51,613 bases of DNA, from assembly GCA_027023805.1 (NCBI GenBank), contig JALVUF010000007.1:1-51613 (forward strand), read 5' to 3'. Position 1 is the first letter of the stretch, and every line of letters begins with the position of its first letter. Source of the DNA: Helicobacteraceae bacterium (GTDB taxonomy: Bacteria > Campylobacterota > Campylobacteria > Campylobacterales > Sulfurimonadaceae). The translations under genes were made by a program, and so were the position numbers. Shown piece after piece: positions 1 to 51,613 of the stretch. The notes under the pieces were generated by a model. The model had not been told where the DNA came from. It made no database searches and saw only the letters and a program-made list of their open reading frames with translations.

Positions 1-938
1 CCCTTGATACTCAGACTGGTATGCAGATACGCAAGATTTTACCAAGAGAACAAATCATCTGTATAACCGATAAATGTGATAATGAGCATCTTGATTGCAT
101 AGATCTTACATTTGATGAATCTTTTGGTTCTCATTTGTACAACTTTTTACTTTCTAAAATGCAAAATCATACTTTAATACGTAAAGAAGATATCAATTCA
201 GGAATTACACAAAATTTAAGAATTCTTATTGCCGAAGATTATGACATAAATAGAATGCTGATAGAATCTCTACTTGATAAATATCCAAACATCACCTATG
301 AATTTGCCCATGATGGAGAGGAAGCAGTTGAAAAAGCAACCGCGTCTTCTTATGATATGATATTTATGGATGTCAATATGCCTAAAATGAACGGTCTAGA
401 TGCTACAAAAGTGATACGCCAAAAAGTGAAAAAACACATACCTATCATTGCACTCACCGCTAACGCACTCAAGGGAGATAAAGAGAGATTTCTAGAAGCT
501 GGCATGGATGATTATATAGCAAAACCCATAGAAGTTAAAGAGTTGCAAAAAGTATTAGTGCAGTATGCACCGCTTGAAGAGACACAAAAGCAAAAAATTA
601 GTTTAGATTTCCAAAACTTGATTAAAACAATTAAGTCACGTTTGGAACTTGATGATGCAATCATCATAAAACTACTGTATGCTTTTGTAGAAACTCTAAA
701 AGTCTCGGTTAAAGAACTTGAAAAAGCATTTAAAAATAATGATAAAGAAAGTATTGAAAATTTGGCTCATAAACTTAAAGGTTCATCCTCTACCCTTTCT
801 TTGAATAAAATAGCCCAGATGATGATGAAAATAGAAAAAGATATGCTAAATAATGTTAAAATTGAGTATAATAATATACTTGAGATTATAGAGCAGTATA
901 TTGATTTACTAGAGAATGGTTTAAAAAATGCAACATAA
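1..938 (+). CDS. REC-Hpt signalling protein, probably the C-terminal end of a hybrid histidine kinase (5' partial)
   Basis: The frame stays open to the window edge upstream of the first ATG at 21, so the visible 305 residues are probably the end of a longer protein. Numbering from that ATG, residues 1-50 look like the end of a degenerate receiver or linker. A clear receiver domain follows at about 66-183, with the acidic patch E72/D73, phosphoacceptor D117 in the FMDVNMP motif and conserved K168. A C-terminal Hpt domain lies at about 195-300, with the phosphorylatable H250 in LAHKLKG. This REC plus Hpt order is usual for the end of an unorthodox hybrid kinase, which would pass phosphate onward to a separate regulator. 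The next gene overlaps it by 11 bp and encodes a REC-HD-GYP protein, a plausible target. The sensor and kinase parts lie outside the window, so the signal is unknown. Confidence 0.8.
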   Translation, partial: LDTQTGMQIRKILPREQIICITDKCDNEHLDCIDLTFDESFGSHLYNFLLSKMQNHTLIRKEDINSGITQNLRILIAEDYDINRMLIESLLDKYPNITYEFAHDGEEAVEKATASSYDMIFMDVNMPKMNGLDATKVIRQKVKKHIPIIALTANALKGDKERFLEAGMDDYIAKPIEVKELQKVLVQYAPLEETQKQKISLDFQNLIKTIKSRLELDDAIIIKLLYAFVETLKVSVKELEKAFKNNDKESIENLAHKLKGSSSTLSLNKIAQMMMKIEKDMLNNVKIEYNNILEIIEQYIDLLENGLKNAT

Positions 939-1968
939 GCTAAATATCGTCATTGTTGATGATGAAATTGTTAATCTTCTTTTGTTAGAGAATGTCGTAA
1001 AGGCAGAGGGCTACGAAAATGTCTCTACTTTTAGCACTTCGCCTGAGGCCTTAGAATATATACAAAATAATAAAACTGATGTCCTTGTAACAGACTTTAA
1101 TATACCGCAAATGGATGGAATAGAACTGCTTGAACAGGCAAAAGCGATTTATCCTGATTTGGTATCTATTATGATTACCGCAAACAATGACAATGCAGTA
1201 ATGCATAAAGCCCTTCAAGCAGGTATAACCGAGTTTTTAAGAAAGCCCATCAGCCCTCTAATTTTTAAGCTTCGTCTTAAAAATATTTTGAAATTAAAAG
1301 TCTCATTAAATCTAACACAAAGTTTCAATCAACTTCTTAACCAAAAAGTAAAAGAAACAACTGCCTCACTCAAAAAAAGTGAGTATGAAGCCTTGGAAGT
1401 TCTCTCAAAAGCTGCAGAGTACAAAGACCCTGAGACAGCAAGCCATATAGCCAGAGTTTCTCACTACTCTAAATTACTTGCTAAAGCATATGGATTATCA
1501 GAAGATGAGCAAGAGATTATCTTCTATGCTGCACCACTGCATGACATTGGAAAAATAGGGATCAGTGATGCTATTTTGCTTAAACCTGGAAAATTGACAC
1601 CAGAAGAATTTGCTCAGATGCAAGAACATTCAACCATAGGTGGAAATATACTAAATGAGAAAGAAAATATTTATTTACAAGCAGGAGAACAAATAGCACT
1701 AACTCATCATGAAAAATACAACGGCAAAGGATACCCAAAAGGACTTCAAGGCAAAGACATTCCCTTGTTTGGTCGCATAGTTGCTGTTGCAGATGTTTTT
1801 GATGCCCTCACTTCAAGGCGACCTTATAAAGAAGCATGGAGTTTTGAAAGAGCGTTAAATTTGTTAATCGAAGAAAAAGGAAAGCATTTTGACCCTCAAC
1901 TTATTGAGTATTTTATAAAGAACCTAGATAAAGTAAAAAGTATTTATGAAACATTTCAAGAAGACTAA
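928..1968 (+). CDS. Response regulator with HD-GYP domain (probable cyclic-di-GMP phosphodiesterase)
   Basis: The 346-residue protein has an N-terminal receiver domain (about 5-122; phosphoacceptor D56, conserved K106), a short helical linker, and an HD-GYP domain at about 155-340. The catalytic metal site is intact: H205-D206 in LHDIGKIG, the HH pair at 260-261, and GYP at 268-270. Proteins of this RpfG-like architecture hydrolyse cyclic di-GMP in the cytoplasm when the receiver is phosphorylated. It overlaps the upstream REC-Hpt gene by 11 bp, so the two are probably co-translated and act in one relay. Its stop codon overlaps that of the convergent tandem-REC gene by 3 bp. The architecture is certain; the activity and the partner are inferred. 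Confidence 0.9.
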   Translation: MQHKLNIVIVDDEIVNLLLLENVVKAEGYENVSTFSTSPEALEYIQNNKTDVLVTDFNIPQMDGIELLEQAKAIYPDLVSIMITANNDNAVMHKALQAGITEFLRKPISPLIFKLRLKNILKLKVSLNLTQSFNQLLNQKVKETTASLKKSEYEALEVLSKAAEYKDPETASHIARVSHYSKLLAKAYGLSEDEQEIIFYAAPLHDIGKIGISDAILLKPGKLTPEEFAQMQEHSTIGGNILNEKENIYLQAGEQIALTHHEKYNGKGYPKGLQGKDIPLFGRIVAVADVFDALTSRRPYKEAWSFERALNLLIEEKGKHFDPQLIEYFIKNLDKVKSIYETFQED

Positions 1969-3074
1969 ATTCTCTCAAAAATAACTAAAAACTCATCTGT
2001 ATCAAGAGGAAACAGTTTTACAAGATAGTCTTGATTTTCTCTGTTTGTAACTTTATTATTGTAACTTTGAAGATTTTTCATAGCAATAATCAAGTCTTGT
2101 ATGAGTTCTGGATGAAACTTTTCAAAAGACTGCCCCATATTAACAATATTTTCTCCAAACTCCTTATAAAAATTTTCATTTGCATATTTTAATTTTGAAT
2201 CAGCATAAAATATTGCACTAACATAAAATTTATTTAAAAAATTACTACACAGTTCACTAGTTTTAAGAGTGCACTCAAAATCTGTTTCAATCTGCTTTTG
2301 TCTAATGACTTGTTCAGCTTTTAATTTAAGCTCTTCAGGCGAAAATGGTTTTTTAAAATAATCTAAAACTCCTGCCTTGTAAGCATCTCTCATCACTTCT
2401 ATATCTAAAGTGCTTGAGATCATAAAAACAGGCAGATTAAAATTTTTTTCATCCTGTTTTATCTGCTTGAGCGTATCTAAACCGCTCATATCAGGCATTT
2501 GCATGTCAAGCAACATCAAATCAACTTTTGCTTCGGCTACTCTTTGGATTGCTTCCGCACCATTTTTTGCTTCAAGAATTGTATATCCGCAGGAGGATAG
2601 GATTTTATGCATCATTTTTCTTATAACGCGAGAATCATCAACGATTAAAAGCGTATAAGTCGGATTAATCTGCATGCTATATATAATATTAAGAATCTCT
2701 TTAACCGTCAAATTTGCATTTTTACCTTTAAGCAAGTAATCAAGTATGCCGAGTCTAAAGAGCTCATCTCTACGTAAAAGGTCCTTTTCAGATGTAAATA
2801 TTACAATTTTCGTTTCTTTATCAGCTTCTTTGATTTCATCTATTAAATCCTCACCCTCTCCATCTGGAAGGTGCAGATCTAAAATAACAAGAGTGATTTC
2901 ATTATTTTGTAAAATCTCTCTTGCTTGCGTAAGGTCATAACCCTGATAACAATTAAAACCTTTTTTTCTTAAACGTGACGTTAATGTGTTGTTTATAACT
3001 CGTGAGTCTTCAACTATAAGAATATTGAAATTTTCATTTTGTATAACTTTTTTTTCTTGTTTGCAACTAAACAT
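1965..3074 (-). CDS. Tandem-receiver response regulator with a C-terminal PAS-like region
   Basis: This 369-residue protein carries two receiver domains in series. REC1 is at about 17-135 with D66 in LVILDLHLPDG. REC2 is at about 140-260 with D190 in LMLLDMQMPDMSG and a KPF motif near its end. Both have the acidic pair and phosphoacceptor needed for phosphorylation. The last 100 residues hold no DNA-binding or catalytic motif; residues around 285-369 resemble a degenerate PAS fold. A REC-REC protein without an evident output domain may act as a phosphate sink or adaptor in the neighbouring relay. The first residues contain a cysteine but no lipobox, and no signal peptide is visible. The gene is convergent with the HD-GYP gene. 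Confidence 0.75.
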   Translation of the reverse strand: MFSCKQEKKVIQNENFNILIVEDSRVINNTLTSRLRKKGFNCYQGYDLTQAREILQNNEITLVILDLHLPDGEGEDLIDEIKEADKETKIVIFTSEKDLLRRDELFRLGILDYLLKGKNANLTVKEILNIIYSMQINPTYTLLIVDDSRVIRKMMHKILSSCGYTILEAKNGAEAIQRVAEAKVDLMLLDMQMPDMSGLDTLKQIKQDEKNFNLPVFMISSTLDIEVMRDAYKAGVLDYFKKPFSPEELKLKAEQVIRQKQIETDFECTLKTSELCSNFLNKFYVSAIFYADSKLKYANENFYKEFGENIVNMGQSFEKFHPELIQDLIIAMKNLQSYNNKVTNRENQDYLVKLFPLDTDEFLVIFERI

Positions 3075-3312
3075 TATCTATTTCCAATTATTTATAAGTT
3101 TATTATAACATAATATAGGGCATATTTAAAATCACTAAAGAAGCAGTCTAAAAGTATCTGTAGAGCACCTCTAAAAATCTTATATTTGATGCTGTTTTTT
3201 GCACCCTTGTAGAAGTCATATGAAGTGTATTATTTAAATATTAAGTCTTCGTTTATATATCTTTAATTTCCTCACCGCTTATATCCAAATCTATAGAAAC
3301 TATTGTCATTAG

Positions 3313-3340
3313 TTGCAATTAGATAAAAATTTGTTATAAT
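3313..3340 (+). promoter_or_regulatory. Sigma70-type promoter for the ankyrin-repeat gene
   Basis: A TTGCAA -35 element (3313-3318), a 16-bp spacer and a perfect TATAAT -10 (3335-3340) lie 33 bp before the ATG at 3374. A ribosome-binding site, AGGAGA, is at 3361-3366. The rest of the 299-bp gap (3075-3373) is AT-rich sequence in which I see no gene or repeat. Confidence 0.65.
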
Positions 3341-3373
3341 CAGTCAACATATTAAATTTTAGGAGAAAAGATT

Positions 3374-4102
3374 ATGAGAAAAATTTTATTGTTAAGTATT
3401 ATTTGTGTCGGTTTTTTATATGCGGGTGTTAGTGCAAATGAGAAGTTTATCAGCGCTTGTAAGGCGGGCAATTTAAAAGAGGTCAAATATCTTGTACGCC
3501 ATGGTGTAAATCCAAATACTACCGATGATGAAGGCGATAGCGGGATAACAAGAGCCGGTATTAGCGACCATTTAGATATTGTCAAATATCTGGTATCAAA
3601 AGGTGTTAGTATAACATCTAAAGATGAAAATGGAGATACGGCCTTAATGGCAGCTGCGGGATATGGGCAGATTAAAATTGTAAGATATTTAGTTAATCAC
3701 GGTGCACATGTTGATGCAAAAGATAAAAATGGAGATACGGCTATGATTAATGCCGCAGGGTATGGATATCTAAAAACTGTTAAATATCTAATCTCTAAAG
3801 GTGCAGATGTTCATGCAAAAGATAACAACGGGGTAACAGCGCTAATGGGAGCAGCTAGCAGTGAGCATGAGAATTTAGAGCTGATTAAATATCTGGTGCG
3901 CCATGGCGCTAGAGTAAACGCGCAAGATAATCGCGGTGAAACAGCCTTGATGAGTGCTGCTAGTTTAGGACGTTTAAGTGTTGTAAAATATTTAATCTCT
4001 AAAGGTGCAAAAGTAAATATCAAAGATAAAAGCGGTAAGACGGCATTGGGTATCGCAAAAGAGTATTATCAATTTAATGTTGAGGATTATTTAAAAAAAT
4101 AA
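3374..4102 (+). CDS. Exported ankyrin-repeat protein
   Basis: The 242-residue protein starts with a signal peptide (charged MRK, hydrophobic core about 4-18, likely cleavage after GVSA near residue 21), so the mature protein is probably periplasmic. The remainder is about six tandem 33-residue ankyrin repeats, recognisable by recurring KYLVxxGAxVxAKDxxGxTA-type units. Some repeats are almost identical at DNA level around 3621 and 3720, which points to recent internal duplication. Ankyrin repeats bind other proteins; periplasmic ankyrin proteins of the AnkB type have been linked to catalase and oxidative-stress protection, but no such partner is nearby and the function is unknown. Its own promoter and strong ribosome-binding site (AGGAGA) suggest independent expression. 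Confidence 0.85.
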   Translation: MRKILLLSIICVGFLYAGVSANEKFISACKAGNLKEVKYLVRHGVNPNTTDDEGDSGITRAGISDHLDIVKYLVSKGVSITSKDENGDTALMAAAGYGQIKIVRYLVNHGAHVDAKDKNGDTAMINAAGYGYLKTVKYLISKGADVHAKDNNGVTALMGAASSEHENLELIKYLVRHGARVNAQDNRGETALMSAASLGRLSVVKYLISKGAKVNIKDKSGKTALGIAKEYYQFNVEDYLKK

Positions 4103-4104
4103 AG

Positions 4105-4179
4105 TGGTGACTCCAAGGGGATTTGAACCCCTATGGCAAGGATGAAAACCTTGAATCCTAACCATTAGATGATGGAGCC
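4105..4179 (-). tRNA. tRNA-Glu (anticodon UUC)
   Basis: Read on the minus strand this folds as a complete 75-nt cloverleaf. The 7-bp acceptor stem (GGCTCCA with TGGAGTC) includes one G-T pair. The anticodon stem CAAGG/CCTTG encloses loop TTTTCAT, giving anticodon TTC, and the T-arm is AGGGG-TTCAAAT-CCCCT. The CCA end is encoded (4105-4107). It lies 5 bp after tRNA-Lys in the same transcript. Confidence 0.97.
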
Positions 4180-4184
4180 GTAAG

Positions 4185-4260
4185 TGGTGTCCCGTGTTGG
4201 ATTTGAACCAACGGCCACATCATTAAAAGTGACGTGCTCTACCAGCTGAGCTAACGAGAC
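4185..4260 (-). tRNA. tRNA-Lys (anticodon UUU)
   Basis: This is a complete 76-nt cloverleaf on the minus strand. The acceptor stem is GTCTCGT/ACGGGAC, the D-stem GCTC/GAGC, and the anticodon stem CGTCA/TGATG with loop CTTTTAA, giving anticodon TTT. The T-arm is GTTGG-TTCAAAT-CCAAC. CCA is encoded at 4185-4187. It is the first gene of a two-tRNA transcript followed by tRNA-Glu. Confidence 0.97.
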
Positions 4261-4293
4261 ATAAACTATTGTTACTACTTAATTTGGAGGGGA

Positions 4294-4322
4294 ATTATAG
4301 TAAAACAAACTGTAAATGTCAA
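4294..4322 (-). promoter_or_regulatory. Consensus sigma70 promoter of the tRNA-Lys/tRNA-Glu transcript
   Basis: On the minus strand there is a perfect TTGACA (plus-strand 4317-4322), a 17-bp spacer and a perfect TATAAT (4294-4299). The -10 ends 33 bp before the mature tRNA-Lys 5' end. The sequence after the -10 is the C-rich run TCCCCTCC, a GC-rich discriminator of the type linked to stringent (ppGpp) control of stable-RNA promoters in other bacteria. Confidence 0.85.
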
Positions 4323-4398
4323 TAGCTTTTAGCATCTTTTACTGATTATTAACCAACATCCATTATACTTCGAATTAAAAAACTAAGTAGGAAAAAGT

Positions 4399-5346
4399 AT
4401 GATTTCTAAGATTGAAGCCATAAAAGCTGAAGTTAGCAAAGTAGTTGTAGGTCAACAAAAGATGATAGATAGCTTGCTTATAGGTTTATTGTGCGAGGGT
4501 CATATCTTAATCGAAGGAGTACCGGGACTTGCTAAAACAACTACCGTAAAGGCCTTGTCTCAGAGCTTGGGACTAAAGTTTAAGCGTGCGCAATTTACTC
4601 CTGACCTTTTACCCTCAGATATATTGGGTGCGCAGATTTATGATCCAAAAGACAATAGTTTTAAAATTAAACATGGACCTATTTTTACAAATCTACTTCT
4701 TGCAGATGAGATAAACAGAGCTCCGGCAAAAGTCCAGTCGGCTTTACTTGAAGTTATGCAAGAGCGTCAGGTAACAATAGGCGAGCAAAGTTTTAAATTA
4801 GATGCCCCATTTTTTGTTATGGCAACGCAAAATCCGGTTGAACAGGAAGGAGTGTATCAATTACCAGAAGCACAGCTTGATCGTTTTATGTTAAAGCTTA
4901 ACGTGGGCTACAATACAAAGAAAGAGGAGCTTGAGATAGCAAGGCGTATCTCAAGCGGTAATTTTGAAACTATAGATGCTGTTGTTGATGCTCAGGATTT
5001 AACTAAGCTAAAGCAGTTTGTAAAAAATATACATGTAGATGCTCAGGTTGAGGAGTATATCATAAATCTTGTAGATGCGTCTCGCAATCCAAAAGATTAT
5101 GGCTTAGAGGAGATATCTGATTTTATTCAATTTGGTGCCAGTCCGCGTGTGAGCATAGATATGTTTAAAGCCGTAAAAGCCATGGCCTTTTTAAGAGGTA
5201 AGGACTTTGTAACACCCGTTGATGTCGCATATATCTTAAAAGAGGCGATGCATCACCGCATAGTTTTAACATACGAAGCTGAGGCACAAGATATAACAGC
5301 CGATTTTATAATAGATAAAGTTTTAGATGCCGTAGCTATACCTTAA
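4399..5346 (+). CDS. MoxR-family AAA+ ATPase
   Basis: The 315-residue protein has Walker A GVPGLAKTT at 40-48, a Walker B ending LLLADEIN (D103-E104), and sensor 1 ATQNP around 142-146, all typical of MoxR. MoxR ATPases act as cytoplasmic chaperones that work on von Willebrand factor A (VWA) partner proteins. It is the first gene of a six-gene run continuing to 10836 that encodes DUF58, a small membrane protein, two VWA proteins and a BatD-like protein. This matches the Bat (aerotolerance-type) operons known from Bacteroides and many Proteobacteria. A purine-rich ribosome-binding site (TAGGAAAAAG) precedes the ATG, and TATACT at 4364-4369 is a possible -10. The family call is secure; the specific client is inferred to be the Bat complex. 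Confidence 0.93.
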   Translation: MISKIEAIKAEVSKVVVGQQKMIDSLLIGLLCEGHILIEGVPGLAKTTTVKALSQSLGLKFKRAQFTPDLLPSDILGAQIYDPKDNSFKIKHGPIFTNLLLADEINRAPAKVQSALLEVMQERQVTIGEQSFKLDAPFFVMATQNPVEQEGVYQLPEAQLDRFMLKLNVGYNTKKEELEIARRISSGNFETIDAVVDAQDLTKLKQFVKNIHVDAQVEEYIINLVDASRNPKDYGLEEISDFIQFGASPRVSIDMFKAVKAMAFLRGKDFVTPVDVAYILKEAMHHRIVLTYEAEAQDITADFIIDKVLDAVAIP

Positions 5347-5355
5347 AGGTTTTTA

Positions 5356-6183
5356 ATGAGTAAACTTAAAAAGATACTAGTTCGTGCCAAGCGTCAAGTT
5401 TTTAGTGAGATAAGCGGAAACAATCCATCTGTTTTTAATGGCGAGGGATATGATTTTATTGAGCTAAAAGAATATATGCCGGGTGATGATATCAGACATA
5501 TTGATTGGAATGTTACGGCAAAAATGCAGACCCCGTATGTAAAAATTTTCAAAGAAGAAAGAGAATTAAACGTTGTAATTGCCACCATGCTAAACGGCAG
5601 TGTTTATTTTGGTTCAAAAGCTTTTAAGCAAGATATTATCGCCGAAATTGTTGCTTTGCTTGGTTTTTCCGTGATTAAAAACGGAGATATGTTAAGTACA
5701 TATATTTTTACTGACAAAATACAAGATTATGCAAGACCGACAAAAAAAATGAATTTTGTGGAAAAAAATGTATCAAAAATTTTAGAGTTTCACTCTTTAA
5801 ACCAAAAAGCTGATTATAGCGTCATGGCCAGTGCGCTGTATAAACGCTTAAAGCGCCGTTCGTTAGTTATCGTTATAGCTGATTTTTTTGATAATATTGA
5901 CTTTAAACTACTTGCTAAAAAGCATGAGGTTGTAGCACTAATTGTCAGAGACAAACTCGAAGAACATCCTCCGGCAATTGGTTTTAGCGCTATAACAGAC
6001 CCTGAGACAGGAAAAGTGACCCAGAGCGAATTTAACAATAAGAGCATTAAGAGATATGCTTCAAAAGTCGCAATTCATGATAAAAAATTGTTTGAAGATT
6101 TTAGAAAAAGCGGAGTTAGATTTGGAAAAATTTATACAGATGATATGGTGAGTGTTAATTTAAGACGAATATTTCAAGGATAG
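5356..6183 (+). CDS. DUF58 domain protein of the Bat/MoxR operon
   Basis: The 275-residue soluble protein has the DUF58 hallmark around residues 37-70, with YMPGDDIRHIDWNVTA. No transmembrane segment or signal peptide is seen. DUF58 proteins are almost always encoded next to a MoxR ATPase and are thought to link it to membrane VWA partners; the C-terminal half often has a VWA-like fold. The gene starts 10 bp after moxR and ends 2 bp before the next gene, which indicates co-transcription. Biochemical function is not established for the family. Confidence 0.9.
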   Translation: MSKLKKILVRAKRQVFSEISGNNPSVFNGEGYDFIELKEYMPGDDIRHIDWNVTAKMQTPYVKIFKEERELNVVIATMLNGSVYFGSKAFKQDIIAEIVALLGFSVIKNGDMLSTYIFTDKIQDYARPTKKMNFVEKNVSKILEFHSLNQKADYSVMASALYKRLKRRSLVIVIADFFDNIDFKLLAKKHEVVALIVRDKLEEHPPAIGFSAITDPETGKVTQSEFNNKSIKRYASKVAIHDKKLFEDFRKSGVRFGKIYTDDMVSVNLRRIFQG

Positions 6184-6185
6184 TT

Positions 6186-6578
6186 ATGAATCAGATAAAA
6201 TTAAAAGATATAAAACCGATGATTGCTATTTCCGATAATAGTGTTTATGTGGCTATTGTTTTAATTGTGATAGCCACATTAGTTGTTATGGCGGTTATTT
6301 ATCTAGTTTTAAGGTGGTATAAGCATAAAAATCGCATCAACAAGAGGCGTGAATATTTTAAAATGATGCAGCATATTGATTTTAATAATCCAAAACAAGC
6401 GGCTTATGATATTACGAAGTATGGATATATCTTTAGAGGTGATTCGCCCAGAAATAGTGAAATGTATGAAAATCTTGTGCAACGACTTCAAAAGTACAAA
6501 TATAAAAAAATTGTTCAAGATATGGATGATGAGACTAAAGGATATTTTGAGCTGTATAAGGGCATGATAGATGTTTAA
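6186..6578 (+). CDS. Small single-pass membrane protein in the Bat operon (DUF4381-like position)
   Basis: I do not recognise this 130-residue protein by motif. It has a short N-terminal segment, one strong transmembrane helix at about 18-42, then a basic cytoplasmic tail with many Lys/Arg and Tyr. In other MoxR-DUF58-VWA operons a small membrane protein of similar size, often annotated DUF4381, occupies the same place, so that is the most likely relation by position and topology. It starts 2 bp after the DUF58 gene, and its end overlaps the next gene by 8 bp. A role in holding the MoxR/DUF58 partners at the membrane is possible but unproven. Confidence 0.7.
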   Translation: MNQIKLKDIKPMIAISDNSVYVAIVLIVIATLVVMAVIYLVLRWYKHKNRINKRREYFKMMQHIDFNNPKQAAYDITKYGYIFRGDSPRNSEMYENLVQRLQKYKYKKIVQDMDDETKGYFELYKGMIDV

Positions 6579-7494
6579 CGGTATCTATTTTGAATATCCG
6601 GAAGCTGCTATAGTTTTAATTATTTTTGGGATATGCTTTGTTTTTTGCAAAATACGCCTTCCGTCCTTTTATTTTCCACATACATCAGAGTTTGCAAAAG
6701 AGATAACAAGCAAATCTAGAATCTTATATATCCTAAAATGGCTGTCTGTACTGTTTTTAACTCTTGCGCTTATGTCGCCTGTTAAGCAGTATCCGTTTAT
6801 GGTTAAACCTAGACAGGGCATTGATATAGCTTTGATTTTAGATACATCCGGTTCTATGAATACAAGAGGTTTTGATCCGTATAATCCAAATTATACACGC
6901 TTTGATGTCGTTAAACAGATCGTAGATAAGTTTATCAAGCATAGATTTAATGACAATATAGGTATCGTTGTTTTTGGAACTTATTCGTTTATTGCATCGC
7001 CTCTTACGTATGATAAAAATATTTTGTTAGGTATTGTCTCAAGATTGCATGTGGCAATGGCAGGTCCATATACGGCGCTTTATGATTCTATCGCTCAGGG
7101 CGTAAATCTTTTAAAAAATTCAAAAGCAAAGACAAAAATCGCCATTTTGATGACAGATGGATATAACACGCAGCAAGTAACAAGAATACCGCTGCATGCA
7201 GCTTTGAAAATGGCAAAGCGGTACCATATCAAGATATACACTATCGGTATCGGAGATAATTTTGATAAAGTACTGCTTCAGCACATCGCCTCAGTTACCG
7301 GCGGAGAGATGTTTGGAGCCAAAAATGCCTCAAGACTTAGGGCGATTTATAAGCAGTTGGATCTGCTAAAAAAATCAGGCTTAAAAAGTCAAAATTATGT
7401 TTATAAAAAATATTATTTTGCATATCCGCTGTTTGTCGGACTTTTTTTTCTGCTTATTTACATATTGTTAATAAATAAAAGGGGGCGTGAATGA
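6571..7494 (+). CDS. batA: BatA-like VWA-domain membrane protein
   Basis: The 307-residue protein has N-terminal membrane helices at about 10-27 and 52-69, a VWA domain at about 83-270, and a C-terminal helix at about 282-302. The metal-ion-dependent adhesion site (MIDAS) is complete: D91-T-S-G-S-M, T168 in GPYTALYD, and D196 in LMTDGYN. This is the standard BatA layout, with the VWA domain outside the cytoplasmic membrane. Such proteins are proposed to form a complex with BatB-D under MoxR control. It overlaps the preceding gene by 8 bp and the following gene by 4 bp, consistent with translational coupling. Confidence 0.9.
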   Translation: MFNGIYFEYPEAAIVLIIFGICFVFCKIRLPSFYFPHTSEFAKEITSKSRILYILKWLSVLFLTLALMSPVKQYPFMVKPRQGIDIALILDTSGSMNTRGFDPYNPNYTRFDVVKQIVDKFIKHRFNDNIGIVVFGTYSFIASPLTYDKNILLGIVSRLHVAMAGPYTALYDSIAQGVNLLKNSKAKTKIAILMTDGYNTQQVTRIPLHAALKMAKRYHIKIYTIGIGDNFDKVLLQHIASVTGGEMFGAKNASRLRAIYKQLDLLKKSGLKSQNYVYKKYYFAYPLFVGLFFLLIYILLINKRGRE

Positions 7495-9398
7495 TTTTTT
7501 TACATCCCGAATTTATCTATTATATGATAATGCCTTTAATACTGTTTTTTGTTCTCGTTATTACGCAGGCAGATAAAAATATCACTATTTTTTCACCTGA
7601 AATACTAAAAAGGTTACGCGTTAATGACAAACATTTGAGTATGCGTGTAAGAAATATTTTGTATTTTATTGTTTTTGTACTGCTTATTTTAGCTTTAGCA
7701 CAGCCTGTAATCCAGCATGGCAGGATACAAGTAGGAGAAAAAAATGCCAATATCGTGTTGGCACTTGATACCTCTAGCGCCATGTTAGCGCAAGATGTAG
7801 CCCCAAATCGCCTAACGATGGCAAAGTATAAGATGACGGGACTGCTAAAACTTTTACATGGAAACAAAATAGGATGTATCGCATTTGCTAAACATTCATT
7901 TCTGGTATCTCCACTTAGTTTTGATCATGACGCCGTTAAATTCTTAATCAAGCATTTTAATCCGTCGTATGTTGTTGAGCCGGGCGTTAATTTTGGTCAA
8001 CTGCTGTATTCGGTTAATAGGATGAGTAAAAATAAAATAGATGTGAAATATCTAATAATTTTTACAAGCGGTGGAGATCAAAACAGCTTTAAAGATGAGA
8101 TTGCTTATGCAAAAAAACATCACATTGTCGTATTTGTTTTGGCTGTAGGCTCACGCAAGGGCGCACCTATACCGACTTCAGATGGGTTTTTGACATATCA
8201 TGGTCATATCGTAGTTGCAAGACTGCATACGAATATCGCTTCACTGGCCGTGGATACGGGTGGAGTTTATATACACTATGTACTCTCAAACAAAGATGTT
8301 AGACGCATGGCTCAAGAGATAAATGGCATTATAAAACAAAACAGTATCAAGCTAAAAAGCGTGCCAAACAATCAGCCTCTGTTTTATATACCGTTAATGC
8401 TGGCTTTATTGCTGCTACTAATCTCAATGAGTTCTGTGCCAAATGCTAAAAAGACAGTACGGTTTTCATCTGTAATGTTGATGCTGTTACTGTTTCGCAC
8501 CACTGTAACTCATGCGAGTATTTTATCATTTCAAACGCTAGATGCCGCAAAGCAGGCATATCAACATCATCAATATGCTAGGAGTGCCAAACTTTTTAAA
8601 GAGTATCATAGAATTGATAACTCTTCAGATGTAAGTTATGATTATGCAAACGCTTTATATAAAAATAGGCAGTACAAACAAGCTGTTACGCAGTATGGGC
8701 ATGCTAGTTTTAAAAACAAATCCAGACAAGCAGACTTATTGTACAATATGGCAAACGCTTATGCAAAGCAGGATACTAAAGCATCATTAAAAAAAGCCGT
8801 ACAGCTATATAATCAGGCTCTTAAGCTTAAAAAGAGTACAGATGCACTGTATAATAAAAAAGTTGTAGAAGAACTGCTAAAGCGCAAACAACGAAAACAA
8901 GCAAAAAACCGAAAAAGGCATAGACAAAATCAACAAAACAAACACTCACAAAACCAAAAAGACAATCAACAAAACAAAAAGCACAAACACTCACAAAATC
9001 AAAAAGGCAACCAACAACACCAACGCTCACAAAATCAAAAAAATAATAATTCTAAAAGGCATCAAAACAAAGGTTCCAAAAAACAAAAGCAGTTGCAAAA
9101 ACAAAACAGCATGAGAAAACAGGCAGGTAAACAAAAACAAAAAGAGCCGCAAAAGCCAACAAAACTACAGATGGGTAAAAAATACTCAGCCTTACAGCAA
9201 AAAAATGGCTTAAAGCGTTATAAAAAAATAACCCAGCGTCAAAACAAACAGCAAGAGCGAACGCAAGCTAAAAATATAATGAGCAAACAAGAGATAAAAC
9301 AGTGGCTTAAACAGATACAGTTTGATGCGCCTACTCATGTTTATGAAATGAAACAGATGCCAAAAAATATGGAGGATTATAATGCAAAACCTTGGTAA
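7491..9398 (+). CDS. BatB-BatC fusion: VWA domain, TPR repeats and a Lys/Gln/Asn-rich tail
   Basis: The 635-residue protein joins BatB and BatC. N-terminal helices at about 8-25 and 55-72 precede a VWA domain (about 86-280). Two further hydrophobic stretches at about 296-314 and 322-337 are followed by TPR-type repeats (about 345-440). The last part, from about 450 to 565, is low-complexity Lys/Gln/Asn/His with repeated HSQNQK-NQQ units, then a conserved tail with KQEIKQWLKQI. The MIDAS site looks degenerate: D93-T-S-S-A97 in place of DxSxS, no threonine at the second position, and TSGGD (192-196) where TDG is expected. BatA next door is intact, so the BatB half may bind without metal. The gene overlaps batA by 4 bp and the next gene by 17 bp. 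TPR modules in BatC bind peptides or proteins. Confidence 0.87.
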   Translation: MIFLHPEFIYYMIMPLILFFVLVITQADKNITIFSPEILKRLRVNDKHLSMRVRNILYFIVFVLLILALAQPVIQHGRIQVGEKNANIVLALDTSSAMLAQDVAPNRLTMAKYKMTGLLKLLHGNKIGCIAFAKHSFLVSPLSFDHDAVKFLIKHFNPSYVVEPGVNFGQLLYSVNRMSKNKIDVKYLIIFTSGGDQNSFKDEIAYAKKHHIVVFVLAVGSRKGAPIPTSDGFLTYHGHIVVARLHTNIASLAVDTGGVYIHYVLSNKDVRRMAQEINGIIKQNSIKLKSVPNNQPLFYIPLMLALLLLLISMSSVPNAKKTVRFSSVMLMLLLFRTTVTHASILSFQTLDAAKQAYQHHQYARSAKLFKEYHRIDNSSDVSYDYANALYKNRQYKQAVTQYGHASFKNKSRQADLLYNMANAYAKQDTKASLKKAVQLYNQALKLKKSTDALYNKKVVEELLKRKQRKQAKNRKRHRQNQQNKHSQNQKDNQQNKKHKHSQNQKGNQQHQRSQNQKNNNSKRHQNKGSKKQKQLQKQNSMRKQAGKQKQKEPQKPTKLQMGKKYSALQQKNGLKRYKKITQRQNKQQERTQAKNIMSKQEIKQWLKQIQFDAPTHVYEMKQMPKNMEDYNAKPW

Positions 9399-10836
9399 AA
9401 TAATTTTTATTTTAATGATAAGCATAAATATTTTTGCGAGCATTACAACAAGTGTCAATACCGACAATATAACACAAGGCGATAATATATCTTTTATTAT
9501 AAAAGTTAAATCATCCCATAATGTTAAAATGCCAAACATAACCAGCTTATGTCAAACTCCGGTTAATTCCACATCAACACAGACGATTCAAAACTATATC
9601 AATGGTAAATCCTGGCAGACGCAAAGTTTTATTTATACATTCGCACCTAGTACATCGTGTGTTATTAGGCCCATGAGGTTTAAATTTAACGGAAAAACTA
9701 TAACAACTAAAGCCATTAAAATTCATGTGCATCCGCCTCAGGCAAATTCAACTTCAACTTTTATGATATCTTATGCTTTAAAAAATAAACATATCTATCT
9801 TAATGAACCGTTTCTTTTAACGCTTCGTACAAAATTGAAAAATGGCTCAGGCGTTGTAGATTCAAATTTTACTCCACCGGCACTCTCTGCTGATTTTAAG
9901 ATTATAAAACAAACACAGATATCTCCGTATCGTGACGGAGATTATACGGATGCGGGAGTGATTTATCTCTTAGCAGCAAGACACGCAGGACATATAAATA
10001 TACCCCAGGCAGAGGTTAGTCTAGGCTATCAAAGCGGGCAAAACCCTATGTTTAACGGTTTTTTGCAGCCACAGCTTAGATGGAAACGATATTTTTCCAA
10101 TACCTTACATGTAAATATTTTACCGGTGCCAAAAAAAGTACCTTTAGTCGGTTCTATGGCAATATCACTAGATATCAATAAAACATCAGTAGAGGCAAAC
10201 AGAGCTGTTAATGTGGTTGTGGCAGTGAAAGGATATGGAAATTTTAGTGATATCGGATCTTTAAAACCCCAAATTCAGGGAGTTGCTATTTTTGCCAACA
10301 GTCCAAAGATATCATATTCTCTGACCAATCATACATATCATTCTCTGTTTACACAAAAAATGACATTTGTTGCAGATAAAGATTTTATTATACCGCCGTT
10401 TAAGCTGACCTATTTTGATCCTAAACTCAAAAAAATTATAACTATCAAAACTAATGCGGTTTCAATTCACGTCACGGGAGCAATGCCCGGGACTCTCAAA
10501 CATCAACTGCAAATAATAGCCCCCGTAGCTAAAACAATAATCAAAAAGCAAACAACTTTGCCATATAAATGGATTGGCGCGGCGGTAGTTGTAGGCTTTG
10601 TTGCAGGAGTGCTGATGATGTTGCTTGTGCCATGGAGATTATTTAGACGCACAAATAAACATTCAGATATCCCTTTAAAAGACACGCGAAAAATAATAAC
10701 TAAATTGATGCAGCACAAGGATGATCAAGAGGTCAAAGAGATGATAGATATTTTGGAGACAAAGATGTATGTCTCAAAAGATACTAAAGTTGATATGAAA
10801 AAATTAAGAGAGTTAAAAAAGAGATATGATTTTTAG
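9382..10836 (+). CDS. batD: BatD-like protein (oxygen-tolerance family)
   Basis: The 484-residue protein has a signal peptide (about 1-18), a long extracytoplasmic beta-rich region, one transmembrane helix at about 395-417, and a short basic cytoplasmic tail ending in a Lys/Arg-rich helix. This topology and its place after the VWA/TPR gene match BatD (BatD/DUF and Oxygen_tol families). The extracytoplasmic part has repeated Ig-like patches such as VSVNTDNITQGDNISF near the start. It overlaps the preceding gene by 17 bp and closes the operon; the convergent tyrA gene ends 6 bp downstream. Function in the Bat complex is inferred from the context. Confidence 0.85.
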   Translation: MQNLGKIIFILMISINIFASITTSVNTDNITQGDNISFIIKVKSSHNVKMPNITSLCQTPVNSTSTQTIQNYINGKSWQTQSFIYTFAPSTSCVIRPMRFKFNGKTITTKAIKIHVHPPQANSTSTFMISYALKNKHIYLNEPFLLTLRTKLKNGSGVVDSNFTPPALSADFKIIKQTQISPYRDGDYTDAGVIYLLAARHAGHINIPQAEVSLGYQSGQNPMFNGFLQPQLRWKRYFSNTLHVNILPVPKKVPLVGSMAISLDINKTSVEANRAVNVVVAVKGYGNFSDIGSLKPQIQGVAIFANSPKISYSLTNHTYHSLFTQKMTFVADKDFIIPPFKLTYFDPKLKKIITIKTNAVSIHVTGAMPGTLKHQLQIIAPVAKTIIKKQTTLPYKWIGAAVVVGFVAGVLMMLLVPWRLFRRTNKHSDIPLKDTRKIITKLMQHKDDQEVKEMIDILETKMYVSKDTKVDMKKLRELKKRYDF

Positions 10837-10842
10837 CTCTTG

Positions 10843-11670
10843 TTAAAACATATCATGCAGTGAGTTTGCGTTTTGCATCTCCTGGTTTAGTTCTTGCCAC
10901 TCTTGTTTTTGTATGTATTTTTTAAATTTTTGGAGCTCATTTTCAAAGAGTTCTATAGCATCTAGTATATTTTCTCTATTTTGTCTAAATACATCTTCCC
11001 ACATATCAGGTGAGCTTTTTGCAAGGCGGCTCATGGATCTAAATCCACCTGCGGCTAGTGTTAAAATATCATTTTTATTCTCCTGTTTAAGTACGGTATT
11101 AGCAAGAGAGTAAGAGATTGCGTGAGGCATATGGCTGATAAATGCAGCATGTCTGTCGTGTTCTTTTGCCGACATATAGGTTATTTTCATATGAAGTGCC
11201 AAAAAAATCTTAATGGCTGTCTTTTGCTGCTCTTTGCCACTCTTTGCAAAATCACAAAAAACGATAATTTTATCCTTGTATAGATTTTCAATCGCGGCAG
11301 ATGGTCCAAAAAATTCAGTCCCCGTCATCGGGTGCGTGGCAACAAAGTTTTTGCGGATTGTATTTGGCACACTTTGGATAATCTTTTCTTTTGTTCCGCC
11401 AAAATCGATGATAGTGGCGGCGCTATCAATGTTTGTTAGTGTCTGTACTATTTTTATAATGGCAGCAACTGGTACACAAAGTACAATGACATCACATTTT
11501 TTTATATCATCAAACTTAACAATTCTTTGCACCAGCGACAGATCGAGAGCCTGTATTTGGTGCTCTTTGTTTTGATCCATTCCGACAATTTCAGATACAA
11601 AAGGCAGATGCTTTAAGCTAAGAGCCAGAGATCCGCCCATTAGACCCAGTCCGATAATTCCTATTTTCAT
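10843..11670 (-). CDS. tyrA: Prephenate dehydrogenase
   Basis: The 275-residue protein begins with an NAD(P)-binding Rossmann motif (GIIGLGLMGGS at 4-14) and carries HPMTGTEFFG around 115, the prephenate-binding signature of the TyrA family. A helical dimerisation domain follows. It oxidises and decarboxylates prephenate to 4-hydroxyphenylpyruvate in tyrosine synthesis. It is monofunctional: neither a chorismate mutase nor an ACT regulatory domain is present. The gene is alone on the minus strand, convergent with batD and divergent from bamA. A purine-rich AGAGAAAG site precedes the ATG. Confidence 0.93.
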   Translation of the reverse strand: MKIGIIGLGLMGGSLALSLKHLPFVSEIVGMDQNKEHQIQALDLSLVQRIVKFDDIKKCDVIVLCVPVAAIIKIVQTLTNIDSAATIIDFGGTKEKIIQSVPNTIRKNFVATHPMTGTEFFGPSAAIENLYKDKIIVFCDFAKSGKEQQKTAIKIFLALHMKITYMSAKEHDRHAAFISHMPHAISYSLANTVLKQENKNDILTLAAGGFRSMSRLAKSSPDMWEDVFRQNRENILDAIELFENELQKFKKYIQKQEWQELNQEMQNANSLHDMF

Positions 11671-11854
11671 AATCTATTCTTTCTCTAAGTATATTACAAA
11701 ATCTTAAAACTACTCTAAGAACCATTTTTTTCTTTTTTAAGAAGGTGTAAAGATATTTTTATGCAATAATACAAAGAAATTGCTTGAATTTACGTAATAT
11801 TAATAACTTTATGTGTAAAATCTCTTATTATTTTTTTAAACACATAGGATATAA

Positions 11855-14083
11855 ATGAGATTATTTTTTTTAGCCCTTGTATTTTTTATAGGTATAAGCC
11901 TAAACGCGCAGATCATAAAAGCTATCCACTATAAGGGACTCTTTCATATGTCTAAAAGTGTTGCCTCTAGCATGATAGATGTAAAACCCGGTGATGTACT
12001 AAACATTAAACAGATTGATAAGAGCGTCAAGACATATTTTCAGCAGGGATATTTTGAAGATATTTGGGTGAGCGATAAAAACGGCATTATAACATTTCAC
12101 TTTAAAGAAAAACCGATTATATCAAAAATTATCGTCAAAGGTTATAAAGCTGATGATAAGACATTTTTAGATGACACTATAAAAATCAAACGAGGCAGTT
12201 TGTATGATCAAAAGAAAATAGATGCTGCAAAAAAAAGGATTATACAATACCTTAATAAAAAAGGTAAAATTGACACTGTTGTTGTTGTTAAGAAAAAAAT
12301 AGAGAAAAATGGTAGCATGCATCTGACTTTTTTAATAGATGAAGGACATGAGATTATCATTAAAAAAATCACATACAGCGGACTTAAAAATTTTAGTCCA
12401 TCTATATTTAATGACACGATAGCAAACAAGCAACACCAGTGGATGGGGTGGTTTTGGGGGAGAAACAGCGGTGAATTAAAATTAAACCAACTGCGATATG
12501 ATCCACTCAGGATGCGTGATATGTTTATGCAGCATGGATATCTAGATGCTAAAGTAGATATGCCTTTTACAAGAGTGGATTTCAATAATTATACAGCGGA
12601 TATGAGCTATCAAATCAATGAAGGCGAGCAATATACTGTTAGCCACATTCATGTGTATGAAACCAAGAATGTCGTCAAATCGTCGATTTTGAGAAAAGCT
12701 ATTGAAATGAAAGTAGGTAAATATTTTAACATTAAAACATTCAGAGCAGATTCAAAACGCATAAAAACGATCGTTGCAAATAAAGGTTATGCTTTTGTTC
12801 AGGTTGTACCAGATTTAAAAGAAAATAAAAAAAATCATACCGTTAATTTAACCTATAAAGTTATTCCAGGTGATAAAGTTTATATCCATAACGTGATTAT
12901 ATCAGGCAATACAAGCACGCTAGACCGCGTTATAAGACGTGTTCTTTATCTAGGTCCTGGTGATTTGTTTTCTCTTACTAATTTAAAAGATTCTAAAAAT
13001 GCACTTGGACGGTTGGGCTTTTTTAGTTCATCGACCATACAAGAACACAGACTCTCCGCTCACAGTATGGATTTAGTCGTTATGGTTAAAGAACAGCCGA
13101 CAGGAAATATACAAATAGGCGGTGGATACGGAAGCTATGGCGGTATTTTGCTTAGTGTTGCCGTAAATGATCGCGATATTTTTGGTTCAGGCATTACAGT
13201 AGGTGTACAGCTCAATAAATCGCAAGCGACACATAATTACTCTTTTTCTATATCTAATCCTCATTTAGATGACAGCGATTACAGCGGAAGTTTTTCAGTC
13301 TTTCAATCCGGTACGAATTATACAAGCTATAATGTCCAAAGCAACGGTCTGACTTTTGGTATGGGGCATCAGTTTACAAGACATATAAATGGATATTTAG
13401 GATACAGTTACTCTAGCAACAGCTATAGCAATATCAATCTCACTACTTCACCTCTGTCACAGTATTATTTTTCAAGCTATAATAAAAGTTCTGTAACTAT
13501 GAGTGCAGTTTTTAACAATACAAATAATTATTATCTTCCTACATCAGGCTTTATAGCAAGTGAGAGCCTTGAAAAAGCGGGACTTGGAGCTAATGCTGAT
13601 TTTATTAAGAGCCAAACGGCATATAATAAATATTATGGACTCAAACATTTAACAGGCAAAAATATTATATTTAGATATAAAGCTAAATTTAAATACGCGC
13701 TAAATACAGGATATTTGCCTATTGCGGAGAGATATTACATGGGAGGGATAGGAAGTGTGCTTGGATACCAGTCATACTCTTTGTCTCCAACTACAATAAA
13801 CAATGGAGTTAAGGTAAATATTGGAGGCGAGCAGGTTTTTACTAATGCTGTAGAGCTTAGCTTTCCGTTAATCAATAAAGCAAAAATGAGACTGGTTACA
13901 TTTGTCAACTGGGGTTTTATAGGTGATTCATCTTTAACACAGATATCACGTGGCGGATATGGCGCGGGAATAGAATGGTTTTCACCCGTAGGACCGATTC
14001 AGTTAATGTTTGCCAATCCTTTAAATGAACATTCCGGTGATAATGTATCGCATTTTGCTTTTACAATGGGACAAAAATTTTAA
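11855..14083 (+). CDS. bamA: Outer membrane protein assembly factor BamA
   Basis: The 742-residue protein has a signal peptide (about 1-18), a series of POTRA domains up to about residue 405, and a C-terminal Omp85 beta-barrel (about 420-742) ending in the typical aromatic residue F. The VRGY-like loop-6 region of the family appears as the conserved stretch around YYMGGIGSVLGY (about 630). BamA is the core of the machine that folds and inserts outer-membrane proteins. At 742 residues it is slightly shorter than the E. coli protein (about 810). The 184-bp gap upstream (11671-11854) is very AT-rich with no clear -35/-10 pair; a TAGGATATAA site serves the start codon. Confidence 0.93.
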   Translation: MRLFFLALVFFIGISLNAQIIKAIHYKGLFHMSKSVASSMIDVKPGDVLNIKQIDKSVKTYFQQGYFEDIWVSDKNGIITFHFKEKPIISKIIVKGYKADDKTFLDDTIKIKRGSLYDQKKIDAAKKRIIQYLNKKGKIDTVVVVKKKIEKNGSMHLTFLIDEGHEIIIKKITYSGLKNFSPSIFNDTIANKQHQWMGWFWGRNSGELKLNQLRYDPLRMRDMFMQHGYLDAKVDMPFTRVDFNNYTADMSYQINEGEQYTVSHIHVYETKNVVKSSILRKAIEMKVGKYFNIKTFRADSKRIKTIVANKGYAFVQVVPDLKENKKNHTVNLTYKVIPGDKVYIHNVIISGNTSTLDRVIRRVLYLGPGDLFSLTNLKDSKNALGRLGFFSSSTIQEHRLSAHSMDLVVMVKEQPTGNIQIGGGYGSYGGILLSVAVNDRDIFGSGITVGVQLNKSQATHNYSFSISNPHLDDSDYSGSFSVFQSGTNYTSYNVQSNGLTFGMGHQFTRHINGYLGYSYSSNSYSNINLTTSPLSQYYFSSYNKSSVTMSAVFNNTNNYYLPTSGFIASESLEKAGLGANADFIKSQTAYNKYYGLKHLTGKNIIFRYKAKFKYALNTGYLPIAERYYMGGIGSVLGYQSYSLSPTTINNGVKVNIGGEQVFTNAVELSFPLINKAKMRLVTFVNWGFIGDSSLTQISRGGYGAGIEWFSPVGPIQLMFANPLNEHSGDNVSHFAFTMGQKF

Positions 14084-14102
14084 GAGATGAGCAATCAACA
14101 GC

Positions 14103-15572
14103 TCAGGTATCTATCTTTACAGAGAGATTGGTAGGATATTCAAGCATATCTAAAGCTTCTTTTACTAGGTACAGGTTATCGTTTGAGTTTACATGTAAAC
14201 ATCCATCGTGAAAATTAATATTATAATTAATGGTTTTTGGCCTATGTGCTAAAAGAGCTAATGAGATAGATATAATCAGACTTAAAATCTCTACCGTATT
14301 GTCATCAGGCAGCACATCTTTGTACTCTTGCAGATGCGCTTTAGATGGAGATTTTCTTTTTACAAATCTTACAAGTGTAGCTATGAGAATGATCTGTTGG
14401 TGCGTAAAGCCATATTCCAAACTATTTTGTATCAGATACAGGCTATGCTTGTTTGATGAGTAAAAATTAATACTTGAGCCGATGGGCGAGAGCTTGGCTG
14501 CCACTATTAAGGCATGTTTATACTCAGTACCTATTTTATAATGCTCATGTGTAGCGTCAAAAATTCTACTTGTAAGTGATGCCAAATTATTAGAGAATTG
14601 TTTTTCGACTAAAAAATTATCTAGCAAAAATCTTACAGACGGGTTATAGTTGGATGGGAATTTATAGTTTTGGTTTCTTAATAAATCACTTAGATACACA
14701 CCTTCTCTAACGCCGACACCGCTAGTTATAAATCGATCAACATTCTTCATCTTATGCAGTAGTTGTAAAATAATTAATGCGCCCGGTTTAATTGTATCAT
14801 ATCTAGTAGATTTGATATTTAATTTTTTTAAAGTTTTTGTATCGGCATTTAATATCTTTTTGATTGTTATATTCATATTTTTTACATTAAATTCAAATCC
14901 ATGTAAAATGTCTAATGGATAGGTTTTGTGTTTTAAGATACTGTTTGCAATAGCTCTAAAAGTTCCGCCTATACCGACAAGTGTATCACTAAGCATCTCT
15001 ATGGGTAATTTATCTAGTTGCTCGTCTATATACTGCTTAGCTCCTTTTAGATCATTATTGTCAAAATACAGCTCTTTAAGCCTTACTGTTCCTAAGGGTA
15101 AAGAGGCAGAGGAGATAATAGTTTTGTTACGGATAAAGGCGAATTCTGTAGAACCTCCTCCTATATCGACTGTTATGGCATCAACTATCGGAAGAAGGTT
15201 TAAGCAGGCGCGTGCACCAAAGATGGCTTCATCAACTCCATTGATAACTTTGATTTTTAATCCCAATTCGCGGTTAATGCGGTTGATAAATTCTTTTTTG
15301 TTTGGAGCATCTCGCAATGCTGAAGTGGCAACACATAAGATTTTTCTTGCCCCAAAAGAGGAGGCTATATTTAAAAAGTTCTCTAGTGCATCAAAGGTGC
15401 GTTTCATTGCTCTTTCTTGTAGCTGTCCACCATGCCTGTAGGCATCTTCGGGTAATCTTACGCGGCTTGTAGCTTCATGAAGCAAATGAAAAGCAAATCG
15501 ACTGCTTTTTTTGTATATTACTAATCTAGCTGAATTAGAACCTATATCTATAACAGCCGTTACTTTTGCCAA
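14103..15572 (-). CDS. ppx: Ppx/GppA family phosphatase (exopolyphosphatase / pppGpp hydrolase)
   Basis: The 489-residue protein carries the ASKHA phosphate-binding motifs VIDIGSNSARLVIY at 8-21 and DIGGGSTEFAF near 140. These identify Ppx/GppA enzymes, which hydrolyse polyphosphate and/or pppGpp. The C-terminal part (about 305-489) corresponds to the HD-like helical domain of longer family members. The start is TTG at 15572, with GAGGA 6 nt upstream, just after the ferredoxin stop; the 2-bp spacing makes translation coupling likely. The same ferredoxin-phosphatase pair is found beside the CosR regulator in Campylobacter. Substrate choice (polyP or pppGpp) cannot be read from the sequence. 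Confidence 0.9.
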   Translation of the reverse strand: MAKVTAVIDIGSNSARLVIYKKSSRFAFHLLHEATSRVRLPEDAYRHGGQLQERAMKRTFDALENFLNIASSFGARKILCVATSALRDAPNKKEFINRINRELGLKIKVINGVDEAIFGARACLNLLPIVDAITVDIGGGSTEFAFIRNKTIISSASLPLGTVRLKELYFDNNDLKGAKQYIDEQLDKLPIEMLSDTLVGIGGTFRAIANSILKHKTYPLDILHGFEFNVKNMNITIKKILNADTKTLKKLNIKSTRYDTIKPGALIILQLLHKMKNVDRFITSGVGVREGVYLSDLLRNQNYKFPSNYNPSVRFLLDNFLVEKQFSNNLASLTSRIFDATHEHYKIGTEYKHALIVAAKLSPIGSSINFYSSNKHSLYLIQNSLEYGFTHQQIILIATLVRFVKRKSPSKAHLQEYKDVLPDDNTVEILSLIISISLALLAHRPKTINYNINFHDGCLHVNSNDNLYLVKEALDMLEYPTNLSVKIDT

Positions 15573-15574
15573 AC

Positions 15575-15826
15575 TTATTCCTCTTTTTGAAGATGTTCGT
15601 GTTTAAACTTCAATTCCGCAATAGTTTCTACATTGTCTTTGTCTAAAACAATACAATCAACCGGACACACGGCTATACAAGCGGGTTCATCATAAATCCC
15701 AACACATTCTGTGCATCTGTCAGGATCTATATAATATAGTGGATCACCCTCTTCGATTGCAACAGTAGGGCACTCTTCTCTACATGCATCACAAGCAATG
15801 CATTCATCGTTTATTAGTAAAGCCAT
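15575..15826 (-). CDS. YfhL-type 2[4Fe-4S] ferredoxin
   Basis: The 83-residue protein has two [4Fe-4S] cluster motifs. The first is CIACDACREECP (C-x2-C-x2-C-x3-C). The second has the enlarged spacing C-x2-C-x8-C-x3-C, typical of the YfhL/Alvin ferredoxin group, in CTEC-VGIYDEPA-CIAVC. It is a low-potential electron carrier of the cytoplasm. It sits between the kinase gene (52 bp upstream) and ppx (2 bp downstream). Campylobacter has the equivalent gene, fdxB, next to cosR. The redox partner is unknown. Confidence 0.95.
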   Translation of the reverse strand: MALLINDECIACDACREECPTVAIEEGDPLYYIDPDRCTECVGIYDEPACIAVCPVDCIVLDKDNVETIAELKFKHEHLQKEE

Positions 15827-15878
15827 TAATCAAATACCTTATATTTTATTCAAGATTGATTTATAGCAAAATAAAGCT

Positions 15879-17192
15879 TCAATCTGTTTTAAATTCCTGC
15901 CGATTGATTGAGCAAGTTAATTTCTGTCCGATAAACAAGCTTGCTTTTGTTCCACTACAACCATCATCTCTATTTGTTAAAGTAATTCGTGCACCTAGAG
16001 CATCGGCTGCACTTTTTGCAAGAAATAAGCCGAGTCCGACACCTTTTTTATTACCTTGTCGCTTAAATGGTGCAAATAAATCTATATTAGTATCAATACC
16101 ACAACCCTCATCTATAATCTCAATTGCAAGTTCTTCATCTTGAAGATAGCTTTGTATCTTGATTGTTTTATGCTTAGGGGTAAATTTAAGAGCATTTTGT
16201 AAAAAATTTTGTATGATTTGATTAAGGAGTGTTGGTTGAATTGTTACGACAAAACTTGAGGGTCTTAGATCAATAATGAGTTCTTTTTCCTCGTTAACTG
16301 CTAATAGCTTAAAATCGTTTGCTTTATTGTTTATGATCGGAATGATATCCACTGATACCGCACGCTCTAATTGTGCTCCTTCTTGTCTTCCTATATTTAA
16401 TATGTTTGAGACGATGATATTCATATCATCTACCGTGTTGTTGGTTACTTTTAGCGCCTCTATATACTCTTTAGGTGTTCGTTGTTTGATTAAAGTAACT
16501 TGATTTTTAAGCTTTATTACAGCCAATGGAGTTTTAAGCTCATGCGCAGCACCGATAAACAACTCTTTTTGATACTTTATAAAGGTTTGTAATCTATTAA
16601 TAAGATGGTTAATAGTGAGACCTAATTCTTCAAATTCTTGTGGTATTTCATGAATATTTAACGGCTCCATTATATGTTCATTTATATTTGATAGCCGTTT
16701 TGTTAGTATTTTTATGGGGTATATAAGCATTTTAGAGAGCATGATTGCATACAGTAAGATAATAATTAATCCAAAAATATTTATAAAAAAGATTGATTGA
16801 AAAATACTATCTAAAAGTCTAACCGTTGGTGTTATATTTTGTGTGATTTTTAAATAGCTTAGATCGTGCAACATAAAAGGATATAAAATTGTAATATAAT
16901 TTTCTCCATCAACAGTGCTTTCATATAAAAGTATCTCAGGCAAGGGATGTTTTAAATGAACTAATGTAACAAAAAGATTTGTATAGGACATGCTACTTTG
17001 TTTTTGAGCGCTATACAAAGCTTGATAGGTGGTGATGTTTTGTGCAATTTGCACAAGATGCTCTTTTTTTGCATTTAGTATTGAATTTTTGACATAAAGA
17101 TATGTAAATGAGGAAAATAACAAAATCAATATAAATGAGGCAGCAAAGAGTTGAATAAAAAACCTCTGCCTGATGCTGTTTTGACCAAACAT
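15879..17192 (-). CDS. Membrane sensor histidine kinase, likely partner of the CosR-like regulator
   Basis: The 437-residue kinase has transmembrane helices at about 12-34 and 132-155, enclosing an approximately 95-residue periplasmic sensor domain without a recognisable fold. A HAMP-like linker follows at 156-208. The H-box is intact, with H217 in AAHELKTPLAV, then an N-box (NFLQNALKFTP) and G-box (DEGCGIDTN, GVGLGLFLAK). It therefore looks catalytically competent. It is encoded 57 bp after the CosR-like regulator on the same strand, which makes them a probable pair. The homologous regulators of Campylobacter and Helicobacter have no such neighbouring kinase. The signal is unknown; the periplasmic domain contains no cysteine or haem motif. 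Confidence 0.9.
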   Translation of the reverse strand: MFGQNSIRQRFFIQLFAASFILILLFSSFTYLYVKNSILNAKKEHLVQIAQNITTYQALYSAQKQSSMSYTNLFVTLVHLKHPLPEILLYESTVDGENYITILYPFMLHDLSYLKITQNITPTVRLLDSIFQSIFFINIFGLIIILLYAIMLSKMLIYPIKILTKRLSNINEHIMEPLNIHEIPQEFEELGLTINHLINRLQTFIKYQKELFIGAAHELKTPLAVIKLKNQVTLIKQRTPKEYIEALKVTNNTVDDMNIIVSNILNIGRQEGAQLERAVSVDIIPIINNKANDFKLLAVNEEKELIIDLRPSSFVVTIQPTLLNQIIQNFLQNALKFTPKHKTIKIQSYLQDEELAIEIIDEGCGIDTNIDLFAPFKRQGNKKGVGLGLFLAKSAADALGARITLTNRDDGCSGTKASLFIGQKLTCSINRQEFKTD

Positions 17193-17249
17193 ATATGCAT
17201 GCCTTTATAAGAAATAGCCAATTATATTTTATCTGCTACGGCTTTAAAA

Positions 17250-17924
17250 TTAGTTTATTGCTTTTGGAAAACAAAATCTGTATCCACGACGACGCACGGT
17301 CTCAATTGTTGTTATGCTTAACGGTTTATCCATTTTTTGGCGGATTTGATTAATAGCTACCTCTATGACATTAGGTGTTACTAGTTCCGGTTCTTCCCAG
17401 ATAGCATCTAAGAGCTGCTCTTTAGATACTATTTGATCACGATGTCTAGCTAAGTGTGTGAGTACTTCAAAAGGTTTTCCCTTTAGTTCAATTTCTTGAT
17501 TTTTATAGACTATCTTTTCCTCTTCAGGATTAATAATCAAATTATCTATCTCGATAATACTACTTCCTCCAAAACGAAGACGTGCCTCAAGACGGGCTAT
17601 TAATACATCAAAATTAAAAGGTTTTCTGATATAATCATCGGCACCGGCTTGTAGTGCCTCTATCTCGCTTTCATCATCGTCTCTAGCTGACAACACCACT
17701 ATGATTGTTTTTGGAGTATTTGCTTTAATAGCAGGTATAATCTCTATGCTGTCTCCATCTGGGAGCATCCAGTCCATTAAGACAAGATCGTAATTACGAA
17801 TATCAAGGTAATATTCACCATCTTTTAATGTTTCTACTACATCACTTTGATAACCAAACTCTTTTAATCCTTCGGCTAACATTTTATTTAGAGTTACCTC
17901 ATCTTCTATAATAAGAATACGCAT
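17250..17924 (-). CDS. cosR: OmpR-family response regulator, CosR/HsrA (HP1043) homologue
   Basis: The 224-residue protein has a receiver domain (1-118) and a winged-helix DNA-binding domain (about 125-224). The C-terminal half, including QIVSKEQLLDAIWEEPELV and a final RRGYRFCFPK, corresponds to the highly conserved CosR/HsrA family, the essential redox and stress regulators of Campylobacter and Helicobacter. The receiver here has E7/D8, phosphoacceptor D51 in LVLMDWMLPDG and K101 in IRKPF, so phosphorylation looks possible. The family members studied in pathogens are described as orphan and phosphorylation-independent. An extended -10 lies upstream, AGGA serves as ribosome-binding site, and a histidine kinase follows 57 bp downstream. 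The neighbours folB, ferredoxin and ppx match my recollection of the Campylobacter cosR locus. Confidence 0.88.
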   Translation of the reverse strand: MRILIIEDEVTLNKMLAEGLKEFGYQSDVVETLKDGEYYLDIRNYDLVLMDWMLPDGDSIEIIPAIKANTPKTIIVVLSARDDDESEIEALQAGADDYIRKPFNFDVLIARLEARLRFGGSSIIEIDNLIINPEEEKIVYKNQEIELKGKPFEVLTHLARHRDQIVSKEQLLDAIWEEPELVTPNVIEVAINQIRQKMDKPLSITTIETVRRRGYRFCFPKAIN

Positions 17925-17956
17925 ATTGTTGTGTCCTGTCGGTAAAATTTTATGAA

Positions 17957-17965
17957 ATCATAGCA
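17957..17965 (-). promoter_or_regulatory. Extended -10 promoter for the cosR-like gene
   Basis: On the minus strand TGCTATGAT fits the extended -10 pattern TGnTATAAT with one mismatch, 32 bp before the ATG at 17924. No -35 hexamer is evident, which is common for Campylobacterota sigma70 promoters; the upstream sequence is T/A-tract rich. Confidence 0.5.
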
Positions 17966-18024
17966 CACTTTTAGAAAATTTTAAAGTTTTTTTCAATTTT
18001 TTTTAAAATTTCTCTAATTTCTCT

Positions 18025-18351
18025 TTAAGAAAAGATTTTAGAGCAAGAGATGCCCACTGTACAATTTGGCATGATAGATGGTTTTGTTATTTTAATATAC
18101 AGTTTTTTTGAATTGATGAACTCCGTTTTAATTACATCAATAAGTGATGAAACAGCATCCTCTAGCAGAGTAAATTTATTTAAAATCATATGTTTTTGTA
18201 TCAGTTCAACTAAAAGAGTATAATCTATATAGTTATTTTTATAGTCATATTGCAAGGTAAGGTCGATAATGACGGTCTGCTCTTGTGTGCGTTCAAACTC
18301 TAAAATACCTATAATACATGAAAACTTTAGATCATTTACGTGTATAGTCAT
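18025..18351 (-). CDS. folB: Dihydroneopterin aldolase
   Basis: The 108-residue protein fits the short tunnelling-fold family FolB: it starts MTIHVNDLKFSCIIGILEFE, with the family's IGI-x-E-R motif (GILEFERTQEQ) that contacts the pterin. FolB converts dihydroneopterin to 6-hydroxymethyl-dihydropterin in folate synthesis. It is slightly shorter than the usual 115-120 residues. The ATG overlaps the plsY stop by 4 bp (ATGA), so the two are coupled. The C-terminal KPSIMPNC segment resembles the usual KP-x-P ending, which supports the call. Confidence 0.88.
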   Translation of the reverse strand: MTIHVNDLKFSCIIGILEFERTQEQTVIIDLTLQYDYKNNYIDYTLLVELIQKHMILNKFTLLEDAVSSLIDVIKTEFINSKKLYIKITKPSIMPNCTVGISCSKIFS

Positions 18352-18968
18352 GAAAGTATTTTTTTCTCTTTACCCAAGATAAGCCTGATCATGTTTGGTA
18401 TGTGTTTATATACGATTATAATCGCGATTAAAATTATAGGCGCATGTGCCATGCTCGGATGCAAAATAAAACTAGATACAAGCAAAGCTAACAAAGCAGT
18501 AAGAGAAGATAGAGATGATATTTTTATTAGTTTTGCCATAACAATCCACACAACAATTGCGATAATTGTCTCCATAGGCAGCATCACAAACATCACACCG
18601 ACCCCCGTTGCTACCCCTTTACCTCCATGAAAATTGAGATATGGGCTAAAGCAATGACCGATAACCGCTAAAACAGCTATTGCCCAAAGCGAGGCATTCG
18701 TTAAACCTACAAAATATGCGATGATGATGACAGCAGCACCTTTTAAAGTGTCTAATATAACCGTTGCAGCACCTAGTTTTTTAGCTAAAATGGGATTTGT
18801 TTCCTTTACGACTCTAAGCACATTTGTCGCACCTATGCTCTTAGAACCGCTTTTGTTGATATCTACTTTTGCAAACCATTTAGCTAAAAGCAGTCCAAAC
18901 GGAATGCCTCCGATTAAGTATGCGGCAATAAAAAATTGTCCGTTAATATTTGTTATAAAATTCATCAT
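18348..18968 (-). CDS. plsY: Acyl-phosphate:glycerol-3-phosphate acyltransferase PlsY
   Basis: The 206-residue integral membrane protein has about five hydrophobic segments and the PlsY signature loops GGIPFGLLLAK (21-31), GSKSIGATNVLR (about 41-52) and HGGKGVATGVGV (about 114-125). PlsY transfers the acyl group from acyl phosphate to glycerol-3-phosphate, the first step of phospholipid synthesis. It overlaps folB by 4 bp. The family motif 2 is usually GSGNIGATN; here it reads GSKSIGATN, a mild variation. The palindromic element immediately upstream offers an outward TATTAT-type -10 facing this gene. Confidence 0.93.
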   Translation of the reverse strand: MMNFITNINGQFFIAAYLIGGIPFGLLLAKWFAKVDINKSGSKSIGATNVLRVVKETNPILAKKLGAATVILDTLKGAAVIIIAYFVGLTNASLWAIAVLAVIGHCFSPYLNFHGGKGVATGVGVMFVMLPMETIIAIVVWIVMAKLIKISSLSSLTALLALLVSSFILHPSMAHAPIILIAIIIVYKHIPNMIRLILGKEKKILS

Positions 18969-19030
18969 TCTTAAATCCTAATAGTGAAGTCGAAATAATA
19001 CCAATCTCAGCTAAAAGGATGAATGTAAAA

Positions 19031-19125
19031 TAAAAGATAAGTTATTAGCCGCAAGGCAGAGAATTGCAGGAGCTACAAGTAGCTTCAAAGTTCTCTAACA
19101 CAGTCGGATGATGACTTATCTTTTA
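19031..19125 (+). repeat. Hairpin module A of the palindromic element (95 nt)
   Basis: The base stem is a perfect 12-nt inverted repeat (TAAAAGATAAGT, 19031-19042, with ACTTATCTTTTA, 19114-19125). A middle stem AGAGAA/TTCTCT and an apical stem GGAGCTAC-AA-GTAGCTTC follow. Loop sequences CAAGGC, TTGCA and TAACAC separate the stems and recur in the other modules. Confidence 0.8.
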
Positions 19126-19134
19126 CCCAAAGGG

Positions 19135-19228
19135 CAGACATATTGCACCAGATTACTTCGTTGAAAGTTCTTGAAGCTACTAGTAGCTCCTGCAAACATT
19201 CGCCTTGTACTCTAGTACAATATGTCTG
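19135..19228 (-). repeat. Hairpin module B of the palindromic element (94 nt, inverted)
   Basis: Read on the minus strand it has the same plan as module A. The base stem is CAGACATATTG (19135-19145, 19218-19228), the middle stem GAATGTT/AACTTTC with one mismatch, and the apical stem GGAGCTAC-TA-GTAGCTTC. Base and middle stems differ in sequence from module A but remain complementary. Confidence 0.8.
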
Positions 19229-19255
19229 TTTTACATTCATTCTTTTAGTTGGGAT

Positions 19256-19264
19256 TGGTATAAT
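19256..19264 (+). promoter_or_regulatory. Outward extended -10 at the right edge of the palindromic element
   Basis: TGGTATAAT is a perfect match to the extended -10 pattern TGnTATAAT and straddles the outer border of the terminal inverted repeat, facing nadA. The left terminus has the mirror version TGGTATTAT facing plsY. No -35 is evident at normal spacing. Confidence 0.45.
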
Positions 19265-19285
19265 ACAAGTTTTTTTATTAATATT

Positions 19286-19294
19286 TGATATAAT
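19286..19294 (+). promoter_or_regulatory. Extended -10 promoter for nadA-nadC
   Basis: TGATATAAT matches the extended -10 pattern exactly and lies 33 bp before the nadA ATG. It is 22 bp downstream of the similar motif at the edge of the palindromic element, so nadA may have tandem promoters. Confidence 0.6.
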
Positions 19295-19327
19295 TGACAA
19301 ATAGAAGATTTTTTAGGATGTTGGATT

Positions 19328-20326
19328 ATGAAATTTACAAATGATGAGCTAAAAGATAAAATCATCGAGATGAAAAAACGTTTACATGTAACGATTGTTG
19401 CACACTACTATCAAAGAGATGAGGTATTTGATATCGCCGATATCACCGGAGACTCTTTAGAGTTAGCAAGAAAAACTCAAGATGATGATAATGAGTTTGT
19501 TCTGTTTTGCGGGGTTGGTTTTATGGGTCAAAGTGTTAAAGTGCTAACGCCTAGCAAGCGTGTTGTGATGCCAAAAATTGCATGTTGCGCTATGGCGCGC
19601 ATGATAGATACTTTGTATTTTGATGAATCTGTAGAGTTTTTGCAAAAGCACGATATCAAGCCCGAGGATGTACTGCCCATTACATATATAAATTCAAATG
19701 CCGACGTGAAAGCAAAAGTGGCAAAAATGGGTGGAATGGTTTGCACAAGCGCAAATGCTAAAACTATCATAACAAAAGCACTGCAAGAAGGTAAGAAAAT
19801 TCTTTTCGTTCCAGATAGATGCCTTGGTCAAAATATAGCAAATATGATGGGACTTAAGTCATGCGTTATCGGTGACGGGACTGATCCAAGAGAGGCTGAT
19901 ATTATTTGCTATGATGGATTTTGTTCGGTGCATCAGCTCTTTAGCGTAGATGATATCGCTTTTTACCGTAAAAAATATCCCGGTATCTTGATAGCAGTAC
20001 ATCCTGAATGTGACCCTGCGATATGCCAAGCGGCAGATTTTGTAGGTTCGACTTCACAGCTTATCAATTATATAAAAGCCTTGCCGGCAGATCAGAAGGT
20101 GGCTGTGGGAACAGAATTTAATATGGTAAACCGCCTACGGGAGAAAAATACTTATATACTATCTTCAACAAAACCGGAATGTCCTACGATGAATGAGACA
20201 ACACTCGAAGATGTTTACCTAACACTCAAAGCTATAGAAGATAAAAATCCTATTAATGAAATATTTGTAGATGAAGATGTGCAAAAATGGGCAAAAATTG
20301 CGCTTGACAGGATGATGGCGTTATGA
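19328..20326 (+). CDS. nadA: Quinolinate synthase
   Basis: The 332-residue enzyme condenses iminoaspartate with dihydroxyacetone phosphate to quinolinate in NAD synthesis, using a [4Fe-4S] cluster. The three cluster cysteines of the family can be placed in the CC pair before AMARM (about residue 80), in SVHPECDP-region context (about 220), and in ECPTMNET (about 280). The N-terminal HYYQRDEVFDIAD motif (about 27-39) is characteristic. The stop overlaps the nadC start by 4 bp. No L-aspartate oxidase (nadB) or aspartate dehydrogenase gene is in the window, so the iminoaspartate source is elsewhere. Confidence 0.96.
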   Translation: MKFTNDELKDKIIEMKKRLHVTIVAHYYQRDEVFDIADITGDSLELARKTQDDDNEFVLFCGVGFMGQSVKVLTPSKRVVMPKIACCAMARMIDTLYFDESVEFLQKHDIKPEDVLPITYINSNADVKAKVAKMGGMVCTSANAKTIITKALQEGKKILFVPDRCLGQNIANMMGLKSCVIGDGTDPREADIICYDGFCSVHQLFSVDDIAFYRKKYPGILIAVHPECDPAICQAADFVGSTSQLINYIKALPADQKVAVGTEFNMVNRLREKNTYILSSTKPECPTMNETTLEDVYLTLKAIEDKNPINEIFVDEDVQKWAKIALDRMMAL

Positions 20327-21138
20327 TTGAAGAGTTTGTACGCAATGTGTTGTTTGAAGATATCGGAAGAGGTGATTTGTATTCATTAGTGGAGCCGGCA
20401 GTTGAGGCTAGCGCCTCAATAATAGCTAAGAGCAGTGGTGTTGTGGCGGGTCAAATTTATCTAAATGCTTTGGCAAAAATAAAAGACATTGATATCCTCT
20501 GGCTAAAGTCTGACGGTGATAATTTTGTAGCCGGTGATATTATTGCAAAACTCTCTGCCGATTCGCATGCATTGCTGCAAACTGAAAGAAGTATGCTCGA
20601 TATGCTGCTGCATGCTAGCTCAATTGCTACGCTAACTGCAAAGTATGTAAAAGTATTGCAACCATATAATATAAAACTTCTAGATACAAGAAAAACGCGT
20701 CCACTACTTAGAGGCTTTGAAAAATATGCCACAAGAACAGGTGGAGCAATTAATCATAGAATGGGTCTTGATGACTGTCTGATGCTAAAAGATACACATC
20801 TTAAAACAATTAATAATCTTGATGAGTATATGAAACATGCAAGAGCTAAAATCCCTTTTACATGTAAGATTGAAATTGAAATAGAAGATTTTGATATGGC
20901 AAAACGGGCAATGAGTGTTGGAGCTGATATCATTATGTGTGACAATATGGCAATTAAAGAGATCAAAAAGGTAGTAGAGTTTAAAAATAAAAATTATCCG
21001 CATATATTAATCGAAGCCAGCGGAAATATAACACTTGATACACTAGAGGATTACGCACAAAGCGGTATCGATGCCCTTAGTGCCGGTTCAATTGTTCATC
21101 AAGCCAATTGGCTTGATATGTCCATGAAGATGAATTGA
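20323..21138 (+). CDS. nadC: Nicotinate-nucleotide pyrophosphorylase (carboxylating)
   Basis: The 271-residue protein follows nadA with an ATGA overlap. It contains the conserved NadC stretches DTRKTRPLLR (about 125-134) and GGAINHRMGLDD (about 144-155), which bind PRPP and quinolinate, plus EIEIEDF and the C-terminal EASGNI and GIDALSAGSI. It makes nicotinate mononucleotide from quinolinate. Length is normal (about 270-300). Together with nadA it supplies de novo NAD synthesis. Confidence 0.96.
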   Translation: MIEEFVRNVLFEDIGRGDLYSLVEPAVEASASIIAKSSGVVAGQIYLNALAKIKDIDILWLKSDGDNFVAGDIIAKLSADSHALLQTERSMLDMLLHASSIATLTAKYVKVLQPYNIKLLDTRKTRPLLRGFEKYATRTGGAINHRMGLDDCLMLKDTHLKTINNLDEYMKHARAKIPFTCKIEIEIEDFDMAKRAMSVGADIIMCDNMAIKEIKKVVEFKNKNYPHILIEASGNITLDTLEDYAQSGIDALSAGSIVHQANWLDMSMKMN

Positions 21139-21183
21139 TGTATATGTTTTTAAGTTTTGTATTTATAAAATAAGAAGATATAA

Positions 21184-22236
21184 ATGGCGGAAGATACAGG
21201 AGAAAAAACAGAAGAGCCCACCCCCAAAAAGATAGAAGATGCAAGAAAAAAGGGTGATGTTGCTAAAAGTCAGGATGTCTCAGGAGTACTCACTTTATTT
21301 GTAGCGATTTTAGCTTTTTTGATGCTTTTTAAATTTATGGCAGAGCATATTTTTGAGCTTATGCATTATTATTTCTCTCTTTTTGGTACAAGACTCTCTG
21401 AGGGTGAACTTGTTAATATTGCAGTTATAACGGCAAAAGAGTTTGTTCTTATTTTAGTGCCACTTGCACTAACTATTATGATTGCGGGCATTGCAAGCTC
21501 ATTTGCTCAGTTTGGTTTTTTGTTTAATGCCGATGCGATAGCCCCTAAGTTTAATAAACTAAATCCTATTAGCGGATTTAAAAATTTGTTTTCCTTGCAA
21601 AAATTGTTAGATGGCGTTAAAACTACTTTAAAGTCTTTTGTAACTCTTGGTGTCGGGTTTGTTTTTTTTATATCATATATAAAACAGTTACCATCAGTAG
21701 AGCTTTATACGCTTCAAAGCCAATTAAACTGGATTATAAACAAAGCAATTGCCATTGCTTTTATTATACTTTTCGTTTTGGCACTTTTTGCTGTTGCTGA
21801 TCTTATCATTGTTAGAAAACAGTATTTTAAAAAACTGAAAATGACAAAACAGGAAGTAAAAGATGAGATGAAAAATTCTGAGGGTGATCCGCAGATAAAA
21901 GCTAAGATACGTCAAATACAAATGGCGGCATCAAGACAAAGAATGATGTCGGCCGTAGAGACTGCCGATGTTGTTATCACGAATCCGACTCATTACGCCG
22001 TTGCTATAAAGTATGATGAAAAAAAGTATGAAGCACCCATGGTAGTTGCCAAGGGGATGAATAACATAGCTGTTAATATTAAAAAAATAGCAAGAGAGCA
22101 TGATGTGCATATAGTCCAAAACCCGCCGCTTGCGCGCTCGTTATATGCACAGGTTGATATCGATGAGACAATTCCGGAAGCTTTGTTTGGAGCAGTTGCT
22201 GAAGTATTGGCATATGTATATAAGATGAATCATTAA
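21184..22236 (+). CDS. flhB: Flagellar type III export protein FlhB
   Basis: The 350-residue protein begins AEDTGEKTEEPTPKK, the FlhB N-terminal signature. It has four transmembrane helices (about 30-50, 85-110, 140-160 and 183-205) and a cytoplasmic C-domain with the self-cleaving NPTH motif at residues 267-270. FlhB gates substrate switching of the flagellar export apparatus. No other flagellar gene is in the window; in Campylobacterota flagellar genes are scattered, so an isolated flhB is expected. It indicates that the organism is, or descends from, a flagellated cell. It begins 45 bp after nadC and ends 11 bp before the next gene. Confidence 0.96.
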   Translation: MAEDTGEKTEEPTPKKIEDARKKGDVAKSQDVSGVLTLFVAILAFLMLFKFMAEHIFELMHYYFSLFGTRLSEGELVNIAVITAKEFVLILVPLALTIMIAGIASSFAQFGFLFNADAIAPKFNKLNPISGFKNLFSLQKLLDGVKTTLKSFVTLGVGFVFFISYIKQLPSVELYTLQSQLNWIINKAIAIAFIILFVLALFAVADLIIVRKQYFKKLKMTKQEVKDEMKNSEGDPQIKAKIRQIQMAASRQRMMSAVETADVVITNPTHYAVAIKYDEKKYEAPMVVAKGMNNIAVNIKKIAREHDVHIVQNPPLARSLYAQVDIDETIPEALFGAVAEVLAYVYKMNH

Positions 22237-22247
22237 AGGTTGTTTTA

Positions 22248-23180
22248 TTGGAAAATATATTAGATGTAATTAAAAAAGCAAGGCATGTGACGGTAGTGGC
22301 GCATATACACCCTGATGCGGACAGTGTGGGCAGCGCGTCTGCTTTATATACATATATGCTGCAACTCCATAAAAAAGTAACATTTTATTGTGCAACAAAA
22401 GCTATAGACCCTGCACTTAAATGCATACCATGGGTTGATAAGATAAAACATATATTTCCAAAAAGTTCTGACTTGGTTTTATCGGCTGATTGTGGAAATA
22501 AATTTAGACTTGGCGAGGTGTCAGACGTTTTACTTATAAATTTTGATCACCATGCAAGCAACGAGCTCTTTGGTAACTATAATATTGTAAACAAAGAAGC
22601 TGTTAGTACCTCACAGGTGGTTTTTGATTTTTTTGTTCATCATAATATCACTATTAATTCTAAAATAGCTACAGCGCTTTATGCAGGATTACTGGATGAT
22701 TCGAGAAATTTTTTAAACTCTAAGGTTGATGAGAAAACCTTCAATATGGCTGCCTTTTTGTGTGCACGAGGTGCTAAGACGACTATCGTCGCAAATCATA
22801 TCAGCAAGCAAATACCATTATCTGCATTTAGACTAAAAGCCGCTATGATGAGCAAGATGCAGCTTTTAAGCCAGGCACGCATCGCTTTATTTATAGTACC
22901 TCTTAAAATGTTAGATGATTATGGAGCACATCATAGAGATTGTGAGTTAGCTCTTGAGGAGGGTCTTTATCTGCCAAGCGTAGAGGTGTCTTTGTTGTTG
23001 TGTGAAAATAGAGATTTAAGTATCAAGGGGTCCCTGCGCAGTAAAGGCAAAATAGATGTAAATACGATAGCGCAAAAATTTGGCGGAGGGGGGCATATAC
23101 GTTCGGCTGGATTTAAGATAAGCAACCAAAGCCTGGAAAAAGCATTAGATACGGTACTTGAGGGTATTAATGTTTTTTAA
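22248..23180 (+). CDS. DHH/DHHA1 phosphoesterase, NrnA-like (oligoribonuclease / pAp phosphatase)
   Basis: The 310-residue protein has the DHH-family motifs AHIHPDADSVGSA (about 18-30), SADCGN (about 84), FDHHASN (about 101) and a C-terminal DHHA1 domain ending GGGGHIRSAGF (about 281-291). These bind two metal ions and substrate phosphates. NrnA-type enzymes degrade short RNA oligomers and adenosine 3',5'-bisphosphate, taking the place of Orn. The start is TTG at 22248 with AAAGG 9 nt upstream; no ATG is near. It lies 11 bp after flhB, in a run with lpxC. Confidence 0.88.
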   Translation: MENILDVIKKARHVTVVAHIHPDADSVGSASALYTYMLQLHKKVTFYCATKAIDPALKCIPWVDKIKHIFPKSSDLVLSADCGNKFRLGEVSDVLLINFDHHASNELFGNYNIVNKEAVSTSQVVFDFFVHHNITINSKIATALYAGLLDDSRNFLNSKVDEKTFNMAAFLCARGAKTTIVANHISKQIPLSAFRLKAAMMSKMQLLSQARIALFIVPLKMLDDYGAHHRDCELALEEGLYLPSVEVSLLLCENRDLSIKGSLRSKGKIDVNTIAQKFGGGGHIRSAGFKISNQSLEKALDTVLEGINVF

Positions 23181-23222
23181 GATAATTTAGATACAATATT
23201 GACAATTATTAAGGAAATATTT

Positions 23223-24107
23223 ATGTACCAAACTACTATAAAAAAGTCCGTATCTTTAGTAGGCGTAGGTCTTCACAGAGGCAATCCAGTCAATCTGACG
23301 CTAGAGCCGCTAGAAGAAAACAGCGGCATAATTTTTATTCGTAAAGATGTCGGCGTATCCATCCCTCTTACTCCAGGCAACGTAGTCGATACAAAGATGG
23401 CAACCGTAATCGGTAAAGACGGCTATACGATATCTACTATAGAGCATCTGTTATCTGCTATTTACGCGTATGGGATTGATAATATTAGAGTGACAGTAGA
23501 TGCTGATGAAGTGCCGGTAATGGACGGTAGCAGTGCTAGTTTTTGTATGTTGTTAGATGACGCAGGTATCGCCCAACAAGCCAGTACAAAGAAAATTATG
23601 ATAATAAAAGAGGTCGTAACAGTAAGAGACGGTGATAAATATGTAACTCTGGCTCCATCAGATGATCAAACATATAATTTTACAATAAAATTTGCACACC
23701 CGGTTATAGATCATCAAGCGTATATTCTGCGATTTAGTAAGGAAAACTATAAAAAAGAGATAGCGCGTGCACGTACTTTTGGTTTTTTACAAGAGGTACA
23801 ATATTTGCGTTCTAAAGGCTTGGCGCTTGGCGGTTCTTTGGAGAATGCTGTCGTTTTAGATGAGAAAAAAGTGTTAAATCCCGAAGGATTACGATTTGAG
23901 AATGAGTTTGTAAGGCATAAAATCTTAGATGCGATAGGTGATATGTGTTTACTTGGGATGAATTTTATCGGTAACTATGAAGCTTTTGCGGGGAGTCATC
24001 ACTTAAATCATGAGTTGACATTAAAATTGCTTAGCAATCCTCAAAATTACGAAGTCTTAGAGATGCAAGGCAGCAAAGAACGGGAGTATGCTAAAGCATA
24101 TGTCTAA
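23223..24107 (+). CDS. lpxC: UDP-3-O-acyl-N-acetylglucosamine deacetylase
   Basis: The ATG at 23223 (AAGGAAAT 5 nt upstream) gives a 294-residue protein starting MYQTTIKKSV; a TTG 24 bp upstream is in frame but has no ribosome-binding site. Zinc ligands of LpxC are visible in STIEHLLSA (His near 79), VRHKILDAIGD (His near 235, Asp near 239) and GSHHLNHELT (catalytic His near 262). LpxC carries out the first committed step of lipid A synthesis, so the cell makes lipopolysaccharide. lpxA and fabZ lie in a separate operon at 47.6-48.8 kb. The end overlaps the tsaB-like gene. Confidence 0.96.
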   Translation: MYQTTIKKSVSLVGVGLHRGNPVNLTLEPLEENSGIIFIRKDVGVSIPLTPGNVVDTKMATVIGKDGYTISTIEHLLSAIYAYGIDNIRVTVDADEVPVMDGSSASFCMLLDDAGIAQQASTKKIMIIKEVVTVRDGDKYVTLAPSDDQTYNFTIKFAHPVIDHQAYILRFSKENYKKEIARARTFGFLQEVQYLRSKGLALGGSLENAVVLDEKKVLNPEGLRFENEFVRHKILDAIGDMCLLGMNFIGNYEAFAGSHHLNHELTLKLLSNPQNYEVLEMQGSKEREYAKAYV

Positions 24108-24564
24108 AAAAGCTATTGATATATTGGTTGTAGCTCTGGGTTCTCCTTGTTTAATAGGGTTGTATGAGAACAAAAAGCTTTTTAAAACAATCCAAAGTGA
24201 AAAACATACTTCTGATGAACTGCCTAGATGGTTTAAAGTATTTGATGAAAAGTATAATATCGAGAAACTTTTTTATGCAAAAGGACCAGGTAGTTTTATG
24301 TCTATAAAAGTTGCATATATTTTTTTAAAATCATTTGCGATTTTAAAAAATATACAGATTTTTGCGACCGATGCTTTTTATTTTAATGATAATAACCCTA
24401 TTAAAGCAGTCGGAAAGCTCTATTTTGTTAAAATTAATAATCAAATAGATACAATAAAGATTGAAGATGTCCAAAAGAGTAAGTTTGTTTTACCAAAGAC
24501 CTTTGAGTATCGTGATTTTGGATTAGATGTGATACCTCAGTATGGTATTAATGCTATTTTTTAA
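24100..24564 (+). CDS. tsaB: Compact TsaB-like protein (t6A tRNA modification)
   Basis: This protein of about 154 residues (ATG 24100; an in-frame ATG at 24088 is an alternative) resembles the first half of TsaB/YeaZ. It has an N-terminal actin-like strand [16 protein letters not shown], a GPGSFMSIK motif matching the GPGSFTGIR signature, and a following helix [16 protein letters not shown]. TsaB dimerises with TsaD to make N6-threonylcarbamoyladenosine in tRNA. It is much shorter than the E. coli protein (about 230); short versions are, as I recall, normal in Campylobacterota. It overlaps lpxC by 8 bp and ends 8 bp before thrB. TsaB is a guess supported by one strong motif. Confidence 0.72.
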
Positions 24565-24572
24565 GGATAAAA

Positions 24573-25454
24573 GTGACTATAAGCGTACCTGCTACAAGCG
24601 CAAATCTAGGTCCCGGATTTGATTCGTTGGGGTTGGCGTTGCAATTAAGAAATCAAGTAGAATTTCATGCATCCCATTTTCTGAGCGTTTCTATAAAAGG
24701 GGAAGGACAGAATAATCCAAGACTTAAAGGCAACAATCTGTTTGTCAGTATTTTTAATGATCATTATACTCGCTTAACCCAGAGTCAGCAAAAGTTTAAA
24801 TTTACATTTTATAATCAAATTCCTATGTCAAGAGGAATGGGAAGTTCATCTGCTGTCATTGTAAGTGCGATTGCATCTGCTCATGAAGCTGCCGGAGTAA
24901 GAGTCTCTAAGCGGAGAATTTTAAATTATGCCTTAGCTTACGAACCGCATCCTGATAACATTACTCCCGCTGTTATGGGTGGCTTTAATGCTGCAACTTT
25001 AGAGAAGAATAAGGTTTTTTCACAAAAAAAACATCTGCCAGATTACCTAAAGGCGATTATTGCGGTGCCAAGTAAGCCAATAAATACCTCAAGATCTCGT
25101 ACACTGCTTCCAAAATCTTACTCAAAAGAAAATGCTATTTACAATCTTTCTCATACCGCCTTAACTGTAGCAGCATTTTTTAATGAAGACTGGGAGATGC
25201 TAAGATTGGCAACCCAAGATAGATTTCATCAAAAGGTACGTATGAAAATGCTTCCTGAACTTTTTTTGGTTCAAAAAACCGCTCTTGAAAATGGAGCATT
25301 AATGAGTACGCTCTCAGGAAGCGGTTCATCATTTTTTTCTATGGTTTATGATGAAGATGCATCATCGTTGGTAAATAAGCTTAAGCAAAAATTTACAGAC
25401 ATGGATATAAAATGTTTGAATTTTGATAACGCAGGCTTAATGATAGAGCGGTAG
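24573..25454 (+). CDS. thrB: Homoserine kinase
   Basis: The 293-residue GHMP-family kinase starts at GTG 24573 with AAGGAT 7 nt upstream. It shows [16 protein letters not shown] (about 4-19), the ATP-binding [13 protein letters not shown] (about 85-97) and [12 protein letters not shown] (about 127-138). It phosphorylates homoserine in threonine synthesis. The C-terminal [12 protein letters not shown] motif of the family is present. It sits between the tsaB-like gene (8 bp) and ylxR (25 bp), a Campylobacterota-type order. Confidence 0.95.
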
Positions 25455-25479
25455 TAAAATACAGTAATATTTGGATATA

Positions 25480-25743
25480 ATGCCGTCAATGAACAAAAAA
25501 CCAGTTAGAATGTGCATTGCATGCAGAGGAAGATTTTCATCAGATGTATTATTAAGATTGCAATGCAAAGACGGTCTATTGGGTGAATTTACAAAATTTG
25601 GTAGAAGTTTTTATGTTTGCTTCGATTGTCTAAAAAATGAAAAAAAATATACCAAATCACTTATGCGTCAATGCAGAAGTGCAGATGCAACATATTTGTC
25701 TAATCAATTAAAGGAGATTGCAGCTCATAATGGAAAAAGTTAG
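25480..25743 (+). CDS. ylxR: YlxR (DUF448) RNA-binding protein
   Basis: The protein of about 87 residues contains the YlxR signature [10 protein letters not shown] and a second pair of cysteines (YVCFDCLKN). YlxR proteins are found beside infB or nusA in most bacteria and bind RNA or nucleoid components. The start is ambiguous: ATG at 25480 has a weak GGAT 4 nt away, and ATG at 25489 (MNKKPVRMC) is the alternative; I chose the first. It overlaps infB by 14 bp. Confidence 0.9.
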
Positions 25744-28354
25744 AGTACACGAAATAGCAAAAGAATTAGGAGTAACTTCTAAAGAGGTTGTTAAAAAAGC
25801 TTTAGATATGGGTGTGGAATTAAAAACCGCATCTAGTACAGTATCTATGGAAGAAGCAGAAAAAATAGTTAATTATATGATGAATGGTTTAGCTGAGAAT
25901 ATAAGTGCACCCGCACAGCCAAAAAATATTATAAAAAAACAGCCCTCAGCAGTTGAAAAAGAGCCTGTATCTGAAAAAACAGTTGAAACAATAAAAGAGC
26001 CTGTATCTGAAACAACAGTTGAAAAAACAAATGCTCAGCAAGCAGAGGCAAAAGTTCCTGCCGAGGATGAATCAAAGATGCAAAAATCACTTAAAAAGCC
26101 TTCTGTTTTAGATAAGATTACTGTAAGCAAGGTCTCTGCCGCTAAAGTATCAGGCTTAAAAATAGTCAAAAAAAGAAAAGCTAAACCAGAAAACCAAGAT
26201 GTTGTGATCAAAAGAAGTGACAATCTTAGAAAAGTGTCTAGTTATGGTAAAATGAGTGCAGAAGCACTTGCGGAGCTACATGCAAGAAAGAAAAAACAAA
26301 AAGCCGCAAGCTCCACACACAATAAAAAACACTCACAAGGGGATAAGCTTGATATATTTGGAGCGTCGCTTAGTGAAGTTTCTATGGACTATTCAAGTGA
26401 TGAAGTAGTGCTTGTAGATTTAAATATTTCACAAGATATGCAAGTTAAAGAGGAGCCTAGAAAGCCTTCTGCTCCAAAACCTATTGGAAGAAACTCCGGT
26501 AAAAAACAATCAGGTAGAAAAAGACAACGAAAAGTAGCACGAGATAAACGCAAAAAATATATTAAAGATAAGACGTCTGATGGACCTGTTACGCATGTTG
26601 AGATTCCTGAAGATATACGCGTATATGAATTTGCAGAAAAGCTCCATCGTCCTATTGCAGATATAATCAAAACACTTTTTGATTTGGGTCTTATGATGAC
26701 AAAAAATGATTTTTTGAGTAAAGACGAGATAGAGATATTAGCAGAAGAGTTTGATGTCCAGGTCAGCACAGTAGATTTAAAAGATGCTTTTAATTATGAA
26801 GATGACTATGCGGAAACAATTCTTGAAGAGGAAGATGATTCTACACAGCGACCGCCTGTTATAACCATTATGGGGCATGTAGATCATGGAAAAACATCTC
26901 TTTTAGATGCGATACGTAATGCAAAAGTAGCAAACAGCGAAGCCGGTGGCATAACACAGCATATAGGTGCGTACATGGTCGAACAAAATGGTAAACCGAT
27001 TACATTTTTGGATACTCCGGGTCATGCAGCGTTTAGTTCGATGCGTAAAAGAGGGGCAAACATTACGGATATAATAGTTATTGTCGTAGCTGCTGATGAT
27101 GGAGTAAAACCACAAACAATAGAGGCTATTGAGATAGCTAAAGAATCAGGCGCACCTATTATTGTCGCATTAAATAAAATGGATAAAGAAAATGCAAATC
27201 CAGATTTGGTAAAAGGTCAAATGGCAGAACATGGCATTAACCCAACCGACTGGGGAGGAGACACTGAGTTTATTGCCGTATCTGCAAAAACAGGAGCAGG
27301 CATTGATGATCTTTTAGAAAATATTTTACTTACTTCTGAATTATTGGAGTTAACAGCTAACGAAAACGTAGAAGCTAAAGCAGTGGTTGTAGAGAGTTCA
27401 CTTGAAAAAGGGCGCGGGGCAGTGGCTACCGTGATTGTTCAAAATGGAACACTTAAAGTGGGTGATTATGTTGTGTGCGGTCAATCATACGGAAGAGTGA
27501 AAGCTATGATTGATGATAACAAAAACAATATTAAGGAATTAAAACCAAGCCATACGGCTATTGTCGTAGGATTAAATGAAGTTCCAGCAGCCGGTGAAAC
27601 CATGGTAGTTATGGATTCAGATAAACAAGCACGTGAATATGCTCAAAAACGGTATGAATATGAGAGACGAAAAGAACTCTCAAGAAGCAATAAAACAACG
27701 CTTGATGAATTAACATCATTGATTGCAGAGGGTAAGCTAAAAACATTAAACCTTGTTTTAAAGACGGATGTTCACGGTTCACTTGAAGCTATCAGAAGTA
27801 CACTATTGCAGTTGCGAAATGATGAAGTGAAAGTAAATATTATATCAAGCGGAGTAGGCGGTATTACAGAAAATGATGTTGAGCTAGTTACAAATAGCCA
27901 AAATAGTATGCTTGTCGGGTTTAATGTTCGCCCTACAGGAGCTGTAAAAGCTGCAGCTAAGCAAAAAGGCGTTGAGATTAAAACATATTCTGTAATTTAT
28001 CAACTTATTGATGATATTACGGGTATGCTCACAGGCATGATGAGCCCTAAGTATTTAGAAAAAAATACAGGTCAAGCAGAAGTTCGCGAGACTTTTAAAA
28101 TACCAAAAGGCGGTATGGTTGCAGGTTGTGTTGTTGTTGACGGCAAGCTTATACGAGGCGGTCTTGTGAGAGTGATACGTGAGGGTGTGGTTACTTTTGA
28201 GGGAGAGCTGACATCACTGAAAAGATTTCAAGATGATGTTGCTGAAGTTGGTAACGGTTATGAATGCGGTGTTGTAATTAAAGGATACGATGACGTGGTT
28301 GTTGGCGATGTTATTGAAACATTTACTAAAATTGAGGAGAGGATTTCTCTTTGA
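25730..28354 (+). CDS. infB: Translation initiation factor IF-2
   Basis: The ATG at 25730 ([15 protein letters not shown]) gives 874 residues with the usual IF2 layout: an N-terminal IF2_N module (1-50), a long charged Lys/Glu-rich linker, and a second IF2_N near 295-345. The GTPase domain follows, with G1 GHVDHGKT at about 382-389, G3 DTPGHAAF, G4 NKMD and G5 SAK. Beta-barrel domain II and the fMet-tRNA-binding C-terminal domain complete it. IF2 places initiator tRNA on the 30S subunit. AAGGAG lies 13 nt upstream, somewhat far. The gene overlaps ylxR by 14 bp and its TGA overlaps the rbfA TTG by 4 bp. Confidence 0.97.
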
Positions 28355-28716
28355 CGCCTGCCCAGATTAAAGTAAAACGAACAGAATCAATTTTGCAAGA
28401 GCTTATCCCCGAGGCTCTAAGCTCTTTAAATGATAGTAGAATGCATGTCTTAGATATTCTTGATGTGAAGTGTTCACGTGGCAGAAGTGATGCAAAAGTT
28501 TATCTTGATAGTACAAGTCTGCTTGAAGATGAGCAACTGTTTTATACTAAGCAACTTAAAAAAGTTGCACCTATTATAGAAAATTATTGTATGAAAGATC
28601 AAGGCTGGTTCAAGTCTCCAAGATTAACTTTTATATTTGACGAGCAGATACAAAAAGCTCAAAAAATTGACGAACTGTTTAAGCGTATAGAAAAAGAGAG
28701 AAAAAATGAATCTTAA
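28351..28716 (+). CDS. rbfA: Ribosome-binding factor A
   Basis: The 121-residue protein has the KH-like fold pattern of RbfA, including [16 protein letters not shown] at the start and the [17 protein letters not shown] segment. RbfA helps mature the 30S subunit, chiefly helix 1 of 16S rRNA. The start is TTG at 28351, overlapping the infB TGA, with GGAGAGGA 7 nt upstream. It overlaps rimP by 11 bp. There is no ATG or GTG at an alternative position near the start. Confidence 0.93.
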
Positions 28717-29140
28717 AAAAAATATTGAATCTGTTGTTAAATCTCTTGACCTTGTTTTGTATGATGTTGCCTTAGTTCATGAAAATGGTGAAACTATATA
28801 TAGAATCAGTGTCCAGGAACCTGATAAAAAGGGCGCAAGTTTAGATAGATGTGTTGAACTAACTCATCTGATCTCTCCTTTACTGGACGTAACGCCTCCA
28901 ACATCGGGAGAATACAGGCTTGAAGTCGGTACCCCCGGTCTTGAGAGAAAGTTGTCTTCTTTGCATCATTTTTTAAATTCTGTAGGTGAGCTTGTTAAAA
29001 TAACAACTACAGATAAAGAGAAAATTGAAGGTTTGCTAAAAGAGGTAAAAGAGAAGGAGCTTTATATTGAAACAGATGTGGACAACAAAGTCGTAGCTAT
29101 CGGCGATATCATAAAGGCACGAACCTATATAAAATGGTAA
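28706..29140 (+). CDS. rimP: Ribosome maturation factor RimP
   Basis: The 144-residue protein has the RimP pattern: an N-domain with VKSLDLVLYDVALVHENG and LTHLISPLLD, then the conserved YRLEVGTPGLERKL segment and a C-terminal Sm-like barrel. RimP is needed for 30S maturation. In many bacteria it heads the rimP-nusA-infB operon; here it follows rbfA and nusA is absent, a known type of rearrangement in this phylum. It overlaps ribD by 7 bp. Confidence 0.94.
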   Translation: MNLKKNIESVVKSLDLVLYDVALVHENGETIYRISVQEPDKKGASLDRCVELTHLISPLLDVTPPTSGEYRLEVGTPGLERKLSSLHHFLNSVGELVKITTTDKEKIEGLLKEVKEKELYIETDVDNKVVAIGDIIKARTYIKW

Positions 29141-30147
29141 TTGATGATACTTTTTTTATGGAACTTGCCATTAAAGAAGCATGGAAGTTCCAACTCCTTA
29201 CTTACCCCAATCCCGCTGTTGGATGTTGCATAGTAGATCATAATGGCTCTCTTTTAGCTTTAAGAGCACATGAAAAAGCAGGTTGCGCGCATGCAGAAGT
29301 TTTAGCACTTCAAGATGCATATGTTAAGCTGACAAACGATACATCCATCTTATCTTGTTCTTCATCGCATGATATTCATCAATTTTTATTAGATAATCAT
29401 AATAATATATTTTCCAAGTGTACACTTTATGTAACGCTGGAGCCGTGTGCGCATGTAGGTAAAACACCTTCGTGTGCACTTTTAATTTGTCATCTTCATA
29501 TAAGGCGCATTATTATTGGAGCTAAAGATGAGACAAAAGCGGCAAAAGGCGGGATAAGGCTTTTGCAAGATAGCAATATCACAACCAATATATCATCATT
29601 AAGGCAAGAAGCTGATGATCTGTTGTTTCCTTTTAATGCATGGCAGAAAAAGAGTCTTGTTTTTTTTAAACTTGCTCAACGATTAAACGGCAGTATTGAC
29701 GGTGGAATTATTAGTTCACGACAATCAAGAAAACTAGTGCATGCTTTAAGAGATGTTTGTGATTTGCTGGTGATAGGCGGAAATACCGTAAGACAGGATA
29801 GGCCGACATTAGACGCGAGAATGGTAGGCGGTGGCGCTCCTGATGTTTTAATTGTATCAAGGAGTAAAGATTTTGACCATAATATACCATTGTTTAATGT
29901 ACCAAATAGAAAGGTGATGATTGAAGATAACTTTGAATTAATAAAAAATTATCGTTTAGTTATGATAGAGGGCGGAACATCGATGTTTGAGATTAGTAAG
30001 CCTTATGTAGATTGCTATTTATCATTTGTCGCTCCTGCGTGTGATGTGGGCGTAGGATACGGAGCAACTAAAATAAATTTTAGATTTTTACATGTAAGCA
30101 AATATTTTGATGATATATTGATTTGGATGAAACAAGATAAAGGATAG
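29134..30147 (+). CDS. ribD: Bifunctional pyrimidine deaminase/reductase RibD
   Basis: The 337-residue protein has an N-terminal deaminase domain with the zinc site HAEVLAL (about 49-55) and TLEPCAHVGKTPSC (about 99-112), and a C-terminal reductase domain (about 170-337) with the GGNTVRQDRPTLDAR motif. It carries out two successive steps of riboflavin synthesis. It is slightly shorter than E. coli RibD (367). The gap between HAEVLAL and the CAHVGKTPSC motif holds an extra loop. It starts in the end of rimP (7-bp overlap) and ends 3 bp before ubiE. Confidence 0.93.
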   Translation: MVIDDTFFMELAIKEAWKFQLLTYPNPAVGCCIVDHNGSLLALRAHEKAGCAHAEVLALQDAYVKLTNDTSILSCSSSHDIHQFLLDNHNNIFSKCTLYVTLEPCAHVGKTPSCALLICHLHIRRIIIGAKDETKAAKGGIRLLQDSNITTNISSLRQEADDLLFPFNAWQKKSLVFFKLAQRLNGSIDGGIISSRQSRKLVHALRDVCDLLVIGGNTVRQDRPTLDARMVGGGAPDVLIVSRSKDFDHNIPLFNVPNRKVMIEDNFELIKNYRLVMIEGGTSMFEISKPYVDCYLSFVAPACDVGVGYGATKINFRFLHVSKYFDDILIWMKQDKG

Positions 30148-30150
30148 AGT

Positions 30151-30861
30151 GTGCAAAAGCAAGACAAAATAGTTTCGATGTTTGATAATATTGCTCCGAC
30201 ATATGATAAGGCAAACCGTATTATGAGTATGGGTGTAGATAAAAGCTGGCGAAAAAAAGCTTGTAACCTTGCTTTTAAATATAGCAAAAAGCACCATTAT
30301 AACAAAATCGTGGACGTGGCATGCGGTACAGGCGACATGATGGACTATTGGCAAAAACAGGCAGACTCTTTAGATATAGAAATAGATCATATAATAGGTG
30401 TTGATCCATCTGTAGGCATGCTAGGCGTTGCTAAAGAGAAGTTTCCTTATTTTTCATATCATACTGCCCAAGCAACAGAAATTCCCATAGATGACAGCAG
30501 TTGCGATATACTCAGTATTACTTACGGGATTAGAAATGTCGTGCATAGAAAAGAGGCGCTTGTTGAGTTTAACAGAGTATTGAAACCTAATGGGCTTGTT
30601 GTTATTTTAGAATTTATGAAAAATGAGAAAACCTCATTGTTTGGCAATATTCGAGATATATATATGCATAAAGTTCTTCCAAAAATCGGGGGTTTTATCT
30701 CCAAAAATCTGGAAGCATATGAATATCTTCCAAATTCTATAGAAGGGTTTTCAACGGTTTCAAATATGCAAAATGAACTAAAAGATGCAGGGTTTGACAT
30801 TATATATACAAAAAGTTTTTCAATGGATATTTCAACACTTATAATTGCCAGAAAAAGATAA
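30151..30861 (+). CDS. ubiE: UbiE/MenG demethylmenaquinone methyltransferase
   Basis: The 236-residue SAM-dependent methyltransferase has the UbiE signatures YDKANRIMSMGVDKSWRK (about 14-31), a SAM-binding VDVACGTGDM (about 53-62) and GIRNVVHRKEAL (about 130-141). It adds the ring methyl group to demethylmenaquinone. In this phylum menaquinone is the usual quinone, so a MenG role is more likely than ubiquinone synthesis. The start is GTG at 30151, and the gene ends 2 bp before xseA. Confidence 0.93.
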   Translation: MQKQDKIVSMFDNIAPTYDKANRIMSMGVDKSWRKKACNLAFKYSKKHHYNKIVDVACGTGDMMDYWQKQADSLDIEIDHIIGVDPSVGMLGVAKEKFPYFSYHTAQATEIPIDDSSCDILSITYGIRNVVHRKEALVEFNRVLKPNGLVVILEFMKNEKTSLFGNIRDIYMHKVLPKIGGFISKNLEAYEYLPNSIEGFSTVSNMQNELKDAGFDIIYTKSFSMDISTLIIARKR

Positions 30862-30863
30862 AC

Positions 30864-32117
30864 ATGCATACTTTAAGCGTATCATCATTAAATGAACAGA
30901 TTAAAACTCTTATAGAGAGCAGTTTTGTTAAGATTTTAGTTGAAGGGGAGCTTTCAAGAATTACATTTCATAACAGCGGACATATATATTTTACGCTAAA
31001 AGACAACTCATCTGCTATTAGATGTGTGATGTTTAGGGGAAATGCAGTTAAGTTGAAGTTCAAGCTAAAAGAGGGTCTTAAAGTTTTAATCGATGGTGCT
31101 ATTAGCGTTTATAAGCCAAGAGGCGAGTATCAGATCAATTGTTTTATGATAGAGCCTGCAGGTCATGGGGCGCTGGCTTTGGCATATGAGCAGTTAAAAG
31201 AAAAACTCTCTTTAAAAGGATATTTTGATCCAACAACAAAAAAAGTCATTGCAAAATTTCCAAAACACATAGCCTTGGTAACCTCTGCGACAGGTGCGGC
31301 ACTTCAAGATATGTTGCGCGTGGCGCAAAAGAGATATAGGCTTGTAGAGATTGATATTTATGATGTTTTAGTGCAAGGTGAGAGTAGTGCGCCTTTGATA
31401 GCCAACGCCATTAAACTAAGTGATACAAAAGGGTATGATACTATTGTAATCAGTCGCGGTGGCGGTAGTATAGAGGATTTATGGGCATTTAATGAAGAGA
31501 TTGTGGCAGATGCTATATTTAACGCAAAAACACCTATTGTCTCAGCCGTAGGACATGAGATAGATTGGTTAATATCTGACTTTGTGGCAGATGTAAGAGC
31601 ACCTACTCCTAGTGCCGCTATGGAGATGATATTGCCGGAGTGTAATGAGCTTTATCAAACTATAGACGCGCTTATGCAACAATATAACAGTGCAATATCG
31701 ACCGTTTTAACTAAACAAAAAACCGAGCTTGCTCATCTGTTTAATCTATATAGCAAAAATTCACTGCAACAGCGATTAATACATAAAAAAGATGAGATAA
31801 TGCAATTGCGGTCAAGGTTTTTAGCTGAGATACTATTTAAGCTTGAACAGTTTAAACAACATCTCAGTCCATGGCAAAGTAGATATGATCATCAAATGCG
31901 TATGATTATCGATAATAAACGCACAAAGATAAACTCTTTGTTTGAAAATTTTCAAGCCAATAACCCGTCTAAAAAAATCATACGCGGCTTTGCTCAAGTT
32001 AGTAAAGAGGGTAAAGTTATAAATATTGATGCTTTGAGTGTAGGGGAGGAGTTTGATTTAATGAATAAAAAGACAGTGGTGCATTCAAAAGTATTGGAAA
32101 CCAAAGACTTAGATTAA
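30864..32117 (+). CDS. xseA: Exodeoxyribonuclease VII large subunit
   Basis: The 417-residue protein has an N-terminal OB-fold (about 1-100) with SRITFHNSGHIYFTLKD, and a catalytic region with ALVTSATGAALQDMLR (about 133-148), RGGGSIEDLWAFNEE (about 194-208) and SAVGHEIDW (about 223-231). A long coiled-coil C-terminus follows. It degrades single-stranded DNA and pairs with XseB, which is not encoded in the window. It ends the long plus-strand run that starts with nadA. Confidence 0.95.
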   Translation: MHTLSVSSLNEQIKTLIESSFVKILVEGELSRITFHNSGHIYFTLKDNSSAIRCVMFRGNAVKLKFKLKEGLKVLIDGAISVYKPRGEYQINCFMIEPAGHGALALAYEQLKEKLSLKGYFDPTTKKVIAKFPKHIALVTSATGAALQDMLRVAQKRYRLVEIDIYDVLVQGESSAPLIANAIKLSDTKGYDTIVISRGGGSIEDLWAFNEEIVADAIFNAKTPIVSAVGHEIDWLISDFVADVRAPTPSAAMEMILPECNELYQTIDALMQQYNSAISTVLTKQKTELAHLFNLYSKNSLQQRLIHKKDEIMQLRSRFLAEILFKLEQFKQHLSPWQSRYDHQMRMIIDNKRTKINSLFENFQANNPSKKIIRGFAQVSKEGKVINIDALSVGEEFDLMNKKTVVHSKVLETKDLD

Positions 32118-32162
32118 CTTTGTTTATTTTTTCTTGAGATGCTAAAATAGAATCATCAACTT

Positions 32163-32822
32163 TTATAATATTTCAAATAAATCTGTATAATCATATTTTG
32201 CAAAATCTAAATATATTTTACCGTTTTGCTGTATAATCCGTATATCTTGGTTTGCAGCTTGGATAAACCTTTTTTTAATCCTCTTTTTTTGAGGCGAGGT
32301 AAGATCAATAGATTTTAGATATTCTTTAAGTTCTATTAGTGCTGATGGATTTTGTAGGGAAACATTAATTATATCTTCTTCATGTCTATCTTGAGACTGG
32401 TTTTGCAAAAACTTTGTGTTTATCAGCTCAAGTATTTGCTTTAGCTGATCATCTTTTGTTGTGTAGAGTTGCTCTATTTTATCTCTTTCGTCACGAAGCA
32501 TCTGCTCTTTGTCTGCAACAAGCCGGTCAATTTTTAATTCTAATTGCTTAATTTTATCTTTTAAAAGTTGATTTTCCTGTTTATATAGCGATAATATAAA
32601 TCTGACAGTTGTTTTTGCCGATTTGTTAACAGCAGGCTGTGGTGTACCGCTGTTATTTTTTAGACTGTTTCTTTGTTCTTTGTCTAGTGAGCTTTTTGTC
32701 ACTATAATATATGTCGTGTCATCTTCAATTATATAATTTAATTGATCCGTTTTTAATTTAAATAAAACAACATCTTTTTGTAATCCGAATGTTTGACAGT
32801 ATTGATCAACAGTAAATCGCAT
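32163..32822 (-). CDS. Coiled-coil protein of unknown function (DUF3972-like)
   Basis: The 219-residue protein is soluble and has no signal peptide. Residues 1-50 look like a small helix-turn-helix-like N-domain (MRFTVDQYCQTFGL...), then a low-complexity linker, a coiled coil at about 80-145, and a basic C-terminal domain with SPQKKRIKKRF. I believe it belongs to DUF3972, a small family conserved in Campylobacterota and often next to xseA/ubiE, but this is from memory. It is convergent with xseA (45-bp gap) and divergent from cmoA. The function is unknown; the basic C-terminus could bind nucleic acid. Confidence 0.75.
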   Translation of the reverse strand: MRFTVDQYCQTFGLQKDVVLFKLKTDQLNYIIEDDTTYIIVTKSSLDKEQRNSLKNNSGTPQPAVNKSAKTTVRFILSLYKQENQLLKDKIKQLELKIDRLVADKEQMLRDERDKIEQLYTTKDDQLKQILELINTKFLQNQSQDRHEEDIINVSLQNPSALIELKEYLKSIDLTSPQKKRIKKRFIQAANQDIRIIQQNGKIYLDFAKYDYTDLFEIL

Positions 32823-32903
32823 AATAGTACTTTTTTGCTGGTTTTTTTTCTTTATGAATTATATCTAAATTAACCTACTGTTTAGCAAAATAGATATAAA
32901 CTA

Positions 32904-33632
32904 ATGTACATGAAAGATAAAATTTTTAAAATACCGATTGAAAAGCAATTTGAATTTGATGAAGGTGTTGCCAGCGTTTTTGATGATATGTTGAGCAGAT
33001 CTATACCGTTTTATCAAGAGGCTCAGGATATCGTTAAATATATTACATGTAAAGCAATATCCGCGTCTAATAAAAATAAAATGATTGTTTATGATCTTGG
33101 GTGTTCTACTGCATCCACTCTTTTAAACATAGAAGCCTCCATAAGGGATGACAAAGCTGTGCTGATTGGCATTGATAACTCTATTGCTATGATAAAGCAG
33201 GCGAAAAATAAAGTAAATGCACTATCATCATCAGTGAGATTGTATTGTGATGATATATTATCGTTTGATTACAAAACGGCAGATGTTTTTTTGAGCAATT
33301 ACACCTTGCAGTTTATTAGACCTCTTGAGCGGGAGCAATTTATATCGAAAATCTTTAATAAGCTTGATTGTGACGGTATATTTTTATTTAGTGAAAAATT
33401 GATCAGCGAGGATAAGAAATTAAATAAACTTTTAATTGATTATTATCATCAGTTTAAAGAAAAAAACGGCTATTCTAAGTATGAAATCATGCAAAAAAGA
33501 GAGGCTTTGGAAAATGTTTTAGTTCCATATAGCGAGGCGGAAAATATCAGCATGTTAAGAAAATGCGGCTTTAGACACTGTGAAGTGCTTTTTAGATGGG
33601 GTAATTTTGCAACTTTTATAGCTTATAAATAG
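32904..33632 (+). CDS. cmoA: Carboxy-S-adenosyl-L-methionine synthase CmoA
   Basis: The 242-residue methyltransferase-fold protein has VASVFDDMLSRSIPFY near the N-terminus, the SAM-site YDLGCSTASTLLNI (about 64-77) and LSNYTLQFI (about 131-139). These are CmoA signatures. CmoA makes carboxy-SAM from SAM and prephenate, the donor used by CmoB to modify U34 of certain tRNAs (cmo5U). Start choice is between ATG 32904 and ATG 32910; neither has a strong ribosome-binding site. No cmoB is in the window. Confidence 0.9.
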   Translation: MYMKDKIFKIPIEKQFEFDEGVASVFDDMLSRSIPFYQEAQDIVKYITCKAISASNKNKMIVYDLGCSTASTLLNIEASIRDDKAVLIGIDNSIAMIKQAKNKVNALSSSVRLYCDDILSFDYKTADVFLSNYTLQFIRPLEREQFISKIFNKLDCDGIFLFSEKLISEDKKLNKLLIDYYHQFKEKNGYSKYEIMQKREALENVLVPYSEAENISMLRKCGFRHCEVLFRWGNFATFIAYK

Positions 33633-33646
33633 TATCTGTTTTTAAA

Positions 33647-33880
33647 TCATCGCCAAACATTTGGCGGTGGCGGCTTTTTTTTGCCAAACTCTTTATAAAA
33701 TTCATCTTTAATATCTTTATAATTTATCATATTTTTATCGCATACTTTATGATAATACCCCCGAGCGTCATAATATTGGGAGCAATCATTATAGTATGTC
33801 GCAGATATACCGCGCCTATTTACACAACCTGTCATGATAAAAGGCAATATTAGCAATATTATAATTGAGAGTCTAGCCAT
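33647..33880 (-). CDS. Small lipoprotein of unknown function
   Basis: The 77-residue protein has a hydrophobic N-terminus with a lipobox ending IMTGC (Cys18), so it is very likely a lipid-anchored envelope protein. The mature part has an NDCSQYYDARGYYHKVCD segment with two cysteines that could form a disulphide, and ends KKPPPPNVWR. I do not recognise the family. The gene is convergent with cmoA (14-bp gap), and a hairpin overlaps its last codons. Confidence 0.75.
   Translation of the reverse strand: MARLSIIILLILPFIMTGCVNRRGISATYYNDCSQYYDARGYYHKVCDKNMINYKDIKDEFYKEFGKKKPPPPNVWR
33651..33682. terminator. Possible terminator hairpin between cmoA and the lipoprotein gene
   Basis: CGCCAAA-CA-TTTGGCG forms a perfect 7-bp stem (33651-33666) 18 bp after the cmoA stop. 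An 8-T run follows at 33675-33682 after an 8-nt GC-rich gap, so it is not a canonical intrinsic terminator. The stem includes the last codons of the convergent lipoprotein gene. Confidence 0.35.
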
Positions 33881-33940
33881 ATGATGCCTTTGAGGTTAAT
33901 TTACATTTAATTTTAGCATAATTTTGTATCATCACAATGC

Positions 33941-34588
33941 TTATCTGGCTTTAAAGCTATCAGAACTCTTACAATAAGGTTGTAAAAAACATTCGCTATC
34001 GCATTTAGGATTTTTAGCCGTACAAATATATCGACCAAAAAGCACCATGGCCTGATGAAAGGCATGAAGGTTATGCTGTAATTTTTTGACCAGAGTGGCT
34101 TCAGTTTGAATAGCAGTTTTATCTTTACTTAATCCAAGTCTATGCGCAACTCTAAAAACATGCGTATCTACCGCCATTAAGTTTGCGCCCATATATTCAA
34201 TCAAAACTACATGGGCGGTTTTTTGTCCTACTCCGGCAAGCGAGATAAGATCTTTTTCATTCAATGGTATTTCACCGTTAAAGACCTCAACGACTCTTTG
34301 CGCCATTTTTATAATATTTTTAGCTTTATTATTAAAAAATGAACAACTTTTCAATATCTCTTTAATATCATCTTGCGAGGCATCGGCTAATGAATAGACA
34401 TCCGGATATTTTTGAAAAAGTTTTGGAGTGATGAGATTTACACGCTTGTCCGTACATTGCGCAGAGAGTGATACTGCAATTACCAGCTCATAGGCATTTC
34501 GATAATTTAGCTCAGTCACGGCATTGTCATAATACTGTAATAATAATCGTGAAATATCTAAAATTTCCTGTTTTGTCGCCATCTTCAT
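33941..34588 (-). CDS. nth: Endonuclease III (DNA glycosylase/AP lyase)
   Basis: ATG 34588 (AAGGA 9 nt upstream) gives a 215-residue enzyme. A TTG 9 bp further upstream is in frame but touches the ribosome-binding site. The helix-hairpin-helix motif LAGVGQKTAHVVL contains the catalytic lysine, and VDTHVFRVAHRL contains the catalytic aspartate. The C-terminal iron-sulphur loop reads C-x6-C-x3-C-x5-C, one residue longer in the middle spacing than the classical C-x6-C-x2-C-x5-C of E. coli Nth. The enzyme removes oxidised pyrimidines from DNA. Divergent from the PPIase gene. Confidence 0.93.
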   Translation of the reverse strand: MKMATKQEILDISRLLLQYYDNAVTELNYRNAYELVIAVSLSAQCTDKRVNLITPKLFQKYPDVYSLADASQDDIKEILKSCSFFNNKAKNIIKMAQRVVEVFNGEIPLNEKDLISLAGVGQKTAHVVLIEYMGANLMAVDTHVFRVAHRLGLSKDKTAIQTEATLVKKLQHNLHAFHQAMVLFGRYICTAKNPKCDSECFLQPYCKSSDSFKAR

Positions 34589-34657
34589 GTTACTCAATCC
34601 TTTTTTGGAAAGTTTTTACAATAATATCCGAAAAAAGTAAAACCTGTTTAATCTTTG

Positions 34658-34675
34658 TTAGTAAATTGATACTAA
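34658..34675. promoter_or_regulatory. Inverted repeat upstream of the PEB4-like gene (possible operator)
   Basis: TTAGTA and TACTAA form a perfect 6-bp inverted repeat with a 6-nt spacer, 32 bp before the ATG at 34707. Its position in the shared nth/PPIase gap would suit a regulator site, but an AT-rich 6-bp dyad can arise by chance. Confidence 0.25.
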
Positions 34676-34706
34676 ACTAATAAAATCATAAAAATAAAGG
34701 GTAAGT

Positions 34707-35549
34707 ATGAATATTTTAAAATCCATGTTAGTAGCTGTGTTGATGACAGCCGTGTCGGTATGTGCTACGACGTTAGTAACTGTTAATGGTAAAGCCATTA
34801 CGTCTCAAGAGGTAAATCAGGTATTAATGCAGGCGACACAAGGTCGGTTTAAAACTTTACCGATGTCAAAACAGACACAGTTAAAGCATCGAATATTAAA
34901 AGACATGATAACACAAAGAATCGTGTATGATAATGCGGTGAAAATGGGAATTGAGAAGACTCCCAAATTTAAAAAAGCTCTTGCATTGGTAACAAAGCAG
35001 ATTAAAAAGCGTATCGCAATGCAACTTTGGCAAAAAGATGTAGCATCAAAAATACATGTATCACGTAAAGAAATTGTTGCATATTATAATAAGAACAAAT
35101 CAGAATTTAAAGAAGGCGCAACTGTTCATGCGCGTCATATTTTGGTAAAAACAAAAGCTGAGGCCGTAAAGATTATTGATGAGTTGAAGGGCTTGAAAGG
35201 TCAGGCGCTAAAAGAAAAATTCATCTCTCTTGCTAAAGCTGATTCAGTTGGACCGTCAGCTTCCAAAGGTGGAGATTTAGGTACTTTTTCAAGAGGACAA
35301 ATGGTGCCGGCTTTTGACAAAGCTGTTTTTGCGTTAAAAGTAGGTCATATTACATTGCAGCCTGTTAAAACACAATTTGGTTACCATGTTATTTATCTTC
35401 AAAGTAAAAAACCGGCAGTTACATTACCGTTAAAAGCAGTAGCAGGGTATATTAAGCAACGTATTAAAATGGATAAGTTTAGAACTATTATTCAAAAGAA
35501 AATACAAGCGTTAAAAGCGTCTGCTCATATTGTCTATCCTAACAACTAA
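34707..35549 (+). CDS. Periplasmic parvulin-type peptidyl-prolyl isomerase (PEB4/SurA-like)
   Basis: The 280-residue protein has a signal peptide (about 1-20), an N-terminal helical SurA-like chaperone region (about 25-125), and a PpiC rotamase domain (about 130-235). The rotamase domain shows HARHILVKTKAEA and GGDLGTFSRGQMVPAFDKAVF. It matches the Campylobacter PEB4 and Helicobacter HP0175 proteins, which assist outer-membrane protein folding in the periplasm. GGGTAAGT precedes the ATG. The last codons overlap the downstream desulfhydrase-like gene by 20 bp. An inverted repeat at 34658-34675 lies in its promoter region. Confidence 0.9.
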   Translation: MNILKSMLVAVLMTAVSVCATTLVTVNGKAITSQEVNQVLMQATQGRFKTLPMSKQTQLKHRILKDMITQRIVYDNAVKMGIEKTPKFKKALALVTKQIKKRIAMQLWQKDVASKIHVSRKEIVAYYNKNKSEFKEGATVHARHILVKTKAEAVKIIDELKGLKGQALKEKFISLAKADSVGPSASKGGDLGTFSRGQMVPAFDKAVFALKVGHITLQPVKTQFGYHVIYLQSKKPAVTLPLKAVAGYIKQRIKMDKFRTIIQKKIQALKASAHIVYPNN

Positions 35550-36393
35550 TACTCAAGTAAACTCTCCGATTGAGGAGTTTACTTTTAAACAACGCAAGTT
35601 TTATGTTAAGCGTGATGATCTTATCGACCCGTTTTTAAGCGGTAATAAATATAGAAAACTCTTTTCTTTAATAACTCTAGATAAATTATGTATAGATACG
35701 GTTATCTCCTATGGGGGAGTGCAATCTAATGCTATGGTAGCCTTGGCCGCACTTTGCAGTCAAAAAAACTGGCGTTTTATATACTATACGAAAAAAGTTG
35801 ACATATCTCATTTTCTTCAAAGCTCTAATTATCATATAGCACTTAGATTTGGCATGCAGCATAAAGCCTTGGATATGCCTATATATCGCGATTTTATTGC
35901 TTCATTATCGCTAAGTATAGATGAAAGAAGTTATTTGGTTCATCAAGGCGGAGCCGGTCATGATGCTTTGCCGGGGATTAGACAATTGGCTCATGAGATA
36001 CGTGAAGCAGGACTAAAAGATAAAAGATTGGCAACACCATCAGGAACCGGTACTACAGCGTTATATTTGGCAAAAGAATTACCTGACTTTACTGTTTTTA
36101 CAACTCCTAGTATAGGAGATAAAACGTATCTGCTTAAGCAGATGAGTGCTCTTGAGAAAGTACCGGACAATCTTAAAATCTTAGAATCATCTAAAAAATA
36201 TCATTTTGCAAAGCCGTATCCGGAGTTTTATAAGCTATATATGCAATTAAAAGAGTGCGGTATTGAGTTTGATCTGCTTTATGCACCGAAATTATGGAAA
36301 CTTTTATTGGAGAATACGGATGGGGAGATTTTGTATATTCACAGTGGAGGATTAACCGGTAACGCCAGTATGCTGGCTAGATATGCCAGATAA
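35530..36393 (+). CDS. PLP-dependent D-cysteine desulfhydrase / ACC deaminase family enzyme
   Basis: The 287-residue protein has FYVKRDDLIDPFLSGNKYRKL (catalytic PLP lysine in GNKYRK) and SYGGVQSNAMVALA, the substrate and phosphate-handling segments of the tryptophan-synthase-beta-like (fold II) ACC deaminase group. HQGGAGHDALPG matches the family as well, and PSGTGTTALYLAKEL is the PLP-phosphate loop. It may act on D-cysteine or a related amino acid; the exact substrate is not readable. It starts at TTG 35530 within the preceding gene, so the N-terminus is uncertain. Convergent with fba. Confidence 0.78.
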   Translation: MSILTTNTQVNSPIEEFTFKQRKFYVKRDDLIDPFLSGNKYRKLFSLITLDKLCIDTVISYGGVQSNAMVALAALCSQKNWRFIYYTKKVDISHFLQSSNYHIALRFGMQHKALDMPIYRDFIASLSLSIDERSYLVHQGGAGHDALPGIRQLAHEIREAGLKDKRLATPSGTGTTALYLAKELPDFTVFTTPSIGDKTYLLKQMSALEKVPDNLKILESSKKYHFAKPYPEFYKLYMQLKECGIEFDLLYAPKLWKLLLENTDGEILYIHSGGLTGNASMLARYAR

Positions 36394-36403
36394 AAGCGTT
36401 CTT

Positions 36404-37483
36404 TTAGTTTCTATTTAAAGCATTCAGGTCTTTAAAAGCATCTTTAGCGCGTTGTGTTAATGAGAGCTGCCCTTTTCGTATCCATTTTCTTGGATCATAA
36501 TACTTTTTATTTGGCTTATCTCCGCCTTCGGGGTTACCGACTTGAGTTTTTAGATAATCTTGATATTTATCCATATACTCTTTAACGCCTTTTGTCGTAG
36601 CCCATTGTGTATCTGTGTCGATATTCATCTTAACCACACCATATCCTATCGCCTCTCGTATCTCTTCTTTGCTTGAGCCGCTTCCACCATGGAATACAAA
36701 TCTTACAGGTTTTTTCTTTGTATTATATTTTACTTCTATAAATTTTTGCGAATTGTCTAAAATTTTTGGTGTAAGAACAACATTTCCCGGCTTATATACT
36801 CCATGTACGTTACCAAAAGATGCCGCTATTGTAAATCTGCTGCTTATTTGAGATAGTTGTTCATAAGCATACGCTACATCTTCAGGTTGCGTGTAAAGTA
36901 AAGAGTTATCTAAATGAGTGTTATCAACTCCGTCCTCCTCTCCGCCGGTAACACCTAGCTCTATCTCCAGTGTCATGCCAATTTCATCAAGTTGTGCAAG
37001 ATACTGCTTACATGTAGAGATGTTTTGCTCTAGTGTCTCTTCAGATAAATCGATCATATGTGAACTAAAGAGCGGTTTACCGGTCTCTTTGAAATGTTGT
37101 TTTCCCGCTTGCAAGAGTGCATCAATCCATGGAAGAAGTTTACGTGCGGCATGGTCTGTATGCAAGATAACAGCTACACCGTAAGCCTTAGATATATCAT
37201 GTATATATTTAGCACCACAAACAGCACCGGCAACTGAAGCTTTGAAATCACTATTATCTAGTCCCTGTCCAGCAAAAAATGAAGCACCTCCGTTTGAAAA
37301 TTGTATAATAATTGGAGAATTAACATCTCTGGCGGCTTCTAATACGGCATTTATAGAATCGGTATTTACGACATTAATAGCAGGCAGTGCAAAACCTTCT
37401 TGTTGTGCTATGTGATAAACTTTACTAACATCATCACCTGACAATACACCAGGTTTTATAAAATCAAAAATATGCATACTCAT
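36404..37483 (-). CDS. fba: Class II fructose-bisphosphate aldolase
   Basis: The 359-residue metal-dependent aldolase has the zinc ligands in HTDHAARK (about 108-115), ELGVTGGEEDGVDN (about 177-190) and FHGGSGSSKEEI (about 266-277), plus NIDTDTQWA. It catalyses the aldol step of glycolysis and gluconeogenesis. The length and the SLTQRAKDAF end match E. coli FbaA-type enzymes. It is a single-gene unit: upstream on the minus strand TATAAT sits 27 bp before the ATG, and AGAGAG serves as ribosome-binding site. Confidence 0.96.
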   Translation of the reverse strand: MSMHIFDFIKPGVLSGDDVSKVYHIAQQEGFALPAINVVNTDSINAVLEAARDVNSPIIIQFSNGGASFFAGQGLDNSDFKASVAGAVCGAKYIHDISKAYGVAVILHTDHAARKLLPWIDALLQAGKQHFKETGKPLFSSHMIDLSEETLEQNISTCKQYLAQLDEIGMTLEIELGVTGGEEDGVDNTHLDNSLLYTQPEDVAYAYEQLSQISSRFTIAASFGNVHGVYKPGNVVLTPKILDNSQKFIEVKYNTKKKPVRFVFHGGSGSSKEEIREAIGYGVVKMNIDTDTQWATTKGVKEYMDKYQDYLKTQVGNPEGGDKPNKKYYDPRKWIRKGQLSLTQRAKDAFKDLNALNRN

Positions 37484-37509
37484 GTTTCTCTCTTTAATCT
37501 TTTATTATC

Positions 37510-37515
37510 ATTATA
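37510..37515 (-). promoter_or_regulatory. Probable -10 box of the fba promoter
   Basis: TATAAT on the minus strand, directly preceded by TG, lies 27 bp before the fba ATG. No clear -35 is present. Confidence 0.45.
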
Positions 37516-37613
37516 CATAAGTGTTCTTTTAAAATACTTGAGTCGATACTTTTTATATTGGTATCAAGGTTTTTTTGAGTATAATTTTTAAAATATATAT
37601 ATTGGATAATTGT

Positions 37614-38123
37614 TTGAACAACATAATACTAATCGGCTTTATGGGTGTAGGTAAAGGAAGCGTGGCAAGAGAGGTCTCCAGACAAAGTAAAATCATGTGT
37701 ATAGACACGGATGATTTGATTGAAAGCTGGCAGAATATGTCCATTAAAAAGATTTTTGCAATGCATGGTGAGGAATATTTTAGAGTTTTAGAAAAAAACA
37801 TGGCTAAATGGCTGGAATATAATGTTAAAAAGACATTGATATCAACCGGAGGCGGTTTTTTCAAAGTCGGTAATATTCATAAAATAGGCACAGTTGTTTT
37901 ACTGGATTCGCCATTTGATAAGATTTATGAAAGATTATTAAAGCACGAAAATGCTGAAAAAAAATTAAAAAAACGACCATTATTTCAAGATGTGGCAAAA
38001 GCAAAATCTTTATATAAAGATAGAAAGAAAGAGTATAGAAAGATAGCAGATATAATTATCGACGTAAGCGATAAAGATTTAGCAGATACAGCTAAAGAGA
38101 TATGTAAACGAACAGGTATATAA
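37614..38123 (+). CDS. aroK: Shikimate kinase
   Basis: TTG at 37614 with GGAT upstream gives a 169-residue protein, the normal size; an in-frame TTG at 37575 would add 13 unusual residues. The P-loop IGFMGVGKGSVAREV is followed by the shikimate-binding D-D pair (IDTDDLIE) and the STGGGFF motif. The P-loop reads GKGS where most enzymes have GKS/GKT; I recall the same variant in related Campylobacterota. It phosphorylates shikimate on the way to chorismate. hisD starts 54 bp downstream. Confidence 0.92.
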   Translation: MNNIILIGFMGVGKGSVAREVSRQSKIMCIDTDDLIESWQNMSIKKIFAMHGEEYFRVLEKNMAKWLEYNVKKTLISTGGGFFKVGNIHKIGTVVLLDSPFDKIYERLLKHENAEKKLKKRPLFQDVAKAKSLYKDRKKEYRKIADIIIDVSDKDLADTAKEICKRTGI

Positions 38124-38177
38124 ATTGACCGACTCTCAATTAGTATGACTTTAAATTTGGCTAGATAAAGGGAAGAG

Positions 38178-39467
38178 ATGATTTTTGTAAAAAGTATAGA
38201 TAGTGATTTTGATAATGTATTTTCTGAATTACTTAAGCGAGGGGCAGTGGATATTGATCAGGTATCTGCAATAGTGACCGGTATAATTAAAGAGATCAAA
38301 GAAGAGCAAAACAGTGCACTAAAACAACACATTGAAAAATTTGATCATTGGAGGCCTGTTACTGATAATGACCTTAAAATTGACACTGGGCTGATGAGAC
38401 AAGCTTATGATAATTTAGATGCCGATTTAAAAAGTGCGTTACATGTATCTTATGAGCGAATCAAACAATACCATGAAATGCAAAAACCAAAAAGCTGGTT
38501 TGATACACAGAGCAATGGCACTATTTTAGGACAAAAAGTTACACCTGTTGATATTGCCGGTTTGTATATACCTGGAGGAAAAGCAGCATATCCCTCATCT
38601 TTGCTTATGAACGTCATACCTGCACAAGTGGCCGGCGTACAAAAAATCGTTATTTGTACTCCAACACCCAATAATGAACCAAATGAACTACTGTTAGCGG
38701 CATGCCATCTTTGTGGTGTTGATGAAGTGTATAAAGCAGGAGGAGCAAGTGCTATCGCGGCTATGGCTTATGGGACTCAGACGATTCCAAAAGTTGACGT
38801 AATTACGGGTCCTGGTAATATTTTTGTAGCTACTGCTAAGAAAATGGTGTTTGGAGATGTTAATATTGATATGATAGCCGGTCCTAGTGAGATTGGAATT
38901 TTAGCCGATGAGAGTGCCAATACCAACCACTTAGCGATTGATATGCTTTCTCAAGCTGAGCATGATGAGATGGCTAGTTCTATTTTAATTACACCTTCAA
39001 GCCGTGTAGCAGATGAGGTTAAAAGCGAAATCAAATCGTGGTTAGGCAAGCTTTCAAGAGAAGAGATTGCACGTAAATCCATACAAAACAGAGCAGCAAT
39101 TATCATAACTTCAGATATGAAAGAAGCAATTAGCTTAATGAATAAAATTGCTCCGGAGCATTTAGAGGTAGCAACCAGTAATCCTTTTGAGCTTTTACCG
39201 TTTATAAAACATGCAGGAGCTATATTTTTAGGTCATAACACTCCTGAGGCGATAGGTGATTATATGGCTGGTCCAAATCATACTCTTCCAACCGGAGGGA
39301 CAGCAAGATTTTACTCTCCACTTGGGGTTGAGAACTTTATGAAAAAAAGCTCTATTATCTCCTTTAGCAAAGAAGGGCTTCAAGCCATTGGTAAAGATTG
39401 TGCGCAGATTGCAAAAGCAGAAGGTCTGACGGCTCATGAATATTCTGTAACGGTCAGATTGGATTGA
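38178..39467 (+). CDS. hisD: Histidinol dehydrogenase
   Basis: The 429-residue enzyme has PVDIAGLYIPGGKAAYPSSL (about 118-137), GPGNIFVATAKK (about 210-221), MIAGPSEI (about 231-238), and QAEHD and APEHLEV segments that hold zinc ligands and the catalytic bases. It oxidises L-histidinol to L-histidine in two NAD-dependent steps. No other his gene is adjacent, so the pathway is scattered. GGGAAGAG precedes the ATG. Convergent with the thioredoxin-fold gene. Confidence 0.96.
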   Translation: MIFVKSIDSDFDNVFSELLKRGAVDIDQVSAIVTGIIKEIKEEQNSALKQHIEKFDHWRPVTDNDLKIDTGLMRQAYDNLDADLKSALHVSYERIKQYHEMQKPKSWFDTQSNGTILGQKVTPVDIAGLYIPGGKAAYPSSLLMNVIPAQVAGVQKIVICTPTPNNEPNELLLAACHLCGVDEVYKAGGASAIAAMAYGTQTIPKVDVITGPGNIFVATAKKMVFGDVNIDMIAGPSEIGILADESANTNHLAIDMLSQAEHDEMASSILITPSSRVADEVKSEIKSWLGKLSREEIARKSIQNRAAIIITSDMKEAISLMNKIAPEHLEVATSNPFELLPFIKHAGAIFLGHNTPEAIGDYMAGPNHTLPTGGTARFYSPLGVENFMKKSSIISFSKEGLQAIGKDCAQIAKAEGLTAHEYSVTVRLD

Positions 39468-39500
39468 TGTGTCTAGCTCAAAAAATATTGCGTTAAAATT

Positions 39501-40010
39501 TTAAAAAACGCTACTATATAGTAATCTTGCATACAAGCCAAGATATGAACTGTATCCTACATCCACAAATTTTAGCTTATTTTTTTGATTATATATAAAA
39601 GATGACGGAAAGGCTTTTACCTTAAAAAGTGATGCAATAAGTCCATTTTTGTCATTTATTACCTGAAATTTAAGATGATGTTGTTGTAGAAATTTTTTTA
39701 TTTTTTTATTACTACCTGAACTCTCTGCTATGGTTATAACATCAAACTTTGATGATAAGGCACTAATACTGCTATTTTCTATTTTACAAATAGGACACCA
39801 TGTAGCCCAGAAATGGATGAGAAGTGGTTTATGATGTTTGGTTTGCGAGGAAAAGAGTTTACCGCCAATTGCTGTTGCACTAAAATACGACAGCTTGTTT
39901 GATGAGAGTTTTGGAGCGTTAAAGTAACTCAATATATTTGAGATTATAAAAAAAGCGACAGCAAAAACAACTATTTCTTTAATGATTTTTTTTATATTAA
40001 TTTTTTTCAT
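39501..40010 (-). CDS. Membrane-anchored TlpA/ResA-like thioredoxin-fold protein
   Basis: The 169-residue protein has one N-terminal transmembrane anchor (about 10-27) and a periplasmic thioredoxin fold with the active-site motif WATWCPICK (CPIC). A cis-proline region is seen in VKAFPSSFIY. Such proteins reduce or exchange disulphides in the periplasm, for instance in cytochrome c maturation. It begins directly after the TsaC-like gene, which itself begins directly after carB, so all three are probably one operon. Substrate unknown. Confidence 0.87.
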   Translation of the reverse strand: MKKINIKKIIKEIVVFAVAFFIISNILSYFNAPKLSSNKLSYFSATAIGGKLFSSQTKHHKPLLIHFWATWCPICKIENSSISALSSKFDVITIAESSGSNKKIKKFLQQHHLKFQVINDKNGLIASLFKVKAFPSSFIYNQKNKLKFVDVGYSSYLGLYARLLYSSVF

Positions 40011-40442
40011 TTATCGTACCCTTTTTATTGTGCTGTTTGCCAGCTTATATATTTTTGAAGGTTTGTTTTGTGTAAAGCCACGATTATCTTCAATGATAAT
40101 ATCGCTGTGGCTCAGGCAGTATAAAATATTAAAGTCACAACCGCTTTGGTTTGCTGATGTAGAGTAGAGCCAGTTATATTTTTTTAAAAATTTTAAATGT
40201 ATTTTGTCTTTTACGACTCTTGAAGCTCGGTTTTTAATGATAAAAGTTGTATTAAAAGATCTTCTTAACATTGTTTTAAACTTTACAGGCACTCTATTGT
40301 TGTTATGTTTAAACTTTTTAAATGATGGATAAACTTTTAAGAATTGTTTTGTTGAAGATCTTTGTTTTGCCTCTTCAAGCGAAGCGGCATCTTGACTTAC
40401 AAACCCTACCGTCGTATCAGTCTGTATAAGAGTGATACTCAT
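40011..40442 (-). CDS. Compact Sua5/YrdC (TsaC-like) protein
   Basis: The 143-residue protein matches the conserved points of the Sua5/YciO/YrdC fold: TDTTVGF (compare TDTVYGL), KQRSSTKQF (the KxRxxxK threonylcarbamoyl-AMP site), and STSANQSG (the SxN motif). It is shorter than E. coli TsaC (about 190). TsaC makes threonylcarbamoyl-AMP for t6A tRNA modification, and together with the TsaB-like protein at 24.1 kb it could supply part of that pathway. It starts at the last base before the carB stop region and ends next to the tlpA-like gene. Confidence 0.8.
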   Translation of the reverse strand: MSITLIQTDTTVGFVSQDAASLEEAKQRSSTKQFLKVYPSFKKFKHNNNRVPVKFKTMLRRSFNTTFIIKNRASRVVKDKIHLKFLKKYNWLYSTSANQSGCDFNILYCLSHSDIIIEDNRGFTQNKPSKIYKLANSTIKRVR

Positions 40443-43400
40443 TTAAATGAGAAAATCTTGAATGGATTGCGGTTCGTTCCAAGACGGGTCACTCATCTGC
40501 GCTAGGGCAGCTATCATGGCACGCGCTGCACTTAGAGTTGTAAAATATGCTATATTTTGCCTAAGGACCTCTTGCCTGATAACGACGGCATCTTTTTTGG
40601 ATGTATTATTATCAGAGGTATTTATTGCAACTGTTATTTCACCGTTTTTTATATTATCTTCAATGTTTGGACGACCCTCAGATATCTTTAATACGGTTTT
40701 ACATGCAATGCCCGCCTGATTTATAACTGCTGCGGTACCTTTTGTGGCTATGATATTAAAACCATGTTCGATTAAACCTCTTGCGATTTGGGGAGCATTC
40801 TTTTTATCCATATCTATAAATGATAAAAATGCCGTGCCTGATGTGGGAATAGAATTGCCGCAGGCTAGTTGCGCTTTAGCAAAACTGATACCAAAATTTC
40901 TACTAACCCCCATAACTTCACCGGTTGATTTCATCTCTGGTCCAAGCACCAAATCAGCACCATATAGTTTATTAAACGGAAAAACAGCCTCTTTGACGGC
41001 ACAGTGGTTTTTAAGTTTTGGTTTTAAAAGACCATTTTGTTTTGTAACAATATTGTAGTTATCATAATACCGTAGAGCATCAATTAACATGTCTCCCATC
41101 ATGACTCGTGTTGCCACTTTTGCCAAAGGCATACCCGTTGCCTTGCTGACAAACGGGACTGTGCGCGAAGCTCTCGGATTTACTTCAATTAGATAGATTT
41201 CATCTTCATATATTGCATACTGAACATTCATAAGTCCACAAACTCCTAGATTGAGGGCTATTGTCTTGGTTTGTTGTTCAACCTGTTCAATCATATCTTT
41301 TGTTAAATTGACAGGAGGAAGTGAGCAGGCGCTATCACCGGAATGAATACCGGCTTCTTCAATATGCTGCATAACAGAACCGATATACACATCTTTTCCG
41401 TCGCTTATAGCATCAACATCAAGTTCTATAGCCTGATCTAAAAATTTATCAACCAAAACAGGCGCATCATGACTGACTAAAACGGCTAGATCCATATATT
41501 TTTTCAACTCATCTTCATTATAGACTATACGCATGCCTCTTCCGCCTAGTACATATGAGGGGCGAACCAAAACAGGGTAAGTTAACTCATTAGCAATGGT
41601 AAATGCTTCCTCTTTTGTCCTTGCCAATCCATTTGGCGGCTGCTTTAAATGATTGTCCGTAATAAATTGTGAAAACTTTTCTCTGTCCTCTGCTAAATCT
41701 ATAACTGAGGCAGGAGTACCGGATATCCTAGCGCCAATATTAGTTAGTGCATGGGCTAGTTTAAGCGGTGTCTGTCCACCGAAATGGACAATAATTCCAT
41801 CAGGATCTTCTCTTTGAATGACCTCGCAGACATGCTCAAAATCGATTGGTTCAAAATATAAAATATCTGAGATATCATAATCAGTAGATACTGTCTCAGG
41901 ATTACAATTATACATTATGGTTTTTATACCCATATCCTTTAGTGCAAAAGCTGCATGCACGCAACAGTAATCAAACTCTATGCCTTGTCCTATACGATTT
42001 GGCCCACCACCGATGATTAGAACTTTTTTCTCTTTGATATTAGTTTTTTTATGATTATCCGGTAGTTTTGATATTGTAGTTGTTGAATAAAGATACGGTG
42101 TGAGTGCCTGAAATTCAGCCGCACATGTATCCACTTCGTTGTATGTCTTAGTTACATGTAAATCTTTTCTTGCTTTAAAGATATCGTCTTGAGTGATTTT
42201 AGTATTTGAATTTTTATTGATTAGCTCCATAATTTTTAAATCTGAAAATCCGTCGCTCTTGATTTTTCGTAACATCTGTTCATTTTGTAGTATATCTATA
42301 ATTATATTTTGTTCGGACTCTACTATCTCTTGGATTTGATATAAAAACCATGGGTCAACATGACAAGCTTGAAAAATATCATCAAGCTTCACACCACGTC
42401 TAAACCCTTCAGCTATATAGAGTATCCTGTCTTCATTTGGACGCCTGATTTCATGCATTAGCATATCATCATCAACATTCATTTCATCAAAACCGCAAAG
42501 TCCGGTCTCAAGCGAACACAGTGCTTTTTGTATAGACTCCTTAAATGTCTGTCCGATCGCCATGACTTCGCCTACAGATTTCATGCTTGTGCTTAAAGTA
42601 TTTTCAGCTTCAGGAAATTTTTCAAAAGTAAAACGCGGTATCTTTGTCACTATGTAGTCAATGACAGGTTCAAAAGCCGCTGATGTTCCTGTTATATCAT
42701 TGGTGATTTCATCTAGTGTGAAACCAACAGCAAGAAGTGTCGCGACTTTGGCTATAGGATACCCTGTGGCTTTAGATGCTAATGCGCTTGATCTTGATAC
42801 GCGCGGATTCATCTCAATGACTATCATGCGCCCTGTTTGCGGATTGATGGAAAACTGAACATTGCTTCCACCGGTGTCAACACCAATTTCTCGTAAAATA
42901 GCAAAAGATGCATTACGCATGCGCTGGTATTCTTTATCTGTAAGTGTAAGCGCCGGTGCTACTGTTATGCTGTCGCCGGTATGAACGCCCATTGGATCTA
43001 GGTTTTCTATAGAGCAGACGATGATGCAGTTATCGGCATGATCTCGTATAACTTCCATCTCATACTCTTTCCAGCCAAGAAGCGACTCTTCAATAAGTAT
43101 TTCGCTCACCGGCGACTCGTTAAGACCGCGTTGCGCTAAAAGCTTAAACTCGTCAATATTATAAGCTACACCGCTGCCGCCGCCTGCTAGCGTATATGAA
43201 GCTCTTATGATAAGAGGAAAACCTATCTTTTGGGCTGCTTGCACGGCTTCATCGATATTGTAGGCATATTGTGAAATAGGAAGATCCATACCAAGTCTCA
43301 TCATAGCTTCCTTAAAAGCCTGTCTGTCCTCGCCTTTTTTGATAGCAGCGGGACTCGCACCTAAGAACTCAACATCTTCAAGCATCCCTTTTTCAAACAT

Positions 43401-43703
43401 GTTCATAGCAACATTTAAAGCTGTTTGACCGCCCATTGTCGGGAGTATAGCATCAATATTCTCTTTTTCGATAATTTTTGCTATCACATCTTCTTTAATC
43501 GGTTCGATATAAGTGCGGTCGGCAAATTCAGGATCGGTCATAATAGTAGCTGGATTTGAGTTAATAAGCACTACTTTATATCCAAGCTCTTTTAATGTCT
43601 TAACGGATTGTGTACCGGAATAATCAAACTCACACGCCTGACCTATAATAATCGGTCCTGAACCAATGATGAGTATTGTTTCAATATCAGTGCGTTTTGG
43701 CAT
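40443..43703 (-). CDS. carB: Carbamoyl-phosphate synthase large subunit
   Basis: The 1086-residue protein (E. coli: 1073) has the full layout: carboxyphosphate domain (about 1-400), oligomerisation domain (about 401-550), carbamoyl-phosphate domain (about 551-935) and a C-terminal MGS-like allosteric domain. Two ATP-grasp units carry [18 protein letters not shown] at the start and the second [16 protein letters not shown] near 560. It forms carbamoyl phosphate for pyrimidine and arginine synthesis. The small subunit CarA is not in the window. A TATAAT at 43771-43776 (minus strand, 68 bp upstream) may be its -10. Confidence 0.97.
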
Positions 43704-43814
43704 TTTTAACCTTTTTTATATATTTTTCTGTTTCAATGTACAGCTGTTTATCTAATACAATAAGTAAGTGATTATATTAAACTAGCACTTAAATCTAGGA
43801 TAAAAAACACTTTT

Positions 43815-44555
43815 TTAAAAAGAGAGTTTATATATAACAGATAAAAGTCCGGAATATATATAACGACTATTTACAATTGGTGACTTTTGAAGCGTTTTAT
43901 TGAGATATTCTGCTCTGATGTATGATAAAATATACCATTTTTTTGTTATTTTATATCTTATATAGGTCTGAGCAGCATAGTTAAACCCTCCACCTGCATG
44001 ATAATATGGCCGCGTCGGGGTTGCTTCATGCCGGTTGATGCCATAATAATAATTATTAAATTTATCGGTATAGTATATTGCCAGTATGCTTGGATAAAAA
44101 GTTAAGTTTTTATACTTTAGTGTATCTCCAAGTTCAATATGAGCCATATATGAATTACTGGCATTTAAGATATCATGAAAACTAAGTATATTTAAAAAGA
44201 GTGTTTTGTAAGTAGCGTCAAGCTCCAGACCTGCCTCAACACTATTGTTTTTGTTACTCATACCCTTTAAAGAATCGGAATTACTGGCTTGGTATCCAAA
44301 AGTACAGGGTTGTGCTGCCAAAGAGAGTGCCCAGCTATAATTTTGTTTTTTCTCGCCCGCTAAATAAATACCTATCTTGCTCCATCTAATGTAAAAGATT
44401 TTGTTGTCAAAAAATATAACCGGAGAAGGAACAATTCTTGCAGACACGCCTTTATATGGCTGTGTTTGTATATAGGCTCCGGCACCTATAAAAGCTGTAT
44501 TTGTTTTTGCCAAGGCAATACCGACAGATAAGATAATAACTAAGATAATTTTCAA
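43815..44555 (-). CDS. MipA/OmpV-family outer-membrane protein
   Basis: The 246-residue protein has an N-terminal signal peptide (KIILVIILSVGIALAK) and a beta-barrel pattern of alternating hydrophobic strands rich in Tyr, ending in a terminal F. The family is MipA/OmpV, one branch of which (MipA in E. coli) links MltA and PBP1B. The start is TTG 44555 with AAGGAG upstream, overlapping the mreC stop by 4 bp (TTGA), so it appears to be translated with mreC. Being directly behind mreBC suggests a cell-wall role but does not prove it. Confidence 0.72.
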   Translation of the reverse strand: MKIILVIILSVGIALAKTNTAFIGAGAYIQTQPYKGVSARIVPSPVIFFDNKIFYIRWSKIGIYLAGEKKQNYSWALSLAAQPCTFGYQASNSDSLKGMSNKNNSVEAGLELDATYKTLFLNILSFHDILNASNSYMAHIELGDTLKYKNLTFYPSILAIYYTDKFNNYYYGINRHEATPTRPYYHAGGGFNYAAQTYIRYKITKKWYILSYIRAEYLNKTLQKSPIVNSRYIYSGLLSVIYKLSF

Positions 44556-45313
44556 AAAACTCTCCTTATAGCATAAAAATAAGAGATGCCGTGTTGCACA
44601 AAAAAAGGTTTTACGATCGCTTGTCTATATCCTTGCTCTTGACTTGTTTTGATAATCGTGCCGACATTAAGACCTTGAAAAAAAAGATTTTCACGACCTG
44701 AAGTGATAACTTTGTCACCAACTTTTATATGCATCCATAATGGTATGTAGTTAACTATGATAGTGCCGTTATTGTTGCCATAGGCTATTCCCGGCGCGTT
44801 ATTGCTGCCGATAAAAACAGGATAGGCACATTTTGGATCTTGATTTAGTAGAGCCATTGGTTTATTGTCTTTTGCAATAATTATACCGGCTACATCATTT
44901 TTGTAAACTAAACCGTAAATTTTTGAACTATTAAAATCAGGCATATTTATCCATAATCTGTTAAAGTTATCAAATTTTACATACGATAGAGCATGTATTA
45001 GCTCAATATCGGGATTGAGCGTTAGCGTTGAGTTTTGATCTTGAAGCAATTGCTTGACTTGAGATTTTAATTGCTGCTTGACTAGAAAATTTTTATTGCA
45101 TTGTTTTAGTCTATCTTGCATTTTTTGTATATATTTAGCCTGGTTTAGATGTTTTCGTATAGTATCGTCAATAAATATTTTTGTATCAAAATAGATATTT
45201 TGAATTTTATGTGTTAAGGATAAAATGGGAGATTGTATATTATTGGTGTAATATACAGCACCTATAAAAAGAATGATAAGTAACAATAAAAAACTAAAAA
45301 GTTTTTTATTCAT
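44552..45313 (-). CDS. mreC: Rod-shape determining protein MreC
   Basis: ATG 45313 gives a 253-residue protein with an N-terminal transmembrane helix (about 6-24), a coiled coil (about 55-95) and the MreC beta-domain with VGDKVITSGRENLFFQGLNVGTI-like features (about 195-215). A TTG 6 bp upstream is in frame but has no ribosome-binding site. MreC connects cytoplasmic MreB filaments to cell-wall synthases. It overlaps mreB by 8 bp and the MipA-like gene by 4 bp. mreD is absent from this cluster. Confidence 0.9.
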   Translation of the reverse strand: MNKKLFSFLLLLIILFIGAVYYTNNIQSPILSLTHKIQNIYFDTKIFIDDTIRKHLNQAKYIQKMQDRLKQCNKNFLVKQQLKSQVKQLLQDQNSTLTLNPDIELIHALSYVKFDNFNRLWINMPDFNSSKIYGLVYKNDVAGIIIAKDNKPMALLNQDPKCAYPVFIGSNNAPGIAYGNNNGTIIVNYIPLWMHIKVGDKVITSGRENLFFQGLNVGTIIKTSQEQGYRQAIVKPFFVQHGISYFYAIRRVF

Positions 45314-46343
45314 TGTCAAATAAATCTTGCAATAGATCTATCTCTTCAAGCGCCTTCCCGGTGCCTTTTGCAACAGCCAATAAAGGCTCATCTGCTACGT
45401 AAACAGGTATTTTAATGATATCTGATAAAAATTTATCAAGATGTCTAATATTGGCTCCGCCACCAGTTAGTATAATGCCATTATTTACGATATCTCCGGC
45501 TAGATCAGGAGGCATTTTCTCTAGTACGTCTCGAAGTGCTTCGGAGATAGCTCTAAGTGGCTCGCTCATGGCTTCCCTTACATCTTCGCTTGAGAGTTCT
45601 ATTGATGTTAGAAGCCCTTCTACCTGGTCTCGTCCATTGACATTTAAAAAAAGATCTTCTTCAAGTACAACGGCAGTGCCAATTTCAATTTTTATGACCT
45701 CGCCGGTTCGTTCACCGATTAAGAGATTATACTTCTTTTTTATATAATCTACAATCGCCTGGTCTAGCTTATCGCCAGCGATTCTGATAGATTTTGATAG
45801 CACTAATCCGCCAAGTGAAATAACGCCAATTTCAGTTGTTCCGCCTCCGATATCAACAACTAAATTACCATGAGGCTCACGGATATTAACACCCGCACCA
45901 ATAGCCGCTGCCATCGGTTCTTCTATTAAAAAAACCTCTCTTGCGCCCGCGCTGAGTGCTGATTCACGAACTGCTTTTCTCTCCACCTGCGTTAAGCCGT
46001 ATGGAACACAGATTATAATTCTAGGGCTTAGCAAATTTTTTCGTCCATGTGCCTTTTCTATGAACTTGCGTATCATTTTTTCTGTTATATCAAAGTCGGC
46101 AATAACTCCGTCTTTCATAGGTCTAATTGCAGTTATATTCCCAGGCGTTTTGCCTACCATGGCTTTTGCCTCATGACCTACTGCCAAGACTTTTTGTTGT
46201 CCGTTTTTACTTATTTTGACTGCAACAACTGATGGTTCATTTATGATGATACCTTTACCTTTAACAATAACTAATGTATTGGCTGTACCTAAGTCGATAG
46301 CTAAATCGCTTGAAAAAAGACCGACAAGTTTATTTAATATCAT
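45306..46343 (-). CDS. mreB: Rod-shape determining protein MreB
   Basis: The 345-residue actin homologue has the phosphate loops DLGTANTLVIVKGKG (about 17-31) and DIGGGTTEIGVISLGG (about 165-180), and the adenosine motif LTGGGANI (about 294-301). It polymerises under the membrane to direct lateral wall synthesis, so the cell is rod-shaped or curved. It lies 12 bp after clpX and overlaps mreC by 8 bp. Confidence 0.96.
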   Translation of the reverse strand: MILNKLVGLFSSDLAIDLGTANTLVIVKGKGIIINEPSVVAVKISKNGQQKVLAVGHEAKAMVGKTPGNITAIRPMKDGVIADFDITEKMIRKFIEKAHGRKNLLSPRIIICVPYGLTQVERKAVRESALSAGAREVFLIEEPMAAAIGAGVNIREPHGNLVVDIGGGTTEIGVISLGGLVLSKSIRIAGDKLDQAIVDYIKKKYNLLIGERTGEVIKIEIGTAVVLEEDLFLNVNGRDQVEGLLTSIELSSEDVREAMSEPLRAISEALRDVLEKMPPDLAGDIVNNGIILTGGGANIRHLDKFLSDIIKIPVYVADEPLLAVAKGTGKALEEIDLLQDLFDNE

Positions 46344-46355
46344 CTACTTACCTTT

Positions 46356-47591
46356 TTATGCAGTTTTTTGTTTATTTTTTTTAATGTATAAAGGTTTTTC
46401 ATGATTTTGGATTACATCTTCTGTTACTACAATCTCATACCCTTTATACTGTGGAAGTTCATACATAATATCTATCATATTTTCTTCCAATATAGCCCTT
46501 AGCCCGCGAGCGCCGGTTTTTCTTACTATCGCTTTTTTTGCAATTGCCAGCAATGCATCATCTTCAAAAGAAAGCTGTACATCATCAATGGCAAATAATT
46601 TTTTATATTGACGCACTAATGAATTTTTTGGCTTTGTAAGTATCTCAACCATCTCATTTTCACTTATTTCTTGAAGTGACGCAATAATTGGCAGACGACC
46701 TATTAATTCCGGTATAAGCCCATAATGAATCAAGTCTTCCGGTTCAACTGCATCTAATGTTGGTTTTTGCTCATCTTTTGTCTTTTTCTCATGCCCGAAT
46801 CCTAAAATATTTTTACCCTGTTTTCTTTTTAGGATGTCGTCTATACCATCAAAAGCACCACCGCAGATAAATAAAATACCGGAAGTATCAATTTGTGTGA
46901 ACTCCTGGTTAGGGTGCTTTCTGCCACCTTTTGGAGGGATGTTTACCATGGAGCCCTCAATAATTTTAAGCAAAGCCTGTTGTACGCCTTCTCCTGACAC
47001 ATCTCGTGTGATTGAACGATTTTCACTCATACGTGATATTTTATCTACCTCATCTATAAACACTATACCCTGCTGCGCTTTTTTTATATCGCCGTCAGCT
47101 GATTGTAAAAGTCTCGTTAAAATATTTTCAACATCCTCGCCTACATATCCGGCTTCAGTTAAGCTTGTTGCGTCTGCAATAGCTATTGGTACATGAAGAA
47201 TTTTGGCTATTGTTTGCGCCATAAGCGTCTTACCGCTTCCCGTCGGTCCTATTAATAAAACATTAGATTTCGCTATCTCAGTATCATCATCTTTTATGAT
47301 GTCTTTTTTAAAAATACGTTTATAATGGTTATATACCGCAACGCTAAGCAGTTTTTTTGCTTTATCCTGACCTATGATATACTGGTTTAAAAATTTATGC
47401 AGCTCTTTGGGTGTTATCAAAACTGTATCGGTATCTAATTTTTGAGTGTTATCAGACTCCTGCTCATCTCCAAACATAATCTTGTAAGCCGAAAATACAC
47501 AATTTTTACATATGTAAACGTTATGTCCCGCTATCACGGGGTTACTCTCACTCTCTTGCGCACCGCAAAAACTACAATTTCTATTTGCCAT
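46356..47591 (-). CDS. clpX: ATP-dependent Clp protease ATP-binding subunit ClpX
   Basis: The 411-residue unfoldase begins with the zinc-binding domain CSFCGAQ...CKNC (about 6-33), then an AAA+ module with Walker [12 protein letters not shown] (about 115-125), Walker B FIDEVDK (about 176-182) and the sensor region RRIGF-like GARGLR (about 376-381). ClpX delivers tagged proteins to ClpP. It overlaps the lpxA stop by 1 bp (TAATG). The neighbours fabZ, lpxA and mreB are co-directional. Confidence 0.96.
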
Positions 47592-48373
47592 TAATTTTTC
47601 CTCTCATACGGAATTCCGCGTTTTGTTTTTAAAATAAAGTTACAGATGTTGTGGACATAAAAATTATCACTTGATTCTAGCAGATCATTTGCAGCATCTT
47701 TTAATGGTTTTTTCATTTCAAACAATTCTTTGTAAGCAGCCTTTAGCGCATCTATATCCTGTCTTTGTACATGACGCCTGAGTCCTGTTAAATTTAGACC
47801 TCTTAAGCTTGCTCTGTTTCCTTCAGCCATACAATATGGTGGAATGTCTTGAGCAAGTGCGGATGCACCGGCTATCATCGAAAAATCTCCAATATGTACA
47901 AACTGATGTACGGGAGTCATCCCGCCGATTACTACATAATCACCCATCTCTACATGACCTGCTAATGTTGCCGCATTTGCTAAAATGCAGTGATTTCCTA
48001 TGAGCACATCATGACCGATATGCACATAGCCCATAAACAAGTTATGATTTCCGATGATTGTCTTGCCGCCACCACCTTTTGTGCCGGGATTAAATAGCGT
48101 AAATTCACGAATTTTATTATAATCACCTATAATCAATTCTACATCCTCACCGGAAAATTTTAAATCTTGAGGAATTGAGCCCAAAACAGAATGAGAAAAC
48201 ACATGATTAAATTTTCCAAGAGAAGTTTTGCCATATATGCAACTTCCTTGCTCTATAACTGTGCCTTCACCTATAATGGCATCTTGGGATATAAAACAGT
48301 ATGGACCAATTTCAACATTTTTATCTATTGTCGCACCATCTTCGATGATGGCAAGTTTGGATATTTTATCCAT
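47591..48373 (-). CDS. lpxA: Acyl-ACP:UDP-N-acetylglucosamine O-acyltransferase
   Basis: The 260-residue protein is a left-handed beta-helix of hexapeptide repeats ([LIV]GxxxxI) through residue about 185, then a helical C-terminus, the standard LpxA layout. The catalytic His is in [12 protein letters not shown], and the [12 protein letters not shown] segment is characteristic. It starts lipid A synthesis, complementing lpxC at 23.2 kb. It overlaps both fabZ and clpX by 1 bp (TAATG), indicating coupled translation. Confidence 0.96.
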
Positions 48374-48816
48374 TATTTATCAACAACCATCGCTTTTAGT
48401 TCAGCTTGAGCCACTAGTTTGTCATCAACGTATGCTTTACCGTCAAGCAACCAGATTGCACCCTTGTTTTTTATGATACTTAGATGATATTCCAACTTAT
48501 CACCGGGTTTTACAGGAGATCTAAACTTGGCATTATCAATGCTCATAAAATAAACAACTTTTTGTGCAGCTTCCTCTTTAGTCATATCCATGCTTTTAAA
48601 TGCCAAGATTCCACCTGCCTGCGCTAGTCCCTCTAAAATCAAGACTCCTGGATAAATAGGATGACCGGGGAAATGCCCTAGAAAAACTTGCTCGCTAATA
48701 CTTATATTTTTATATCCAATTAGATTTTGATTGCTTGTTACCTCAGTTACTCTATCTACAAGTAAAAAGGGAAAACGATGCGGAATAATCTCTTGGATTT
48801 CTGTAATATCCATCAT
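48373..48816 (-). CDS. fabZ: 3-hydroxyacyl-ACP dehydratase FabZ
   Basis: The 147-residue protein has the FabZ hot-dog fold signature [14 protein letters not shown] at about 9-22, with the catalytic His. [20 protein letters not shown] (about 48-67) has the catalytic Glu. It dehydrates 3-hydroxyacyl-ACP in fatty-acid synthesis and shares its substrate with LpxA, its 1-bp-overlapping neighbour. It is the first gene of the fabZ-lpxA-clpX-mreB-mreC-mipA-like run. Two consecutive ATG codons (48816, 48813) could start it. Confidence 0.95.
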
Positions 48817-48863
48817 GCTTTACGTACCTTTATAATAATTGGGTAATTTTACCTAAATATTTG

Positions 48864-49946
48864 TTAAATTTCGATTATTTGCTCGATGGTATCTTCATAT
48901 ACTATTGCATCAAGATATAAAGCAAGTTTGCCGCTTGGCTGTTTATCGGTAACTATTATAGGAGTTAAATCATATCTGCTGTTTGTTATTTTATATCTTA
49001 TTTCAGCCTCTTCATTAAATGTAAGAGGATTAAAAATAATTTCTTTTACCGATGTGTATTGTTTGCATGCAAAAGTATTAAATTTATCCAATGTTATAAA
49101 CTTGATTTCATCACGATTAAAATATGAAATACCGTCTGCTTCAAACTCAATTTTTCCTTGTGCTCTTTTACGTGGCAATGTCGAATATGACAGGGCGTAG
49201 GCTATTACGGAAATGCTTTTACTTTGCATAAGTTTACATATAAATTGTCTGTAATTTAAAAATTTATATTTTACTATTTTATAGTCTTGATTACTGTCTT
49301 CTAGCTTTATACGGTGTTTGTAAATCTCAATTCTATGTTCGATAGACGCCGGCAGGACGGCACTAGACACGGGAGAAAACATCTCATCCATCAATTTACC
49401 CTGGGCGTCTCTTTGCATGGTTAACCCATATATGCAACCGCAATAATCTTGTCTGTACAGCTGTTTTTCTTTTGTGACTCTGCTTTGATCTTGTGTTCCG
49501 CCGTTTGCACGATAGTCAACAGCTATAAATTTGACCCCATATTTTTTATAAAACTCATCTCCCACGCGTTTTAGCTGTTCTTGGGACTTTAAGGGGCTTA
49601 CAAGTAAAGTTGTTGTTATCTTGTTCTCACCCAATTCTAACGCTTTATGTGCACTGACCTCAAAACGTTTGTCAAAACAAACTTCACACCGCTTACCTTT
49701 TTCAGGCTCATTTTGTAAACCTTTTACGGCTTGCATCCAGTTTTGATAATCATATTCACCCTCAAGTAGTTTGATGCCAAGCATCTTGCAAGAACGCTCA
49801 ACATCGAGATAGCGCAGTCTGTATTCAGAATATGGATGAATATTTGGATCATAAAAAAACCCGATAAGCGTCTCGTCAGGATAATCGTTTTGTAATTTTT
49901 GAAGAAAAAAATGGCTATCAACGGAACAGCATATATGTACTAAAAT
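48864..49946 (-). CDS. queH: Epoxyqueuosine reductase QueH, probably with an AUU start codon
   Basis: The reading frame gives 360 residues when begun at ATT 49944-49946. From there it reads ILVHICCSVDSHFF, where CC is part of the conserved cluster-binding set of QueH, followed by the later CEVC and CGCIYG cysteines. QueH reduces epoxyqueuosine in queuosine tRNA synthesis, using iron-sulphur chemistry, as an alternative to QueG. The first ATG (49784) would remove 54 residues including that CC pair. Upstream an in-frame TAA (49959-49961) leaves only ACG, AGG, TGT, AAT and ATT before the motif, and GAGGTG lies 4 nt before ATT. The expected MLVHICC start would need ATG, one base different. It lies 29 bp after the DUF475 gene. 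Confidence 0.82.
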   Translation of the reverse strand: MLVHICCSVDSHFFLQKLQNDYPDETLIGFFYDPNIHPYSEYRLRYLDVERSCKMLGIKLLEGEYDYQNWMQAVKGLQNEPEKGKRCEVCFDKRFEVSAHKALELGENKITTTLLVSPLKSQEQLKRVGDEFYKKYGVKFIAVDYRANGGTQDQSRVTKEKQLYRQDYCGCIYGLTMQRDAQGKLMDEMFSPVSSAVLPASIEHRIEIYKHRIKLEDSNQDYKIVKYKFLNYRQFICKLMQSKSISVIAYALSYSTLPRKRAQGKIEFEADGISYFNRDEIKFITLDKFNTFACKQYTSVKEIIFNPLTFNEEAEIRYKITNSRYDLTPIIVTDKQPSGKLALYLDAIVYEDTIEQIIEI

Positions 49947-49975
49947 ATTACACCTCGTTTATTGTATTTTTAATA

Positions 49976-50941
49976 TTAGCTTTTACTCTTAAGTAGTGAA
50001 TGGATAAAAGCCGCACCTATAAGACCGATACCTATTGTTCCCGTAAGCGTATCACTTATGTTTATAGAAATCTTAAGCAACATTATAACAGCAAGTATTC
50101 CTATGGCGTAATGCGCGCCGTGTTCTAGATATATATATTTTGCTAAAGTTTTATGCTGCACAAAATATATAGTAATGCTGCGCACAAACATGGCGCCTAT
50201 TCCAAGACCCAGCATTATAATCAAAATATTGCCGCTAATGGCAAATGCACCGATTACACCGTCAAAACTAAAGCTGGCATCCAAAACTTCAAGATAGACA
50301 AAGCCCATAAGCCCATTTTTTATCATATCTAAAGATAACAACCTGGTTAACGCTTCTAGCAAGGTGTAAAGCAGTATGCCGTAAATAAAATTTAATACAA
50401 TGTGTAAATCGGCAGTTGTAAACCCAAGCATAAGACTAACTATAACTGCAATAAGTAATTTTATATTTGTAATGGCTGAGAGTTTTTTGACTAGTTTTGA
50501 ATTTTCCAAAAGAGCTATCCATTGAACTTCTCTGGTTTGTAGAAAAAAATCAAGAAATACCATCAGTAAAAAAGCACCGCCAAAAGCAAAAATAGCAGGC
50601 TGGGCATTATGTAAGATAGCTTCATATTGCACAGGATGATACAACGCTGTTTTAAGAGTTTGAGCAAGCCCCATGTTAGATGTAAAATAAACAATTAAAA
50701 GAGGAAAAAATAACCTCATGCCAAAAACCGCAATTATTAGTCCAAAAACAATAAATCTTTTTTGCCACAAGATATCCATCTGCCCAAGTATTTTTGCATT
50801 TACTATTGCATTGTCAAAAGATAGAGAAACTTCAAGAGTTATCAGTAAAATTGCTAGATAAACAGCTTTAATGCCGCCTATAAAATATGCCGCTATTAAT
50901 CCACCTGCCATAAAAACAAATGATGAGTAAAAATAGCGCAT
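49976..50941 (-). CDS. DUF475 family integral membrane protein (TerC-like)
   Basis: The 321-residue protein is almost all hydrophobic, with about eight transmembrane segments and conserved acidic membrane motifs LEVSLSFDNAIVNAK (about 37-51) and LDASFSFDGVIGAFAI (about 219-234). These two D-containing repeats are typical of the DUF475/TerC superfamily, thought to handle metal ions, but no function has been shown that I can cite. It starts 10 bp after the cyclophilin gene and ends 29 bp before queH. Confidence 0.85.
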   Translation of the reverse strand: MRYFYSSFVFMAGGLIAAYFIGGIKAVYLAILLITLEVSLSFDNAIVNAKILGQMDILWQKRFIVFGLIIAVFGMRLFFPLLIVYFTSNMGLAQTLKTALYHPVQYEAILHNAQPAIFAFGGAFLLMVFLDFFLQTREVQWIALLENSKLVKKLSAITNIKLLIAVIVSLMLGFTTADLHIVLNFIYGILLYTLLEALTRLLSLDMIKNGLMGFVYLEVLDASFSFDGVIGAFAISGNILIIMLGLGIGAMFVRSITIYFVQHKTLAKYIYLEHGAHYAIGILAVIMLLKISINISDTLTGTIGIGLIGAAFIHSLLKSKS

Positions 50942-50951
50942 ATTTTCTAGA

Positions 50952-51461
50952 TTATTTTGATTCTAAAATTTCTATAGATTGTATTTTATCTTGCATTTTT
51001 ATGGAATCTAAGACATCCATGCTTGCTTTATCACCAGATTTAATACCTCCAAAAACGGTATGTACGCCATCTAAGTGTGGACAATCAACAAAGCAGATAA
51101 AAAATTGACTCCCGCCGGTATCTTTGCCCGCATGTGCCATAGATATAGTGCCTTTTACATGCTTATGTTTATTTTTATCACTTTCACATGCAATTGCCCA
51201 TCCGGGACCGCCTGTGCCTGTACCTGTAGGACATCCGCCTTGTGCCATAAAACCGGGAATTACACGGTGAAAAACTAAATCGTTATAAAAGCCATCATTT
51301 GCCAGATGAGTAAAATTTGCAACCGTGTTTGGAACTTCTTCTGGATAGAGCTTGATCCAAATCACTCCTTTATCGGTAGTAATTTTAGCCCATTGTAATT
51401 TTGCAAGTTCATCTGCGGTTAAATCGTATGTTTTAAGTTCTTTATTTGCTAAAAATGACAT
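50952..51461 (-). CDS. Cyclophilin-type peptidyl-prolyl cis-trans isomerase
   Basis: The 169-residue protein is a bare cyclophilin domain without signal peptide, so it is cytoplasmic. It shows [37 protein letters not shown] (catalytic Arg in FHRV) and [16 protein letters not shown]. It speeds proline isomerisation during protein folding. AAAGGAT precedes the ATG. A half copy of the palindromic element starts 21 bp upstream, so its promoter may lie inside or beyond that element. Confidence 0.95.
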
Positions 51462-51481
51462 ATATCAATCCTTTTTTTATA

Positions 51482-51613
51482 ATACAAAACCCAGCTAAAG
51501 AGTAGGAATTTAAACGAACATATTGCGGCAATGGCACAAGGCAAAAGAGTGCAGACGCTACTGGTAGCTTCAAACTCTTTTAACGCGGTAATATGTTGCA
51601 ATATGTTCGCCCT
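51482..51613. mobile_element. Left half of a second palindromic element (copy 2, cut by the window edge)
   Basis: Positions 51482-51514 align with the 33-nt terminal repeat of copy 1 (22 of 33 identical). A 95-nt hairpin module C follows (51515-51609; base stem CGAACATATTGC with GCAATATGTTCG). Then CCCT begins, matching the CCC of the central CCCAAAGGG. The visible 132 nt equals the length of the left half of copy 1 exactly, so the window ends at the element's centre. Confidence 0.78.
51515..51609 (+). repeat. Hairpin module C of the palindromic element (95 nt)
   Basis: It has the same three-tier plan as modules A and B: base stem of 12 perfect pairs, middle stem AAAAGAGT/ACTCTTTT (8 perfect pairs), and apical GCTAC-TG-GTAGC. 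The loops ACAAGGC, TGCAG and TAACGCGGT match the other modules in place and sequence. Confidence 0.8.

Follow-up and report, generated by a model that had tools for sequence, protein, structure and literature searches.

The 262-bp element between plsY and nadA is best explained as a non-autonomous, protein-less DNA transposon of the MITE type that carries a conserved folded cassette, presumably as cargo, and we put the probability of this reading at about 0.75. It is short, has no transposase gene, and shows terminal inverted repeats (TIRs), a target duplication, dispersed copies and empty sites. By these features the element is a MITE, and it differs from known MITEs in a structured interior which is shared between elements. 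A MITE is usually recognised by its ends and its interior regarded as junk, whereas here the ends vary and the folded interior is kept.

Architecture and insertion of the element

The window (the whole stretch of 51,613 nucleotides analysed here) is contig C7 of a 1.64-Mb source genome in 73 contigs. The non-coding element occupies positions 18999-19260 in the intergenic gap between the divergent genes plsY and nadA, and is composed in order of an inverted end, hairpin module A, the centre CCCAAAGGG, an inverted hairpin module B and a second inverted end. Repeat search located the left TIR TACCAATCTCAGCTAAAAGGATGAATGTAAAA at 18999-19030 and the right one at 19229-19260, within inverted-repeat arms of 36 nt (18995-19030 / 19229-19264) that are 89% complementary. 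Module A (95 nt, 19031-19125, plus strand) is closed by an outer stem at 19031-19051 / 19105-19125 and was matched by the covariance model; its 52-nt core (19052-19103, plus strand) reads CAAGGC-N8-GCAGG-apical hairpin-CAA-N8-AACACAG. Module B (94 nt, 19135-19228, minus strand), with repeat arms at 19135-19156 / 19207-19228, was detected by both repeat search and the covariance model, and its 52-nt core (19156-19207, minus strand) reads CAAGGC-N8-GCAGG-apical hairpin-CAA-N8-AACGAAG. The two modules are inverted copies of each other (19052-19088 / 19171-19207, 84%). The centre (19126-19134) could form a 3-bp mini-hairpin between them, and a similar CCCnnnGGG-like centre is present in most full elements. 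Folded as single-stranded DNA, the element reached -58.9 kcal/mol (z = -10.4), a stability equalled by none of 200 shuffles, and the opposite strand gave a z of -9.1.

The plan of 33-95-9-94-33 nucleotides proposed in an earlier, sequence-only reading proved correct to the base by repeat search. That reading also placed AATA on both sides of the element; a direct repeat indeed exists, but AATA overlaps the TAA duplication. Because TAA is directly repeated at 18996-18998 and 19261-19263, the true ends lie one base further inward, at 18999 and 19260. Its statement that no protein is encoded holds, as the only open reading frame of at least 60 aa overlapping the element is a 71-aa frame with a TTG start and no context.

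The plsY-nadA gap measures 360 bp with the element versus 94-109 bp in seven aligned relatives of the same genus or family. When the flanks were joined without the element they aligned to the gap of these relatives, and the conserved TGATATAAT before nadA was left intact by the insertion. The comparison of orthologous gaps suggested earlier thus revealed empty sites in all seven aligned relatives. In genome G015 the same gap (L314, 1213-1498) is 285 bp long and apparently contains some other insertion.

Further copies were also found, as the sequence-only reading had proposed to check in the source genome and its relatives. Four full copies were detected by blastn in the source genome, namely the one in the window, one on C10 (96% identity) and those on C43 and C61 (76%). 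The covariance model identified 13 modules there, corresponding to six complete elements and one cut at a contig end. A second copy in the window, of subfamily 2 (51479-51613, plus strand, blastn and covariance model), reaches past the end of the contig; since the contig terminates within this copy, the element repeats probably broke the assembly. When up to 3 mismatches were allowed, a pattern of the terminal 20 nt matched 25 places in the source genome and its reversed control none, many of the extra end matches being truncated or collapsed copies. At C65:10376 and C70:19129, palindromes of about 40 bp join an end directly to an inverted end, and may be copies that have collapsed or the footprints of deletions. 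Two Paenibacillaceae loci (L351 and L361) contain remnants of this kind. No match to the element was obtained in the plasmid and phage collections.

Identical 3-bp sequences (TAA or TTA, that is TWA) flanked 16 of the 20 elements with TACCA-type ends, to which this count was restricted since the source table also lists types where TACC is not the terminus. The inverted state, which would be expected if the flanking bases belonged to the repeat, occurred in only 1 of the 20. For the end types AGTACC, AGTGCC, AGTAATAGG and TTACCG, a 2-bp TA duplication fits. A TA duplication, as in IS630/Tc1-mariner MITEs, would thus fit some TIR types, and the 3-bp TWA fits the type found in the window. Taken together, the element inserts as a unit with a TA-containing target duplication, and is multi-copy and patchy.

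A conserved folded interior behind variable ends

What the sequence-only reading had missed is that the family conserves its interior, whereas its termini vary. In each module, the two strands of the outer stem enclose CAAGGC, an 8-nt arm, GCAGG, a small apical hairpin, CAA, the partner of the arm and AACGMAG, in this order. The spacing of the internal-loop motifs is fixed, with a core of 52-54 nt among the modules matched. The same interior stands behind unrelated ends in the elements on C26 and C9 of the source genome and in one congener; despite the unrelated TIRs, the cores are 83-84% identical to those on C26 and C9.

The stems vary in sequence and remain paired. Among 14 modules, double changes were observed at 29 of 34 pairs. 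In an alignment of 60 distinct modules, 94.9% of the cells were paired compared with 60.9% after shuffling, pairing fell to 38-51% when the partners were slid by 1-3 columns, and double-change cells numbered 724 versus 214 in shuffles. The loop motifs are conserved and the arms are not, with G27 present in 60 of 60 modules and AAC in 97-98%. As this alignment had been fitted to the structure, a second set with free arms, selected by the pattern search, was used, in which 99 distinct arm pairs were 90% paired compared with 51% when shuffled (658 Watson-Crick and 53 G.T of 792). Since the loop motifs are conserved and the stems change yet stay paired, a folded single strand appears to be the form in which the cassette is maintained.

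The inner helix showed a strand preference. On the motif strand of the inner helix, G.T outnumbered A.C by 47 to 6 in the 60 distinct modules, while the outer stem gave 18 versus 13 and no clear strand preference. The cross-phylum set gave G.T 53 versus A.C 16, against a shuffled expectation of 116 versus 84. Because the G.T excess is present in modules of either orientation, modules A and B of one element prefer opposite strands. Each strand would thus offer one correct hairpin, which would leave the element indifferent to its own orientation. The G.T excess could in part be mutational, through deamination of the exposed strand.

We weighed an ordinary MITE, that is, a deleted IS with a palindromic interior as a by-product, in which covariation results from template-switch (quasipalindrome) correction and not from selection. 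Mobility, TIRs and target duplications are all accounted for in this way. Covariation in a DNA palindrome can come from template-switch correction without selection, and outer stems lacking a clear strand preference are what correction would yield, so this process could explain the covariation of the outer stems. It does not explain the strongly biased inner helix or loop motifs that are conserved while the arms are not. A core of constant length, one interior common to different TIRs and phyla, and a hairpin missing from both IS5-type partners described below speak against it as well, and we regard this explanation as unlikely.

Conserved loops, covarying stems and a G.U preference would likewise be expected of a gene for a structured non-coding RNA that serves the host and is carried on transposons by chance. 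However, as the strand preferences of the two modules are opposite, a single transcript does not fold both of them in the sense orientation. Moreover, the family is patchily present with many decayed copies, and no Rfam match was obtained among the loci scanned. Such a gene is hence quite improbable.

Returning to the transposon with a folded cassette, the two hairpins are inverted, so whichever strand turns single would display one correctly oriented hairpin. The single strand might arise by transcription, being then the transcript itself, or during replication on the lagging strand. The hairpin may make an insertion tolerable to the host, the RNA hairpin being cut or insulated, and this might apply to the copies inside 16S rRNA genes; alternatively, a factor that promotes mobilisation may bind to it. 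Judging from the sequence comparisons, the folded cargo most likely either lowers the harm to the host when transcribed or aids mobilisation. This makes it a testable proposal that some MITEs carry functional folded cargo.

Source of the transposase

Two lineages pointed to a likely enzyme. In Oscillibacter sp. 1-3 the MITE ends, TAGGCC(A/T)TGTTTGAAAAA, match those of a resident IS (L369, ends TAGGTCTTGTTTGAAAAATA / TAGGGCATGTTTGAAAAATA) with an IS5-family transposase (PF13340, 4.9e-29; NCBIfam transpos_IS5_3, 1.4e-36). Similarly, the ends TAGGGTCAGGATGCATTGATT / TAGGGTCAGGATTCATAACCA of a Sulfitobacter IS (L377) match the MITE ends TAGGGTCAGGAYCCATTAATT in the same genome. Its PF13340 value was 1.9e-20, and the NCBIfam score of 101.7 bits was below the cut-off of 110, as expected because the query was orfA alone. 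Both resident ISs are of about 836 bp and of the IS5 family, and the hairpin is absent from both. Because both lineages harbour an IS5-family IS with ends matching those of the elements beside it in the genome, transposition in trans is likely. By extension from this end match, an IS5-like transposase would mobilise the element of the window in trans, and an IS5-family-like DDE transposase encoded elsewhere would act on the terminal repeats.

The idea of a MITE moved in trans, raised in the sequence-only reading, is therefore borne out by the copies, empty sites, duplications and IS5-family end match in two lineages, but not by a partner IS in the source genome. Profile searches for PF01609, PF13340 and PF01797 all gave zero there, and neither the IS with matching ends nor the RAYT gene that had been proposed as a search target was found in that genome. 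For the end type of the window (TACCAAWCCCARCTAAA ends), a search of the source genome and 151 family genomes returned no partner IS. Among the 151, a single TIR pair was spaced like the ends of an IS, a 1.58-kb candidate in G503 (L405, 1145-2724), which turned out to be a complete MITE with its right end split by an ISAs1 insertion. The ISAs1-family IS in this copy is accompanied by a duplication of about 10 bp (..ATCTTTACT). A 12-copy PF01609 IS in G377 was also rejected as a partner, its ends (TAATTGAACCCTCTGAACAA) being unlike the element ends in that genome.

The other candidate of the sequence-only reading had been a REPIN- or BIME-like element, mobilised through its single-stranded DNA hairpins by a RAYT (Y1 HUH) transposase. 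The two inverted hairpins and the strand-specific inner pairing resemble it, and REP/BIME/REPIN repeats do occur as inverted hairpin pairs in intergenic DNA (PMC3733652). They are, however, RAYT-linked palindromes of 20-40 nt with GTAG/CGTC tags and no long TIR or duplication (PMC3733652), whereas our modules are hairpins of about 95 nt lying within long TIRs with target duplications, so the noted likeness to GTAG-headed REPs was not upheld. Furthermore, PF01797 is absent from the source genome and from G006, G007, G008, G010, G167 and G381, all of them element-bearing, yet it is present in the congener G001, where no element was detected. The RAYT reading is thus largely refuted and very improbable. 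A cis-regulator or terminator of plsY/nadA can hardly be maintained: the element does sit between divergent genes and upstream of the conserved TGATATAAT before nadA, but relatives keep TATAAT in a gap without the element, other copies lie in unrelated places, and since congeners lack it, a conserved role is already refuted.

Distribution and relation to known repeats

With covariance model R1, the module was detected in 22 of 60 relatives. Model R2, applied to 397 genomes of the phylum, detected it in 60 of them, patchily spread over 24 of 68 genera. The pattern CAAGGC-N8-GCAGG-N15..17-CAA-N8-AACGNAG was then searched in an 85,000-species collection and matched at least 118 stretches, compared with about 1.4 computed by chance. 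Hosts among the matches listed included Gammaproteobacteria, Chromobacterium, Roseibium, other alphaproteobacteria and Desulfuromonadales, as well as Oscillospiraceae, Ruminococcus, Paenibacillaceae and one Streptococcus suis. Judging by the named relatives in this search, the window probably belongs to a Sulfurimonas-like member of Campylobacterota. When 17 different pattern loci belonging to other phyla or classes were tested, model R2, trained solely on sequences of the phylum of the window, recovered 15 (E values 2e-16 to 2e-3), the two not recovered being L157 and L165. Many of the cross-phylum loci contain an entire element, bounded by TIRs at TA sites. The Oscillibacter and Paenibacillaceae members have a single hairpin in about 164 bp, and Oscillibacter sp. 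1-3 contains about 70 single-hairpin copies. The fold of the interior, with its conserved loops, is thus retained in Campylobacterota-like genomes, Pseudomonadota and Bacillota, and the covariance model provides a handle for annotating such copies.

Tentatively, and at slightly under even odds, these copies may form a cross-phylum superfamily of mobile hairpin cassettes which repeatedly acquired new terminal repeats and hence different transposases. The lasting replicating entity would then be the fold on a defined strand and not the ends, and it would also have given rise to rRNA intervening sequences.

In genome G010 (C14), two solo modules lie on either side of an MNT/HEPN-like gene pair (L093, ~1560-1660 and ~2440-2520). 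They share no common TIR, so the pair was rejected as cargo of one element, and the modules look like two separate copies.

The view that no described family has this exact plan holds as far as our searches reach: no Rfam family matched over any element in the window or the 28 element loci scanned, and the plan was not described in the literature searched, which excluded most subscription journals. IS5-family-derived MITEs are similarly short and non-coding, with TIRs and TA/CTAG-type targets, but their interiors are normally unrelated between ISs, whereas here one structured interior stands behind unrelated ends across phyla. We know of no Correia/NEMIS, ERIC or RUP repeat built on a plan of two hairpins whose internal loops are conserved. 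These repeats are also MITE-like, with TIRs, TA-type ends and stable stem-loops, and affect transcripts through RNase cleavage; however, each has been described from a few genera (PMC2229807).

BOX elements of Streptococcus pneumoniae and S. suis are modular, structured and non-autonomous, with TIRs and a target duplication, and BOX-type repeats have been reported in streptococci only, S. suis included (PMC3049150). They differ in being composed of boxA, boxB and boxC modules with tandem boxB. Model R2 matched a single-hairpin member in S. suis (L223, 3921-4015, 44.9 bits). The BOXA1R primer resembles the 3' side of this hairpin. From this one S. suis locus comes the lead that BOX repeats may be distant relatives of the element family, which may place them within a wider family.

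The family also enters rRNA genes. Genome G100 carries three identical copies inside 16S rRNA genes (L136-L138), some 200 nt downstream of the 5' end and in all three sampled 16S copies. In some Campylobacterota, this region of the 16S gene is known to contain intervening sequences. By position, the G100 insertions would be rRNA intervening sequences; such sequences are defined by position, whereas the G100 insert belongs to a mobile family, which offers an origin for some of them. In G100, the alignment to the Rfam SSU model spans the element.
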